Part shown: piece by piece, positions 1 to 38,814 of the stretch | Numbering within the stretch: position 1 is the stretch's first letter | How the letters are laid out: each line of letters opens with the position of its first letter | Source of the DNA: a virus | Reading direction: 5' to 3' (one strand) | Length of the DNA: 38,814 bases | Virus record (IMG/VR): IMGVR_UViG_3300024346_000194 | Coordinates: 1 to 38,814 of that record | Notes under the pieces: generated by a model | Seen by the model: only the letters and a program-made list of their open reading frames with translations | What the model was told of the DNA's origin: nothing | The model's database searches: none | Program-made: the position numbers and the translations under genes

Positions 1-3
1 TGA

Positions 4-1278
4 GTTACAAAAACAACATTAAGACTAGGTGGTACAATAATAGGTAAGTGTATGATGGGTTCTACCTCTAACGCTTTAGACAAGGGTGGTAGTAATTTTA
101 AAAAATTATATTATGATTCAAATGTTGAGGAAAGAAACGCCAATGGAGAGACTCGCTCAGGATTATATTCTCTGTTCATACCTATGGAATGGAACTACGA
201 AGGATACATTGATTCTTATGGCTTACCTGTCTTCGAAACTCCAAAAAAAGATAAATTTAGTCCGCAAGGAAAAAGAATAAGAATAGGTGTAATAGAGTAT
301 TGGCAAAACGAAGTAGATGGATTAAAGAAAGACCAAGATGGTTTAAATGAATTTTACAGACAATTTCCAAGAACAGAGCAACACGCTTTTAGAGATGAAG
401 CAAAACAATCTTTGTTTAATTTGACAAAGATATATGAGCAAATAGATTACAATCAAGATGTAAGAAACGAATCATTGGTTACAAAAGGTTCTTTTCAATG
501 GCAAAACGGAATACAAGACAGTAGTGTTTTATTTGTACCTAATAAAAGCGGTAGGTTTTTAATAACATGGGTTCCACCTATAGAGTTACAAAATAGAGTT
601 ATTTTAAAAAATGGTTTAAAATATCCTGGCAATGAACATTGTGGCGCTTTTGGATGTGACCCTTATGATATATCTGGTACAGTTGATTCAAGAGGTTCTA
701 ATGGTTCACTACATGGTTTAACTAAATTTTCAATGGAAAAAGTACCTAACAGTTTATTTTTCTTAGAGTATATAGCTAGACCACAAACCGCTGAAATATT
801 TTTTGAAGATGTACTTATGGCCTGTGTTTTTTATGGTATGCCAATACTAGCTGAAAACAATAAACCTAGATTACTATATCATTTTAAAAGAAGAGGTTAT
901 AGAGGTTACAGTATGAATAGACCAGATAAGATCTATATGAAATTATCTATAACAGAAAGAGAAATAGGTGGTATACCTAACTCTAGTCAAGATATAAAGC
1001 AAGCTCACGCTGCTGCTATAGAGTCTTATATAGAGAATTATGTAGGTAATATAGAAGGCAAGTATGGAGATATTTATTTTCAAAGAACATTAGAAGACTG
1101 GTCAAGGTTTGATATAAACAATAGAACAAAGCACGATGCTTCTATTAGTTCTGGATTAGCTTTAATGGCGTGCAATAAAAATTTATATACTCCAGTTTTT
1201 AAAAGACAATTAGAGCAAAAACCTTTAGGTTTTAAAAAGTATGATAACAAAGGATTTAGTTCAAAAATAATAAGATAA
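4..1278 (+). CDS. terL: Terminase large subunit, C-terminal part (5' truncated)
   Basis: DNA-packaging motor subunit: the ATPase drives genome translocation into the prohead and the RNase H-like nuclease cuts the concatemer. Only the end of the ATPase domain and the whole nuclease domain are present. The segment GGTIIGKCMMGSTSNALDKG just before and after the ATG at 52 is the conserved TerL stretch that follows Walker B, so coding clearly begins upstream of that ATG. Counting from 52, nuclease acidic residues are probably D203 (FGCDPYD), E268 (ILAENN) and D362 (KHDASIS); FPRTEQHAF near residue 105 is also typical. Walker A and B are missing and should lie beyond the left edge. Oddly, bases 1-3 are an in-frame TGA. 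The stop codon abuts the portal ATG directly. Family assignment is firm; the true start is not in the window. Confidence 0.9.
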   Translation, partial: VTKTTLRLGGTIIGKCMMGSTSNALDKGGSNFKKLYYDSNVEERNANGETRSGLYSLFIPMEWNYEGYIDSYGLPVFETPKKDKFSPQGKRIRIGVIEYWQNEVDGLKKDQDGLNEFYRQFPRTEQHAFRDEAKQSLFNLTKIYEQIDYNQDVRNESLVTKGSFQWQNGIQDSSVLFVPNKSGRFLITWVPPIELQNRVILKNGLKYPGNEHCGAFGCDPYDISGTVDSRGSNGSLHGLTKFSMEKVPNSLFFLEYIARPQTAEIFFEDVLMACVFYGMPILAENNKPRLLYHFKRRGYRGYSMNRPDKIYMKLSITEREIGGIPNSSQDIKQAHAAAIESYIENYVGNIEGKYGDIYFQRTLEDWSRFDINNRTKHDASISSGLALMACNKNLYTPVFKRQLEQKPLGFKKYDNKGFSSKIIR

Positions 1279-3693
1279 ATGATTTATAGCAATTACGTAG
1301 GTTCGTTTCCTAGTCAGGTAGTATCTGATGAAGAAAAGCAAAGTTATGATTATGGTTACGCCGTAGGACGAGCTATTGAAGGAGAGTGGTTTTCTGGAGA
1401 TAGAGGTGGACTAGGTAATAGGTATCAAAACAGTTGGTTAAATTTTCATAGACTAAGATTATATGCTAGAGGTGAACAACCTGTTCAAAAATATAAAGAT
1501 GAATTATCTATAAATGGTGATTTGTCTTATTTAAATTTAGACTGGAAGCCAGTACCTATAATACCTAAATTTGTTGATATTATAGTTAATGGTATGTCTC
1601 AAAAAATATTTGACATAAAAGCTTTTGCTCAAGATCCAGAGTCTTTAAAGAAAAGAACAAAGTATGCAGATTCTATAATGAGAGACATGTATGCTAAAGA
1701 GATAATACAAGCTACTAATCAAGCTACAGGTATGGATTTCTTTAATAGTAATGATCCTAATAATATACCCGAGAGTCAACAAGAATTAGATCTTCATATG
1801 CAGTTGAGTTACAAGCAATCAATTGAAATAGCTGAGGAAGAGGCTATTGAAAACGTTTTAGCTTTTAATAAATATGACTTAATAAAGAAAAGATTAATTC
1901 AAGATTTAACAATAATAGGTATAAGTGCTGTTAAAACAGACTTTAATTTAGCCAATGGTGTTACAATAAATTACGTTGATCCAGCTAATTTAGTTTACTC
2001 TTACACAGAAGATCCTAATTTTGACGACATATATTACGCTGGTGAAGTTAAGTCTATAAGTTTAGTTGAATTAAAAAAACAATTTCCTGGTTTATCAGAA
2101 GAAGAGTTAAAAAAAATAGAAAAATTCCCTGGTGATGCTAATTACACTAGAAACTTTTATTCTCAACAAGATTCTCAAAATCAAATTCAAGTATTGTATT
2201 TTGAATATAAAACATATTCAAATCAAATATTTAAAATAAAACAAACAGAGCAAGGATTAGAAAAAGCTTTAGAAAAGCCAGATACATTTAATCCTCAACC
2301 AAACGATAATTTCGAAAGAGTAGGTAGAGCTATAGAAGTTTTATATACTGGTGCTAAAATACTGGGCCACGAAATGATGTTAGAGTGGAAAATGTCAGAA
2401 AATATGACAAGGCCTAATTCTAATTTAACCAAAGTTAATATGAATTATTCTATATGTGCACCACGCATGTATAAAGGTATGATAGAATCAACAGTTAGCA
2501 GAGTAACTGGTTTTGCTGATATGATTCAATTAACTCATTTAAAGTTACAACAAGTGTTGTCTAGAATGGTGCCAGACGGTGTTTTTGTAGATGTAGATGG
2601 ACTAGCTGAAGTTGATTTAGGTAATGGAACAAACTATAATGCTCAAGAAGCACTTAACATGTACTTCCAAACAGGTTCTATAGTTGGTAGGTCTATGACA
2701 CAAGATGGTGATTTGAATAGAGGCAAAGTACCTATTCAAGAACTACAGACAGGTAGTGGAGGTGCTAAAATACAAAGTTTAATACAAACGTATCAATACT
2801 ATTTACAAATGATACGTGATGTAACGGGGCTTAATGAAGCAACAGATGCCAGTACTCCTGATGCTCATGCTTTAGTTGGTTTACAGAAAATGGCAGCAGC
2901 AAATTCTAACACAGCGCTTAGACATGTAATGCAAGGTGGTTTATATTTAACACTAAGAACTTGTGAAAATATATCATTAAGAATAGCTGATGCTTTAGGA
3001 TATCCTTTAACCAGAGCTGCATTAATAGACTCTATATCATCTTACAATACAGGCACTTTAGAAGAGTTGCAAGAAAAAAATCTTCAAGATTTTGGTATAT
3101 TTTTAGAACTAGAACCAGACGAAGAAGTAAAAGCTCAACTAGAACAAAACATACAAATAGCTCTTCAAAGCGGAGGTATAGATTTAGATGATGCAATAGA
3201 TATTAGACAAGTTAAAAATATGAAACTTGCTAATGCTCTGTTAAAGCAAAAGAGAAAACAAAAAGCAAAACAAGATCAAGCTAATCAACAAGCTAATATT
3301 CAAGCACAGGCGCAAGCAAATTCTCAAGCATCACAAGAAGCTATTGAAGCAGAAATGCATAAACAGCAGGCTCTTGCTGAGACTACAATTCAAATAGAAA
3401 CATCTAAAATGCAACTTGAAATAAAAAAGATGCTACAAGAAGCCGAGATAAAGAAAGGTTTAATGGCTGAAGAGTTTCAATACAATATGCAATTAGCTGG
3501 AATAAAATCTAAAGCTGAGACTCAAAAAGAGTCTGAAATAGAAAATAGAAAAGACAATAGAATACAAATGCAAGGTACTCAAGAGTCTAAATTAATAAAC
3601 CAAAGACAAAACAACACGTTGCCACAGGAGTTTGAATCCGCTGGATTTGATAACTTAGGTGGTTTTGGATTAGAACAATTTGATCCTAGATAA
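1279..3693 (+). CDS. Portal protein
   Basis: Forms the dodecameric portal ring at the capsid vertex, through which DNA is packaged and ejected. The 804-aa length and the position directly after terL (no spacer) fit crAss-like and related Bacteroidota podoviruses. Conserved-looking blocks include the N-terminal DWKPVPIIPKFVDIIVNG near residue 88, the central YVDPANLVYSYTEDPNFDD near 232, and a long helical C-terminal region. Residues about 645-760 are very rich in Gln, Lys, Glu and Ala (QANIQAQAQANSQASQEA), predicting a long coiled coil that would form the portal barrel or crown. The C terminus ends in a Gly/Phe-rich tail. Assignment is from sequence flavour and gene order; no search was run. 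Confidence 0.88.
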   Translation: MIYSNYVGSFPSQVVSDEEKQSYDYGYAVGRAIEGEWFSGDRGGLGNRYQNSWLNFHRLRLYARGEQPVQKYKDELSINGDLSYLNLDWKPVPIIPKFVDIIVNGMSQKIFDIKAFAQDPESLKKRTKYADSIMRDMYAKEIIQATNQATGMDFFNSNDPNNIPESQQELDLHMQLSYKQSIEIAEEEAIENVLAFNKYDLIKKRLIQDLTIIGISAVKTDFNLANGVTINYVDPANLVYSYTEDPNFDDIYYAGEVKSISLVELKKQFPGLSEEELKKIEKFPGDANYTRNFYSQQDSQNQIQVLYFEYKTYSNQIFKIKQTEQGLEKALEKPDTFNPQPNDNFERVGRAIEVLYTGAKILGHEMMLEWKMSENMTRPNSNLTKVNMNYSICAPRMYKGMIESTVSRVTGFADMIQLTHLKLQQVLSRMVPDGVFVDVDGLAEVDLGNGTNYNAQEALNMYFQTGSIVGRSMTQDGDLNRGKVPIQELQTGSGGAKIQSLIQTYQYYLQMIRDVTGLNEATDASTPDAHALVGLQKMAAANSNTALRHVMQGGLYLTLRTCENISLRIADALGYPLTRAALIDSISSYNTGTLEELQEKNLQDFGIFLELEPDEEVKAQLEQNIQIALQSGGIDLDDAIDIRQVKNMKLANALLKQKRKQKAKQDQANQQANIQAQAQANSQASQEAIEAEMHKQQALAETTIQIETSKMQLEIKKMLQEAEIKKGLMAEEFQYNMQLAGIKSKAETQKESEIENRKDNRIQMQGTQESKLINQRQNNTLPQEFESAGFDNLGGFGLEQFDPR

Positions 3694-3697
3694 ACAA

Positions 3698-3727
3698 TTA
3701 TCAATTTTTTAATTATATTATATTATG
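3698..3727 (+). promoter_or_regulatory. AT-rich 30-nt leader repeat, copy 1
   Basis: This 30-base A/T-only leader (apart from one C and the G of the start codon) runs into the start codon of the scaffold gene. It matches 29 of 30 bases of the leader before the gene at 6479. The differing base is the tenth (T here, A in copy 2). Two near-identical leaders before two different structural genes imply selection: either a late promoter whose -10-like element is TATATTATAT, or an unstructured translation enhancer of the kind used by Bacteroidota, which rarely use Shine-Dalgarno pairing. The sequence does not decide between these. Confidence 0.55.
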
Positions 3728-4936
3728 TCAGAAAAAACAAATGAACCTGTTAAACAGGAAGGTGACTTTAAAATGAAGTCAAAGAAAAAAGCTCCAAAAA
3801 AGCTAGTAACCCCAGTAGAAACTATAAAAATGGATCTTGCTGCGGTAAATAAAGAAGAACCTATAAAGGTTGATTTAACAAAAAAAGAAAAAACAGATGC
3901 CGTTCAAAAGCAAGAAACAGAGAGCAGCGTGTTACGCGAAAAACGATCCGAGGTGGAACTGCAAGCAGTGGGACAAGGAGACGAAAAACCCGTTGAGAAT
4001 GTTATTAAAGAAATACAAGAAGTAAAAGCTACTGATAAAAAAGTAGAAGAAGTAAAAAAAGAAATAAAAGAAGCTATAAGAGATGAAAAAGTTTTAGGTA
4101 AAAAATTACCTGAAAACATTGAAAAGTTAGTTTCTTTTATGGAAGAAATACCTGGTTCAACAATAGAAGATTACGTTAGATTAAATGCTGATTACTCTAA
4201 TGTTGACAGTGACACTTTGCTTAGAGAGTATTATAAAAACACGCGTCCTCATTTAGAATATGATGAAGTTAATTTTTTATTAGAAGATAACTTTAAATAT
4301 AATGAAGATGAAGACGAAGAAAGAGATGTTAGAAAGAAAAAACTAGCATATAAAGAAGAAATTGGAAAAGCCAAAAGCTATTTAGAAAGTCTTAAGGATA
4401 AATATTATGATGAAATCAAGTTGAAATCATCTTTAAATCCAGACCAACAAAAAGCAACTGACTTTTTTAATAGATATAATGAAGATCAAAGAATGATATC
4501 TAAACAACGCGAAGAATTTGAACGCGTAACTAAAGATACTTTTAACGATGAATTTGAAGGTTTCGATTTTGACTTAGGGGATAAAAAATTTAGATACGGC
4601 GTAAAAAACAGAACCGATGTTATTGAAAATCAGTTAGACATTACTAATTTCGTTAAGACGTTCTTAAACGAAAAAAATGAACTTACTGACCCAAAAGGAT
4701 ATCATAAAGCCATGTATGCTGCACGAAACTCAGATACCATAGCTAGACATTTTTATGAACAAGGTAAAGCCGACGCTGTTAAAGACGTAGTGGCTAAGTC
4801 TAAAAATATTACTACTGAAACAAGAAAAGAAAGTGGTAATAATAGTGGAAATGTTTTTGTTAATGGGTTAAAAGTTAGAGCAATAAGTGGTGCTGATTCT
4901 TCTAAATTAAAAATAAAAAGTAAAAAATTTAACTAA
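3725..4936 (+). CDS. Probable capsid scaffolding protein
   Basis: The 403-aa protein lies between portal and major capsid genes, the usual place of the scaffold that shapes the procapsid and is then removed. No catalytic motif is visible. Residues 1-140 are extremely rich in Lys and Glu and probably disordered; 190-275 (EDEDEERDVRKKKL, then KAKSYLESLKDKYYDE) look helical and coiled; the C-terminal ~60 residues are basic, as in capsid-binding ends of scaffolds. It follows the portal by 31 bases containing an A/T-rich leader and precedes the capsid gene by 14 bases. A short stretch (about 3900-4000) uses GTG, CTG, CGC and CGA codons rare in the rest of the gene. The role is inferred from place and composition only. 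Confidence 0.6.
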   Translation: MSEKTNEPVKQEGDFKMKSKKKAPKKLVTPVETIKMDLAAVNKEEPIKVDLTKKEKTDAVQKQETESSVLREKRSEVELQAVGQGDEKPVENVIKEIQEVKATDKKVEEVKKEIKEAIRDEKVLGKKLPENIEKLVSFMEEIPGSTIEDYVRLNADYSNVDSDTLLREYYKNTRPHLEYDEVNFLLEDNFKYNEDEDEERDVRKKKLAYKEEIGKAKSYLESLKDKYYDEIKLKSSLNPDQQKATDFFNRYNEDQRMISKQREEFERVTKDTFNDEFEGFDFDLGDKKFRYGVKNRTDVIENQLDITNFVKTFLNEKNELTDPKGYHKAMYAARNSDTIARHFYEQGKADAVKDVVAKSKNITTETRKESGNNSGNVFVNGLKVRAISGADSSKLKIKSKKFN

Positions 4937-4950
4937 AAAAACTTAAAATT

Positions 4951-6393
4951 ATGAGTTTAAACAAACAATTTGGGAGTATAATCCCATCTCAATCACAAGA
5001 AATATTAAACAGCAACTACCTACAGTGGACTGATAAGGCTGGTGCTGATTTTGTAGATTTTGCACAGCAATATCTACCTGAAGTATATGAACAAGAAGTA
5101 GAGCGTTATGGAAACAGAACGTTATCTGGATTCTTAAGAATGGTTGGCGCTGAAATGCCAATGACTTCTGATCAAGTAATTTGGTCTGAACAAAACAGAC
5201 TACACATTGCATATGACGGACTTACGCCTGCTTATGGAACTAGTAACGTTATTGCATTTACTGGAACACCAGCTGATGTAATAAATGTTATTTCTGTTGG
5301 AGCAACTGTTGTAGTAATGGACAATTTTGGAGCTGAAGTAAAATGCTATGTTAGCGCGTCAGTTCCTGGTGCAGCTGGAACAGGGCAAATAACTGCTTTA
5401 CCTTATACGGCTAACACTATTGAGCTTGCTGGATTATCAGGTGTTGTTAAAGTATTTGTATATGGTTCTGAATACAAAAAAGGTTCTTCTACACCTAATT
5501 ATTCAGCTACTCAAACAGATGGATACATTAGTGTTGATCCTCAGTTTACTCAATTTTCTAACTCACCTATCATAATCAGAAACAAATACGTTGTAAACGG
5601 ATCTGATATGGCTCAAATCGGTTGGGTTGAAGTTGCAACTGAAGATGGAACTTCTGGATATTTATGGTATTTAAAAGCTGAATCTGAAACAAGATTACGT
5701 TTTGAAGATTATTTAGAAATGTCATTAGTAGAAGGTGAAGTTGCTACTGGAGCTGGTGTAGTTGCTGCTAAAATTAATGGTACAGAAGGTATGTTCGCTG
5801 CTATTTCAGAAAGAGGTAATGTGAATACAGGATTTACTGCTGCTGCAGGAATTGATTCTTTTGATGCTATTTTGAAAAATTTAGATACTCAAGGAGCGAT
5901 TGAAGAAAACATGTTGTTTTTACAAAGACAAACTGCTTTGGATTTTGACGATATGTTAGCTTCTATTTCTGGTGGATACGCTGGAGGTACTGCTTTTGGA
6001 TTATTTGAAAATTCTGAAGAAATGGCTTTAAACTTAGGTTTTAGCGGATTCCGTAGAGGATCTTACGACTTCTATAAGACAGATTGGAAATACTTAAATG
6101 ACGCTTCTACAAGAGGCGCTATGGTAGGACCTTCTTCTATTGAAGGTGTATTAATTCCTGCTGGAACTTCTACAGTTTATGATCAAATTCTAGGAACAAA
6201 CATTAGAAGACCATTCTTACACGTGCGTTACAGAGCGTCTCAAGGAGATGACAGACGTATGAAGTCTTGGTTAACTGGTTCTGCTGGTGGTGCATTTACA
6301 TCTGATCTTGATGCTATGGAAGTAAACTTCCTATCTGAAAGATGTTTAGTTGTACAAGCTGCTAACAATTTCGTATTGTTCAAAGGATTATAA
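4951..6393 (+). CDS. Major capsid protein
   Basis: Main shell protein, presumably HK97-fold. The 480-aa length, position after the scaffold and N-terminal block (YLPEVYEQEVERYGNRTLSG, then FLRMVGAEMPM and DQVIWSEQNRLH) match major capsid proteins of crAss-like and related Bacteroidota phages as I know them. Residues 95-185 are rich in Gly, Ala, Val and Thr and look like an inserted beta domain; the C-terminal half has FGLFENSEEMALNLGFSGFR and FLHVRYRASQGDDRRMKSW. Codon use shifts towards more GGA, GCT and GTT than the neighbours, as expected for a highly expressed gene. A hairpin follows 25 bases after the stop, which could limit readthrough so that capsid message exceeds the downstream genes. 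Confidence 0.85.
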   Translation: MSLNKQFGSIIPSQSQEILNSNYLQWTDKAGADFVDFAQQYLPEVYEQEVERYGNRTLSGFLRMVGAEMPMTSDQVIWSEQNRLHIAYDGLTPAYGTSNVIAFTGTPADVINVISVGATVVVMDNFGAEVKCYVSASVPGAAGTGQITALPYTANTIELAGLSGVVKVFVYGSEYKKGSSTPNYSATQTDGYISVDPQFTQFSNSPIIIRNKYVVNGSDMAQIGWVEVATEDGTSGYLWYLKAESETRLRFEDYLEMSLVEGEVATGAGVVAAKINGTEGMFAAISERGNVNTGFTAAAGIDSFDAILKNLDTQGAIEENMLFLQRQTALDFDDMLASISGGYAGGTAFGLFENSEEMALNLGFSGFRRGSYDFYKTDWKYLNDASTRGAMVGPSSIEGVLIPAGTSTVYDQILGTNIRRPFLHVRYRASQGDDRRMKSWLTGSAGGAFTSDLDAMEVNFLSERCLVVQAANNFVLFKGL

Positions 6394-6415
6394 GAATCCA
6401 AAATTAATGTAATTT

Positions 6416-6442
6416 TTACCCTCGTTTTATTAACGGGGGTAA
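6416..6442 (+). terminator. Hairpin after the capsid gene, probable terminator/attenuator
   Basis: An 11-pair stem reads TTACCCTCGTT and pairs with AACGGGGGTAA across a five-base loop, with one G-T wobble. An A/T-rich stretch ending in TTTT follows at 6449-6453, but there is no clean U-run directly at the stem base. It lies 22 bases after the capsid stop codon and just before the second A/T-rich leader. It would work as a partial terminator or an mRNA 3' stabiliser on the plus strand. Confidence 0.65.
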
Positions 6443-6451
6443 TTATTACTT

Positions 6452-6481
6452 TTATCAATTATTTAATTATATTATATTATG
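6452..6481 (+). promoter_or_regulatory. AT-rich 30-nt leader repeat, copy 2
   Basis: This leader is identical in 29 of 30 bases to the one at 3698-3727 and, like it, ends in the ATG of the following gene. Here it sits immediately after the capsid terminator, a natural place to restart transcription or boost translation of downstream virion genes. Its position after a terminator favours the promoter reading slightly over the translation-signal reading. Confidence 0.55.
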
Positions 6482-7234
6482 AAAAAAGAAAACACACAAA
6501 AGTGGGACATAAAAGATAGAAGATATATTCTTTCAAACAATAAGGAGCCACTTACATATACTATACCGTCTAAACACACAAAAAAACATGCTTTATTGTT
6601 TTTTGATGAAACAACCGGTAAACAAAAAGAAATTAGATATGCAACTAATCAAGATTCTCCATTTGTAGAAGAACAAAAAGGAGAAGCAACGTTAGGTCAT
6701 ATTATATTTAAAGATGGTGTTCTTATGGTGCCAAAAGAAAAACAAAATCTACAAAGATTGCTTTCGCTATACCACCCATCAAGAAATAAAAGTTTTTATG
6801 AATACGATCCAGTTGAAGTAGCTGTAGATGAATTAGATTTATTAAATCTACAAGTAGATGCTCTTAACGCTGCTAGAGAGGTAGATATAGATACAGCTGA
6901 GGCTATAATGAGAGTTGAAATAGGATCTAAGGTATCTACGATGAGTTCTAAAGAACTTAAAAGAGATTTACTTATATTTGCTAGATCAAACCCGCAGTTA
7001 TTCATAGAACTTGTAAGTGATGATAATGTTCAGCTAAGAAATGTGGCTATAAAAGCTGTCGAAGCTAAAATAATATCATTGTCTCAAGATCAAAGATTTT
7101 TCACTTGGACATCAAACGATAAGAAACTAATGTCAGTTCCTTTTGATGAAAACCCTTACTCAGCTATGGCTGCTTTCTTTAAAACAGATGAAGGTGTAGA
7201 AATATTTAAATCTATCGAGAAAAAGTTTAAATAA
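6479..7234 (+). CDS. Conserved head-associated structural protein
   Basis: The 251-aa protein sits between the major capsid and ring-protein genes, a slot that in crAss-like relatives holds a conserved virion protein. The N-terminal half contains KEIRYATNQDSPFVEEQKGE and GHIIFKDGVLMVPKEKQNLQ, then YHPSRNK, which resembles zinc-less beta folds of the T4 gp-like head proteins but cannot be assigned with confidence. The second half (DELDLLNLQVDALNAAREVD, then ELKRDLLIFARSNPQLFIEL) is helical. There is no signal peptide or membrane segment. The gene is flanked by hairpins on both sides, so it may be its own transcription unit. Role: virion assembly, inferred from context only. Confidence 0.55.
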   Translation: MKKENTQKWDIKDRRYILSNNKEPLTYTIPSKHTKKHALLFFDETTGKQKEIRYATNQDSPFVEEQKGEATLGHIIFKDGVLMVPKEKQNLQRLLSLYHPSRNKSFYEYDPVEVAVDELDLLNLQVDALNAAREVDIDTAEAIMRVEIGSKVSTMSSKELKRDLLIFARSNPQLFIELVSDDNVQLRNVAIKAVEAKIISLSQDQRFFTWTSNDKKLMSVPFDENPYSAMAAFFKTDEGVEIFKSIEKKFK

Positions 7235-7244
7235 CATGTAATAC

Positions 7245-7278
7245 TAATATAGGGCTCGTTCACTCGGGCCCAATATTA
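7245..7278 (+). terminator. Long hairpin between two structural genes
   Basis: The sequence GGGCTCG, loop TTCACT, then CGGGCCC forms a seven-pair GC-rich stem with one G-T wobble. After a single A-A mismatch the flanking arms TAATAT and ATATTA add six more pairs. No U-run follows. It may be a weak terminator or an RNase-protective or processing hairpin. Its GGGCTC core is shared with the terminator at 27320-27350. Confidence 0.6.
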
Positions 7279-7294
7279 TAATAAAAATACTAAA

Positions 7295-8239
7295 ATGGCG
7301 ATAAACGTAGATCAAGTTTATAAAACAATCTTGTTAATCATAAACAAAGAGCAAAGAGGTTATTTAACTCCTTCAGAGTTTAACAAGCTAGCAACTCAAG
7401 TTCAACTAGAAATAGTTGATACTTATTTTGAGACTATTAATCAGCAAATGCGTGTGCCACAAAATGATAGTGAATACGGTGATAGATATAAAAACGTACA
7501 AGAAAAACTAGATGTTTTTAAAACCATAGGCTCTTGTGCTTATACAGCACCTAATAATACAGTTCCAGGTTATTTTACAACCCCCTCTTCTTCAGGTGTA
7601 GCATCAGGAACTCAAACTATAGCTACCTTAACAAGTGAGGTATCATACCCTCTTACAACAATAACTCAAGCTCAAGTTGAAACTAGTTCTGTTTTTGTAA
7701 CTTTAGAAACACCAACAGGTAGTGCTGGTACTGCTTACGCCAACTTCACTATAACAGGTGGCGCGCTTCAGTTAACTTCAGGCGCTATAGCTACTGGTAA
7801 TACATTAAGAATAGTTTTATATCCAAAAGATTTTTATAAACTAGGTACTGTTTTTTATAAAGAAGATAGAGCCGTTGAGATGGTTAGAAGAAACGAATTA
7901 GCATTAATGAAACTATCTCCAATAACAAAGCCTTCAGAATACTTTCCTGTCTTTGTGTATGAAAACTCAAGAATAATAATACACCCTCAAACTATAAACT
8001 CATCTATTGAAGCCACATATATAAGAAAACCATCTGACGTGATTTGGAATTTTTCTTCTACAGCTGGTTATTATGTTTGGGATCCAGCTAATTCTGTTGA
8101 TTTTGAATTAGATATAACAGAACAAACAAATGTTATATTACAAATATTACAATATGCAGGTATTATTATAAAAGATCCTATGATAATTCAAGCAGCTACA
8201 GCAGAAATACAGCAGGAAAAACAAAACGAAAGAAACTAA
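7295..8239 (+). CDS. Ring/collar protein 1 (head-tail connector)
   Basis: The 314-aa protein begins with a block characteristic of short-tailed Bacteroidota phages: INVDQVYKTILLIINKEQRG, YLTPSEFNKLATQVQLEI and then DTYFETINQQMRVPQN. In crAss-like virions proteins of this family form a ring below the portal. Residues about 85-175 are a Thr/Ser/Gly-rich beta insertion (SSSGVASGTQTIATLTSEV), followed by the more conserved FYKEDRAVEMVRRNELALMK and SSIEATYIRKPSDVIWNFSS. It follows a long hairpin, and its stop is six bases before the next ring gene, so the two are probably co-translated. The family assignment is fairly strong; the exact ring position is inferred. Confidence 0.72.
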   Translation: MAINVDQVYKTILLIINKEQRGYLTPSEFNKLATQVQLEIVDTYFETINQQMRVPQNDSEYGDRYKNVQEKLDVFKTIGSCAYTAPNNTVPGYFTTPSSSGVASGTQTIATLTSEVSYPLTTITQAQVETSSVFVTLETPTGSAGTAYANFTITGGALQLTSGAIATGNTLRIVLYPKDFYKLGTVFYKEDRAVEMVRRNELALMKLSPITKPSEYFPVFVYENSRIIIHPQTINSSIEATYIRKPSDVIWNFSSTAGYYVWDPANSVDFELDITEQTNVILQILQYAGIIIKDPMIIQAATAEIQQEKQNERN

Positions 8240-8245
8240 TATAAC

Positions 8246-9514
8246 ATGGCAATACAACCAACAAACGATGGACTTATAACTGAAAATGCTCAGCAATATT
8301 ACTCTGGCGCTCAAGGATTTAGAGCTTTATCTAATAATGCTAATGAACAAGAATTTGTAACAACTTTTAATACAGAATTATATTTAGGTAGTTGGAATCA
8401 AAGTAATGTTAATTACGGTTTAAATAATTTTAAAGTATACACTAGTCAAACAGGTTTACCTAATTCTTATACAGAATGGTTAACTGAAATGTCAGTTGGC
8501 TCTGACAATAGAACTTTAAAACTAGCTACCGGACCAGGTTCTAACGCTTATGTTGTTGTTCAATTAACCATATTAACAGGCGGTAATTACGGTCAAACAG
8601 AAGCTCAAAAAGCATATGGTGAAGCTACTGAAGATAATTATGGTAGTTATCAATACGTTAAGCTAAACGATATTATAAACAATTTTCAAGTTGGATACGT
8701 TGGTCAAGATAAAATATTACCACGCGTAAAAAGAAGTGATTTAATATTTTTTGCTAAAAGGTCAATGCAAGAATTTAGCTATGACACATTAAAAAGTATT
8801 AAGTCAGCAGAACTAACTGTTCCACCAACCTTAACATTAGTGTTACCACAAGATTATGTTAATTATGTTAGATGTTCTTGGATAGATAATTTAGGTGTTA
8901 AACATATAATATATCCAACAAATAATATAACCACAAGCCCTTATTACACTCAAATTCAAGACTCTACAGGTATACCAACTCAAGATAATTTTGGCAATGA
9001 TATAGAAGGAACTTCAATAACTCAAGATAGATGGCATAACTCTGACTCTAATTTAGTAGATGGAGTTGTTCAGACCGGTAGTGATTTTTCGGAATCAGAC
9101 TGGTATGGCTATGGTTATGGTTGGGGTATAACTGGCGGCTACGGATACGGTCAGTTATATGGTATGGACCCTCAAGTATCACAAGGTAATGGTTGGTTTA
9201 ATATAAACGAAAGAGAAAATAAACTCTCTTTTTCTAGCAACTTAGTTGATAAGTTAATTGTTCTTGAATACGTATCAGACGGATTAGCTTATGATTTAGA
9301 TAGCAGAGTACCTAAAATGGCTGAAGAAGCTATGTATGCCGCTATATTATATTCATTAGTATCTGGAAGAATAAATCAACCAGAATATGTAGTACAAAGA
9401 TTAAGAAAGGATAAAATATCTAAACTAAGAAATGCTAAAATAAGGTTATCAAATATAAAAATAGATGAAATATCTCAAGTAATGAGAGGTAAATCTAAAT
9501 GGATTAAACACTAA
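8246..9514 (+). CDS. Ring/collar protein 2 (tail hub connector)
   Basis: The 422-aa protein partners the previous ring protein. The recognisable core starts near residue 138 with KLNDIINNFQVGYVGQDKIL, then RVKRSDLIFFAKRSMQEFSY and TLVLPQDYVNYVRCSWIDNL, a motif string seen in ring/tubular proteins of crAss-like and related phages. The first ~130 residues are a separate beta-rich region. Residues 288-308 form a striking Gly-Tyr-Trp loop (YGYGYGWGITGGYGYG) that could be surface-exposed or pack in the tail hub. The C-terminal helical part (SRVPKMAEEAMYAAILYSLV, then RLRKDKISKLRNAKIRLSNI) is strongly basic. The role is inferred from family resemblance and order. Confidence 0.7.
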   Translation: MAIQPTNDGLITENAQQYYSGAQGFRALSNNANEQEFVTTFNTELYLGSWNQSNVNYGLNNFKVYTSQTGLPNSYTEWLTEMSVGSDNRTLKLATGPGSNAYVVVQLTILTGGNYGQTEAQKAYGEATEDNYGSYQYVKLNDIINNFQVGYVGQDKILPRVKRSDLIFFAKRSMQEFSYDTLKSIKSAELTVPPTLTLVLPQDYVNYVRCSWIDNLGVKHIIYPTNNITTSPYYTQIQDSTGIPTQDNFGNDIEGTSITQDRWHNSDSNLVDGVVQTGSDFSESDWYGYGYGWGITGGYGYGQLYGMDPQVSQGNGWFNINERENKLSFSSNLVDKLIVLEYVSDGLAYDLDSRVPKMAEEAMYAAILYSLVSGRINQPEYVVQRLRKDKISKLRNAKIRLSNIKIDEISQVMRGKSKWIKH

Positions 9515-9518
9515 AATA

Positions 9519-9845
9519 ATGCATCATCATAATTTTCCTAAATTATTTCCAAAAGCCCACGCTAGAAAGTCTAGAGGAGGAAACACTACTTATACTACAG
9601 GTGAACAAGGTAATTATAAATTTCATGACAAGCCTCAATTTAAAAACCATAAACCATCTAGTCATTTAATGGCTGATGACAATAAAAACAGCGCTTGGGC
9701 ATCTATATATAGAGATGAAAATGGTGGTTGGTCTAACCAAACTTACGATCAAGCTGTTGAAAGAAAAGAAGTTTATAGCTTTAAAGGTAAAAATGCTAGA
9801 AATAAAATGATTGAATTTGCTAGAAAAGGTAATTGGAAAAAATAA
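9519..9845 (+). CDS. Small basic virion-region protein, unknown
   Basis: The 108-aa, His-, Lys- and Asn-rich protein lies between the ring and stabilisation genes with only a few bases on either side. The start MHHHNFPKLFPKAHARKSRG and the end ARNKMIEFARKGNWKK are strongly basic; the middle (SAWASIYRDENGGWSNQTYD) looks folded. No signal peptide, membrane segment or catalytic motif is visible. Tight spacing implies expression with the tail genes, so it may be a minor virion or assembly factor. I do not recognise the family. Confidence 0.65.
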   Translation: MHHHNFPKLFPKAHARKSRGGNTTYTTGEQGNYKFHDKPQFKNHKPSSHLMADDNKNSAWASIYRDENGGWSNQTYDQAVERKEVYSFKGKNARNKMIEFARKGNWKK

Positions 9846-9856
9846 AAAATTAACAA

Positions 9857-11197
9857 ATGGCAGAAGCTAAAAACAGTTTCATTAAGTCTAGAATGAACAA
9901 AGACTTAGATGAAAGATTAATTCCAAATAACGAATACAGAGATGCTTTAAATATAGCTGTATCTAGATCAGAAAGTAGTGATGTTGGCGCTGTTGAATCT
10001 ATATTGGGTAACTCTTCTACAGCTGTAAAGCCTGAAAGTAATCACCATATAATAGGTCTTTACTCTGATGAAACAAATAATAAATTATATTATTTTAGAA
10101 CAAACCACGCTAAAACCAAGGAAAACGCACCTTTATCTGCTATTTGCACTATAGGTTATTTAAATACATTAAACAACACGAACGTGGTTTTAGTTGAAGG
10201 TTCTTTTTTAAACTTTTGTAGCGAAGACTTTGTAAACGGTATAAGCTTAATTGAAAACCAATTGTTTTTTACAGACAATAGAAATCAACCAAGAAAAATA
10301 AACGTAGAACAAAAGTTAGGTTATTATACAAATGAAGATCAAATATCTGTTGCTAAATTTGCACCATACATACCACCTTCTTTTATTAACTTAAGAGCAG
10401 GAGCTTCTTATTATGCTAACTTTATAAATACAATAAAGCCTTCTACAATGTCGGATGCTCAAGATCCACCAATTGTACAAATAGGTATATACAAATTATC
10501 ACAGAACAACTTAAGTGTTAAAAAATATAGAAATGGCGATGTAATACCAGAGTCAACTACGTTGTCTGATTGGAATCAAAAAAATACAAATCAAATAGGT
10601 TCTTGGTGTTATTATGCTAATTATAACGGTAACGGTATAACGTATGGTCTTCTTTATAACAAATGGGCTATTATAGATGCTAGAGGTTTAGCTCCAATTG
10701 GTCACACTATACCTTCATTAGCTGATTGGAATAATATTATTTCAGCAGGAACAACAAATGCTAATTTATATAAAAGCACTGATTTGTGGAGTACAGGACC
10801 TGGAAGCAATCAAATAGGTTCAGATGTTTTACCTGCTGGATTTAGAAACAATACAACTACTAGTTCAGATGGATTTATTAACTTAACAACAGAATCTAGA
10901 TTTTGGACAAGTGACGCTATATCAAATAGTAGTGCTCCTTATATTAAATTTGATAACTCAGCAACTATTGACGTATCTGGTACGTCACCTACTGTTGACG
11001 GTTATTCTGTTAGAGTTTTAAGAGATCAAAATTACACAGGTTGGAACGGTGATCCAGATTATTTATCAGATAAATTTGTAAAATTCTCTTACAGGTTTAA
11101 ATTTGATGATAACGAGTATTCTACTGTAGCTCCTTTTAGTCAAGATGTTTTTATACCTTATCAAGAAGGTGAGTTCGTTAATGACGACGAAAACTAA
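9857..11197 (+). CDS. Tail stabilisation protein, N-terminal part, with inserted FISUMP domain
   Basis: The 446-aa product begins like the large stabilisation proteins of crAss-like phages (KNSFIKSRMNKDLDERLIPN, then EYRDALNIAVSRSESSDVG), which wrap the connector below the portal. Residues about 222-390 form a different domain: GDVIPESTTLSDWNQKN, SWCYYANYNGNGITYGLLYN, RGLAPIGHTIPSLADWN, LPAGFR, RFWTSD and VRVLRD. This is the full motif string of the FISUMP family (Fibrobacter succinogenes major paralogous domain). The stabilisation sequence resumes at FVKFSYRFKFDDNEYSTVAP. The frame is ended by a TAA at 11195-11197, yet the same frame continues open into the next gene with expected stabilisation sequence. 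It may therefore be one gene broken by a stop, or two cooperating polypeptides. Confidence 0.75.
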   Translation: MAEAKNSFIKSRMNKDLDERLIPNNEYRDALNIAVSRSESSDVGAVESILGNSSTAVKPESNHHIIGLYSDETNNKLYYFRTNHAKTKENAPLSAICTIGYLNTLNNTNVVLVEGSFLNFCSEDFVNGISLIENQLFFTDNRNQPRKINVEQKLGYYTNEDQISVAKFAPYIPPSFINLRAGASYYANFINTIKPSTMSDAQDPPIVQIGIYKLSQNNLSVKKYRNGDVIPESTTLSDWNQKNTNQIGSWCYYANYNGNGITYGLLYNKWAIIDARGLAPIGHTIPSLADWNNIISAGTTNANLYKSTDLWSTGPGSNQIGSDVLPAGFRNNTTTSSDGFINLTTESRFWTSDAISNSSAPYIKFDNSATIDVSGTSPTVDGYSVRVLRDQNYTGWNGDPDYLSDKFVKFSYRFKFDDNEYSTVAPFSQDVFIPYQEGEFVNDDEN

Positions 11198-11224
11198 GCT
11201 TTTATATCTAGTGTTGTTGAATTC

Positions 11225-14200
11225 ATGCAAAACTCTATTAACAACGCCGTATTAAATATAGAATTACCTTGTATTGATATAGTAAATAAGTACAAAATAA
11301 AAGCTATTGATATAATTATCAAGCAGTCAGACATGCAAGCTTATCAAGTTATAGAAACAGTAAAAGTAGGTTCTAACTTTATATCAAGTCTTAATAATAC
11401 TAATATTTATCAATACTCTTATGAATCAACAATTCCGATTCAAACTTTACCTGATAGTCAGTCAACTAGGGTTTTTGACAAAGTACCTGTAAAAGCTTTA
11501 GCTCAAGAATCCACTGGTAACAGAATCATGTATTCAAACTACTTAGAAAGCCATAGTGCACCTAATGGCTTAGACTACTACGTAGGTATTGGTAATAAAA
11601 GTCTACAGCAGTTTGTCGAGTACCCTCAGCATTCATTAAAACAAAATAGAAATTATCAAGTTGGTATAATACTTGTTGATAAATATGGAAGACAGACAGA
11701 TGTTATTCTTTCTAATTATGATGGTATTTTAGATGAAAATGGAAACCCACAACCAGGTTCTAACTATTATAGTGATTATAAACCAGTAAGTTGGAGTAGT
11801 TTACAATTACCAGCATGGACTGGAGACACGTTAGAATTAAAATACTTACAACCTATACCAGAAGGTGATATAGGTATTAATGGTTACCCTGGAGCCTACG
11901 CTGTTGGTAATTACTATGAAGTTGATACAGAATCAGCTAGTTCACCAAGTGCTTTATATGCTTATTTCCATAGTATAGGAACACAGTGCATTATACCCAC
12001 AGCTTTACAAACTGTTTTTAATACAGTTATAGTTTACGCTGATGCAACTGCTTCTTCTAATACTTTTAATGTATATGTAGACTCAGGCAATGGATGGATA
12101 CTACAAAACCCTTCAACAACTCCGCCAACTTATACTGTTTCAGATAATTCTGGTAGCGTTAGAGTAACCTTTAACTCAGGTCTTGCGGTTAATCAAGTTG
12201 TTAAGTTTGAAGTTCTTTATACTAATAATAAATACTATAAGTACGCAACAGGAGCTGCCTCTAGCACAACTAGACCTCTTTTTCCTAATTTTCCATCTCA
12301 ATATTCAAAATATTATTCTGTTGGTAAAAAGTTAAAAGGATTATATATAGATTATACAGAAATAAATAGTGTAACACCTATATCTGATTCTAATGGTGTT
12401 AGAGCTGTAACTTTTCTAACAAAACAAGAAGTTGATACTAATTATCTTTTTGACGAAACACCTACAACTAGACCTGAGCCTTCTAAATTAAATCAAAAAA
12501 ACACTTATGCTACTTATGATATAAATGTTTTAGGTTTTTATATTTACAAATCAGCGGTAAAACAACAACAACAGGACTACTATAATGTGTATCTCCCTGG
12601 TATTGTGAATGGTTACCCAATTAGCGGTGAAACTTTAGAACAAGGTGAAATAGCATTTACTACACTAATAAGTGACAACATAAATAAAGTTCCTAGAAAC
12701 TTACAGGATGTAGGCCCTAATCAAGAACAGTTTACTAGTGACGTAACAATGTGGCCTAGAGTAACTAATATGCCAGAAGTTGTATCTACTACAATTACGT
12801 ATTCTACTTTTAACAAGCAAGTAGATCCTGAAGCTTCTGCAGATCAAGTAGATTTAGTAGGTGGATTAAAAGATATATTTCCAGGTTTAGTAAGTACTGC
12901 CGCTGTGCCTGCAATTCAAACTGGAGAAGTTAATCCTTTTTCTATATACAATTTTAGTACTAAACCTTTTGTTGCTAAAATAGCAACGCAAAAATCAGTT
13001 GGACTAGGTGAGTCAGCTTATACAGCTCCATCAACAAGCAATGGTAACTACCCGTATTCACCAGACATGGGGTTAGCTGTATATGAAACATCACCATACG
13101 TATCTCCATTAGAGTTGTTTTATGAGTCATCTACTGCTGATTTAATTTCAGCTTTAAACTTAGATATAGAAAACGAAAACACAAATATAACAGGCTTAAG
13201 TCCTTTTACATATGTATTTGAAGAAAGCTTTGCTTTAGGAACACAAATAACTTCAGACTTTTACCCAGTAGCTAGCGGTGCAAACTTAGTAGACACTACA
13301 CTATCGTCTTCAATACCATTTACCTGCTTTAGTTATTTTCCACAAAATTCTGGCGCTAGTGCTGGTTCATTAGATACTAACACTCCACAAGACGGAAGAT
13401 TTGTATTAGAGACCGGAACTCAAACAGGTAGTTATAGAATTAAAACAAATGATAGGTTTTATGCTGGTTCTTCTACAGAAAACGAGGATGTAACGAATAG
13501 AGGTAAATTTTTATTTACTATTAATTTTGTTCAATCAGATGGTACAGAGGTTTCACAACAATTAACGCTTCAACTAGCTAACTCTGCACCTGTTTGCTCA
13601 CCTTCAATTGTTTCTTTAACAACAATTACACAGTCAACTCAAACTTTAGTTGACTATACATCATCTAACGGCGGAAGAAATGGTTCTGCTAGAAACGTAA
13701 ACTTAAATGACTCAACACCAGTAGGAACAACTTTTGGATCTGCTAATCTTACATCAGGTTGGACAATTGATAGAATAACTAAAACAGCAGCTACTACAGG
13801 TAACGTACAAGTTATAACTACAACTAGCACGCCTGACATTAGTGATGTTGTTAAAACTTATCAAGGCACAGATGATTTTCCAACAGCTCAACAAGGTCAA
13901 TTTGGAGCTATTGGAGGAAGTGATGATCAAGCTAACTTTATTCTACAATCAAAAACTGATATAAATGGTAACATGCCAGGTTTTATGAATGAAGCTGGTT
14001 TTTCATATCAAATTTACATGAATTTAACCGACACATTAGGAGCTCAAAGCACGCAAATAGATAATGCTAATAGTGCTTTAATAACATATTCTGTTGATGC
14101 AGCTACTTTTATAGGTAAAGTTATAGTGCTACCCTATAACAACAATGATGCTACAAGCTCTCTTAGTGGAAACGGTATTACTGTTAATAACGGTGGTTCA

Positions 14201-14884
14201 AGTGCTGCTAGGGTTAATCGTTATCAAATACAAAACTGGACAGATCAAGATGTTTATATATATATTGAGGCCGCTGTAGTTACTAGTACTACGGCGCAAA
14301 GTACATCTGTAGTAACTCAAAGCTCCTCAACAGGTAAGTTTGGAAATAACACTACAACTGTTACTGCAAGTACCACTAATGGTTTTCCATACTTTTCATC
14401 ACAAAGCGTATATAACGTAAACGCAAATACTCAAGCAGCTAGTAACACAACTTTTACAAATAATTTAGGTAATAGTGCTGGTCCAATTAGTAGGCTTCAA
14501 TGTATTAAACTTCAACGCTTTAATCCACAAGGCATAACAACACCAAATTTAAATATAAATCAAAGAAATGTTGGTTTTCAAGATATTATACTAGGCGGTG
14601 TTAGACCTGGTCAAAAAAGCACAGTGCAAAACAACTTGTATAAATATGATTTTTCAGCTTGTGCTGTTGCTAATTTTCCAATTTCTATGTTTCCTGGAAC
14701 AAATGCTAATACAACTGGTAGTTTTTCCCTTAGTTGGTCTCACTCATCAAGTCAAACATCGCCTTCGAGTTCTGTTAACCAATTAACATACGTTAATAAT
14801 GTTTCACCTCCATTTTATACAAATCAAAGTGGAGTAGCGCCTGGGTATCCAACCGTTTTACCTATACCTGCTGGACCTAATTAA
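11225..14884 (+). CDS. Tail stabilisation/fibre protein, main part
   Basis: The 1219-aa protein lies in the same frame as the preceding gene; codons 11198-11224 between the TAA and this ATG read AFISSVVEF and fit the family. N-terminal blocks FDKVPVKALAQESTGNRIMY, SNYLESHSAPNG and LKQNRNYQVGIILVDKYGRQ are typical of crAss-like stabilisation proteins. A later block MGLAVYETSPYVSPLELFYE near residue 620 also belongs to the family. From about 690 onward the sequence is Thr/Ser/Asn-rich and beta-like (DGRFVLETGTQTGSYRI, FLFTINFVQSDGTEVSQQLT), suggesting Ig- or cadherin-like fibre domains facing the host. The ATG at 11225 is the first available start after the stop and lacks an obvious ribosome site, consistent with a broken gene or reinitiation. 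Confidence 0.75.
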   Translation: MQNSINNAVLNIELPCIDIVNKYKIKAIDIIIKQSDMQAYQVIETVKVGSNFISSLNNTNIYQYSYESTIPIQTLPDSQSTRVFDKVPVKALAQESTGNRIMYSNYLESHSAPNGLDYYVGIGNKSLQQFVEYPQHSLKQNRNYQVGIILVDKYGRQTDVILSNYDGILDENGNPQPGSNYYSDYKPVSWSSLQLPAWTGDTLELKYLQPIPEGDIGINGYPGAYAVGNYYEVDTESASSPSALYAYFHSIGTQCIIPTALQTVFNTVIVYADATASSNTFNVYVDSGNGWILQNPSTTPPTYTVSDNSGSVRVTFNSGLAVNQVVKFEVLYTNNKYYKYATGAASSTTRPLFPNFPSQYSKYYSVGKKLKGLYIDYTEINSVTPISDSNGVRAVTFLTKQEVDTNYLFDETPTTRPEPSKLNQKNTYATYDINVLGFYIYKSAVKQQQQDYYNVYLPGIVNGYPISGETLEQGEIAFTTLISDNINKVPRNLQDVGPNQEQFTSDVTMWPRVTNMPEVVSTTITYSTFNKQVDPEASADQVDLVGGLKDIFPGLVSTAAVPAIQTGEVNPFSIYNFSTKPFVAKIATQKSVGLGESAYTAPSTSNGNYPYSPDMGLAVYETSPYVSPLELFYESSTADLISALNLDIENENTNITGLSPFTYVFEESFALGTQITSDFYPVASGANLVDTTLSSSIPFTCFSYFPQNSGASAGSLDTNTPQDGRFVLETGTQTGSYRIKTNDRFYAGSSTENEDVTNRGKFLFTINFVQSDGTEVSQQLTLQLANSAPVCSPSIVSLTTITQSTQTLVDYTSSNGGRNGSARNVNLNDSTPVGTTFGSANLTSGWTIDRITKTAATTGNVQVITTTSTPDISDVVKTYQGTDDFPTAQQGQFGAIGGSDDQANFILQSKTDINGNMPGFMNEAGFSYQIYMNLTDTLGAQSTQIDNANSALITYSVDAATFIGKVIVLPYNNNDATSSLSGNGITVNNGGSSAARVNRYQIQNWTDQDVYIYIEAAVVTSTTAQSTSVVTQSSSTGKFGNNTTTVTASTTNGFPYFSSQSVYNVNANTQAASNTTFTNNLGNSAGPISRLQCIKLQRFNPQGITTPNLNINQRNVGFQDIILGGVRPGQKSTVQNNLYKYDFSACAVANFPISMFPGTNANTTGSFSLSWSHSSSQTSPSSSVNQLTYVNNVSPPFYTNQSGVAPGYPTVLPIPAGPN

Positions 14885-14916
14885 AAAATAAATAAAACAA
14901 GTGATTATATAATAAT

Positions 14917-16212
14917 ATGGCATCAATACCTGTTAAATACTATAATACCTTTGTGTTGAAAAAATTTGCACAAGGAGACGTTAACGCTGCTTTTAATTGG
15001 TATGTTGAAGAATCTAGAATAAAAGGTGGTTATAATAATGTGCAAACTGGTTTAGCTCCTAGAGCTTTTTTAAGAGCTGAAAGCAATAGACAAGAAACAC
15101 TAAGTAATTCTATAATATACTCCGGTATATTAAACTCTAGAACAGGTATAAATCAAACTAATCAATTTCCTTCTGGTGAAGACATTACTAGAACAGTAGA
15201 CCCTAGCAAAGGTTCTATACAAAAACTTTATGCAGAAGATACTAATTTAATTATTTTTCAAGAAAATAAAGTAAATAGAGCTTTAATAGATAAAGACGCT
15301 GTTTACACACAAGAAGGATTACCTATGCAAACAACATCTAATGTTGTAATAGGTGCAATACAACCTTACGCTGGTGAATTTGGTATTTCTAAAAACCCTG
15401 AATCATTTGCTGTCTATGGTTATAGAAAGTATTTTACAGATGCTAGCCAAGGAGCTGTTTTAAGACTATCTAGAGATGGTATAACAGAAATATCAGCTAA
15501 TGGTATGTATGATTTTTTTAGAGATCAATTTGCTACATTAGGTACAGGTCGATCTGTTGGTGGTTGGGATATTCACAATAAATGTTACACGTTATCAATA
15601 CAACCATCTATTGGTTCTAGTTTTGAAACTTTAAGTTTTGACGAAATAGCCAAGGGTTGGGTTAGTAGATATAGTTATAAACCAAATTTATTTTCAAATG
15701 TACAGAATAATTTTTATTCTACAAAAGATGGTGGTATATACTTACATTATGTTAGCAGTGTAAATAGAGCTAATTTTTATGGCACTGGAAGTAGTTCCAC
15801 TGTTACCACTGTGTTTAACACTAATCCTTCTTTAGTTAAAAACTTTCAAACAATAAATTACGAAGGCGCAGGTAATTGGGAGTTAACTAGTATTTCTACT
15901 GACTCTGACGACTCAGCTAACAGTATAAAACCATTTGCTCAACCTACAAGCTTAGTTGAACTAGATAATCAATTGTTTAAAAACGAATTTAAAAGAAAAG
16001 AAAATAAATATTTTGCCAATTTAGTTAACACATCTAGTTTTAGTCAAGGTGAAGTAACCCCTCTTTTCTTAGGTGGTAACACAACTAACTGGTCGATATC
16101 TGGAATTAAAGGTTTTACAGCTCAAGCGTTGCTTACAGCAACAAATAATGCTGGATCAGGTAATAATGAATTATTTGCTGTTTCAACAAATTATAAAGAA
16201 TCTTCTTACTAA
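14917..16212 (+). CDS. Second tail stabilisation protein
   Basis: The 431-aa protein carries the other hallmark blocks of the crAss-like stabilisation family: GSIQKLYAEDTNLIIFQENK, VNRALIDKDAVYTQEGLPM, NVVIGAIQPYAGEFGISKNP, ESFAVYGYRKYFTD and GAVLRLSRDGITEISANGMY, followed by DFFRDQF. In relatives these motifs lie near the end of one long protein or in a companion protein; here they form a separate gene 32 bases after the large one. It probably clamps the tail hub. The C-terminal 150 residues are Ser/Asn-rich and variable. The leader GTGATTATATAATAATATG is A/T-rich but does not match the 30-base repeat elsewhere. Confidence 0.78.
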   Translation: MASIPVKYYNTFVLKKFAQGDVNAAFNWYVEESRIKGGYNNVQTGLAPRAFLRAESNRQETLSNSIIYSGILNSRTGINQTNQFPSGEDITRTVDPSKGSIQKLYAEDTNLIIFQENKVNRALIDKDAVYTQEGLPMQTTSNVVIGAIQPYAGEFGISKNPESFAVYGYRKYFTDASQGAVLRLSRDGITEISANGMYDFFRDQFATLGTGRSVGGWDIHNKCYTLSIQPSIGSSFETLSFDEIAKGWVSRYSYKPNLFSNVQNNFYSTKDGGIYLHYVSSVNRANFYGTGSSSTVTTVFNTNPSLVKNFQTINYEGAGNWELTSISTDSDDSANSIKPFAQPTSLVELDNQLFKNEFKRKENKYFANLVNTSSFSQGEVTPLFLGGNTTNWSISGIKGFTAQALLTATNNAGSGNNELFAVSTNYKESSY

Positions 16213-16219
16213 AAACTAA

Positions 16220-16624
16220 ATGATACAAATTAAAAATATAGATATAAACTTATATTTTGAAAAAATAAACGATTGGTTTAAGCATTATAATAAAGTAGAT
16301 TTAAATATAAAACTATTACCTAAAGGAAAAGAGTATTGTTTAGGTGCTTTTGTTAATGATAAAATTATAGCATGTACATTTATATATACAACAAACTCGT
16401 GTGTTTGGTATTGTGATTTTTTAATAGCAGATTATAGATATAGAAATAACAATAGAAATAAAGTTTTATTAAAACTAATAAATGAAGCCGTAGAGTCTTC
16501 GTTAAAAAAAGGAGCAGAGGCTGTATGGTGCACAACACCTTATGAATCTGTTTTAGAAAAATTAAAAGAATTAAAATATAGTGTATCCAATAAAAAACAC
16601 TATATAATATGTAAAAACAAATAA
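16220..16624 (+). CDS. GNAT-like acetyltransferase
   Basis: The 134-aa protein has the layout of a GNAT N-acetyltransferase: an N-terminal strand-helix part, the central strand pair CLGAFVNDKIIACTFIYTTN and CVWYCDFLIADYRYR, then an acyl-CoA pyrophosphate-loop-like turn (YRNNNRNKVLLKLINEAVES) and a helix, then AEAVWC and a final LKYSVSNKKHYIICK strand. The canonical Q/RxxGxG/A loop is degenerate (RNNNRN), so activity is not assured. It lies seven bases after a tail gene and is followed after two bases by an internal virion gene, so it is expressed late. It could modify a virion or host protein; the substrate is unknown. Confidence 0.65.
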   Translation: MIQIKNIDINLYFEKINDWFKHYNKVDLNIKLLPKGKEYCLGAFVNDKIIACTFIYTTNSCVWYCDFLIADYRYRNNNRNKVLLKLINEAVESSLKKGAEAVWCTTPYESVLEKLKELKYSVSNKKHYIICKNK

Positions 16625-16626
16625 GT

Positions 16627-17337
16627 ATGGGAGCAGTTAGTGGAATAACCAGCATAGTTAGCGGTGTTAGTGGTATGGTTCAGGCTAATCAAGCACAAAA
16701 GCAAGCTAAAGGAGCTATGAATAATGCTAGAAACGAAAAGAAAAGACTACAAGCAGAGTTAGAGTCTTTAGAAGACAGTAGACAACCTATTATAAATCCA
16801 TATGCTAATGTTGAAGATACTACTGGTAACTTAAGTAACACCTACGCTAACCTAGGTGTTGCTACTCAGGCTGCTGAATTTCAAGCAGAGCAAGCTGAAA
16901 TATCTTTATCAAACACTTTAGATACATTAAGAGCCACAGGCGCTTCTGCAGGTGGTGCAACAGCTTTAGCTCAAGCGGCTTTAGCTAGTAAAAAACAAAT
17001 ATCAGCTAGCTTAGAAATGCAAGAAGGTGCTAACCAAAAACTTTTTGCTAAAGGAGAAGAACAGTTGCAGAGGTTAAAAATGGCAGAAGATCAAAGGCTT
17101 CAAAACGCCGATGTAATGGGTAAACAGTTTGTGTTTGGTCAACAAGATAAAAGAGAAATGCAAAGACTAAACAGAAAAGCTGGTCAACTAGATAATGCCA
17201 CAGCTGATTTAAGACAAGCAGAGGCTACTTATGCTTCAGCAGAAGCAAATAAACAAGGAGCTTTATTTAGCGGTATTACTGATGTATTATCAGGAGGTGG
17301 AGATTTGTATGCTAATAGAGATAACCTTTGGGGTTAA
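16627..17337 (+). CDS. Internal virion protein (small, T7 gp14-like role)
   Basis: The 236-aa, Ala/Gln-rich helical protein starts with a Gly/Ser/Val-rich amphipathic segment (MGAVSGITSIVSGVSGMVQA), then a coiled region (NARNEKKRLQAELESLEDS) and long Ala/Gln helices (TGASAGGATALAQAALASKK, then QRLKMAEDQRLQN). Proteins of this look occur just before large internal virion genes in short-tailed phages, where they are ejected with the DNA and help build an entry channel. The start is two bases after the previous stop. The role is inferred from composition and gene order. Confidence 0.6.
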   Translation: MGAVSGITSIVSGVSGMVQANQAQKQAKGAMNNARNEKKRLQAELESLEDSRQPIINPYANVEDTTGNLSNTYANLGVATQAAEFQAEQAEISLSNTLDTLRATGASAGGATALAQAALASKKQISASLEMQEGANQKLFAKGEEQLQRLKMAEDQRLQNADVMGKQFVFGQQDKREMQRLNRKAGQLDNATADLRQAEATYASAEANKQGALFSGITDVLSGGGDLYANRDNLWG

Positions 17338-17357
17338 AAAATATAAAAATATAAAAA

Positions 17358-19091
17358 ATGAGTTACGAAAATCCACAAAGATTATATACGGGAGACACAC
17401 CAGCTGGAGCTTATTTGAAGCAGATTCAAATGCAGCAAAATCAAAGAGATGCTGAAGAAAAGCAAAGAAAAGCTGACGATTTAAGAAAGCAGGCTGAAGA
17501 AAAACAGCTTATTCAAAGAATGCAAAGAGTTCAAGGTGATGCTGACGTTTGGAACTTAGAGCAGATGAGTAATTTGGCTACTGCTCCAAAAACTAGCGCT
17601 ATACAAGATGAATTAATGAAAACATTAAATAGTAGAATAGATATAGCAACTCAAGCACAAATATATTTAAAAACACAATTTGGTGATAGTGAAAAAAGAA
17701 ACTCAGCTAAAAAAGCAATACAAGATTATTACGATTTACTTAACTTAACATCAAAGACAACTAAGAACTTTGTTGCAACTGGAGATTACTGGAAAGAAAA
17801 CGCACCTCAAATAGGTAAAAAAATAACTATACTAGGTGACACTCCTGAAGAAATAGCAAACAATCAGTTTTTAGTAAATGCTCTTGGTGGTATATACAGT
17901 AACGCAAACTTTGAAATGGTTTATGACGAAGATAAAAACGACATAATGGTAAAAGTTTCAGGTAATGAACCACAAAGATTACAGAATGGTAAACTAATAG
18001 AAGGAGATTATAGAGAAAAATATATAAGCGCTAGAGCATGGGACGCTAATGTTGTTCAAGGAGATAATTTTTCTTTTATATCTACAGTTCCACAGTTAGT
18101 AAACGAATCTATAGAAATGATGAAACCAGCTGATAAAACTAAAAACGGCAATGGTTTAGGTATAGTAGGTTCTAACGGTCAATTTGCTAATAAGTACTGG
18201 TCTGATCCTGTTATATTTAGAGATAAAATACAAATAGAAGGCAGTAAAAGAAGTAGAAGAACTGAAGAAATAAGATCTTATTTAAATATGGATTTAGTTA
18301 AACAGGACATGGAATCTATATTAACCTCAAAAATTAAAGGCGTTACTTCAAATGTTCAACAAGCAGCCAACGGATGGAATGTTGATCTTAAAAAACTTGA
18401 CGAAGGAATAGAGAACGATTATCAAACTCTTCAACCTTCAGAACAAGAATATAAAGATGCTTTGTTTCAACAAATAATGGAAGCAAGAACAAATGGTTTA
18501 GTTCAAGACAGTCAAGGTAGGTGGTATAAAGCTCAAAATAAAAGTATAACACAACCTTCAGGTGGCAGTAGTTCTGGAAAAACTATAACACCACCAGGAT
18601 ATAGATCACAATATTATGACAATATAATAATGGCTAGTGGCGAAAACAATGAAGATGCTATTATAGAAAATTTAACTAAAATAACCGGTCCTAATAGTAG
18701 ATACATGAGTAGAGAAAAAGCTTATTCATACTGGCTTAAAGCTCCTAAAAATAGTAAATTTCCAAATGGCTCAACTAATGCAGAATACTATGAAGATAAA
18801 GACGAAGATCCAAGAAGTGCTTTTAATAAAAAGCTACCTAAAGATGGTCTTTACAAATACGTCAATGGTGAGTTAAGATACGCTGGTGATTATAATCTTA
18901 ATAGCGCTGAAGAAAGATTTAATTTTGCTTTAGATAATTCAACTTCAGCTGAAAGAAAAATAATAGATAAATCCGGATTAAGACTAAAAGCTATAAAAAT
19001 AGATTGGATGAGTAATAACCCTATGAGAGGCATGGAGACGCCAGAAGGGTACGCTTTAAGAATGAATGAAGCTTTAAAAATAAAAAAATAA
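17358..19091 (+). CDS. Internal virion protein (middle-sized)
   Basis: The 577-aa protein is followed by the giant gene with no spacer (TAA then ATG). The N-terminal 60 residues form a charged Gln/Lys coiled coil (LKQIQMQQNQRDAEEKQRKA, DDLRKQAEEKQLIQRMQRVQ). The central part contains KKITILGDTPEEIANNQFLV and a stretch of alternating strands; residues 390-420 are a Ser/Gly linker, and the end is basic. No catalytic motif is seen. By position among small and giant internal proteins it is probably a cargo or ejection protein, comparable in place to T7 gp15. I do not recognise a specific family. Confidence 0.6.
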   Translation: MSYENPQRLYTGDTPAGAYLKQIQMQQNQRDAEEKQRKADDLRKQAEEKQLIQRMQRVQGDADVWNLEQMSNLATAPKTSAIQDELMKTLNSRIDIATQAQIYLKTQFGDSEKRNSAKKAIQDYYDLLNLTSKTTKNFVATGDYWKENAPQIGKKITILGDTPEEIANNQFLVNALGGIYSNANFEMVYDEDKNDIMVKVSGNEPQRLQNGKLIEGDYREKYISARAWDANVVQGDNFSFISTVPQLVNESIEMMKPADKTKNGNGLGIVGSNGQFANKYWSDPVIFRDKIQIEGSKRSRRTEEIRSYLNMDLVKQDMESILTSKIKGVTSNVQQAANGWNVDLKKLDEGIENDYQTLQPSEQEYKDALFQQIMEARTNGLVQDSQGRWYKAQNKSITQPSGGSSSGKTITPPGYRSQYYDNIIMASGENNEDAIIENLTKITGPNSRYMSREKAYSYWLKAPKNSKFPNGSTNAEYYEDKDEDPRSAFNKKLPKDGLYKYVNGELRYAGDYNLNSAEERFNFALDNSTSAERKIIDKSGLRLKAIKIDWMSNNPMRGMETPEGYALRMNEALKIKK

Positions 19092-22000
19092 ATGGAAATA
19101 TATATTCTACCTAACGGACAAGAGATAGATTTATCTAATTATTCTCAACAAGAAAAAATACTGTGGCTTTCAGAAAACACTGGTGCTAAGTTAAAAAAAG
19201 AACAGGGCATTGCAGCGAGTGCAAATGCGATGCCATCAAACATGTTTGCACAAGAGCAAAATGGGGAATTAGTTTCGGAAAATACTTTATCGGTATCTCC
19301 AGGTAGTTTAGATATAAATAATTTTCAATATTTTAATGAAGACCCAAAGGAAACAGAAGAATTAAGTAACTCAATAGGTTCTGCTTTAGGTAAGTATAAT
19401 AATAACGAAAAACCTAGCGTTAATAGGTTTGGACTATATGAAGACCAAAATATTCAATTAGCTATAGACGGAAACTTTATAAACGAAGAAGATTTAATAA
19501 ACGCTGGATATAAAGATGATCCTTCTGGTTTGTCATCTATAAAACCTATAACTAAAGAGCAAAGATTAACAGCTAGAAACAAAATAGCAACATATCAAAG
19601 CAAAAGTGAAAATGAAATATCTTCCTACGTAGATATTTTAAAACTAAACGAACCATACATATATGAAGATAAAAGTTCCAATGATGAGTTTGTTAATGAA
19701 GTATACGGTGACGTAGAATTAGATGGATTTAACACTACGGATTTTGATGGATACATGGAATCTAAAGGTTATAAAAATGACTTAAAAAGATTTTTAGAAT
19801 TAGAAATGGATACTAAGTCTTATGGTACTAATATTGATACTGAGCTTTCTTACGAGCAAAAAAAGCTGCAGTATCTTAATATGTATATAAACGACCAAAT
19901 ACAGAGAGATATAAAACAACAACAGTTGATGTATCAAGCTGAAACAGGTATTGATCCTAAACTAAAAGGTGTTAAGTTTAATTTATCAGAAGGTAATATA
20001 AAACTTCAGAATTATGAAAACTATTTAAGACAAGATTTTCCCGTTTTATCTTCTAAAATGCAAGCCGTTGATGAAAAAAATCAAGTAGAGTATCAAAAAT
20101 TAATAAATTCTGACGGAAACATAGGCGCTGGTCAGTTTCTTTTAAATGTAGGTGGTAATGGCTTAAATGGTTTATCCGACGCTATATCTAAGTTTAGCGC
20201 ATCTGTATACGGTTCGTTGCCAGGCGATTATTTTGAAGGCATAGCTGAGCAAACAAGACAAGAGTTGCTGTTAGAGGAAATGGGTTTAGATACTGATGGA
20301 ACATTTTATACGGGCCCAGGTAGATTTGTTAGTGGAATAGGAAAATCTATAATAGATAAAGACACAGGTACTAAATATTTAGTTACAGAAAATGGTAGAA
20401 TTTTTGATAAAGATAGATCTTTAGATGCAACTAATTTTTTAAGTCAAGAAAAAGCAAGTCAAATAAGAAAAGAAGCTAGAGAAAGAGGTGTAAAAGATAA
20501 CGCGTTTAGTGTTCTTGGTGCTTTTGATTCTGGAGCCAACGTTGTTGGTGATTTATTATTTCAAATAGCTTTGACAAGAAGTATTGGTAATGGTGTTAGA
20601 TCTGTTGGTGGTTTCACTGCAGGTCTAGGTGTTTTAGGAAAAACAAAAGGTTTTTTAAAATCTATTCCTATTAAAAAAAGTATGGGAGACGCTATAATAG
20701 GTCAATCTACACTAGGTTTTTCTAGAGGATATGAAGAAACATTATCTCAAGCTAGAAAAATGGGATTAAATGATAACGAAGCTTCTGAACTAGCAGCTAT
20801 AGCATCTGTTCAAACAGGTATACTATATGCTTTAACAGCCCCAATATCTCCTCAAACTAAAGCAACAGACGCTATATTTGGTAAATTAAAAAATTCAAAC
20901 GTAGTAGGTAATGCTTTAAAAGAATACACTAAAAAAGGTAAAAAAGGTTTTTTAGACTACTTTAGAACCGGTAAGATTGGTACGCTTGTAAACATAAGTG
21001 GAGAAGGAATCAAAGAAGTGTTTCAAGAAAATGTTCAACAGTCAGGTGAAATGTTTGTTGTAAACAAAAACATAAATGATAGAGCCGCTAGAAAAATAAT
21101 GAAAGATACTATAAGTCTTCAAGATTTTATAGACACTACTGTTTTATCTTTCTTTGCTGGCGCTATAGTACCTGGCGCTGGAGTTACTTTAAATTTAGCT
21201 AAAAAAACAGCTAGAGATATGTTAGGTATGTCTAATGTAGATAGATTTAATAATTTAAGTTATCTATCATATAATAAAGAAAAAGTAAAAAGCTTGTTAG
21301 CTACTCAAGTTGAACAAGGTATATATACGCAACAAGAAGCTGATCAGGTTATTGAGGAAATGAATGTTTTTAATGATAACATAAACAGAATGCCTCAAGA
21401 TCTGTCTGCAGACGCTGCTACAGAGATTTTAGAAGATGTTAACGAGGTAGGTAAACTTAGACAACAAAGAAAAACAGAAAGCCCATCTTTTCACGCTGAA
21501 ACAGATAAGAGAATAAAGGAGCTAGATGATAAAATACAAAGAGCGTATTATAATGATATAACTAAAAGAAAATCTGGTGTTATAGCTAAAGCTATAAAAA
21601 AAGGTGTTATAAAAAATATTTCTTGGAATGAATTTGAATCTACTGATAAGGTAGTTGATTTTTTAGTTAATGAATTAAACTACACTAAAGCTAAAGCTAT
21701 ACAAACAGCTTCTAAATACGGTATTACTGTTCAAAGAGATGGAAAACAGTACATACTTATAAACAACGAGAAGTCTGCTAAAGATGGTAAAATAACTGTT
21801 AAAGAGCATGAGTTTTTACATGCTGTTATATATGAAACTATAAAAAACGATACTGAAGCACAAGTGTTATTAGGTAAATCTTTATTAAGTGAAGTTTTAA
21901 AACTACAAGATAAGATAAACTCAACAGACTCAGATGAAAAAGCGCTTCCAGAAGAGTTTCTTCAAGATTATGCTGGTTATATTACTTTTTATGATAAATT

Positions 22001-25000
22001 AATAAAAGGTCTTGATCTAGATTTAAAATCTGGAATTATAAATAAAATAGAGTATGACAATAAAGTAAGTCAAGCTATAGGTAATCAATGGGAAGAAGTA
22101 CTAACACTGTACTCAGATGCTATAACAGTAGGAGCTGTTAGTTATGATCAAGACGCTATGACTAGACTGGGAGATGTGCTTAGGCAAGTCTTGCAGTTTT
22201 TAGGTATAAAAGATATAAAGTTTTCTAGCGCTAAAGATGTCTATAATTTTATAAAAGACTACAACAGTAGTATAAACAATAGAATACTGAGCATAGATAA
22301 AAACAAATCAATAAAAAAACTAGCTACTAAAGGAGCAACTATAGACAAAGAAGCATTAAAAACTGAAATTAAAAAATCAGAAAATAAATTTAAAAAAGAA
22401 GCTCCTAAAAAACCTATACTTGATAGAGAGCCAACCATAGATGAAATACAAGAAATAGAAGATATTTACAATTTTGATGAAAAGTTTTCTTTAAAACCAA
22501 ATAGAAGATATACTCAAGACGAATTTCAAGCTGGTATAAATTCTTTATATAATAAAAATAAATGGGAAAAACCTAGCGGTATTGATGCTGTTCTTTATGA
22601 CGTGTTAAGTAACTATGAGAAAATAATACTAGACAAATCTTATTCAATGTATAGTCAGTTACCTGATTATAGTTCTGAAGATATGCTGGCAGAAACAACT
22701 ATAGCTTTAATTCCACATATAAGAAATTTTAATAAAGAGTTTCTACAATTAAGAAGTAAAAAAAGAAAAGAACTACAAGACAAAGGCTTATCATCTAGCG
22801 AAATAAATAGCGCTTTAAACAAATTAGATGAAAAAGGTTACACTAACAGTAAGGATGTAGTTGTAAAAGAAAACAATAACCTTAACGGTTGGATAAACAG
22901 TCAGTTAAGAAACAAAATGAAAGTTGCTCTTAAGTCTGGAAATGTAACTAGCCAACAATATACAGACGAAATAGATGAAAAAACAACTTCTATAGAAACC
23001 ACTAGTCCTGATATTTTAGATCAAGAAAAACAAGAGTTTGAAAAAAATCAAGATGAACTCGTGGTTTTACTTAAAAATCCTAATTTTGGTTTTTCAAATA
23101 AAGATGGTGAACCTATATTAATAGAAGGTGTACCTGTTGGCGGTGACTTTGCTATAACAGCTGAAGATCCATCTATAGCTGTTAATAGAAAGCTAAAAAC
23201 AGTTAGTGATCCAGCTATAAAGTCTCAATTAGAACAAGAAAAAAGAGATTTAAAAAGAGGTTTAGAGTTAGAATCAAAAGAGTCTTTAAGCAACGATGAG
23301 GTAAAAGAATTAAAAGAATTAAAATCTTTTAAAACTTATAGTTTAGCATCTGGTGGTATGATAAAAACATATAAAGCTTATTCTGAACAAATAAATCCAG
23401 CTGCAATAATAGCCGCTGAAGTTAGAAAAGAAATAATATCTTCACCTAACATAGAAACTTTAAATTTTAGATCTTTTAAAAATAAACTAGCATTACTTTC
23501 TCAAACACTAACTAGAAGAATGACTTTTCAAAACAGTAAAGAACTAGAGTCTTTTATGTTTAATAACTGGAAACTAATATGGGATGTTATAAATAACCCT
23601 ATAGATCCAGTTACAGGTGAGTCAACTTATGCTATAAAAAAAATACCACCTAGATTAAAACAAACAAATGATAAAGGTTTTCCTATAAAAACCAAAGATG
23701 TAAACGTTGCTAGTTTTTTACAAAACTACTTTGGTTTAGATGAAGCTACTAGAATAATACAAACTTTTAGTAAAAATCCTAAAACTTTAATTAAAAAACT
23801 ATTACCTATAGAGCTAGGTAAAACTGGTAATAAACTTTGGTCAACAGCTTATTTTGACAGAAGAACAGCGTTGATGGAGTTATTTGGAGATGTTGTTGTT
23901 CTTCAAGAAGCGAGAAAGTCTATTAAAAACGATGCTTTTATAAATGAAATATCTAAAAAGAATCCAGGTTTAGCTAATGATTTAAAAGATTTAAATATTA
24001 GAAGTAAAGTTTTAAACAATTTAGCTTCTGGAAAGTCTTCTAACGTTAAATTTAGCCTTAAAAATGGTTCTAAAAATAACTCTAAAATAACGTCTTACTT
24101 AAAATCAACTAGCAATATAGACGAACAATTGTTTTTAGCTAGAGTACTAGATAAAGCAACTTCAGAGGTTATAAAATACAACAGAAAAGCAATAAAGTTC
24201 AACGTGCCAGATCTTGGTAAAATGAACGATAAAGCAATTTCTTATTATTTAATAAATAAAATATCTCAAGGTTATAATGATTTTTATTTTAAAAATGACA
24301 AAAACTGGAAAGGCAAAGAATCTAGAAACGTTTTAGATATGTCTGATGTTAAATTTTCTTTAAATAACGATAGAAATGAATTAAGCTCAAACTTGTCAAC
24401 TGCTTTTAATCAAATAATAGAAGAGAATTCTGGAATACCTTTTGATGAAACTTTTTCTAAAGCAAGAGCTGAGAACATGGGTAAAAGATTAGGTAAAGAA
24501 GGATTATATCTTCCTTCTGGTGATTCTGATTTTTTAGGTTTAATGTATATGATAGCTTCTGCTAAAGGTAAAAAAGGTGAAAAACAACTTAAATGGCTAG
24601 ATGATAATCTTATAAGCCTGTACTCACAAGGTGTTTTAGATATGATAAACGCTAGAAACGCAGCTCATAGAGACTGGAAAAACTTATTTGACAAAGCAAC
24701 AAAAAAATTAATAAGAAAAGAATCTTCTTATGCAGGTTTTACAAACGATCAAGCTATAAGAGTTTATTTATGGAAAAAAGCAGGTTTTGAAATAAGTGAC
24801 TTGGATAATAAAGATATTTTTAATTTATCAGAAGTAGTAAGAAATAACCCTAGTCTTAGAAAGATAGCACAAGAAGTTAGTAGATTGTCTAAGCAACCTG
24901 GTGGTTATTTAGAGCCACCAAGAGCTTGGCAAGAAGGTAATATACTTACTGATATTCAAAATATATTGTCTAAAGTAAATAGATTAAAGTATTTAACAAG

Positions 25001-26450
25001 ATTTAAACAAAATGTTGATTTAATATTTAACAAAGAAAATAAAAACAAATTAGAAGCTACTTTAGGTGAAGATTACGTTGAGGCTTTAGAAAATATATTA
25101 GATAGAATGATATCAGGATCAAATAGGCCTGATATAAAATCTAAAAATAGTAGAGCTTGGGTTGATTGGTTAAATGGTTCTATAGGTGTTACTATGTTTT
25201 TTAACATGAGATCAGCCGCCTTACAGTTGCTTTCTTCTACAAACTTTATTAACATGGATTTTAACAATCCTTTTGCTGCAGGTAAAGCTGTATTAAATTT
25301 ACCTCAGATGCAAAAAGATTTTTTAACACTTTGGAATTCTCCATATTTAAAAGATAGAAGATCAGGTTTACTAAGTGATCTACAAGAATCAGAGATAGTT
25401 GATGTTGTTAACAACCCTAATAATAAAAATTGGATAGATAAATCAAAAGGCTTAATATTTTGGGCTTTAAAGAAAGGTTTTATACCAACTAGAGCGGCTG
25501 ATAGTTTAGCTATAACATTAGGTGGTACTACTTTTTACAGAAACAGAATAAACGATTTAGTTAAAAAAGGCATGGAGCTAGAAGCAGCTGAAAAACAAGC
25601 TTTTAAAGAGTTTTATGAAACTGCTGAAATGAGTCAACAATCAGCTGATCCTTCTAAAATATCTAAAAACCAAGCGTCTATAGAAGGTAGATTATTTCTA
25701 TCATTTCAAAACACTCCATTGCAGTACTCTAGAATAATGAAAAAATCATTTATTGATATAGCTAAAGGAAGAGGTAATGCATATGGACATGTTGCTAAGA
25801 TAGCTTATTATGCAGCTATACAAAATGTAGTATTTAACTTTTTACAGAATGCATTGTTTAGAATGTGGGACGATCCTGAAGATAGAGATTTAACTAAAAG
25901 TAAAAGTAGAGCTATACAAGGAAGTATAGATACATTATTAAAAGGTGCTGGATTATATGGAACTTATTTTTCTGCTATAAAAAATGTAATGCTAAAAGTT
26001 TACCAATTATCTCAAGAAGAAAGAGGTGGAAGAGGTAAAGGTGCTAGTATACTAGTTCAGGCTTTACAGGTTATGCCACCTGTTGGTATAAAAGCTGGAA
26101 AAATAGAAAGAGCTTGGAATGATTACTCTTATAATACTGATTATTTTGATGAGTACGGATGGAATCCTATTAAAAATAAATACGCTACTCATGCGTTAAC
26201 AACTATAACGGCAGCAACATTAAATATTCCATTAGATAGATTGTATCAAAAATCACAAAATCTAGCAGGTGCAATGGACTCTTCTTATAGTACATGGGAA
26301 AGAATTGCTATGTTTAGTGGATATAGTAAATGGAATTTAGATTTAGCAGATGAACAAATACAACAAAAAGGTAATAATAATGAATTAGATTTAGGTATAG
26401 ATTTAGATTTAAATTTAGACCTTGATTTAGATCTTGATTTAGGATTTTAA
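19092..26450 (+). CDS. Giant internal virion protein with zincin motif
   Basis: At 2452 aa this is the largest gene, in the position of T7 gp16-type ejection proteins and of the large polyvalent proteins of Bacteroidota phages. Residues 906-910 are HEFLH (context ITVKEHEFLHAVIYETI), a perfect HExxH zinc-protease motif, suggesting a metallopeptidase domain. Hydrophobic or Gly-rich segments near 480-520 and 680-700 (VLSFFAGAIVPGAGVTLNLA) could insert in membranes. A conserved-looking C-terminal part contains WLNGSIGVTMFFNMRSAALQ, FIPTRAADSLAITLGGTTFY and FLSFQNTPLQYSRIMKKSF. The protein ends in an Asp-Leu repeat. It probably travels in the capsid and enters the host with the DNA. The protease call is from motif only; no lysozyme-like domain was recognised. 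Confidence 0.75.
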   Translation: MEIYILPNGQEIDLSNYSQQEKILWLSENTGAKLKKEQGIAASANAMPSNMFAQEQNGELVSENTLSVSPGSLDINNFQYFNEDPKETEELSNSIGSALGKYNNNEKPSVNRFGLYEDQNIQLAIDGNFINEEDLINAGYKDDPSGLSSIKPITKEQRLTARNKIATYQSKSENEISSYVDILKLNEPYIYEDKSSNDEFVNEVYGDVELDGFNTTDFDGYMESKGYKNDLKRFLELEMDTKSYGTNIDTELSYEQKKLQYLNMYINDQIQRDIKQQQLMYQAETGIDPKLKGVKFNLSEGNIKLQNYENYLRQDFPVLSSKMQAVDEKNQVEYQKLINSDGNIGAGQFLLNVGGNGLNGLSDAISKFSASVYGSLPGDYFEGIAEQTRQELLLEEMGLDTDGTFYTGPGRFVSGIGKSIIDKDTGTKYLVTENGRIFDKDRSLDATNFLSQEKASQIRKEARERGVKDNAFSVLGAFDSGANVVGDLLFQIALTRSIGNGVRSVGGFTAGLGVLGKTKGFLKSIPIKKSMGDAIIGQSTLGFSRGYEETLSQARKMGLNDNEASELAAIASVQTGILYALTAPISPQTKATDAIFGKLKNSNVVGNALKEYTKKGKKGFLDYFRTGKIGTLVNISGEGIKEVFQENVQQSGEMFVVNKNINDRAARKIMKDTISLQDFIDTTVLSFFAGAIVPGAGVTLNLAKKTARDMLGMSNVDRFNNLSYLSYNKEKVKSLLATQVEQGIYTQQEADQVIEEMNVFNDNINRMPQDLSADAATEILEDVNEVGKLRQQRKTESPSFHAETDKRIKELDDKIQRAYYNDITKRKSGVIAKAIKKGVIKNISWNEFESTDKVVDFLVNELNYTKAKAIQTASKYGITVQRDGKQYILINNEKSAKDGKITVKEHEFLHAVIYETIKNDTEAQVLLGKSLLSEVLKLQDKINSTDSDEKALPEEFLQDYAGYITFYDKLIKGLDLDLKSGIINKIEYDNKVSQAIGNQWEEVLTLYSDAITVGAVSYDQDAMTRLGDVLRQVLQFLGIKDIKFSSAKDVYNFIKDYNSSINNRILSIDKNKSIKKLATKGATIDKEALKTEIKKSENKFKKEAPKKPILDREPTIDEIQEIEDIYNFDEKFSLKPNRRYTQDEFQAGINSLYNKNKWEKPSGIDAVLYDVLSNYEKIILDKSYSMYSQLPDYSSEDMLAETTIALIPHIRNFNKEFLQLRSKKRKELQDKGLSSSEINSALNKLDEKGYTNSKDVVVKENNNLNGWINSQLRNKMKVALKSGNVTSQQYTDEIDEKTTSIETTSPDILDQEKQEFEKNQDELVVLLKNPNFGFSNKDGEPILIEGVPVGGDFAITAEDPSIAVNRKLKTVSDPAIKSQLEQEKRDLKRGLELESKESLSNDEVKELKELKSFKTYSLASGGMIKTYKAYSEQINPAAIIAAEVRKEIISSPNIETLNFRSFKNKLALLSQTLTRRMTFQNSKELESFMFNNWKLIWDVINNPIDPVTGESTYAIKKIPPRLKQTNDKGFPIKTKDVNVASFLQNYFGLDEATRIIQTFSKNPKTLIKKLLPIELGKTGNKLWSTAYFDRRTALMELFGDVVVLQEARKSIKNDAFINEISKKNPGLANDLKDLNIRSKVLNNLASGKSSNVKFSLKNGSKNNSKITSYLKSTSNIDEQLFLARVLDKATSEVIKYNRKAIKFNVPDLGKMNDKAISYYLINKISQGYNDFYFKNDKNWKGKESRNVLDMSDVKFSLNNDRNELSSNLSTAFNQIIEENSGIPFDETFSKARAENMGKRLGKEGLYLPSGDSDFLGLMYMIASAKGKKGEKQLKWLDDNLISLYSQGVLDMINARNAAHRDWKNLFDKATKKLIRKESSYAGFTNDQAIRVYLWKKAGFEISDLDNKDIFNLSEVVRNNPSLRKIAQEVSRLSKQPGGYLEPPRAWQEGNILTDIQNILSKVNRLKYLTRFKQNVDLIFNKENKNKLEATLGEDYVEALENILDRMISGSNRPDIKSKNSRAWVDWLNGSIGVTMFFNMRSAALQLLSSTNFINMDFNNPFAAGKAVLNLPQMQKDFLTLWNSPYLKDRRSGLLSDLQESEIVDVVNNPNNKNWIDKSKGLIFWALKKGFIPTRAADSLAITLGGTTFYRNRINDLVKKGMELEAAEKQAFKEFYETAEMSQQSADPSKISKNQASIEGRLFLSFQNTPLQYSRIMKKSFIDIAKGRGNAYGHVAKIAYYAAIQNVVFNFLQNALFRMWDDPEDRDLTKSKSRAIQGSIDTLLKGAGLYGTYFSAIKNVMLKVYQLSQEERGGRGKGASILVQALQVMPPVGIKAGKIERAWNDYSYNTDYFDEYGWNPIKNKYATHALTTITAATLNIPLDRLYQKSQNLAGAMDSSYSTWERIAMFSGYSKWNLDLADEQIQQKGNNNELDLGIDLDLNLDLDLDLDLGF
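26388..26441 (+). repeat. GATTTA-type hexanucleotide repeat coding an Asp-Leu tail
   Basis: Eighteen codons near the end of the giant protein alternate Asp with Leu (interrupted by Gly-Ile and one Asn), written mostly as GATTTA with GACCTT and GATCTT variants. The mixed synonymous codons mean the peptide, not only the DNA, has been kept. It gives an acidic, amphipathic tail before the final Gly-Phe. Confidence 0.75.
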
Positions 26451-26451
26451 A

Positions 26452-26877
26452 ATGAGAAAAATAAACAAAATTATAGTACACTGCTCAGCAACGCAAGAAG
26501 GCAGAGACTTAGATGCAGCTGAAATAAATCGCTGGCATTTAAAAAGAGGATGGAAAGGCATAGGTTATCATTACGTAATCTTGCTAGATGGCACTATAGA
26601 ATATGGTCGCAATATATATGAGCAAGGAGCTCATGTTAAAAACCATAATAAAGGATCAATAGGGATTTGTTATATTGGAGGCGTTGAATCAGAACGTGGT
26701 TCTAATGGTAAATGGATTGCTAAAGATACTAGAACATCTGAACAAAAAGAAAGCTTATTATTATTGCTTAAAACATTAAAAAAGATGCATAAAAATGCTA
26801 CAATACATGGCCACAACGAGTTCGCGGCTAAAAGTTGTCCGTGCTTTGATGCTAATAAAGAATATTGTAACATATAA
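26452..26877 (+). CDS. N-acetylmuramoyl-L-alanine amidase (endolysin)
   Basis: The 141-aa amidase_2 enzyme, like T7 lysozyme, cuts the amide bond between N-acetylmuramic acid and L-alanine in peptidoglycan. Zinc ligands fit H10 (KIIVHCSAT), H121 (IHGHNEFAAKSCPCFD) and C129, with K127 as the second-shell catalytic Lys and a Tyr in GIGYHYVI near 39-41. The length is about that of T7 lysozyme (151 aa). There is no signal peptide or cell-wall domain, so release should depend on a holin, and a holin-like peptide follows nine bases later. It starts one base after the giant gene's stop. Confidence 0.93.
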   Translation: MRKINKIIVHCSATQEGRDLDAAEINRWHLKRGWKGIGYHYVILLDGTIEYGRNIYEQGAHVKNHNKGSIGICYIGGVESERGSNGKWIAKDTRTSEQKESLLLLLKTLKKMHKNATIHGHNEFAAKSCPCFDANKEYCNI

Positions 26878-26886
26878 AAAAAATAA

Positions 26887-27042
26887 ATGGACTTTCAACA
26901 AATAAAACTTTACATTATAAACGCGTCAACACTAGGCGTAACAACATTTACTAATATAGAAATGGGTCTAAAAATAATACTTTTGCTAGTAACAATAGGT
27001 TACACCATAGACAAGTGGTTAAAATTTAAAAAAAATAAATAA
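26887..27042 (+). CDS. Holin-like single-pass membrane peptide
   Basis: A 51-aa product starts at the ATG at 26887. It has a short polar start (MDFQQIKLYIINASTLGVT), one hydrophobic segment at about residues 27-38 (GLKIILLLVTIGYTI) and a basic end (KWLKFKKNK). This arrangement, together with position directly after the endolysin gene, suggests a holin or antiholin forming membrane lesions that let the amidase out. A second, weaker hydrophobic stretch near 9-20 could make it two-pass. Its stop is one base before the next start. The assignment rests on size, membrane segment and position. Confidence 0.6.
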   Translation: MDFQQIKLYIINASTLGVTTFTNIEMGLKIILLLVTIGYTIDKWLKFKKNK

Positions 27043-27043
27043 T

Positions 27044-27268
27044 ATGTGGAAAATAACAAAACAATACTTAATAGATGTTTGGAAATTACTTTGGAGTAAA
27101 ACAAGCATTGATGAAAAAGCTATAAAAACAGCTGAAGAAATAAAAAAAAGATACAAATTAACTTCTAAAGAATTGAAAGATGTGGCTGATGCTATAAGAG
27201 AGGTTGGTAATCAAATAGAAGATATTGATGACGCTATAATGGGTAAAAAAACAAAAAATAAAAGTTAA
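27044..27268 (+). CDS. Small helical protein at the end of the late operon
   Basis: The 74-aa protein begins with an amphipathic, Trp-rich helix (MWKITKQYLIDVWKLLWSKT) followed by a charged helix (EEIKKRYKLTSKELKDVADA) and a Lys-rich end. It has no true membrane segment, but the N-terminal helix could lie on a membrane. Coupled closely to the holin-like peptide, it may be a lysis accessory factor. The family is not recognised. It is the last clear gene before the bidirectional terminator. Confidence 0.6.
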   Translation: MWKITKQYLIDVWKLLWSKTSIDEKAIKTAEEIKKRYKLTSKELKDVADAIREVGNQIEDIDDAIMGKKTKNKS

Positions 27269-27286
27269 AAAAAGGAACAAAAAAAA

Positions 27287-27316
27287 ATGGGCGTACCATA
27301 CCCAAAGTTCCTGTAA
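27287..27316 (+). other. Possible micropeptide MGVPYPKFL or leader before terminator
   Basis: A nine-codon frame starts at ATG 27287 and ends with TAA at 27316, preceded by AAAGGA about 11 bases upstream, one of few Shine-Dalgarno-like sequences in the window. The same bases can fold: TGGG at 27288-27291 with CCCA at 27301-27304, enclosed by GGAAC (27274-27278) and GTTCC (27307-27311). It may be a tiny peptide gene, or simply part of the 3' end structure of the late mRNA. Confidence 0.3.
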
Positions 27317-27319
27317 CCG

Positions 27320-27350
27320 AAAAAGGGCTCTTATTACGAGAGCCCTTTTT
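27320..27350. terminator. Bidirectional rho-independent terminator between convergent arms
   Basis: The sequence AAAAAGGGCTC pairs with GAGCCCTTTTT in an 11-pair stem around a nine-base loop, with A-runs on one side and T-runs on the other, so it works on both strands. It separates the plus-strand late genes ending at 27268 from the minus-strand nrdA gene ending at 27356. This is the clearest terminator in the window. Confidence 0.93.
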
Positions 27351-27355
27351 TGATT

Positions 27356-29074
27356 TTAACCATCACAAGCTAAACAATCTTCATTCATTGCTTGCTGTGC
27401 AATATCGCCACGTAAGACGCTTTCTGTTCTTGTATAATATAAAGTTTTAACACCTTTTTTCCACGCATCAAAATGTACTTTATTAAGCCATTTAGGTGTT
27501 GCTACGCTTGGAAAAGCTAAATTTAAACTAACAGACTGATCTACATACTGCTGTCTCAATCCAGCTTGATTAACTAATTCTAATTGATTAATCTCCTTAA
27601 AAGTTTTAAATACCTCCTTTGCGGGTGTTTCGTGTGCCATAACAACATCATTAAGCTCAGTAATATTTTGTACGCTACCACCATCTGCCATGATTTTTTC
27701 CCATGTTTCATTGTTGTTTATTTTAATTTTTCTTAATAATTTAACTAACGTAGGGTTTTTTCTTATAAACGTACCTTTTGCTGATTGTTCTGTAAACACA
27801 TTAGCTGCCCACGGTTCTATTCCCGGCGAGACATTGCCGCTGAGCTTACTATTGCTAACGGTAGGAGCAACAGCGCGAAGATGAGTATTACGCATACCAG
27901 TTCCAGAACACCATAAAGGTTCTCCATAAGTTTCTGCAAGTGCCATACTAGCCCTTTCGCTTTCAATTTTAATTTGACTAAATATTTTCCTAGTTTCAAA
28001 CTGAGCAAGTAAGCCTTCGAACGAGATACCTTTTTCTTGTAAGTACGTGTGCCAGCCCAAAACTCCCAAGCCAAGCGCTCTTCCTTTCGTAGCTGACCTA
28101 ACCGCGTTTTCAAAGCCTCGTAAGCCTTTAGCTCTTTGTATAAACTCTTCCATGACTCCATCAAGAAACCATATACTGTCATAAATAAGACTCGTACCTT
28201 TCCACTCTTCATATTTTGCTAAATTTAATGATGACAAACAACAAACAAAGCTGTGGTTTTCATCGGTATGTAATGTAATTTCAGAACATATGTTAGTCAT
28301 ATGTACTTTTAATCCATTTTCTTTATAAGCTTTAGGATTCTTTTTGTTAACATTGCCTTTAAACATGATGTACGGCTCTCCAGTTGCTTTTCGCTTTCTA
28401 AGTAGTTTACTCCATCTATTCCTAGCTGCTGCATCTCCTTGTTCAAGTTTACGCATAAACTTATCGCCAACAATTGCGCACTGATGTAGATTAAGCGACT
28501 GTCTGTTAACATCTCCTTTAGGTTCTCTGATTTCAAGCCACTCTTCGAAATCGTCGTGCTCAATGTTGATATTAACTGACGCAGCTCCTCGTCTAACTGA
28601 TCCTTGATTAGTGGCAAGTATTGTTGAATCGTATATTTTACAAAAAGGGACGACTCCATCTGATGTTCCATTTCCTGTTATTTTAGCACCGGCAGGTCTT
28701 ATTTGATTTATACCGATACCAACTCCACCGCCGTGTTTAGCGAGTAGCATCATCTCTAAATTTTTACCACCTATATCTTGTATGCTATCAGCAACATCAA
28801 TGCCAAAACAGCTAATAGGCAAACCGCGATCAGTACCTGTATTAGATAATACTGGCGAAGCGAGACAAAGCCACCCGTTCCATATGTACTCGAAGAATTT
28901 TTCAGCCATTTCAGGCTTATAAAGTCTTCTAGCAACAGTTTTAGCCACACGATTGTAAGCATCGCGAGGAGTTTCACCGTGTAAAAGATATCCTCCAGAT
29001 ATTGTTTTTTTATACACTTCTGTGTCTCCCCATTTTGGGTAATCTTTTCCTTTAATCCATTCATTGTTCCACAT
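27356..29074 (-). CDS. nrdA: Class I ribonucleoside-diphosphate reductase, large (alpha) subunit
   Basis: Reduces ribonucleoside diphosphates to deoxy forms using a radical delivered by NrdB. All key residues are visible: first redox Cys C89 (LPISCFG), substrate and radical site N261-x-C263-x-E265 (TNICSEI), second redox Cys C278 (FVCCLSSLNL), radical-transfer tyrosines Y546-Y547 (TLYYTRTES), and the C-terminal redox pair C567 and C570 (EDCLACDG). At 572 aa it is much shorter than the E. coli enzyme (761 aa) because the N-terminal ATP-cone is absent, so dATP feedback inhibition is probably lost, as in many phage enzymes. It ends beside the bidirectional terminator and is last in the minus-strand arm. 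Long open frames within it on other frames are shadows. Confidence 0.95.
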   Translation of the reverse strand: MWNNEWIKGKDYPKWGDTEVYKKTISGGYLLHGETPRDAYNRVAKTVARRLYKPEMAEKFFEYIWNGWLCLASPVLSNTGTDRGLPISCFGIDVADSIQDIGGKNLEMMLLAKHGGGVGIGINQIRPAGAKITGNGTSDGVVPFCKIYDSTILATNQGSVRRGAASVNINIEHDDFEEWLEIREPKGDVNRQSLNLHQCAIVGDKFMRKLEQGDAAARNRWSKLLRKRKATGEPYIMFKGNVNKKNPKAYKENGLKVHMTNICSEITLHTDENHSFVCCLSSLNLAKYEEWKGTSLIYDSIWFLDGVMEEFIQRAKGLRGFENAVRSATKGRALGLGVLGWHTYLQEKGISFEGLLAQFETRKIFSQIKIESERASMALAETYGEPLWCSGTGMRNTHLRAVAPTVSNSKLSGNVSPGIEPWAANVFTEQSAKGTFIRKNPTLVKLLRKIKINNNETWEKIMADGGSVQNITELNDVVMAHETPAKEVFKTFKEINQLELVNQAGLRQQYVDQSVSLNLAFPSVATPKWLNKVHFDAWKKGVKTLYYTRTESVLRGDIAQQAMNEDCLACDG

Positions 29075-29077
29075 ATT

Positions 29078-29242
29078 TTATCCTATAAAATGTTTTGTCC
29101 ATGCTATTAACCCATTTAGGTTTAAAGCTACTAAATTCCATTGTTTTCTTGATGCTGTTTGTATCATAACACAAATAAAACCTAAGATATAAAGCCTAGG
29201 TTCTAATGTCCATTGTGCTGCAATTAAAAAACCAGCACCCAT
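29078..29242 (-). CDS. Small membrane protein
   Basis: With the ATG at 29242 the product is 54 aa: MGAGFLIAAQWTLEPRLYIL, then GFICVMIQTASRKQW and NLVALNLNGLIAWTKHFIG. Two hydrophobic helices flank a short charged turn, so it is probably a two-pass inner-membrane peptide. An earlier ATG at 29344 would give 88 aa with a Lys-rich N terminus but would overlap the upstream gene by 92 bases; the shorter start leaves a 10-base gap and is preferred. Its stop is three bases before nrdA. The function is unknown; it may belong to a cluster of small host-takeover or lysis-related genes. Confidence 0.6.
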   Translation of the reverse strand: MGAGFLIAAQWTLEPRLYILGFICVMIQTASRKQWNLVALNLNGLIAWTKHFIG

Positions 29243-29252
29243 ATATCCTGCT

Positions 29253-29489
29253 CTAGTTGCTAGGCGTTTCCAAGGACTTAGCCTTTTCTGTCTTACTAGA
29301 TTCTTTAACAATATCTTCTTTAATTTTATTAATTGCTTTTTCATAACCTTTTTTATCCATTATTTTTAAACACTCTAAGGTACCTACCGCTAAATCTCTT
29401 ATATTACTAGTTTCATTTAGTATATGCTCTATTATTCTACTTTGAGCATCAAGAGTTCTTTTCATCTCTATTAATTTGCTTTCTTTCAT
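29253..29489 (-). CDS. Small helical protein, unknown
   Basis: The 78-aa protein is predicted to be nearly all helix: ESKLIEMKRTLDAQSRIIEH, ILNETSNIRDLAVGTLECLK and then IMDKKGYEKAINKIKED. It ends in a polar tail rich in Ser, Lys and Glu. Heptad-like spacing suggests a coiled coil, perhaps oligomeric. It uses a TAG stop, unusual in this window. The start overlaps the upstream gene by 41 bases; an internal ATG at 29465 would shorten the overlap to 17 bases. No function can be assigned; it resembles small conserved proteins I associate with marine Bacteroidota phages, but that is an impression, not a search. Confidence 0.65.
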   Translation of the reverse strand: MKESKLIEMKRTLDAQSRIIEHILNETSNIRDLAVGTLECLKIMDKKGYEKAINKIKEDIVKESSKTEKAKSLETPSN

Positions 29490-29664
29490 TTTTATAATCT
29501 ATTATAAAACCCGCAAAAACAACTATATTCATGCCTAAACTAGCTATAATCTTGTATATGTCCTGTATGTCATTTACTGATAAATGTATGTGACCTACTA
29601 TCCAAAAAGGCATTGCTAAGTTTTGACTTATCCAAACTATAGTGTATTTTATAAAGTTTTTCAT
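29449..29664 (-). CDS. Small two-pass membrane protein
   Basis: The 71-aa protein has hydrophobic segments at about residues 5-25 (IKYTIVWISQNLAMPFWIVG) and 40-57 (IIASLGMNIVVFAGFIID), with a charged loop between and a basic tail (YKNERKQINRDEKNS). It probably sits in the inner membrane as a hairpin. The start codon overlaps the TGA ending the short frame downstream of nrdB (ATGA), a typical coupling arrangement. It ends in TGA, which shows TGA is a working stop in this phage. The function is unknown; a holin-like or superinfection role is possible but unsupported. Confidence 0.65.
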   Translation of the reverse strand: MKNFIKYTIVWISQNLAMPFWIVGHIHLSVNDIQDIYKIIASLGMNIVVFAGFIIDYKNERKQINRDEKNS

Positions 29665-29759
29665 TTATATTTTTTTTTAACAAAATCTCTCATACCGTTC
29701 CAGTTAAGATCTTTGTATATTTCTTCTTCTGTTATATCTATTTTACCAGATATCTTCAA
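29661..29759 (-). CDS. Possible short gene overlapping the end of nrdB
   Basis: Downstream of the nrdB stop an open frame reads KIDITEEEIYKDLNWNGMRD then FVKKKYK and ends TGA, overlapping the next ATG. The composition looks like real protein, unlike random A/T-rich DNA. No ATG is available between nrdB and this part; a TTG at 29759, inside the end of nrdB, would give 32 aa. An ATG farther up (29930) would give 89 aa, but most of that would be a shadow of nrdB. Translation might be by coupling or frameshifting from nrdB. Low certainty. Confidence 0.35.
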   Translation of the reverse strand: MKISGKIDITEEEIYKDLNWNGMRDFVKKKYK

Positions 29760-30711
29760 AGTCTTCGCCCTCGTTAGCTTTTGAATAATCAGTTGGCCTA
29801 ATAGCGAAAAAATCAGTATGAGTGACGCCCCCGGTAAGATGGTAAAACCAATCAAGATTAGACGCTGCTTTCTTGTCATAAGCGAAATACGATCCCAAGT
29901 CGATATAGCCAAGTTCCACAAGTTTTTCATTTGCTCTCTTTTTTATAAATTGTTTTAAATCATTAGCTGATATACCCTCAATGTCTCCAGCTTCAAACAT
30001 TTTGTCAATATAACTGCTTTCAAGTGTAACCATTGTTTCAGCAGCTTTAACTATATCTTCTCGACATAAATGTAGTAATTGATCGTTTTCACTACACATA
30101 TCACGATATAGTTTACAACCCATCTTGCTGTGTAATGATTCATCTCTTACTGACCATTTCATTTGTTGCCCGATACCCTTGAGTAAATTTCGAAGCTGAA
30201 AACTATACAACACTGCAAAAGCACTATACAAACTAACTCCTTCAGCGAAGGCTGAAAATACAGCCAAGCTTTTTGCAATACCCACAGGATTATTATCGTC
30301 ACAAGCAACCAAATTATCAAATCTTGCAGACGTCGCGGGTTCGTGTAAAAACGCTTCATAATCTTCTAGTTTTAAAGTTTCATTTAAGTAACTATATGCA
30401 ACGGCATGCACAGTTTCCTGTGAGCCGAACATCATAGCCATCTGTCTTATTTCGTGTTTAGGAAACCACGATACGACGTTCTGGGTCCAATAGTCTGATA
30501 CCGCGCATTCCGTCTGTGCGAATCCAAGAAGTATGTTCCCGACAAGGTGTTTTTCTTTTTCGTTAAGTTTTTCATTCCAATCTTTTATATCGCTCTGCAT
30601 TGAGATTTCAGTGTGTAACCAAAATGCTTGTGCTTGTTTTAACCAACCTTCTGTGTAATATTCAGGATATTCAAATGGTTTGTACGCTATGCGCTCATCA
30701 AACAATCCCAT
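29743..30711 (-). CDS. nrdB: Class I ribonucleoside-diphosphate reductase, small (beta) subunit
   Basis: Holds the di-iron/tyrosyl radical cofactor that starts catalysis in NrdA. Ferritin-like metal ligands are visible as E68 (AQTECAVSDYW), E99 and H102 (SQETVHAVAYSY), E157 (FAEGVSLY), and E191 and H194 (RDESLHSKMG). The radical Tyr is Y106, in the correct spacing after E99-x-x-H102, so this looks like a standard tyrosyl-radical enzyme, not a Tyr-less variant. The 322-aa length is normal. The C-terminal GEDFEDIW should be the peptide that docks in NrdA. It lies upstream of nrdA, separated from it by several very small genes, an uncommon arrangement since nrdA and nrdB are often adjacent. Confidence 0.95.
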   Translation of the reverse strand: MGLFDERIAYKPFEYPEYYTEGWLKQAQAFWLHTEISMQSDIKDWNEKLNEKEKHLVGNILLGFAQTECAVSDYWTQNVVSWFPKHEIRQMAMMFGSQETVHAVAYSYLNETLKLEDYEAFLHEPATSARFDNLVACDDNNPVGIAKSLAVFSAFAEGVSLYSAFAVLYSFQLRNLLKGIGQQMKWSVRDESLHSKMGCKLYRDMCSENDQLLHLCREDIVKAAETMVTLESSYIDKMFEAGDIEGISANDLKQFIKKRANEKLVELGYIDLGSYFAYDKKAASNLDWFYHLTGGVTHTDFFAIRPTDYSKANEGEDFEDIW

Positions 30712-30878
30712 TATTTATACACAGTTAAACAAAAATCAATAAAAGGCACGTATAATACCCATGATACTTGTTCCGGTTCATCGTATGTTCTTATTCCAAA
30801 TAATAAACCAGGATATACTCCTACTTCTATTGACCAATACGCTTTTTTATCTTTATTACCCATAAACTTTAATCTCAT
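30711..30878 (-). CDS. Small protein upstream of nrdB
   Basis: From the ATG at 30878 the product is 55 aa; a second ATG at 30863 would give 50 aa and overlap the stop of the upstream gene by eight bases. The sequence KKAYWSIEVGVYPGLLFGIR, then TYDEPEQVSWVLYVPFID, is rich in aromatic residues and strands, like a small beta protein. Its TAA shares a base with the nrdB ATG (TAATG), so the two are translationally coupled. No function is recognised, but it may assist or accompany ribonucleotide reductase by position. Confidence 0.65.
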   Translation of the reverse strand: MRLKFMGNKDKKAYWSIEVGVYPGLLFGIRTYDEPEQVSWVLYVPFIDFCLTVYK

Positions 30879-31029
30879 ATTTATCTTGAATTTCAATTAG
30901 TTCTTTATATTTAATTTTACCTCTCATTTCCCAACTCCATTTCCACCATTTATCTATTTGTCTTTCAGCATATTTTTGTCTAGCTAAATTTTTTGTTTGT
31001 TTAGGATTATTCCTACTGTTTCGTCGCAT
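30856..31029 (-). CDS. Small basic Trp-rich protein
   Basis: The 57-aa product starts at ATG 31029, inside the end of the upstream nuclease gene, and overlaps the next small gene by 23 bases. It is strongly basic with a cluster of tryptophans: KQTKNLARQKYAERQIDKWW, then KWSWEMRGKIKYKELIEIQD. It is helical and may bind nucleic acid or membranes; no family is recognised. The case for coding is uninterrupted sensible sequence filling the gap between two genes, with overlapping starts and stops on both sides. Confidence 0.6.
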   Translation of the reverse strand: MRRNSRNNPKQTKNLARQKYAERQIDKWWKWSWEMRGKIKYKELIEIQDKYEIKVYG

Positions 31030-31445
31030 TCTTTTTGATTTTGTGGTTTATATAGTGTGTATCCTGGAAATTGTCTAACTATTAATTGTTTAAATAATTT
31101 CCATCTCATAGGGAAAGACTCATTAGCTCTACCTTTAGTTTCAATTATAAAATTATCACCAATAAAATCTGGTGTATATTTTATAGGTAATATACGTTTA
31201 CAACCTCTATTTTTATAATCACCTTTACCGTTTGACTGCCTTTCATATACTTCGTTTTCAAAATGAAAACCGTTTAATAAAACAAATGTTTCTCCTTCAT
31301 ATTTACATTTTATTTTAGCTTTTTTTAAAGCCATATACATATAACGCTCTAAACCTGATGCAAAATTAATACCATCATATGTTACTCTTTTTGATACAAC
31401 AGGTCCACGTTTTTTGTTTCTTCTTTTATAAGGTATTTTTTTCAT
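30984..31445 (-). CDS. PD-(D/E)XK endonuclease (DUF1064/T7 endonuclease I-like)
   Basis: The 153-aa nuclease has the motif set of the endonuclease I/DUF1064 group: a basic N terminus (MKKIPYKRRNKKRGP), YDGINFASGLERYMYMALKK with E33, then IKYTPDFIGDNFIIETKGRA with D93, E102 and K104 forming the PD-ExK centre. Such enzymes resolve branched phage DNA or cut host DNA at nicks. It ends with TAG, and its start overlaps the upstream MazG-like gene by 20 bases. Together with the GIY-YIG-MazG fusion nearby, a part in host DNA breakdown or in clearing replication junctions is plausible; junction cleavage is the classical role. Confidence 0.78.
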   Translation of the reverse strand: MKKIPYKRRNKKRGPVVSKRVTYDGINFASGLERYMYMALKKAKIKCKYEGETFVLLNGFHFENEVYERQSNGKGDYKNRGCKRILPIKYTPDFIGDNFIIETKGRANESFPMRWKLFKQLIVRQFPGYTLYKPQNQKECDETVGIILNKQKI

Positions 31446-31722
31446 AATGTATTCCTTCGTTACCGTTTTGTCCTATGATGTTCATTCTGTTCATCATTGA
31501 TTCTTCTATTTCATCTGTTAAACATCTTCTAGCAGCTTCTATATACAGTAAAGCATCCATAAGTTCTTCTTGAACATCAACTAAAAATCTATCAAGATCT
31601 TTTTTTTGACCTTGTATTTCTTCCATCATTGTTGCGCCGTATTTTTTTTGACCTATTAAGCTACGCTTATCCATTTTAGCTAATACAGCTTGTACTATCT
31701 TATCTTCTGTTTTTATTTTCAT
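31426..31722 (-). CDS. MazG-like nucleotide pyrophosphohydrolase-type protein (short)
   Basis: The 98-aa, all-helical protein has KKYGATMMEEIQGQKKDLDR followed by FLVDVQEELMDALLYIEAAR. The latter resembles the dATP/dGTP pyrophosphohydrolase-type or MazG-like phage proteins (QEELMDAL, with E52, E53 and D56 as likely metal ligands). These hydrolyse nucleoside triphosphates to monophosphates plus pyrophosphate, or act as regulatory relatives. Its ATG overlaps the stop of the preceding fusion gene (TAATG), so two all-alpha pyrophosphatase-type proteins are coupled. It is shorter than classical MazG and lacks the full EExxE...ExxD pair, so activity is uncertain. Confidence 0.6.
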   Translation of the reverse strand: MKIKTEDKIVQAVLAKMDKRSLIGQKKYGATMMEEIQGQKKDLDRFLVDVQEELMDALLYIEAARRCLTDEIEESMMNRMNIIGQNGNEGIHYEKNTL

Positions 31723-32495
31723 TATAGTGTGTTTTTTACAAAAGTTCCATTAATCATTTTACCTTTTCTTTTAGCTATTTCATTGTAAGCATAGTCTATA
31801 CAATCTTCTATTTTCATATCTTCTAAAGTAGCTAAGTTAGTTAAAACAACTACAATATCACCAATAGCATCATATATTTCTTTTCTATCTTTTTTTAACA
31901 AAGCTTGAGCTAATTCACCTGATTCTTCCATTAGCTTAACGTATTGTGTATGTGAATTACCTTCAGCAGTTATACCTCTAACTTCAGCCCATTCTCTTAT
32001 TAAGTTAAACCTAGATATTTCTGGATCGCTAGAAGGACTATGTTTTGGATTTAAAAAAGACTCATAAAAAGCTTTGTTGTATATAAAACATCTTTCGTTG
32101 TCAAACATAGAAGATTTTGCATTTGCCATTATCCATTTTATAGTTTCTGTTGTTAGCTTAAACTCGCCAAGATTTGTTTTCCATTTTAACCCAACGTTGT
32201 CCATTAATCTTCCTTTAAGCTTATTTAAAGGGCATGGAAAAGTTGAAGTTTGCTCTGTTGCGTTTATTTTCATTTTATTTAATATTGGATTTAAATTATT
32301 ATATTTATGAAGATCAATTTTATAGCCGTAAGACTTTTGAAGTTCTATTTCACGGTCTGATATATAATTTATATCTTCTGACTGTTCAAGAACTTCGTAC
32401 TCATTCTCCTTATAGCCTTGTATAAGGGTTACTCTAGTATTAAGATTACGCGTAACACCAATCTTTTTACCTGGTATGTGATATATATAATACAT
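31722..32495 (-). CDS. GIY-YIG nuclease fused to MazG NTP pyrophosphohydrolase
   Basis: The 257-aa protein has three parts. Residues 1-70 resemble a GIY-YIG nuclease: YYIYHI for the first motif, KIGVT for the second, R21 (LNTRV) as the catalytic Arg, and E49 (DREIELQKSYGY) as the metal-binding Glu. Residues 80-165 are an unassigned linker or domain (NVGLKWKTNLGEFKLTTETI). Residues 170-250 are a MazG domain with E190-E191-x-x-E194 (KLMEESGELAQAL) and E206-x-x-D209 (KEIYDAIGD). It would couple DNA cutting to dNTP hydrolysis. It lies four bases after the thymidylate-synthase-fold gene and is coupled to a second MazG-like gene. The MazG call is strong; the GIY-YIG call is good but the active site is weaker than in typical members. 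Confidence 0.75.
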   Translation of the reverse strand: MYYIYHIPGKKIGVTRNLNTRVTLIQGYKENEYEVLEQSEDINYISDREIELQKSYGYKIDLHKYNNLNPILNKMKINATEQTSTFPCPLNKLKGRLMDNVGLKWKTNLGEFKLTTETIKWIMANAKSSMFDNERCFIYNKAFYESFLNPKHSPSSDPEISRFNLIREWAEVRGITAEGNSHTQYVKLMEESGELAQALLKKDRKEIYDAIGDIVVVLTNLATLEDMKIEDCIDYAYNEIAKRKGKMINGTFVKNTL

Positions 32496-32498
32496 ATT

Positions 32499-33140
32499 TT
32501 ATAGTTTATCGTTATACAAATGCATATTGTGCGCGTGATGATAATACCAACCAACGTCAATAGACAATCTTTCTGCGATCATTTGTTGTAATGATGAAAA
32601 TTGATATTGATCATTACAAAAACCGTACCAGATGTCATTAGAACGCATATAAACAGACATACAAAGCTTATTGTTTATAATTGTAAACTGAACGGCATAT
32701 GTACAAGGAGTATCTTTTTTATACTTGCTATGTTCTTTACAGTCATATATACTTATAGCGGCATGCCTAGTGTTAGGATTATTTTTTAGCTTTTCACAAA
32801 CATAATCTATTTGAGCCTTACGCTTCCATTGATAACCATAATTTGAATTAACATTTCCGTATTCATCAGCCATACGATTCCATATAGGTGGTATTTTACC
32901 ATATAATTCACCAAGCTTTTTAATGTTAGGATCACCAGATAAATACCATTGCCATTCGGCTTCGGCATATTTGTGACTCCATTTTCTATATTTGTTTTTA
33001 ATGTGATTATCTAACGGATCTTCAATTGTAAAACCTACATTAAATAAAGCTTTAGTATTGTCAAAATCTAAACCTTCTGTTCTTAATTCGTGTAATATAC
33101 AGTTAAAAGCTTCGTTTGCTGTTAAAAATTTACTTCTCAT
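32499..33140 (-). CDS. Thymidylate-synthase-fold enzyme, probable dCMP hydroxymethylase
   Basis: Transfers a one-carbon unit from methylene-tetrahydrofolate to C5 of a pyrimidine dNMP. From ATG 33140 it is 213 aa. Family motifs: EAEWQWYLSGDPNIKKLG, NVNSNYGYQW, catalytic C146 (TPCTYAVQF), RSND at 167-170 and HNMHLY near the end. The stretch MRSNDIWYGFCNDQY aligns without gaps to T4 gp42 dCMP hydroxymethylase (MRSNDVVFGFRNDY) as I remember it. That puts D177 at T4 Asp179, the residue that replaces the dUMP-selecting Asn of thymidylate synthase and favours dCMP. It stops soon after HLY, about 30-45 residues shorter than relatives. The start was chosen because ATGAGAAGTAA overlaps the upstream stop; an earlier ATG (33170) would add 10 residues. 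Thymidylate synthase remains the alternative. Confidence 0.75.
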   Translation of the reverse strand: MRSKFLTANEAFNCILHELRTEGLDFDNTKALFNVGFTIEDPLDNHIKNKYRKWSHKYAEAEWQWYLSGDPNIKKLGELYGKIPPIWNRMADEYGNVNSNYGYQWKRKAQIDYVCEKLKNNPNTRHAAISIYDCKEHSKYKKDTPCTYAVQFTIINNKLCMSVYMRSNDIWYGFCNDQYQFSSLQQMIAERLSIDVGWYYHHAHNMHLYNDKL

Positions 33141-33372
33141 ATTTTTTATAATAATATTTATAATATTCAAATATTTTACCCCACAGTTCTCTAGGATTAA
33201 ATACTTCTGGTGATCTATTTATTTTTTTATTTATTTTTATTTCTATATACCAAAAAGTAAAATTTTCTTTACAAAAAGGTGATATATATATACCGTTATT
33301 TATACACCATCTATATGCTTTAAATTCTTCAGGAGTATATTGATAACCATTTGACTTTTTTTTTACTCCCAT
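33130..33372 (-). CDS. Small basic protein, unknown
   Basis: The 80-aa, Lys- and Tyr-rich protein contains YQYTPEEFKAYRWCINNGIY, then FCKENFTFWYIEIKINKKI and FNPRELWGKIFEYYKYYYKK. It overlaps the primase-helicase stop at its start (ATGGGAGTAA) and the thymidylate-synthase-fold gene at its end, so it is translated in the same operon. There is no zinc-finger or nuclease motif, although the two cysteines and the basic character would permit DNA binding. The family is not recognised. Confidence 0.6.
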   Translation of the reverse strand: MGVKKKSNGYQYTPEEFKAYRWCINNGIYISPFCKENFTFWYIEIKINKKINRSPEVFNPRELWGKIFEYYKYYYKKYEK

Positions 33373-35078
33373 GGCATTGGCTCATCGCTAGACATAGGCT
33401 CGTGAGGTATAAAACAACCAGATTTTGGCTCCCATTTAAAGTGTGCTTCAGCTCCGTTTTCACCGAGGTTTTGAAACTTAACTTTTAATACTTTAGCCTT
33501 TACAGTTTTCTCTTCATAATTTCTATGAACTAATATACCATGATAGCTAGCATCATACCATTCACCACCACCTTTTATATTATACATTGACGGTTCTTCA
33601 ATTTTACCTTCTTTGTCTTTGTACATTTTTGTAGGGTGAGCTACTATAAAAACTAGTACATCAAACTTTTTTGCAAATATTTCTATTTTAGTTAAATACT
33701 CCATTGTATAACGGTTAACGTCTTCTGTTTTACAGTCAACATCTCTTACTTTATTAAATGGATCAATAACTAAACATTTAATACCTTTACGTTTAACTAG
33801 CTCAGCACCTTTTCGTAATACCGATTCTAATGTATAACGTTCCATATCAATATGAAAATAATTACTATTACAATGATCAGCTATTTTATTCCATTTTTCA
33901 CCATGTATATCTGAAGCTGATGGCATACCTTGCCAAGTCTTTCTCATTAATTTGTGAGCATGTAAATACGTTGGCGCATTCTCTGGTGACGCAAAAGCAG
34001 TCTTCCAACCGTAGTTACGGTTATATCCGACAACCATTTGATCAACAAAGTCTGATTTCCCGCTACTAGGTATACCAGTGACCGTAATAAATTGACCGGT
34101 ATAAGTAGAAAATATGTCATCAAAATTCTCAAGGCCAACTTGATATCCCTTCTTAAAGCCATTACGAACAAAGTCAGTAACTTCATCTTCAATATCTCTG
34201 AATGTCGTAACATTTTCCAACGGTACGGGTCTCGCTCCGGTAATACGCTCTGCCAGTTTTTCTTTGCCATGTTTTTGTAAGTATTCATTAGCATCCTTGC
34301 AATCATCAAACGATGCTAAGTAACAAACCTCAGCTCCAAGCCTACGGACTAATTCTGATTGTAATGCTTGCCCTGCTTCATCTGAATCAACTGCTAATAT
34401 TATTTTTTCTTTATCTTCAAAATAATCTATACAATTATCAAGATAGTCAAGGTTGTTAGAATTTAACGTGGCACCATTAGGTACGGATATAACATTTGGT
34501 ATACCTGCTTCGTGTAAAGCTAACACGTCCATTTCGCCTTCAGTTATAATACAATATTCATAACCTACTATGCTATTTATATTATAGAATACTTTTTCAG
34601 CACCCTTATATAATTTAAAGTTCTTTCTGCCATCGCGATACTTAATATTAATAAGTTGATCACCCATGAAATAGTTAAACTTTATAGCGTTCTCGGTTTT
34701 ACCGGTCTGAGGCATATACTCAGAGCCTTGAGTAACTTTACAGTCAAGCAAGGTCTCTGGTGATATCCCTCTAGTTTCAAACCATTTCAATACTTTGTCA
34801 TCTGCTAGTTCCGGATATTCAGGATCTGGTTGTACAGGTCTAGCGTATTCTTTTTCACTAGCTCCTTTACGTTGATAACTATGTAACTGAAATGAAGTGT
34901 TACAATTATGACAAGTTCCGAGACCACGTTCCCAATCATAAGACGCGCATTTTGCCTTTTGATTTTTAGGTTTTCTATCGTGAGAACATAAAGGGCATAT
35001 ACCCTGTTTCTTACCCTCTTCAAGCTTATATTGATTGAAATCATCAATCAAGAATCCATTGATCTCTGTTGTCTGCAT
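33363..35078 (-). CDS. Primase-helicase (T7 gp4/Twinkle-like)
   Basis: Unwinds DNA and primes lagging-strand synthesis. The 571-aa protein has, in order: a zinc-binding domain with C28, C31, C56 and C59 (GICPLCSHD, GTCHNCN); a Toprim primase domain with E180 (ITEGEMDVLAL) and D231/D233 (ILAVDSDEAGQAL); and a RecA-like helicase with Walker A at 335-342 (GIPSSGKS), acidic CLVIDPFNKV and VLVFIVAHPTKM, plus GGGEWYDASYHGILVHR near the arginine-finger region. The length equals T7 gp4 (566 aa). No DNA polymerase gene is in the window to pair with it. A 70-base intergenic segment with a palindrome and hairpin lies directly upstream. Primer synthesis activity is likely but not certain from motifs. Confidence 0.92.
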   Translation of the reverse strand: MQTTEINGFLIDDFNQYKLEEGKKQGICPLCSHDRKPKNQKAKCASYDWERGLGTCHNCNTSFQLHSYQRKGASEKEYARPVQPDPEYPELADDKVLKWFETRGISPETLLDCKVTQGSEYMPQTGKTENAIKFNYFMGDQLINIKYRDGRKNFKLYKGAEKVFYNINSIVGYEYCIITEGEMDVLALHEAGIPNVISVPNGATLNSNNLDYLDNCIDYFEDKEKIILAVDSDEAGQALQSELVRRLGAEVCYLASFDDCKDANEYLQKHGKEKLAERITGARPVPLENVTTFRDIEDEVTDFVRNGFKKGYQVGLENFDDIFSTYTGQFITVTGIPSSGKSDFVDQMVVGYNRNYGWKTAFASPENAPTYLHAHKLMRKTWQGMPSASDIHGEKWNKIADHCNSNYFHIDMERYTLESVLRKGAELVKRKGIKCLVIDPFNKVRDVDCKTEDVNRYTMEYLTKIEIFAKKFDVLVFIVAHPTKMYKDKEGKIEEPSMYNIKGGGEWYDASYHGILVHRNYEEKTVKAKVLKVKFQNLGENGAEAHFKWEPKSGCFIPHEPMSSDEPMPWE

Positions 35079-35090
35079 TTAATTTAATTA

Positions 35091-35130
35091 CATTAATATT
35101 AATGCATACACACGCAAGTGTGTATAGCAT
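35091..35130. promoter_or_regulatory. 14-bp palindrome plus long hairpin upstream of primase-helicase
   Basis: A perfect 14-base palindrome CATTAATATTAATG (35091-35104) overlaps a hairpin: ATGCATACACAC (35102-35113), loop GCAA, then GTGTGTAT-A-GCAT (35118-35130), giving 12 pairs with one bulged A. On the minus-strand transcript it lies between the ssb stop and the primase ATG. No U-run follows on that strand, so it is not a simple terminator. It could be an operator, an mRNA processing site or a replication start element. Confidence 0.6.
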
Positions 35131-35148
35131 AGTTACTTTACATTCGCA

Positions 35149-35457
35149 TTAAAACGGTAAATCGTCATCAACTGTTTTAGGAGCCGCCGCTTGCTGAGGC
35201 TGTCCATCACGTGGAGCTGCACTTACGTTTTCACCGTTAGTCCATACTACTTGAACATTACCTAAATAAGTTTTAGCTGTTTTAGCTTCTCTTTCTTCTT
35301 TGCTTTGACCTATTACTATTGGACCTTGATTTCCAAATTGATCTAAGTCATCGTTTAAAGTTATTACAATAGGTAGGTATTTACCTTTTTTACCTTCAAT
35401 AACCTTTGATTTATCAACATTACTTAAGTTGATACTAGCTTTAATAATACTTGCCAT
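35149..35457 (-). CDS. Single-stranded DNA-binding protein-like
   Basis: The 102-aa protein has an OB-like strand pattern (MASIIKASINLSNVDKSK, KYLPIVITLNDD, GPIVIGQSK, LGNVQVVWTNGENVSA). A disordered Gln/Ala/Pro linker leads to an acidic tip DDDLPF. The DDDLPF end is the diagnostic C-terminal tail by which SSB proteins recruit partners such as helicases and recombinases. It is shorter than bacterial SSB (about 170 aa) and its OB core is too divergent to classify. It lies two bases after the exonuclease gene and before primase-helicase, in a recombination-replication operon, consistent with ssDNA protection. Confidence 0.75.
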   Translation of the reverse strand: MASIIKASINLSNVDKSKVIEGKKGKYLPIVITLNDDLDQFGNQGPIVIGQSKEEREAKTAKTYLGNVQVVWTNGENVSAAPRDGQPQQAAAPKTVDDDLPF

Positions 35458-35459
35458 AA

Positions 35460-36194
35460 TTATAGTGTTTGATTAATAAAATATTGTTGAGGATCAAAAT
35501 CCTCGGATTCATAAAATAATTTGTATTGTTCTACTGCTCTTTCAACTTTATCAGCTCCGCGAGCTAAAAATTCAGGCGAGCAGTCAAATATACCTATTTG
35601 ATGGTTAGATTTGTCTATAGCTATAAATATTAATTCATAACCAAACAAATGCTGATAAATGTAAGCTTGACTATCGTAATTATATTTAGAAGCTGAATAC
35701 TTAAATTTTTGCAAATCAGCTGTTGTTTTTAAATCTATAATTAATTTTTCGTCATGATTAACTATATCCGCTTTACCTTTCCATAATTGACCTTGTAACT
35801 CTGTTATGCCTGGAACTTCATAATCTACATTTATACCTCTTATTAAATCAACACATGCTTGATTACTCATCATCTTATCTATCATTAGTTCTAATTGATC
35901 TACTTCTGACTGTAATAAACACATTTCACCTCCAGATATTTCTTTATACACTTTAGTGTTTCTAGTACTAGCCTCTATTATTTTAAACTTTTTAAGTTTG
36001 TCAGGCTCTAATATAGCTGTGTGAAAATAACCACCAACTAAAAAAGCTGGTATTTGTTTTTGTTCATCTCTAAGACTTAGTGGATTTGTAAGTAATTTCC
36101 CTATATCTGAATTACTTAAATATTGTTTACCAAAATCACCGTAGTAATGCTTATCGTCTTCTAGCTTTTTTAAAGCCGCTTTGTTATTTTTCAT
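35460..36194 (-). CDS. RecE/exonuclease VIII-like PD-(D/E)XK exonuclease
   Basis: The 244-aa nuclease probably resects double-stranded ends so the neighbouring ERF protein can anneal single strands. Residues: H58 in FLVGGYFHTAILEP, D143 in LWKGKADIV, D154 and K156 in LIIDLKTTAD, and Q176 in YDSQAYIY. This is the RecE-like PDDEXK order (H, D, D-x-K, Q). It starts one base before the ERF stop, and SSB follows, so the three form a complete recombination module as in lambdoid Red and RecET-type sets. It is likely also a source of nucleotides from degraded host DNA. Confidence 0.88.
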   Translation of the reverse strand: MKNNKAALKKLEDDKHYYGDFGKQYLSNSDIGKLLTNPLSLRDEQKQIPAFLVGGYFHTAILEPDKLKKFKIIEASTRNTKVYKEISGGEMCLLQSEVDQLELMIDKMMSNQACVDLIRGINVDYEVPGITELQGQLWKGKADIVNHDEKLIIDLKTTADLQKFKYSASKYNYDSQAYIYQHLFGYELIFIAIDKSNHQIGIFDCSPEFLARGADKVERAVEQYKLFYESEDFDPQQYFINQTL

Positions 36195-36758
36195 TTATAA
36201 CGTGTTTGCTGTTAATACTAATTCATCTTCTATTTCTTTAGAAATATTATACTTACCTTTAATAGTTTCTAGTTTGCCACCAGACTTAATATAGTCTATT
36301 GCTTTTTTATATGCAGGATCTTTAGTTGATGTTAAAGTATTTTTAGGTTGTTTTTTAACAGGTACTTTATCGTGATTATTTGTTGCATCACTGTCAGCGG
36401 TATCATCAATTAAAAATAAATTACCTAAAGCGTATTTCTTAGCATAAGAAGATGCTGAGCCAAATTGCTGAGGTGTGTTCATACCTTTTTGATTTAAGTC
36501 TACACCAACTACAGACGTAGCTTCTATTAAAGATTCACCATCTGTAATGGTAGCTGTTGATGTCATGATAGGTAAACCTACTACTTCATCAAGTCTTTCA
36601 TTGATTGTTACTGTAACTCCTAACTCTAATAGAAAGGGTTTTGTTGCTTCGAGAATGTCTTCGGCTGATCTGAAGTTGTACTTGCCGAAAGAATTAAATC
36701 TGCTTTTTTTCGATTTAAACTTTGTTTGGATTGTCGCTAATTTTTCGTTTATGTTCAT
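36195..36758 (-). CDS. erf: ERF-family single-strand annealing recombinase
   Basis: The 187-aa protein has the ERF signature: FNSFGKYNFRSAEDILEATK near the start, VTVTINERLDEVVG and a central TPQQFGSASSYAKKYALGNL followed by FLIDDTADSDATN (residues 96-126). ERF proteins bind single strands and anneal complementary ends, driving circularisation and recombination-dependent replication. The C-terminal 45 residues are basic and helical. It is the first gene of a tight cluster (erf, exonuclease, ssb, primase-helicase), so an 84-base upstream gap probably holds the promoter or operator of that cluster. Confidence 0.9.
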   Translation of the reverse strand: MNINEKLATIQTKFKSKKSRFNSFGKYNFRSAEDILEATKPFLLELGVTVTINERLDEVVGLPIMTSTATITDGESLIEATSVVGVDLNQKGMNTPQQFGSASSYAKKYALGNLFLIDDTADSDATNNHDKVPVKKQPKNTLTSTKDPAYKKAIDYIKSGGKLETIKGKYNISKEIEDELVLTANTL

Positions 36759-36843
36759 TCGTTTGTTTTTAAATTGCTTATTATTATAATTACATGTTTA
36801 TATTATCGTTTACAAAATATACTATATCCGTGAGGTTGTAAAC
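36759..36843 (-). promoter_or_regulatory. Intergenic region between sigma factor and erf with inverted repeat
   Basis: The largest minus-strand gap contains GTTTACAA (36808-36815) and its exact inverse TTGTAAAC (36836-36843) separated by 20 bases, in A/T-rich DNA. The first base of the sigma-factor stop codon (TAG on the minus strand, 36843-36845) is part of the repeat. On the transcribed strand TATATTTTG resembles, but does not exactly match, the flavobacterial -7 element TAnnTTTG. A dimeric repressor or activator site, or a weak terminator for the sigma gene, is plausible. Confidence 0.45.
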
Positions 36844-37601
36844 TACAGAACGTCAAGCACTTGCGAGTGATCAACGCTTTCTATTAATTTATCTATTGCT
36901 TGTTTTTTTATTTCAGAAACTCTTACATATGCGCTGACTCCTTTTATATTTAATTTATTAGCTATTTCGTTTGCTGAATGTTTTTCACAGTCTAAACCAT
37001 ATGACAATCTTAATACGTTATAATGATTTGTTTCTGATCCTAAATGTTTTTGCATTAATCCCATTAAATAAACGTTTAAAAGCTGTATATTATACGGCTC
37101 TGATTTATCTGGTATTTGATATAATAAATTTTCATCATCTGTCTGTGATCTAGCATCTATACTTAAAAATATAGAATTAAAAAACATAGCAACCATTTTT
37201 TTATCTTTAGGATTCTTACGTATTTCATTTTGTTTGTATTCAGGTATTCTTATATCACCTCTTAACATATCTATTTTACGTCTTATTGCTCCTTTTATTC
37301 TTTTACTAAAAAATGATTTTAAAGTTTTTTCTATATCCTCTTTATCAATAAGCATTTCCCAGTCTATTTTATCAACTGCCTTTACTAAAGCCATAGAGCC
37401 TATTTGTAATAAATCTAATATACTTAAAACACCTGAAGCTTGTTGTGATGTAGAAAACTTTCTAGACATGGCTTCAACTAGTGGTAAAAATTTAATAACT
37501 AATTCATCTCTAGTGTAGTAATCATAAAACTTATTTTCTGGCATAGAAGATTTTATATCTTCTTTATATCTAATGTAGTTTTTTATGTTATACTTTTTCA
37601 T
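36843..37601 (-). CDS. Phage sigma-70-family RNA polymerase sigma factor
   Basis: Redirects host RNA polymerase to phage promoters. The 252-aa protein has region 2 at about residues 33-112: FLPLVEAMSRKFS, LSILDLLQIGSMALVKAVDK and FFSKRIKGAIRRKIDMLRGD, matching the core-binding and -10 recognition helices. Residues about 178-240 are region 4-like (NVLRLSYGLDCEKHSANEIA, NKLNIKGVSAYVRVSEIKKQ), with a helix-turn-helix for the -35 side. Region 1 is absent and the linker is short, as in group 3/4 or phage late sigma factors. It overlaps the HTH gene upstream by 14 bases and ends with TAG. The 30-base repeats before two late genes are candidate targets. Confidence 0.88.
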   Translation of the reverse strand: MKKYNIKNYIRYKEDIKSSMPENKFYDYYTRDELVIKFLPLVEAMSRKFSTSQQASGVLSILDLLQIGSMALVKAVDKIDWEMLIDKEDIEKTLKSFFSKRIKGAIRRKIDMLRGDIRIPEYKQNEIRKNPKDKKMVAMFFNSIFLSIDARSQTDDENLLYQIPDKSEPYNIQLLNVYLMGLMQKHLGSETNHYNVLRLSYGLDCEKHSANEIANKLNIKGVSAYVRVSEIKKQAIDKLIESVDHSQVLDVL

Positions 37602-38202
37602 TTAAAATGTTTTTTTCTTTTTTTAATTGTTTATTTATGTTTCTTATTATTGTTCTTTCTGAGCAATTTAATAAACCTGCTACTCTATTCCAAGTTATTT
37701 TTTTACCAAATTCATTCATGTGTATCATACATTGATAAACAGACTCCTTATTTATTTTACTAGATCTACCTGTTAATTTACCTACTATACTCATTTTTTC
37801 ACTAAACGTTAAACCGCTAAAGTCTTTAAATATTATTTTACGTATTTTATTTACAGGTGGTTCACCGCCAATAACAAATACATCGTCTATCATTTCATTT
37901 AGTTTTTTTTCACTTATAAAGAAAGTTACAAAACCATTATCTTTATCTGCTATAAATTCATACACATTTGATGGTAATAAACTATTTTCTTGATTTAAAT
38001 AATATAACACTAAAAAGTGCCACTTTAAAGATTTATAAGTAGTTATTTTAGCTTTACTTTGAAACAACCTATAACATTCATAAGTACCATTTTCATAATA
38101 TTTATATTTATTATTTTCAATAGTTGGTTTATCGTTTATAGGATCTTGACGATACTTTACTTTTCGATCATTCAACCATTTTATGTTTCTTTCATGTGAC
38201 AT
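37588..38202 (-). CDS. HTH protein upstream of sigma factor
   Basis: The 204-aa basic protein ends with a clear helix-turn-helix (KKITWNRVAGLLNCSERTII, then RNINKQLKKEK), residues about 167-195, of the type that recognises DNA through a second helix. The N-terminal part (RKVKYRQDPINDKPTIENN, YYENGTYECYRLF) and the middle (SLKWHFLVLYYLNQENSLLP) are mixed alpha/beta without known motifs. It overlaps the sigma gene by 14 bases, so the two are coupled. It may be a transcription regulator, an anti- or co-sigma factor, or a replication initiator. The overlap with the sigma gene favours regulation. Confidence 0.65.
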   Translation of the reverse strand: MSHERNIKWLNDRKVKYRQDPINDKPTIENNKYKYYENGTYECYRLFQSKAKITTYKSLKWHFLVLYYLNQENSLLPSNVYEFIADKDNGFVTFFISEKKLNEMIDDVFVIGGEPPVNKIRKIIFKDFSGLTFSEKMSIVGKLTGRSSKINKESVYQCMIHMNEFGKKITWNRVAGLLNCSERTIIRNINKQLKKEKNILNEKV

Positions 38203-38327
38203 TAGCGTCTTATTTTATTATCTTTGTTGGCTTTTGTCAGTCTTGGTTTGACAAAATTTTTAATTTTAGTTCTTATTCCAAATAAATCTGTATTTATTAA
38301 GTGCTTGTATGTTTTATATCTACTCAT
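38202..38327 (-). CDS. Very small basic peptide
   Basis: A 41-aa product starts at ATG 38327: SRYKTYKHLINTDLFGIRTK, then IKNFVKPRLTKANKDNKIRR. About a third of the residues are Lys or Arg. The ATG overlaps the stop of the 3D-domain gene and its TAA shares a base with the ATG of the HTH gene (TAATG), so it fits between two coupled genes. It could bind nucleic acid. The position and coupling support coding; the function is unknown. Confidence 0.6.
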   Translation of the reverse strand: MSRYKTYKHLINTDLFGIRTKIKNFVKPRLTKANKDNKIRR

Positions 38328-38655
38328 TTTCTATTTTTATTTTAACGTTATTCCATTTACCTCCTTTTAATTCTTTATTAACTAAAAAGTCTATTCTTTT
38401 TGTCCATCTTTTATTCATGCGATCCTCAACCGTCCATATGCCATCTAATGAACCAGCGCCTTCAATGCATACTTTAGTACCAAAAACAAAACCATGTTGC
38501 TCTAGGTCTCTAGAAACAGCTATCCATCTATGTCCTTGTGGATTTTTTTCGTTTATTTTACTAAGAGAAGCAGTTGTTAAATAATCTGCGTTACATTGCG
38601 ATGGGTCAGCGTGATATATTGTTGCTGTTACTAGTATTGATATTAATATATTCAT
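38320..38655 (-). CDS. Secreted 3D-domain protein, probable peptidoglycan-active
   Basis: The 111-aa protein has a short signal peptide (MNILISILVTATIYHA, cleavage near A16/D17) followed by a 3D double-psi beta-barrel domain: GHRWIAVSRDLEQHGFVFGT with D50, then DGIWTVEDRMNKRWTKRIDF with D78 and D89. Three conserved aspartates define this family, found in MltA-type lytic transglycosylases and stationary-phase survival proteins that act on the cell wall. It may be a periplasmic lytic transglycosylase or wall remodeller. It uses TAG and overlaps the short peptide gene. It sits far from the main lysis genes and on the opposite strand, so it may act early or in host takeover. Confidence 0.8.
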   Translation of the reverse strand: MNILISILVTATIYHADPSQCNADYLTTASLSKINEKNPQGHRWIAVSRDLEQHGFVFGTKVCIEGAGSLDGIWTVEDRMNKRWTKRIDFLVNKELKGGKWNNVKIKIENE

Positions 38656-38814
38656 CTTCTAAGTATTAATTGTTCATCTTTTGCGGCTATTGTGTGTTTT
38701 TCTTGTTCATAATAATTCCAATACGCTGAAATACTGTCGCCATTTACTTTGTATTCATCAGGCATACACTGTGGGGGTTCTGTAAATTCTTGATCTGTAG
38801 GTATATTAGGAGGT
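38652..38814 (-). CDS. Unknown protein, C-terminal part (5' truncated)
   Basis: The frame is open to the window edge and gives at least 53 residues: PPNIPTDQEFTEPPQCMPDE, then YKVNGDSISAYWNYYEQEKH and TIAAKDEQLILRR. Its TGA overlaps the ATG of the 3D-domain gene (ATGA), so the pair are coupled and may work together in the envelope. The Pro-rich start of the visible part and helical end could suit a spanin or lipoprotein-type envelope protein, but the signal sequence is beyond the edge, so this is only a guess. Confidence 0.55.
   Translation of the reverse strand, partial: PPNIPTDQEFTEPPQCMPDEYKVNGDSISAYWNYYEQEKHTIAAKDEQLILRR

Follow-up and report, generated by a model that had tools for sequence, protein, structure and literature searches.

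A conserved single-ORF fusion of GIY-YIG and MazG domains, linked to a dCMP-type thymidylate-synthase-family gene in uncultured marine phages

The 38.8-kb virus record IMGVR_UViG_3300024346_000194 (referred to here as the window, i.e. the whole stretch of 38,814 nucleotides that was analysed) carries an ATG-initiated ORF of 257 aa on its minus strand at positions 31722–32495. In a comparison of 123 distinct loci, this ORF occupied a fixed place in a cassette with the order ssb, primase-helicase, small ORF, thymidylate synthase (TS)-family gene, fusion ORF, 98-aa ORF, DUF1064 nuclease, small ORF, NrdB and NrdA. The features identified in and around the fusion ORF are as follows:

30984–31445, minus strand: DUF1064/phage Holliday-junction-resolvase-like nuclease (Pfam DUF1064, E value 2.6e-7; PHROG resolvase, E value 5.8e-10), downstream of the fusion in 116/116 loci
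31426–31722, minus strand: conserved 98-aa ORF, downstream of the fusion in 115/116 loci
31725–32018, minus strand: predicted MazG/PRA-PH-type NTP pyrophosphatase domain, residues 160–257 (Pfam, PHROG, PDB profile and conservation)
32046–32252, minus strand: middle domain with no known relative, residues 82–150 (structural model and conservation)
32316–32495, minus strand: predicted GIY-YIG superfamily domain, T5orf172/MUG113-like, residues 1–60 (profiles, AlphaFold2 topology and conservation)
32499–33170, minus strand: putative TS-family enzyme of the dCMP type (Pfam TS, PDB matches and alignment of the Asp column)

The genes are tightly packed, with the TS-family gene (whose start is more probably the ATG at 33140 than the TTG listed) ending 3 nt upstream of the fusion, and the start of the 98-aa ORF overlapping the fusion stop codon by one base (TAATG).

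An earlier note, made from the letters of the window, had placed a GIY-YIG nuclease and a MazG pyrophosphohydrolase in one protein. This is borne out by profile searches and by the size and conservation of the protein family, and the fusion is genuine. A scan of IMG/VR for the same fusion in other phages, as the note had suggested, returned 256 relatives; among the best 80 of these, nearly all span residues 1–257, with 64–98 % identity. The N-terminal, middle and C-terminal parts form a single ORF in 232 of 240 matched ORFs, the eight exceptions being cut by a contig end or frame-broken (several on contig L084), and in 78/80 loci of a divergent set, where the remaining two are ORFs of the N-terminal and middle parts that are likewise cut or broken. 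A chance ORF or wrong reading frame is ruled out by the more than 250 relatives, mostly full length, and two genes joined by assembly or annotation by the presence of one ORF in practically all of them. Outside this set, the unnamed viral protein A0A516MJS7 (248 aa) displays 48 % identity to the fusion across its whole length, while two further unnamed viral proteins, A0A516LX97 and A0A6J5N7S4, gave a fold match to the N-terminal part only. No other partner of the N domain was found among the 80 best loci returned by the N-domain profile or the 80 returned by a divergent N domain, all of which had the same architecture, and the fusion had no match to the PADLOC defence models. Matches among genome contigs proved to be metagenome-assembled genome (MAG) contigs that contain this phage gene (in one case frame-broken), and they are no evidence of host use. 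Contig L084, which was binned to a Verrucomicrobiales MAG, has a frame-broken fusion and a piece of NrdB beside bacterial-looking genes; this copy is either a decayed insertion or a misassembly.

The N-terminal motifs pointed out in the earlier note (YYIYHI, KIGVT, R21 and E49) are as described and are conserved across 224 distinct relatives, with Y2, Y5, K11-I12-G13, R21 and E49 at near or full invariance; R21 and E49, an Arg and a Glu of catalytic type, are invariant in 224/224 sequences, as are K11, G13, Q26 and Y65. Pfam matches to the copy in the window are weak and below cut-off (T5orf172, E value 0.086; MUG113, E value 0.06); however, the curated cut-offs are passed by relatives L054, L185, L186 and L229 (MUG113: 3.4e-5 in L185, 3.6e-5 in L186, 4.2e-5 in L229; T5orf172: 8.2e-5 in L229, 1.0e-4 in L185, 1.9e-4 in L054). 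The GIY-YIG model itself gave 0.048 for L185. The AlphaFold2 model (mean pLDDT 88 over residues 1–158) places strands at 2–7 and 11–15, a helix at 18–25, a strand at 34–39 and a helix at 42–55; strand-strand-helix-strand-helix is the order expected for a GIY-YIG core. Foldseek against viral models returned A0A516MJS7 first, consistent with its shared architecture, followed by proteins named as GIY-YIG at weak scores (E value 0.19–0.32, probability 0.72–0.94); it gave no fold match between the N domain and GIY-YIG structures in the PDB, and tblastn of the N domain against the annotated phage collection gave no match at a useful E value. Taken on sequence, residues 1–60 are best assigned to the T5orf172/MUG113 branch of the GIY-YIG superfamily.

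The domain is short (~60 residues) and has Lys in place of Tyr in its YIG motif (KIG), two features that would fit a domain that is no longer a nuclease and instead binds DNA or nucleotides, positioning the MazG domain at the replication complex. We regard this as very unlikely given the invariance of R21 and E49, and given that Odn of phage ICP1, an active nuclease with a T5orf172 domain, also departs from the canonical motif yet keeps its catalytic Arg and Glu (PMC8263062).

The segment between the two named domains had been described as an unassigned stretch of about 85 residues; it is in fact about 100 residues long (61–160) and comprises a linker and a folded domain (82–150). This middle domain is modelled confidently by AlphaFold2 (block pLDDT about 90–95) and has conserved residues at W105, W121, N125 and S129 and a signature Y139-N140-K141. 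No credible relative was found in Pfam, among PDB sequences or folds, or in phages (tblastn), and a scan with the middle domain returned the fusion family only. Within the linker that joins the GIY-YIG and middle domains, a part modelled at low confidence, Met75 (32271–32273) is retained by 211/224 relatives; translation beginning there might yield a shorter protein lacking the nuclease domain.

That the middle domain has no other known home would suit an origin as a domesticated homing endonuclease: a free-standing GIY-YIG/T5orf172 gene would have settled next to the TS gene and then merged with a MazG gene already in place, the middle part being its old DNA-recognition domain. TS genes are known sites of GIY-YIG homing enzymes, as with the td intron of T4, which we count in favour of such an origin. 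T5orf172 domains are also found in putative phage homing endonucleases (PMC8263062). Against this, the fusion sits at one place in essentially all relatives rather than being patchily distributed, and a homing ancestry would account for the origin of the protein and not for its current function; we consider it a very unlikely explanation.

The C-terminal domain passes the Pfam cut-offs for both MazG (PF03819: E value 2.7e-6, 28 bits against a cut-off of 22) and PRA-PH (PF01503: E value 3.4e-5, 24.6 bits against 21.3). It matches PHROG MazG-like families (best E value 2.8e-31), and its profile finds PDB entry 1vmg (E value 4.2e-8). The earlier note had read a MazG domain with full EExxE and ExxD motifs; the domain and an intact EExxE stand, but the second acidic motif reads DxxxD (D209-A210-I-G-D213). 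At position 210, where ExxD usually has its Glu, the relatives have Ala, Gly or Ser, and the residue just before it is an invariant Asp. Since E190, E191, E194, D209 and D213 are all invariant in the 224 distinct sequences, the acidic cluster appears to be kept with a shift of one residue, and similar D-rich second motifs are present in sibling proteins from phages of Aeromonas, Brochothrix, Streptococcus and Acinetobacter. Phage MazG-like proteins of PHROG 715/1992 and HTH-MazG fusions of Streptococcus phages have a C-terminal pyrophosphatase domain of the same kind, sharing EExxE, the D-rich second motif and an RKGxMIxGxFVK-like C-terminal end; unlike the fusion, they lack the GIY-YIG and middle domains, and some have an HTH-like domain instead. 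Matching MazG-like domains were found in 1335 phage records, most of them without known cytosine modification, so a specificity for dCTP cannot be read from the family.

The gene directly upstream encodes a TS-family enzyme (Pfam TS, E value 2.8e-28) that in the PDB matches the CMP hydroxymethylase MilA best and TS next, with the T4 dCMP hydroxymethylase also scoring high. Asn at TS residue 177 goes with uracil substrates and Asp with cytosine substrates; replacing Asn177 by Asp shifts the substrate of TS from dUMP to dCMP and is a mark of contigs from modified-cytosine phages (PMC5175136, PMC8670742), and the residue after the catalytic Cys is a second discriminating position (PMC8670742). 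Alignment with other phage enzymes places an Asp at the Asn177 position of the upstream enzyme; the catalytic Cys is present and, in the TS type found in the window, is followed by Thr (Cys-Thr instead of Cys-His). The Asp177 motif was readable in 115/116 TS copies, the remaining copy being a truncated ORF, and is of either the RSNDIWYGFCND or the RSADVFLGLPYD type; Asp was present in every readable copy, and in 80/80 copies of both the divergent sample and a reverse sample.

These motifs belong to two TS types with a mutual identity of 24 %, which alternate on the fusion tree with 14 changes on the best tree (11 counting branches with SH-aLRT of at least 90, and seven at 95), compared with ~56 when the labels are shuffled. 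As Asp177 is always retained through these swaps, it is the cytosine-type active site, to judge from sequence, and not one enzyme lineage that is conserved beside the fusion. The nearest annotated relatives of the longer TS type, in contrast, have Asn177 in 3/3 readable cases. A common leader before both TS types was considered as a regulatory element and rejected because it coincides in part with the end of the ORF before it. Elsewhere, Enterococcus phage vipetofem has a relative of the TS in the vicinity of a gene for beta-glucosyltransferase, and in MW202657 an NTP-PPase gene adjoins a gene annotated ‘pyrimidine hmase’. Bacteroides phage BF503P2 (L406) has two different genes annotated as dCMP hydroxymethylase (5124–5930 and 8004–8684), the product of one of which displays 46 % identity to the TS-family protein of the window.

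Linkage of the two genes is close to complete. The TS-family gene is directly upstream of the fusion in 104/106 loci with enough flank and nearby in 80/80 loci of the divergent sample (found via the N domain), and the fusion is present in 79/80 loci of the reverse sample (found via the longer TS), the remaining locus being cut by a contig end; the three samples overlap and were all drawn from phages with the same gene order, which means that these counts are not independent. Because the cassette from ssb to NrdA is wholly syntenic, linkage is not in itself proof of joint function.

A general nucleotide-salvage role for the fusion must be weighed, in which host DNA is broken down by the nuclease whether modified or not, the MazG domain has a broad or house-cleaning activity (on dUTP, damaged dNTPs or ppGpp), and the protein supplies dNTPs together with ribonucleotide reductase and the TS-family enzyme. 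The adjoining ribonucleotide reductase genes, the wide occurrence of MazG-like domains in phages without known cytosine modification and the failure to find a modification kinase (see below) all argue for such a role. It leaves unexplained why only Asp-type TS genes are found through repeated swaps and why the 28 near-complete relatives have no second, ordinary TS; a single TS-family match was obtained in 26 of these, and the other two are a contig with a TS gene at both ends and a genome with one split TS gene. We consider salvage an unlikely reading, though one deserving serious attention.

The fusion occurs in uncultured marine phages with relatives among the phages of Flavobacteriia. The portal gene of the window (1279–3693) matches those of podoviruses of Flavobacterium, Cellulophaga, Tenacibaculum and Maribacter and of one uncultured genome (about 42–52 % identity among the matches listed), and a crAss-type muzzle domain is present. 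In the examined parts of three podovirus cousins, no fusion or dCMP-type TS is annotated; two of the three have stand-alone pyrophosphohydrolases and one has ThyX. In the structural region of the window, the ORF at 9857–11197 has a Fib_succ_major domain (Pfam, E value 1.3e-17). A 69-kb relative (G007; L242–L245) encodes GroEL- and GroES-like proteins, a DNA ligase and a sigma-like factor, and its NrdB and NrdA genes are separated by an additional gene; no gene for a DNA polymerase was recognised in it.

A replacement pathway for a modified base normally needs a kinase. Neither the T4-type dNMP kinase (PF21448) nor the AAA_18 kinase (PF13238) was found in 16 records (the window and 15 relatives of 58–71 kb each). 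The same records lack matches to family A DNA polymerase (PF00476) and carbamoyltransferase (PF02543), and no glucosyltransferase was noticed in the examined part of one relative; all of these negative results count against a cytosine-exclusion role.

In T4, EndoII (denA), the gp56 dCTPase/dUTPase and the gp42 dCMP hydroxymethylase are separate proteins, and the destruction of dCTP and the cutting of ordinary host DNA are thus jobs of different polypeptides. Like T4, the phages studied here have a GIY-YIG nuclease domain, a pyrophosphatase domain of the all-alpha NTP class and a TS-family enzyme of the dCMP type, all three as predicted from sequence. They differ in that the nuclease and pyrophosphatase domains are fused, in that these are of the T5orf172/MUG113 branch and the MazG/PRA-PH type, respectively, and in that the T4-type dNMP kinase was not found in the records scanned. 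The parallel with EndoII and gp56 drawn in the earlier note hence holds in part: it gains from the dCMP-type TS-family gene, in the role of gp42, adjacent in essentially all relatives, while the nuclease domain falls in the T5orf172/MUG113 branch and the ExxD motif is altered.

ICP1 Odn (Gp88) offers a second comparison, as a chimeric phage protein with a T5orf172-type GIY-YIG domain and a catalytic Arg and Glu, and shows that T5orf172 domains can belong to active nucleases (PMC8263062). Its domain order is the reverse of that of the fusion, its partner is a RepA_N DNA-binding domain and its role is a different one, the cutting of a satellite's replication origin (PMC8263062). PRA-PH domains co-occur with TS domains in contigs of modified-cytosine phages (PMC8670742), and the MazG domain of the fusion also matches PRA-PH.

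Weighing these points, we think that there is a good chance, just short of even, that the three-part fusion works with the upstream dCMP-type enzyme in a T4-like cytosine-exclusion system; cytosine modification and both activities of the fusion are what we infer. In such a system, the TS-family enzyme would, going by its Asp177, make 5-hydroxymethyl- or 5-methyl-dCMP. The MazG domain would convert ordinary dCTP to dCMP, barring plain cytosine from new phage DNA, and the dCMP so released would feed the upstream enzyme. The GIY-YIG domain would cut DNA with unmodified cytosine, i.e. that of the host. A more far-reaching version is possible, if somewhat doubtful: that one polypeptide both destroys dCTP and cuts DNA containing cytosine, its middle domain either linking the two activities or reading modified cytosine, and that a large uncultured group related to podoviruses of Flavobacteriia may modify cytosine without a phage kinase or glucosyltransferase of known kind.

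Both domain families are known; what is new, as far as we could find, is their combination with an orphan middle domain and the linkage to a dCMP-type enzyme. The architecture is already in databases as A0A516MJS7, which matches the fusion over its full length and is listed without name or function, and we found no description of it, or of its linkage to a dCMP-type enzyme, in the open-access literature searched.

The analysis amounts to a prediction, drawn from sequence, that cytosine is modified in the DNA of a widespread group of uncultured marine phages, and it offers one gene with which to check this. If the nuclease-pyrophosphatase fusion acts as proposed, it would be a compact answer to a problem for which T4 uses two proteins. 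As for the orphan domain in its middle, this may represent a new sensor for modified cytosine. The fusion together with an Asp177 TS would also provide a function-linked marker for finding such phages.

Follow-up and report, generated by a model that had tools for sequence, protein, structure and literature searches.

Hairpins located between the cistrons of phage messenger RNAs are known to be bound or cut, as happens at the RNase III sites of T7 and at the translational-repressor hairpins, and in phage lambda the boxA of nut reads CGCTCTTACACA. The PeSL of T4-type phages, said to have been described by Arbiol and colleagues in 2010, are reportedly mobile regulatory cassettes that contain an early promoter and a stem-loop. 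In the halovirus HF2, the intergenic repeats of class II are 29 bp long, and promoter activity in a reporter was found for all nine cloned repeats (PMC8707807).

The element described here belongs to the broad kind of phage intergenic stem-loops or repeats, with a putative function. It was found in an IMG/VR virus record of 38814 bases (classed as linear and perhaps a fragment), the whole of which is called the window in what follows, and in two related contigs, G001 and G002. As in the PeSL, a short stem-loop lies in an intergenic gap, in the orientation of the genes, and is variably present between close relatives (3 of 184 distinct junctions, and a second site in G001); unlike the PeSL, it shows no promoter of the family type at its junctions, is seen in two lineages only and reaches at most two copies per record. 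With the T7 RNase III sites and the repressor hairpins it shares the location between genes of replication and the short distance to the next start codon, but the window has no Rfam match at gathering thresholds, and a binding partner or a cleavage is putative only. The likeness to HF2 (PMC8707807) consists in short repeated intergenic sequences in a virus of prokaryotes, and the difference is that the present element bears no match to the promoter motif seen in its own phage family.

The gap in question covers positions 35079-35148 of the + strand (70 nt), from the ATG of the primase-helicase ORF to the stop codon of the ssb-like ORF, both of which are read from the other strand (Table 1). 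The initial annotation, made from the letters of the window, had noted here a palindrome, a stem and a gap, and all three are confirmed; some of the details need qualification. The stem does have 12 pairs, but a bulged base interrupts it (4 pairs, the bulge, 8 pairs and a 4-nt loop); the GCAA loop exists on the + strand, which is not transcribed, and the loop of the mRNA is UUGC (CUGC in two relatives); and the tightly packed strand that surrounds the gap has another one, of 84 nt (36759-36842). The absence of a U-run was correctly noted, since the stem is followed by TAATATTAATG, a tail that with five T in eight positions still leads a terminator scan to list the site. The distance from the end of the stem to the primase ATG is 23 nt in the window, and across the copies of the element 16-25 nt separate the stem from the next start codon.

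Table 1. Features of the window that bear on the hairpin and its neighbourhood.
Feature	Position	Strand	Basis or remark
DNA primase/helicase (Toprim + DnaB-like), downstream gene	33363..35078	-	ORF and family annotation
Primase start and A/T-rich leader ATTAAATTAAATG	35076..35088	-	Leader comparison across junctions
14-bp perfect palindrome CATTAATATTAATG	35091..35104	.	Chance-level; imperfect in two relatives
Stem-loop	35102..35130	-	ATGC, bulged T, ATACACAC, loop TTGC, GTGTGTAT, GCAT on transcribed strand
34-nt element (hairpin and 5' TAACT)	35102..35135	-	One mismatch (33/34) with G001 and with G002 at this junction, and likewise with the other copy in G001
Small ssb-like gene, upstream	35149..35457	-	Name from the initial annotation; PHROG 24909, function unknown
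Promoter-like motif match (CACGGA...GATAATATA), at 36807	36798..36834	-	Upstream of the Erf-exonuclease-ssb-primase run
Truncated gene Y orthologue	38652..38813	-	Matches the G001 protein from residue 104 on, with 45/52 residues identical

The ssb-like protein has no Pfam match, and its acidic end, DDLPF, resembles that of SSB. The gene Y protein of G001 matches PHROG 624; given that the match in the window begins at residue 104 of that protein, the window ends inside gene Y and a second copy of its own, if there is one, lies out of view. Among cultured phages, those with the most similar primases are Cellulophaga phage phi10:1 (41.9%) and Tenacibaculum phage JQ (35.5%), which makes a Bacteroidetes host likely; metagenome bins with near relatives carry mixed names, Flavobacteriaceae included. 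Cultured phages gave no near match to the 1.1-kb region, and the best listed of their distant matches to the gap covers 35% of the query. In phi10:1 and JQ the primase is preceded by 1 and 4 nt, respectively, and the genes upstream are annotated only as hypothetical. Elsewhere in the window, a stem of 12 bp whose ends carry A/T runs (27320-27350) lies between convergent gene blocks and is likely to be a two-way terminator.

The window has three perfect palindromes of at least 14 bp where 60 dinucleotide shuffles have 5.7 on average, and the 14-base palindrome, perfect here and imperfect in two relatives, was rejected as a feature for being at chance level for this sequence. Hairpins in which 8 or more pairs follow one another without a break, around loops of 3-8 nt, number 14 (shuffle mean 8.4), and the 8-bp core by itself is unremarkable. 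For the whole gap, 6 of 500 shuffles reach as low an RNA fold energy on the + strand (z -3.2), and 61 of 500 do so on the transcribed strand (z only -1.3). When the 29-mers of the ssb-junction copies are folded in isolation, the antisense strand does slightly better (-14.3 vs -13.4 for the sense strand of the window); in context, pairing of the seven innermost pairs is at least 0.93 in both G001 copies and in G002, and the sense fold of the window is weak, with only 0.53-0.58 for the same pairs when 60-100 nt of flank are included. The ACACAC/GTGTGT arms still pair at 73-78% after sliding by two. What raises the hairpin above chance is its recurrence and its conservation, not its fold.

Recurrence was assessed in a comparison set built from protein-based scans, four in viral contigs and one in genome contigs, in which each viral scan contributes the best 80 of 597, 250, 139 and 584 confirmed matches, and absences refer to these lists. 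The 315 loci compared at this junction and the window include 245 with both genes in order, which reduce to 184 distinct junctions, counted as sequences and not as independent lineages. The hairpin is present in three of them, namely the window, L083 (contig G001) and L005 (contig G002), and because these two contigs share 99% identity in primase and ssb, it is known from two lineages only. A gap of at most 20 nt is found in 101 of the 184, a Cys-rich small ORF in 52, another ORF (of at least 15 aa) in 15, and none of these in 16. Two loci with closely similar primases are among those without the hairpin: L001 (94% identical), with a 9-nt gap, and L088 (95% identical), with a small ORF in the junction. 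As to the conservation in relatives that had been proposed as a check, there is near-identity in G001 and G002, and 181 of the 184 have no hairpin.

Wider searches led to the same contigs. When as many as 9 mismatches in 34 nt were allowed, 336 loci (2.43 Mb, with overlapping loci of one contig counted separately) contained the element only in the window, G001 and G002, without intermediates. A loose hairpin pattern matched five viral contigs, two of which have the element, and its matches in L163, L165 and L166 fall inside reading frames of other phages. A scan of the viral contigs for GTAACTATGCTATAC returned 56, in which the hairpin follows only in G001 and G002; a junction-length pattern returned these two and two records with another insert; and a scan for TACACACNTGCGTGTGTA returned, besides them, contigs L322, L323, L325 and L326, none with the 29-mer within 3 mismatches. 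In the openly licensed literature, none of the matches listed deals with this element.

The ssb|primase junction is, in its own right, a recurrent insertion site of small ORFs (for example in L029, L055, L088 and L133), and several of the 15 other ORFs are acidic, such as DYISI..DGNVTLIED. The gap of L116 measures 252 nt, with no Rfam match in that locus, and the gaps of L073 and L078 (139 and 170 nt) contain twin inverted repeats, AAGGTTATAGCCTT. The hairpin was also considered as the remnant of a small ORF starting ATGCTATACACATG, and this was rejected for want of a significant similarity, 35 of 300 and 27 of 300 shuffles being as good.

Between the window and G001, 33 of the 34 positions of the element are identical, and the fourfold sites are identical at 92 of 166 positions in primase and at 21 of 31 in ssb (55-68%). 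The binomial chance of such a match is 5e-5 at a neutral identity of 0.69, and only 0.003-0.02 at the overall identities of 0.79-0.84. Divergence is seen in the 5' part of the gap; after the hairpin come a few changes and small indels, and from there on the leader and the start of primase are highly similar (27-30 of 30), in a gene that has equally similar stretches. The element is no island of conservation. At fourfold sites, the ssb of the window is nearer to G001 (0.68) than to L001 (0.47), and its primase is nearer to L001.

A second copy of the element was found in G001 by pattern search. It is also identical to that of the window at 33 of 34 positions, and lies 3.75 kb away in the same orientation relative to the genes; its first three bases serve as stop codon to a 92-aa ORF, and the start of gene Y follows after 16 nt. 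Among the best 80 gene-Y loci, only G001 has the hairpin before gene Y. No second copy was found inside the window, and since G002 begins at ssb, one there, if any, is likewise out of view. The hairpins repeated within a gene-Y locus were this one and two matches that resemble tRNA arms.

The phage group shares a promoter-like motif with the consensus TACAaACt.AAtACgA, followed by GATAATATA about 25 nt after its first base. Intergenic sites of GATAATAT number 226 (218 of them on the + strand of the locus) in 36 distinct contexts, and in 28 of these contexts the motif is 8-102 nt before the start of an ORF; in L331 it is found on the + strand near 2564, 2962, 3568, 4225, 5111 and 9028. None of the matches listed in the literature corresponds to this motif. 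A position weight matrix trained on the exact GATAATAT sites, which gives low scores to variants and so speaks to the family-type promoter only, scores 18.0 at the Erf gap of the window (0 of 200 shuffles as high; training median 26.4), and 1.4, 0.5, 0.5 and -2.3 at the four copies of the element (33, 59, 49 and 150 of 200 shuffles as high). A family promoter in the gap was rejected on these scores, which are within those of the shuffles; for a sigma-70 promoter no site is listed there, and the Bacteroidetes promoter TAnnTTTG has only TAACTATG, with one mismatch and without TTG. Phage sigma factor genes occur in the window (36843-37601, -) and in L320 (613-1206, +), and these genes, of PHROG 351 and PHROG 1740, are candidates for readers of the motif. 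Long intergenic control regions, in L369 (150-480), L381 (250-470), L389 (250-560) and L402 (850-2060), have, close to promoter-like sites, a repeated dyad in variant forms, TGACAATAGCC...GGCTAATGTCA.

The explanation preferred here, put forward tentatively and with less than even confidence, is that the hairpin is the core of a 34-nt sequence-specific cis-regulatory element, most likely an RNA stem-loop that sets the expression of the gene downstream. The element sits in gaps between co-oriented genes (between ssb and primase-helicase and, in the case of G001, before gene Y as well) and would be transcribed together with them. Its letters, and not its pairing alone, appear to have been kept, a constancy that suggests a partner for binding or cleavage, which could be a protein of the phage or of the host, or an RNase; the downstream gene would then be set by processing, by protection or by translational control. 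With the promoter-like motif upstream of Erf, the hairpin would lie inside the transcript started there, and this, together with the lack of a family-type promoter at the element's junctions, makes action in the mRNA somewhat more likely than action as a DNA operator. All 36 pair cells are standard across three distinct rows, in which 11 pairs are invariant, no pair shows a two-sided (compensatory) change, and one changes from G-C to G-U; the latter pair forms on the sense RNA only, with the DNA symmetry broken, and mildly favours RNA.

The initial annotation had named an operator among its candidates, and the conservation of an intergenic element with a second copy in G001 agrees with an operator-like dyad as it does with an RNA element, although the operator now ranks below the mRNA stem-loop. 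As double-stranded DNA, the 8-4-8 inverted repeat ATACACAC-N4-GTGTGTAT might bind a dimeric regulator of the transcription of primase and gene Y: the inner dyad is perfect and varies only in its spacer, the left-arm word GTATAGCA/TGCTATAC leads the intergenic 8-mers with at least 3 G/C, and TGTATAGC/GCTATACA often has GATAATA downstream (12 of the 23 contexts detailed below). The word, however, is also over-represented in coding DNA and the association with GATAATA is not clean; moreover, neither junction scores as a family-type promoter, the conservation reaches the 5' TAACT, the one stem change keeps RNA pairing at the expense of DNA symmetry, and the window shows a single copy, so an operator is rather unlikely. 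A serious rival of another sort is the absence of any present function, since recent exchange could mimic constraint. The hairpin would then be a short insert in an indel-prone junction, common to two lineages by recent recombination or by descent, as might be expected from the variability of the junction, from the different nearest relatives that ssb and primase of the window have among those compared, from the high identity to G001 that runs into the primase start and from a slight, non-significant likeness to the start of a small ORF. The divergence of the 5' part of the gap next to a constant element, and the two near-identical copies that G001 keeps in unrelated surroundings, speak against it, and on balance it is possible but somewhat doubtful.

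Less credit can be given to the readings that concern termination or replication. An intrinsic terminator or attenuator between ssb and primase would have parallels in L310, L283 and L116, where stems followed by a T-run occupy the same junction, and the site is listed as terminator-like, but by a lax scan only (3 G-C pairs among the 9 counted, tail CATTAATATT), and no U-run follows the stem in the window, G001 or G002; this makes it highly improbable. The origin of replication or primosome-loading hairpin that had been suggested from the neighbourhood of ssb and primase-helicase and from the A/T-rich flank fares worst, and its probability is close to negligible. That flank is largely the leader of primase, with TTAAATTAAATG at the start of the gene in 61 of the 184 junctions, with or without the hairpin; the hairpin is missing from 181 junctions, those of L001 and L088 included, and has its second copy elsewhere; and the 101 junctions of at most 20 nt leave no room in the gap for an origin or primosome site common to the family. 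The GC skew, which had been recommended as a check, broadly tracks gene direction and does not switch near 35.1 kb.

The left arm of the hairpin contains a word, TGCTATACACA, with a wider distribution. It occurs in 63 distinct contexts (200 permuted words have a mean of 1.1 and a largest value of 19), many of which are orthologous coding positions, and some appear to be primase and thymidylate synthase. Between genes, TGTATAGC/GCTATACA has 23 distinct contexts, 12 of them with GATAATA within 140 nt downstream, as compared with 412 of 2295 random intergenic positions, in a test that is not clean, as some of the contexts look coding or are near neighbours and the counts are not independent. The 8-mer GTATAGCA/TGCTATAC of the left arm tops the intergenic 8-mers with at least 3 G/C by distinct contexts (16, among gene-Y relatives). 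By Markov z, the left-arm word is the fifth of 31133 8-mers in coding DNA and only about the 404th of 20313 in intergenic DNA. The resemblance of TGCTATACACA to lambda boxA would be a loose one, with a deletion and substitutions, and the family word is found in both orientations. In five of the seven loci scanned for tRNAs (L339, L347, L352, L357 and L385), TGCTATACACA immediately follows a stop codon and immediately precedes a tRNA-Met(CAT) gene. Judged from these words, the signal across the phage group would be a lead, not a result. One further proposal is for the present unlikely: the 34-nt stem-loop would be recognised by a phage-encoded protein that binds RNA or DNA and puts primase-helicase and gene Y under joint control, and would be one form of this wider signal, in which TGCTATACACA accompanies promoters, tRNA-Met genes and gene junctions.

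The comparison of relatives yields a recurrent insertion site of small genes, in a phage group that has many relatives in IMG/VR (at least 597 by primase), and the survey gives a testable promoter-like motif for this group. If the stem-loop is a control element recognised by a protein, it would offer a handle on how uncultured phages tune their replication genes.
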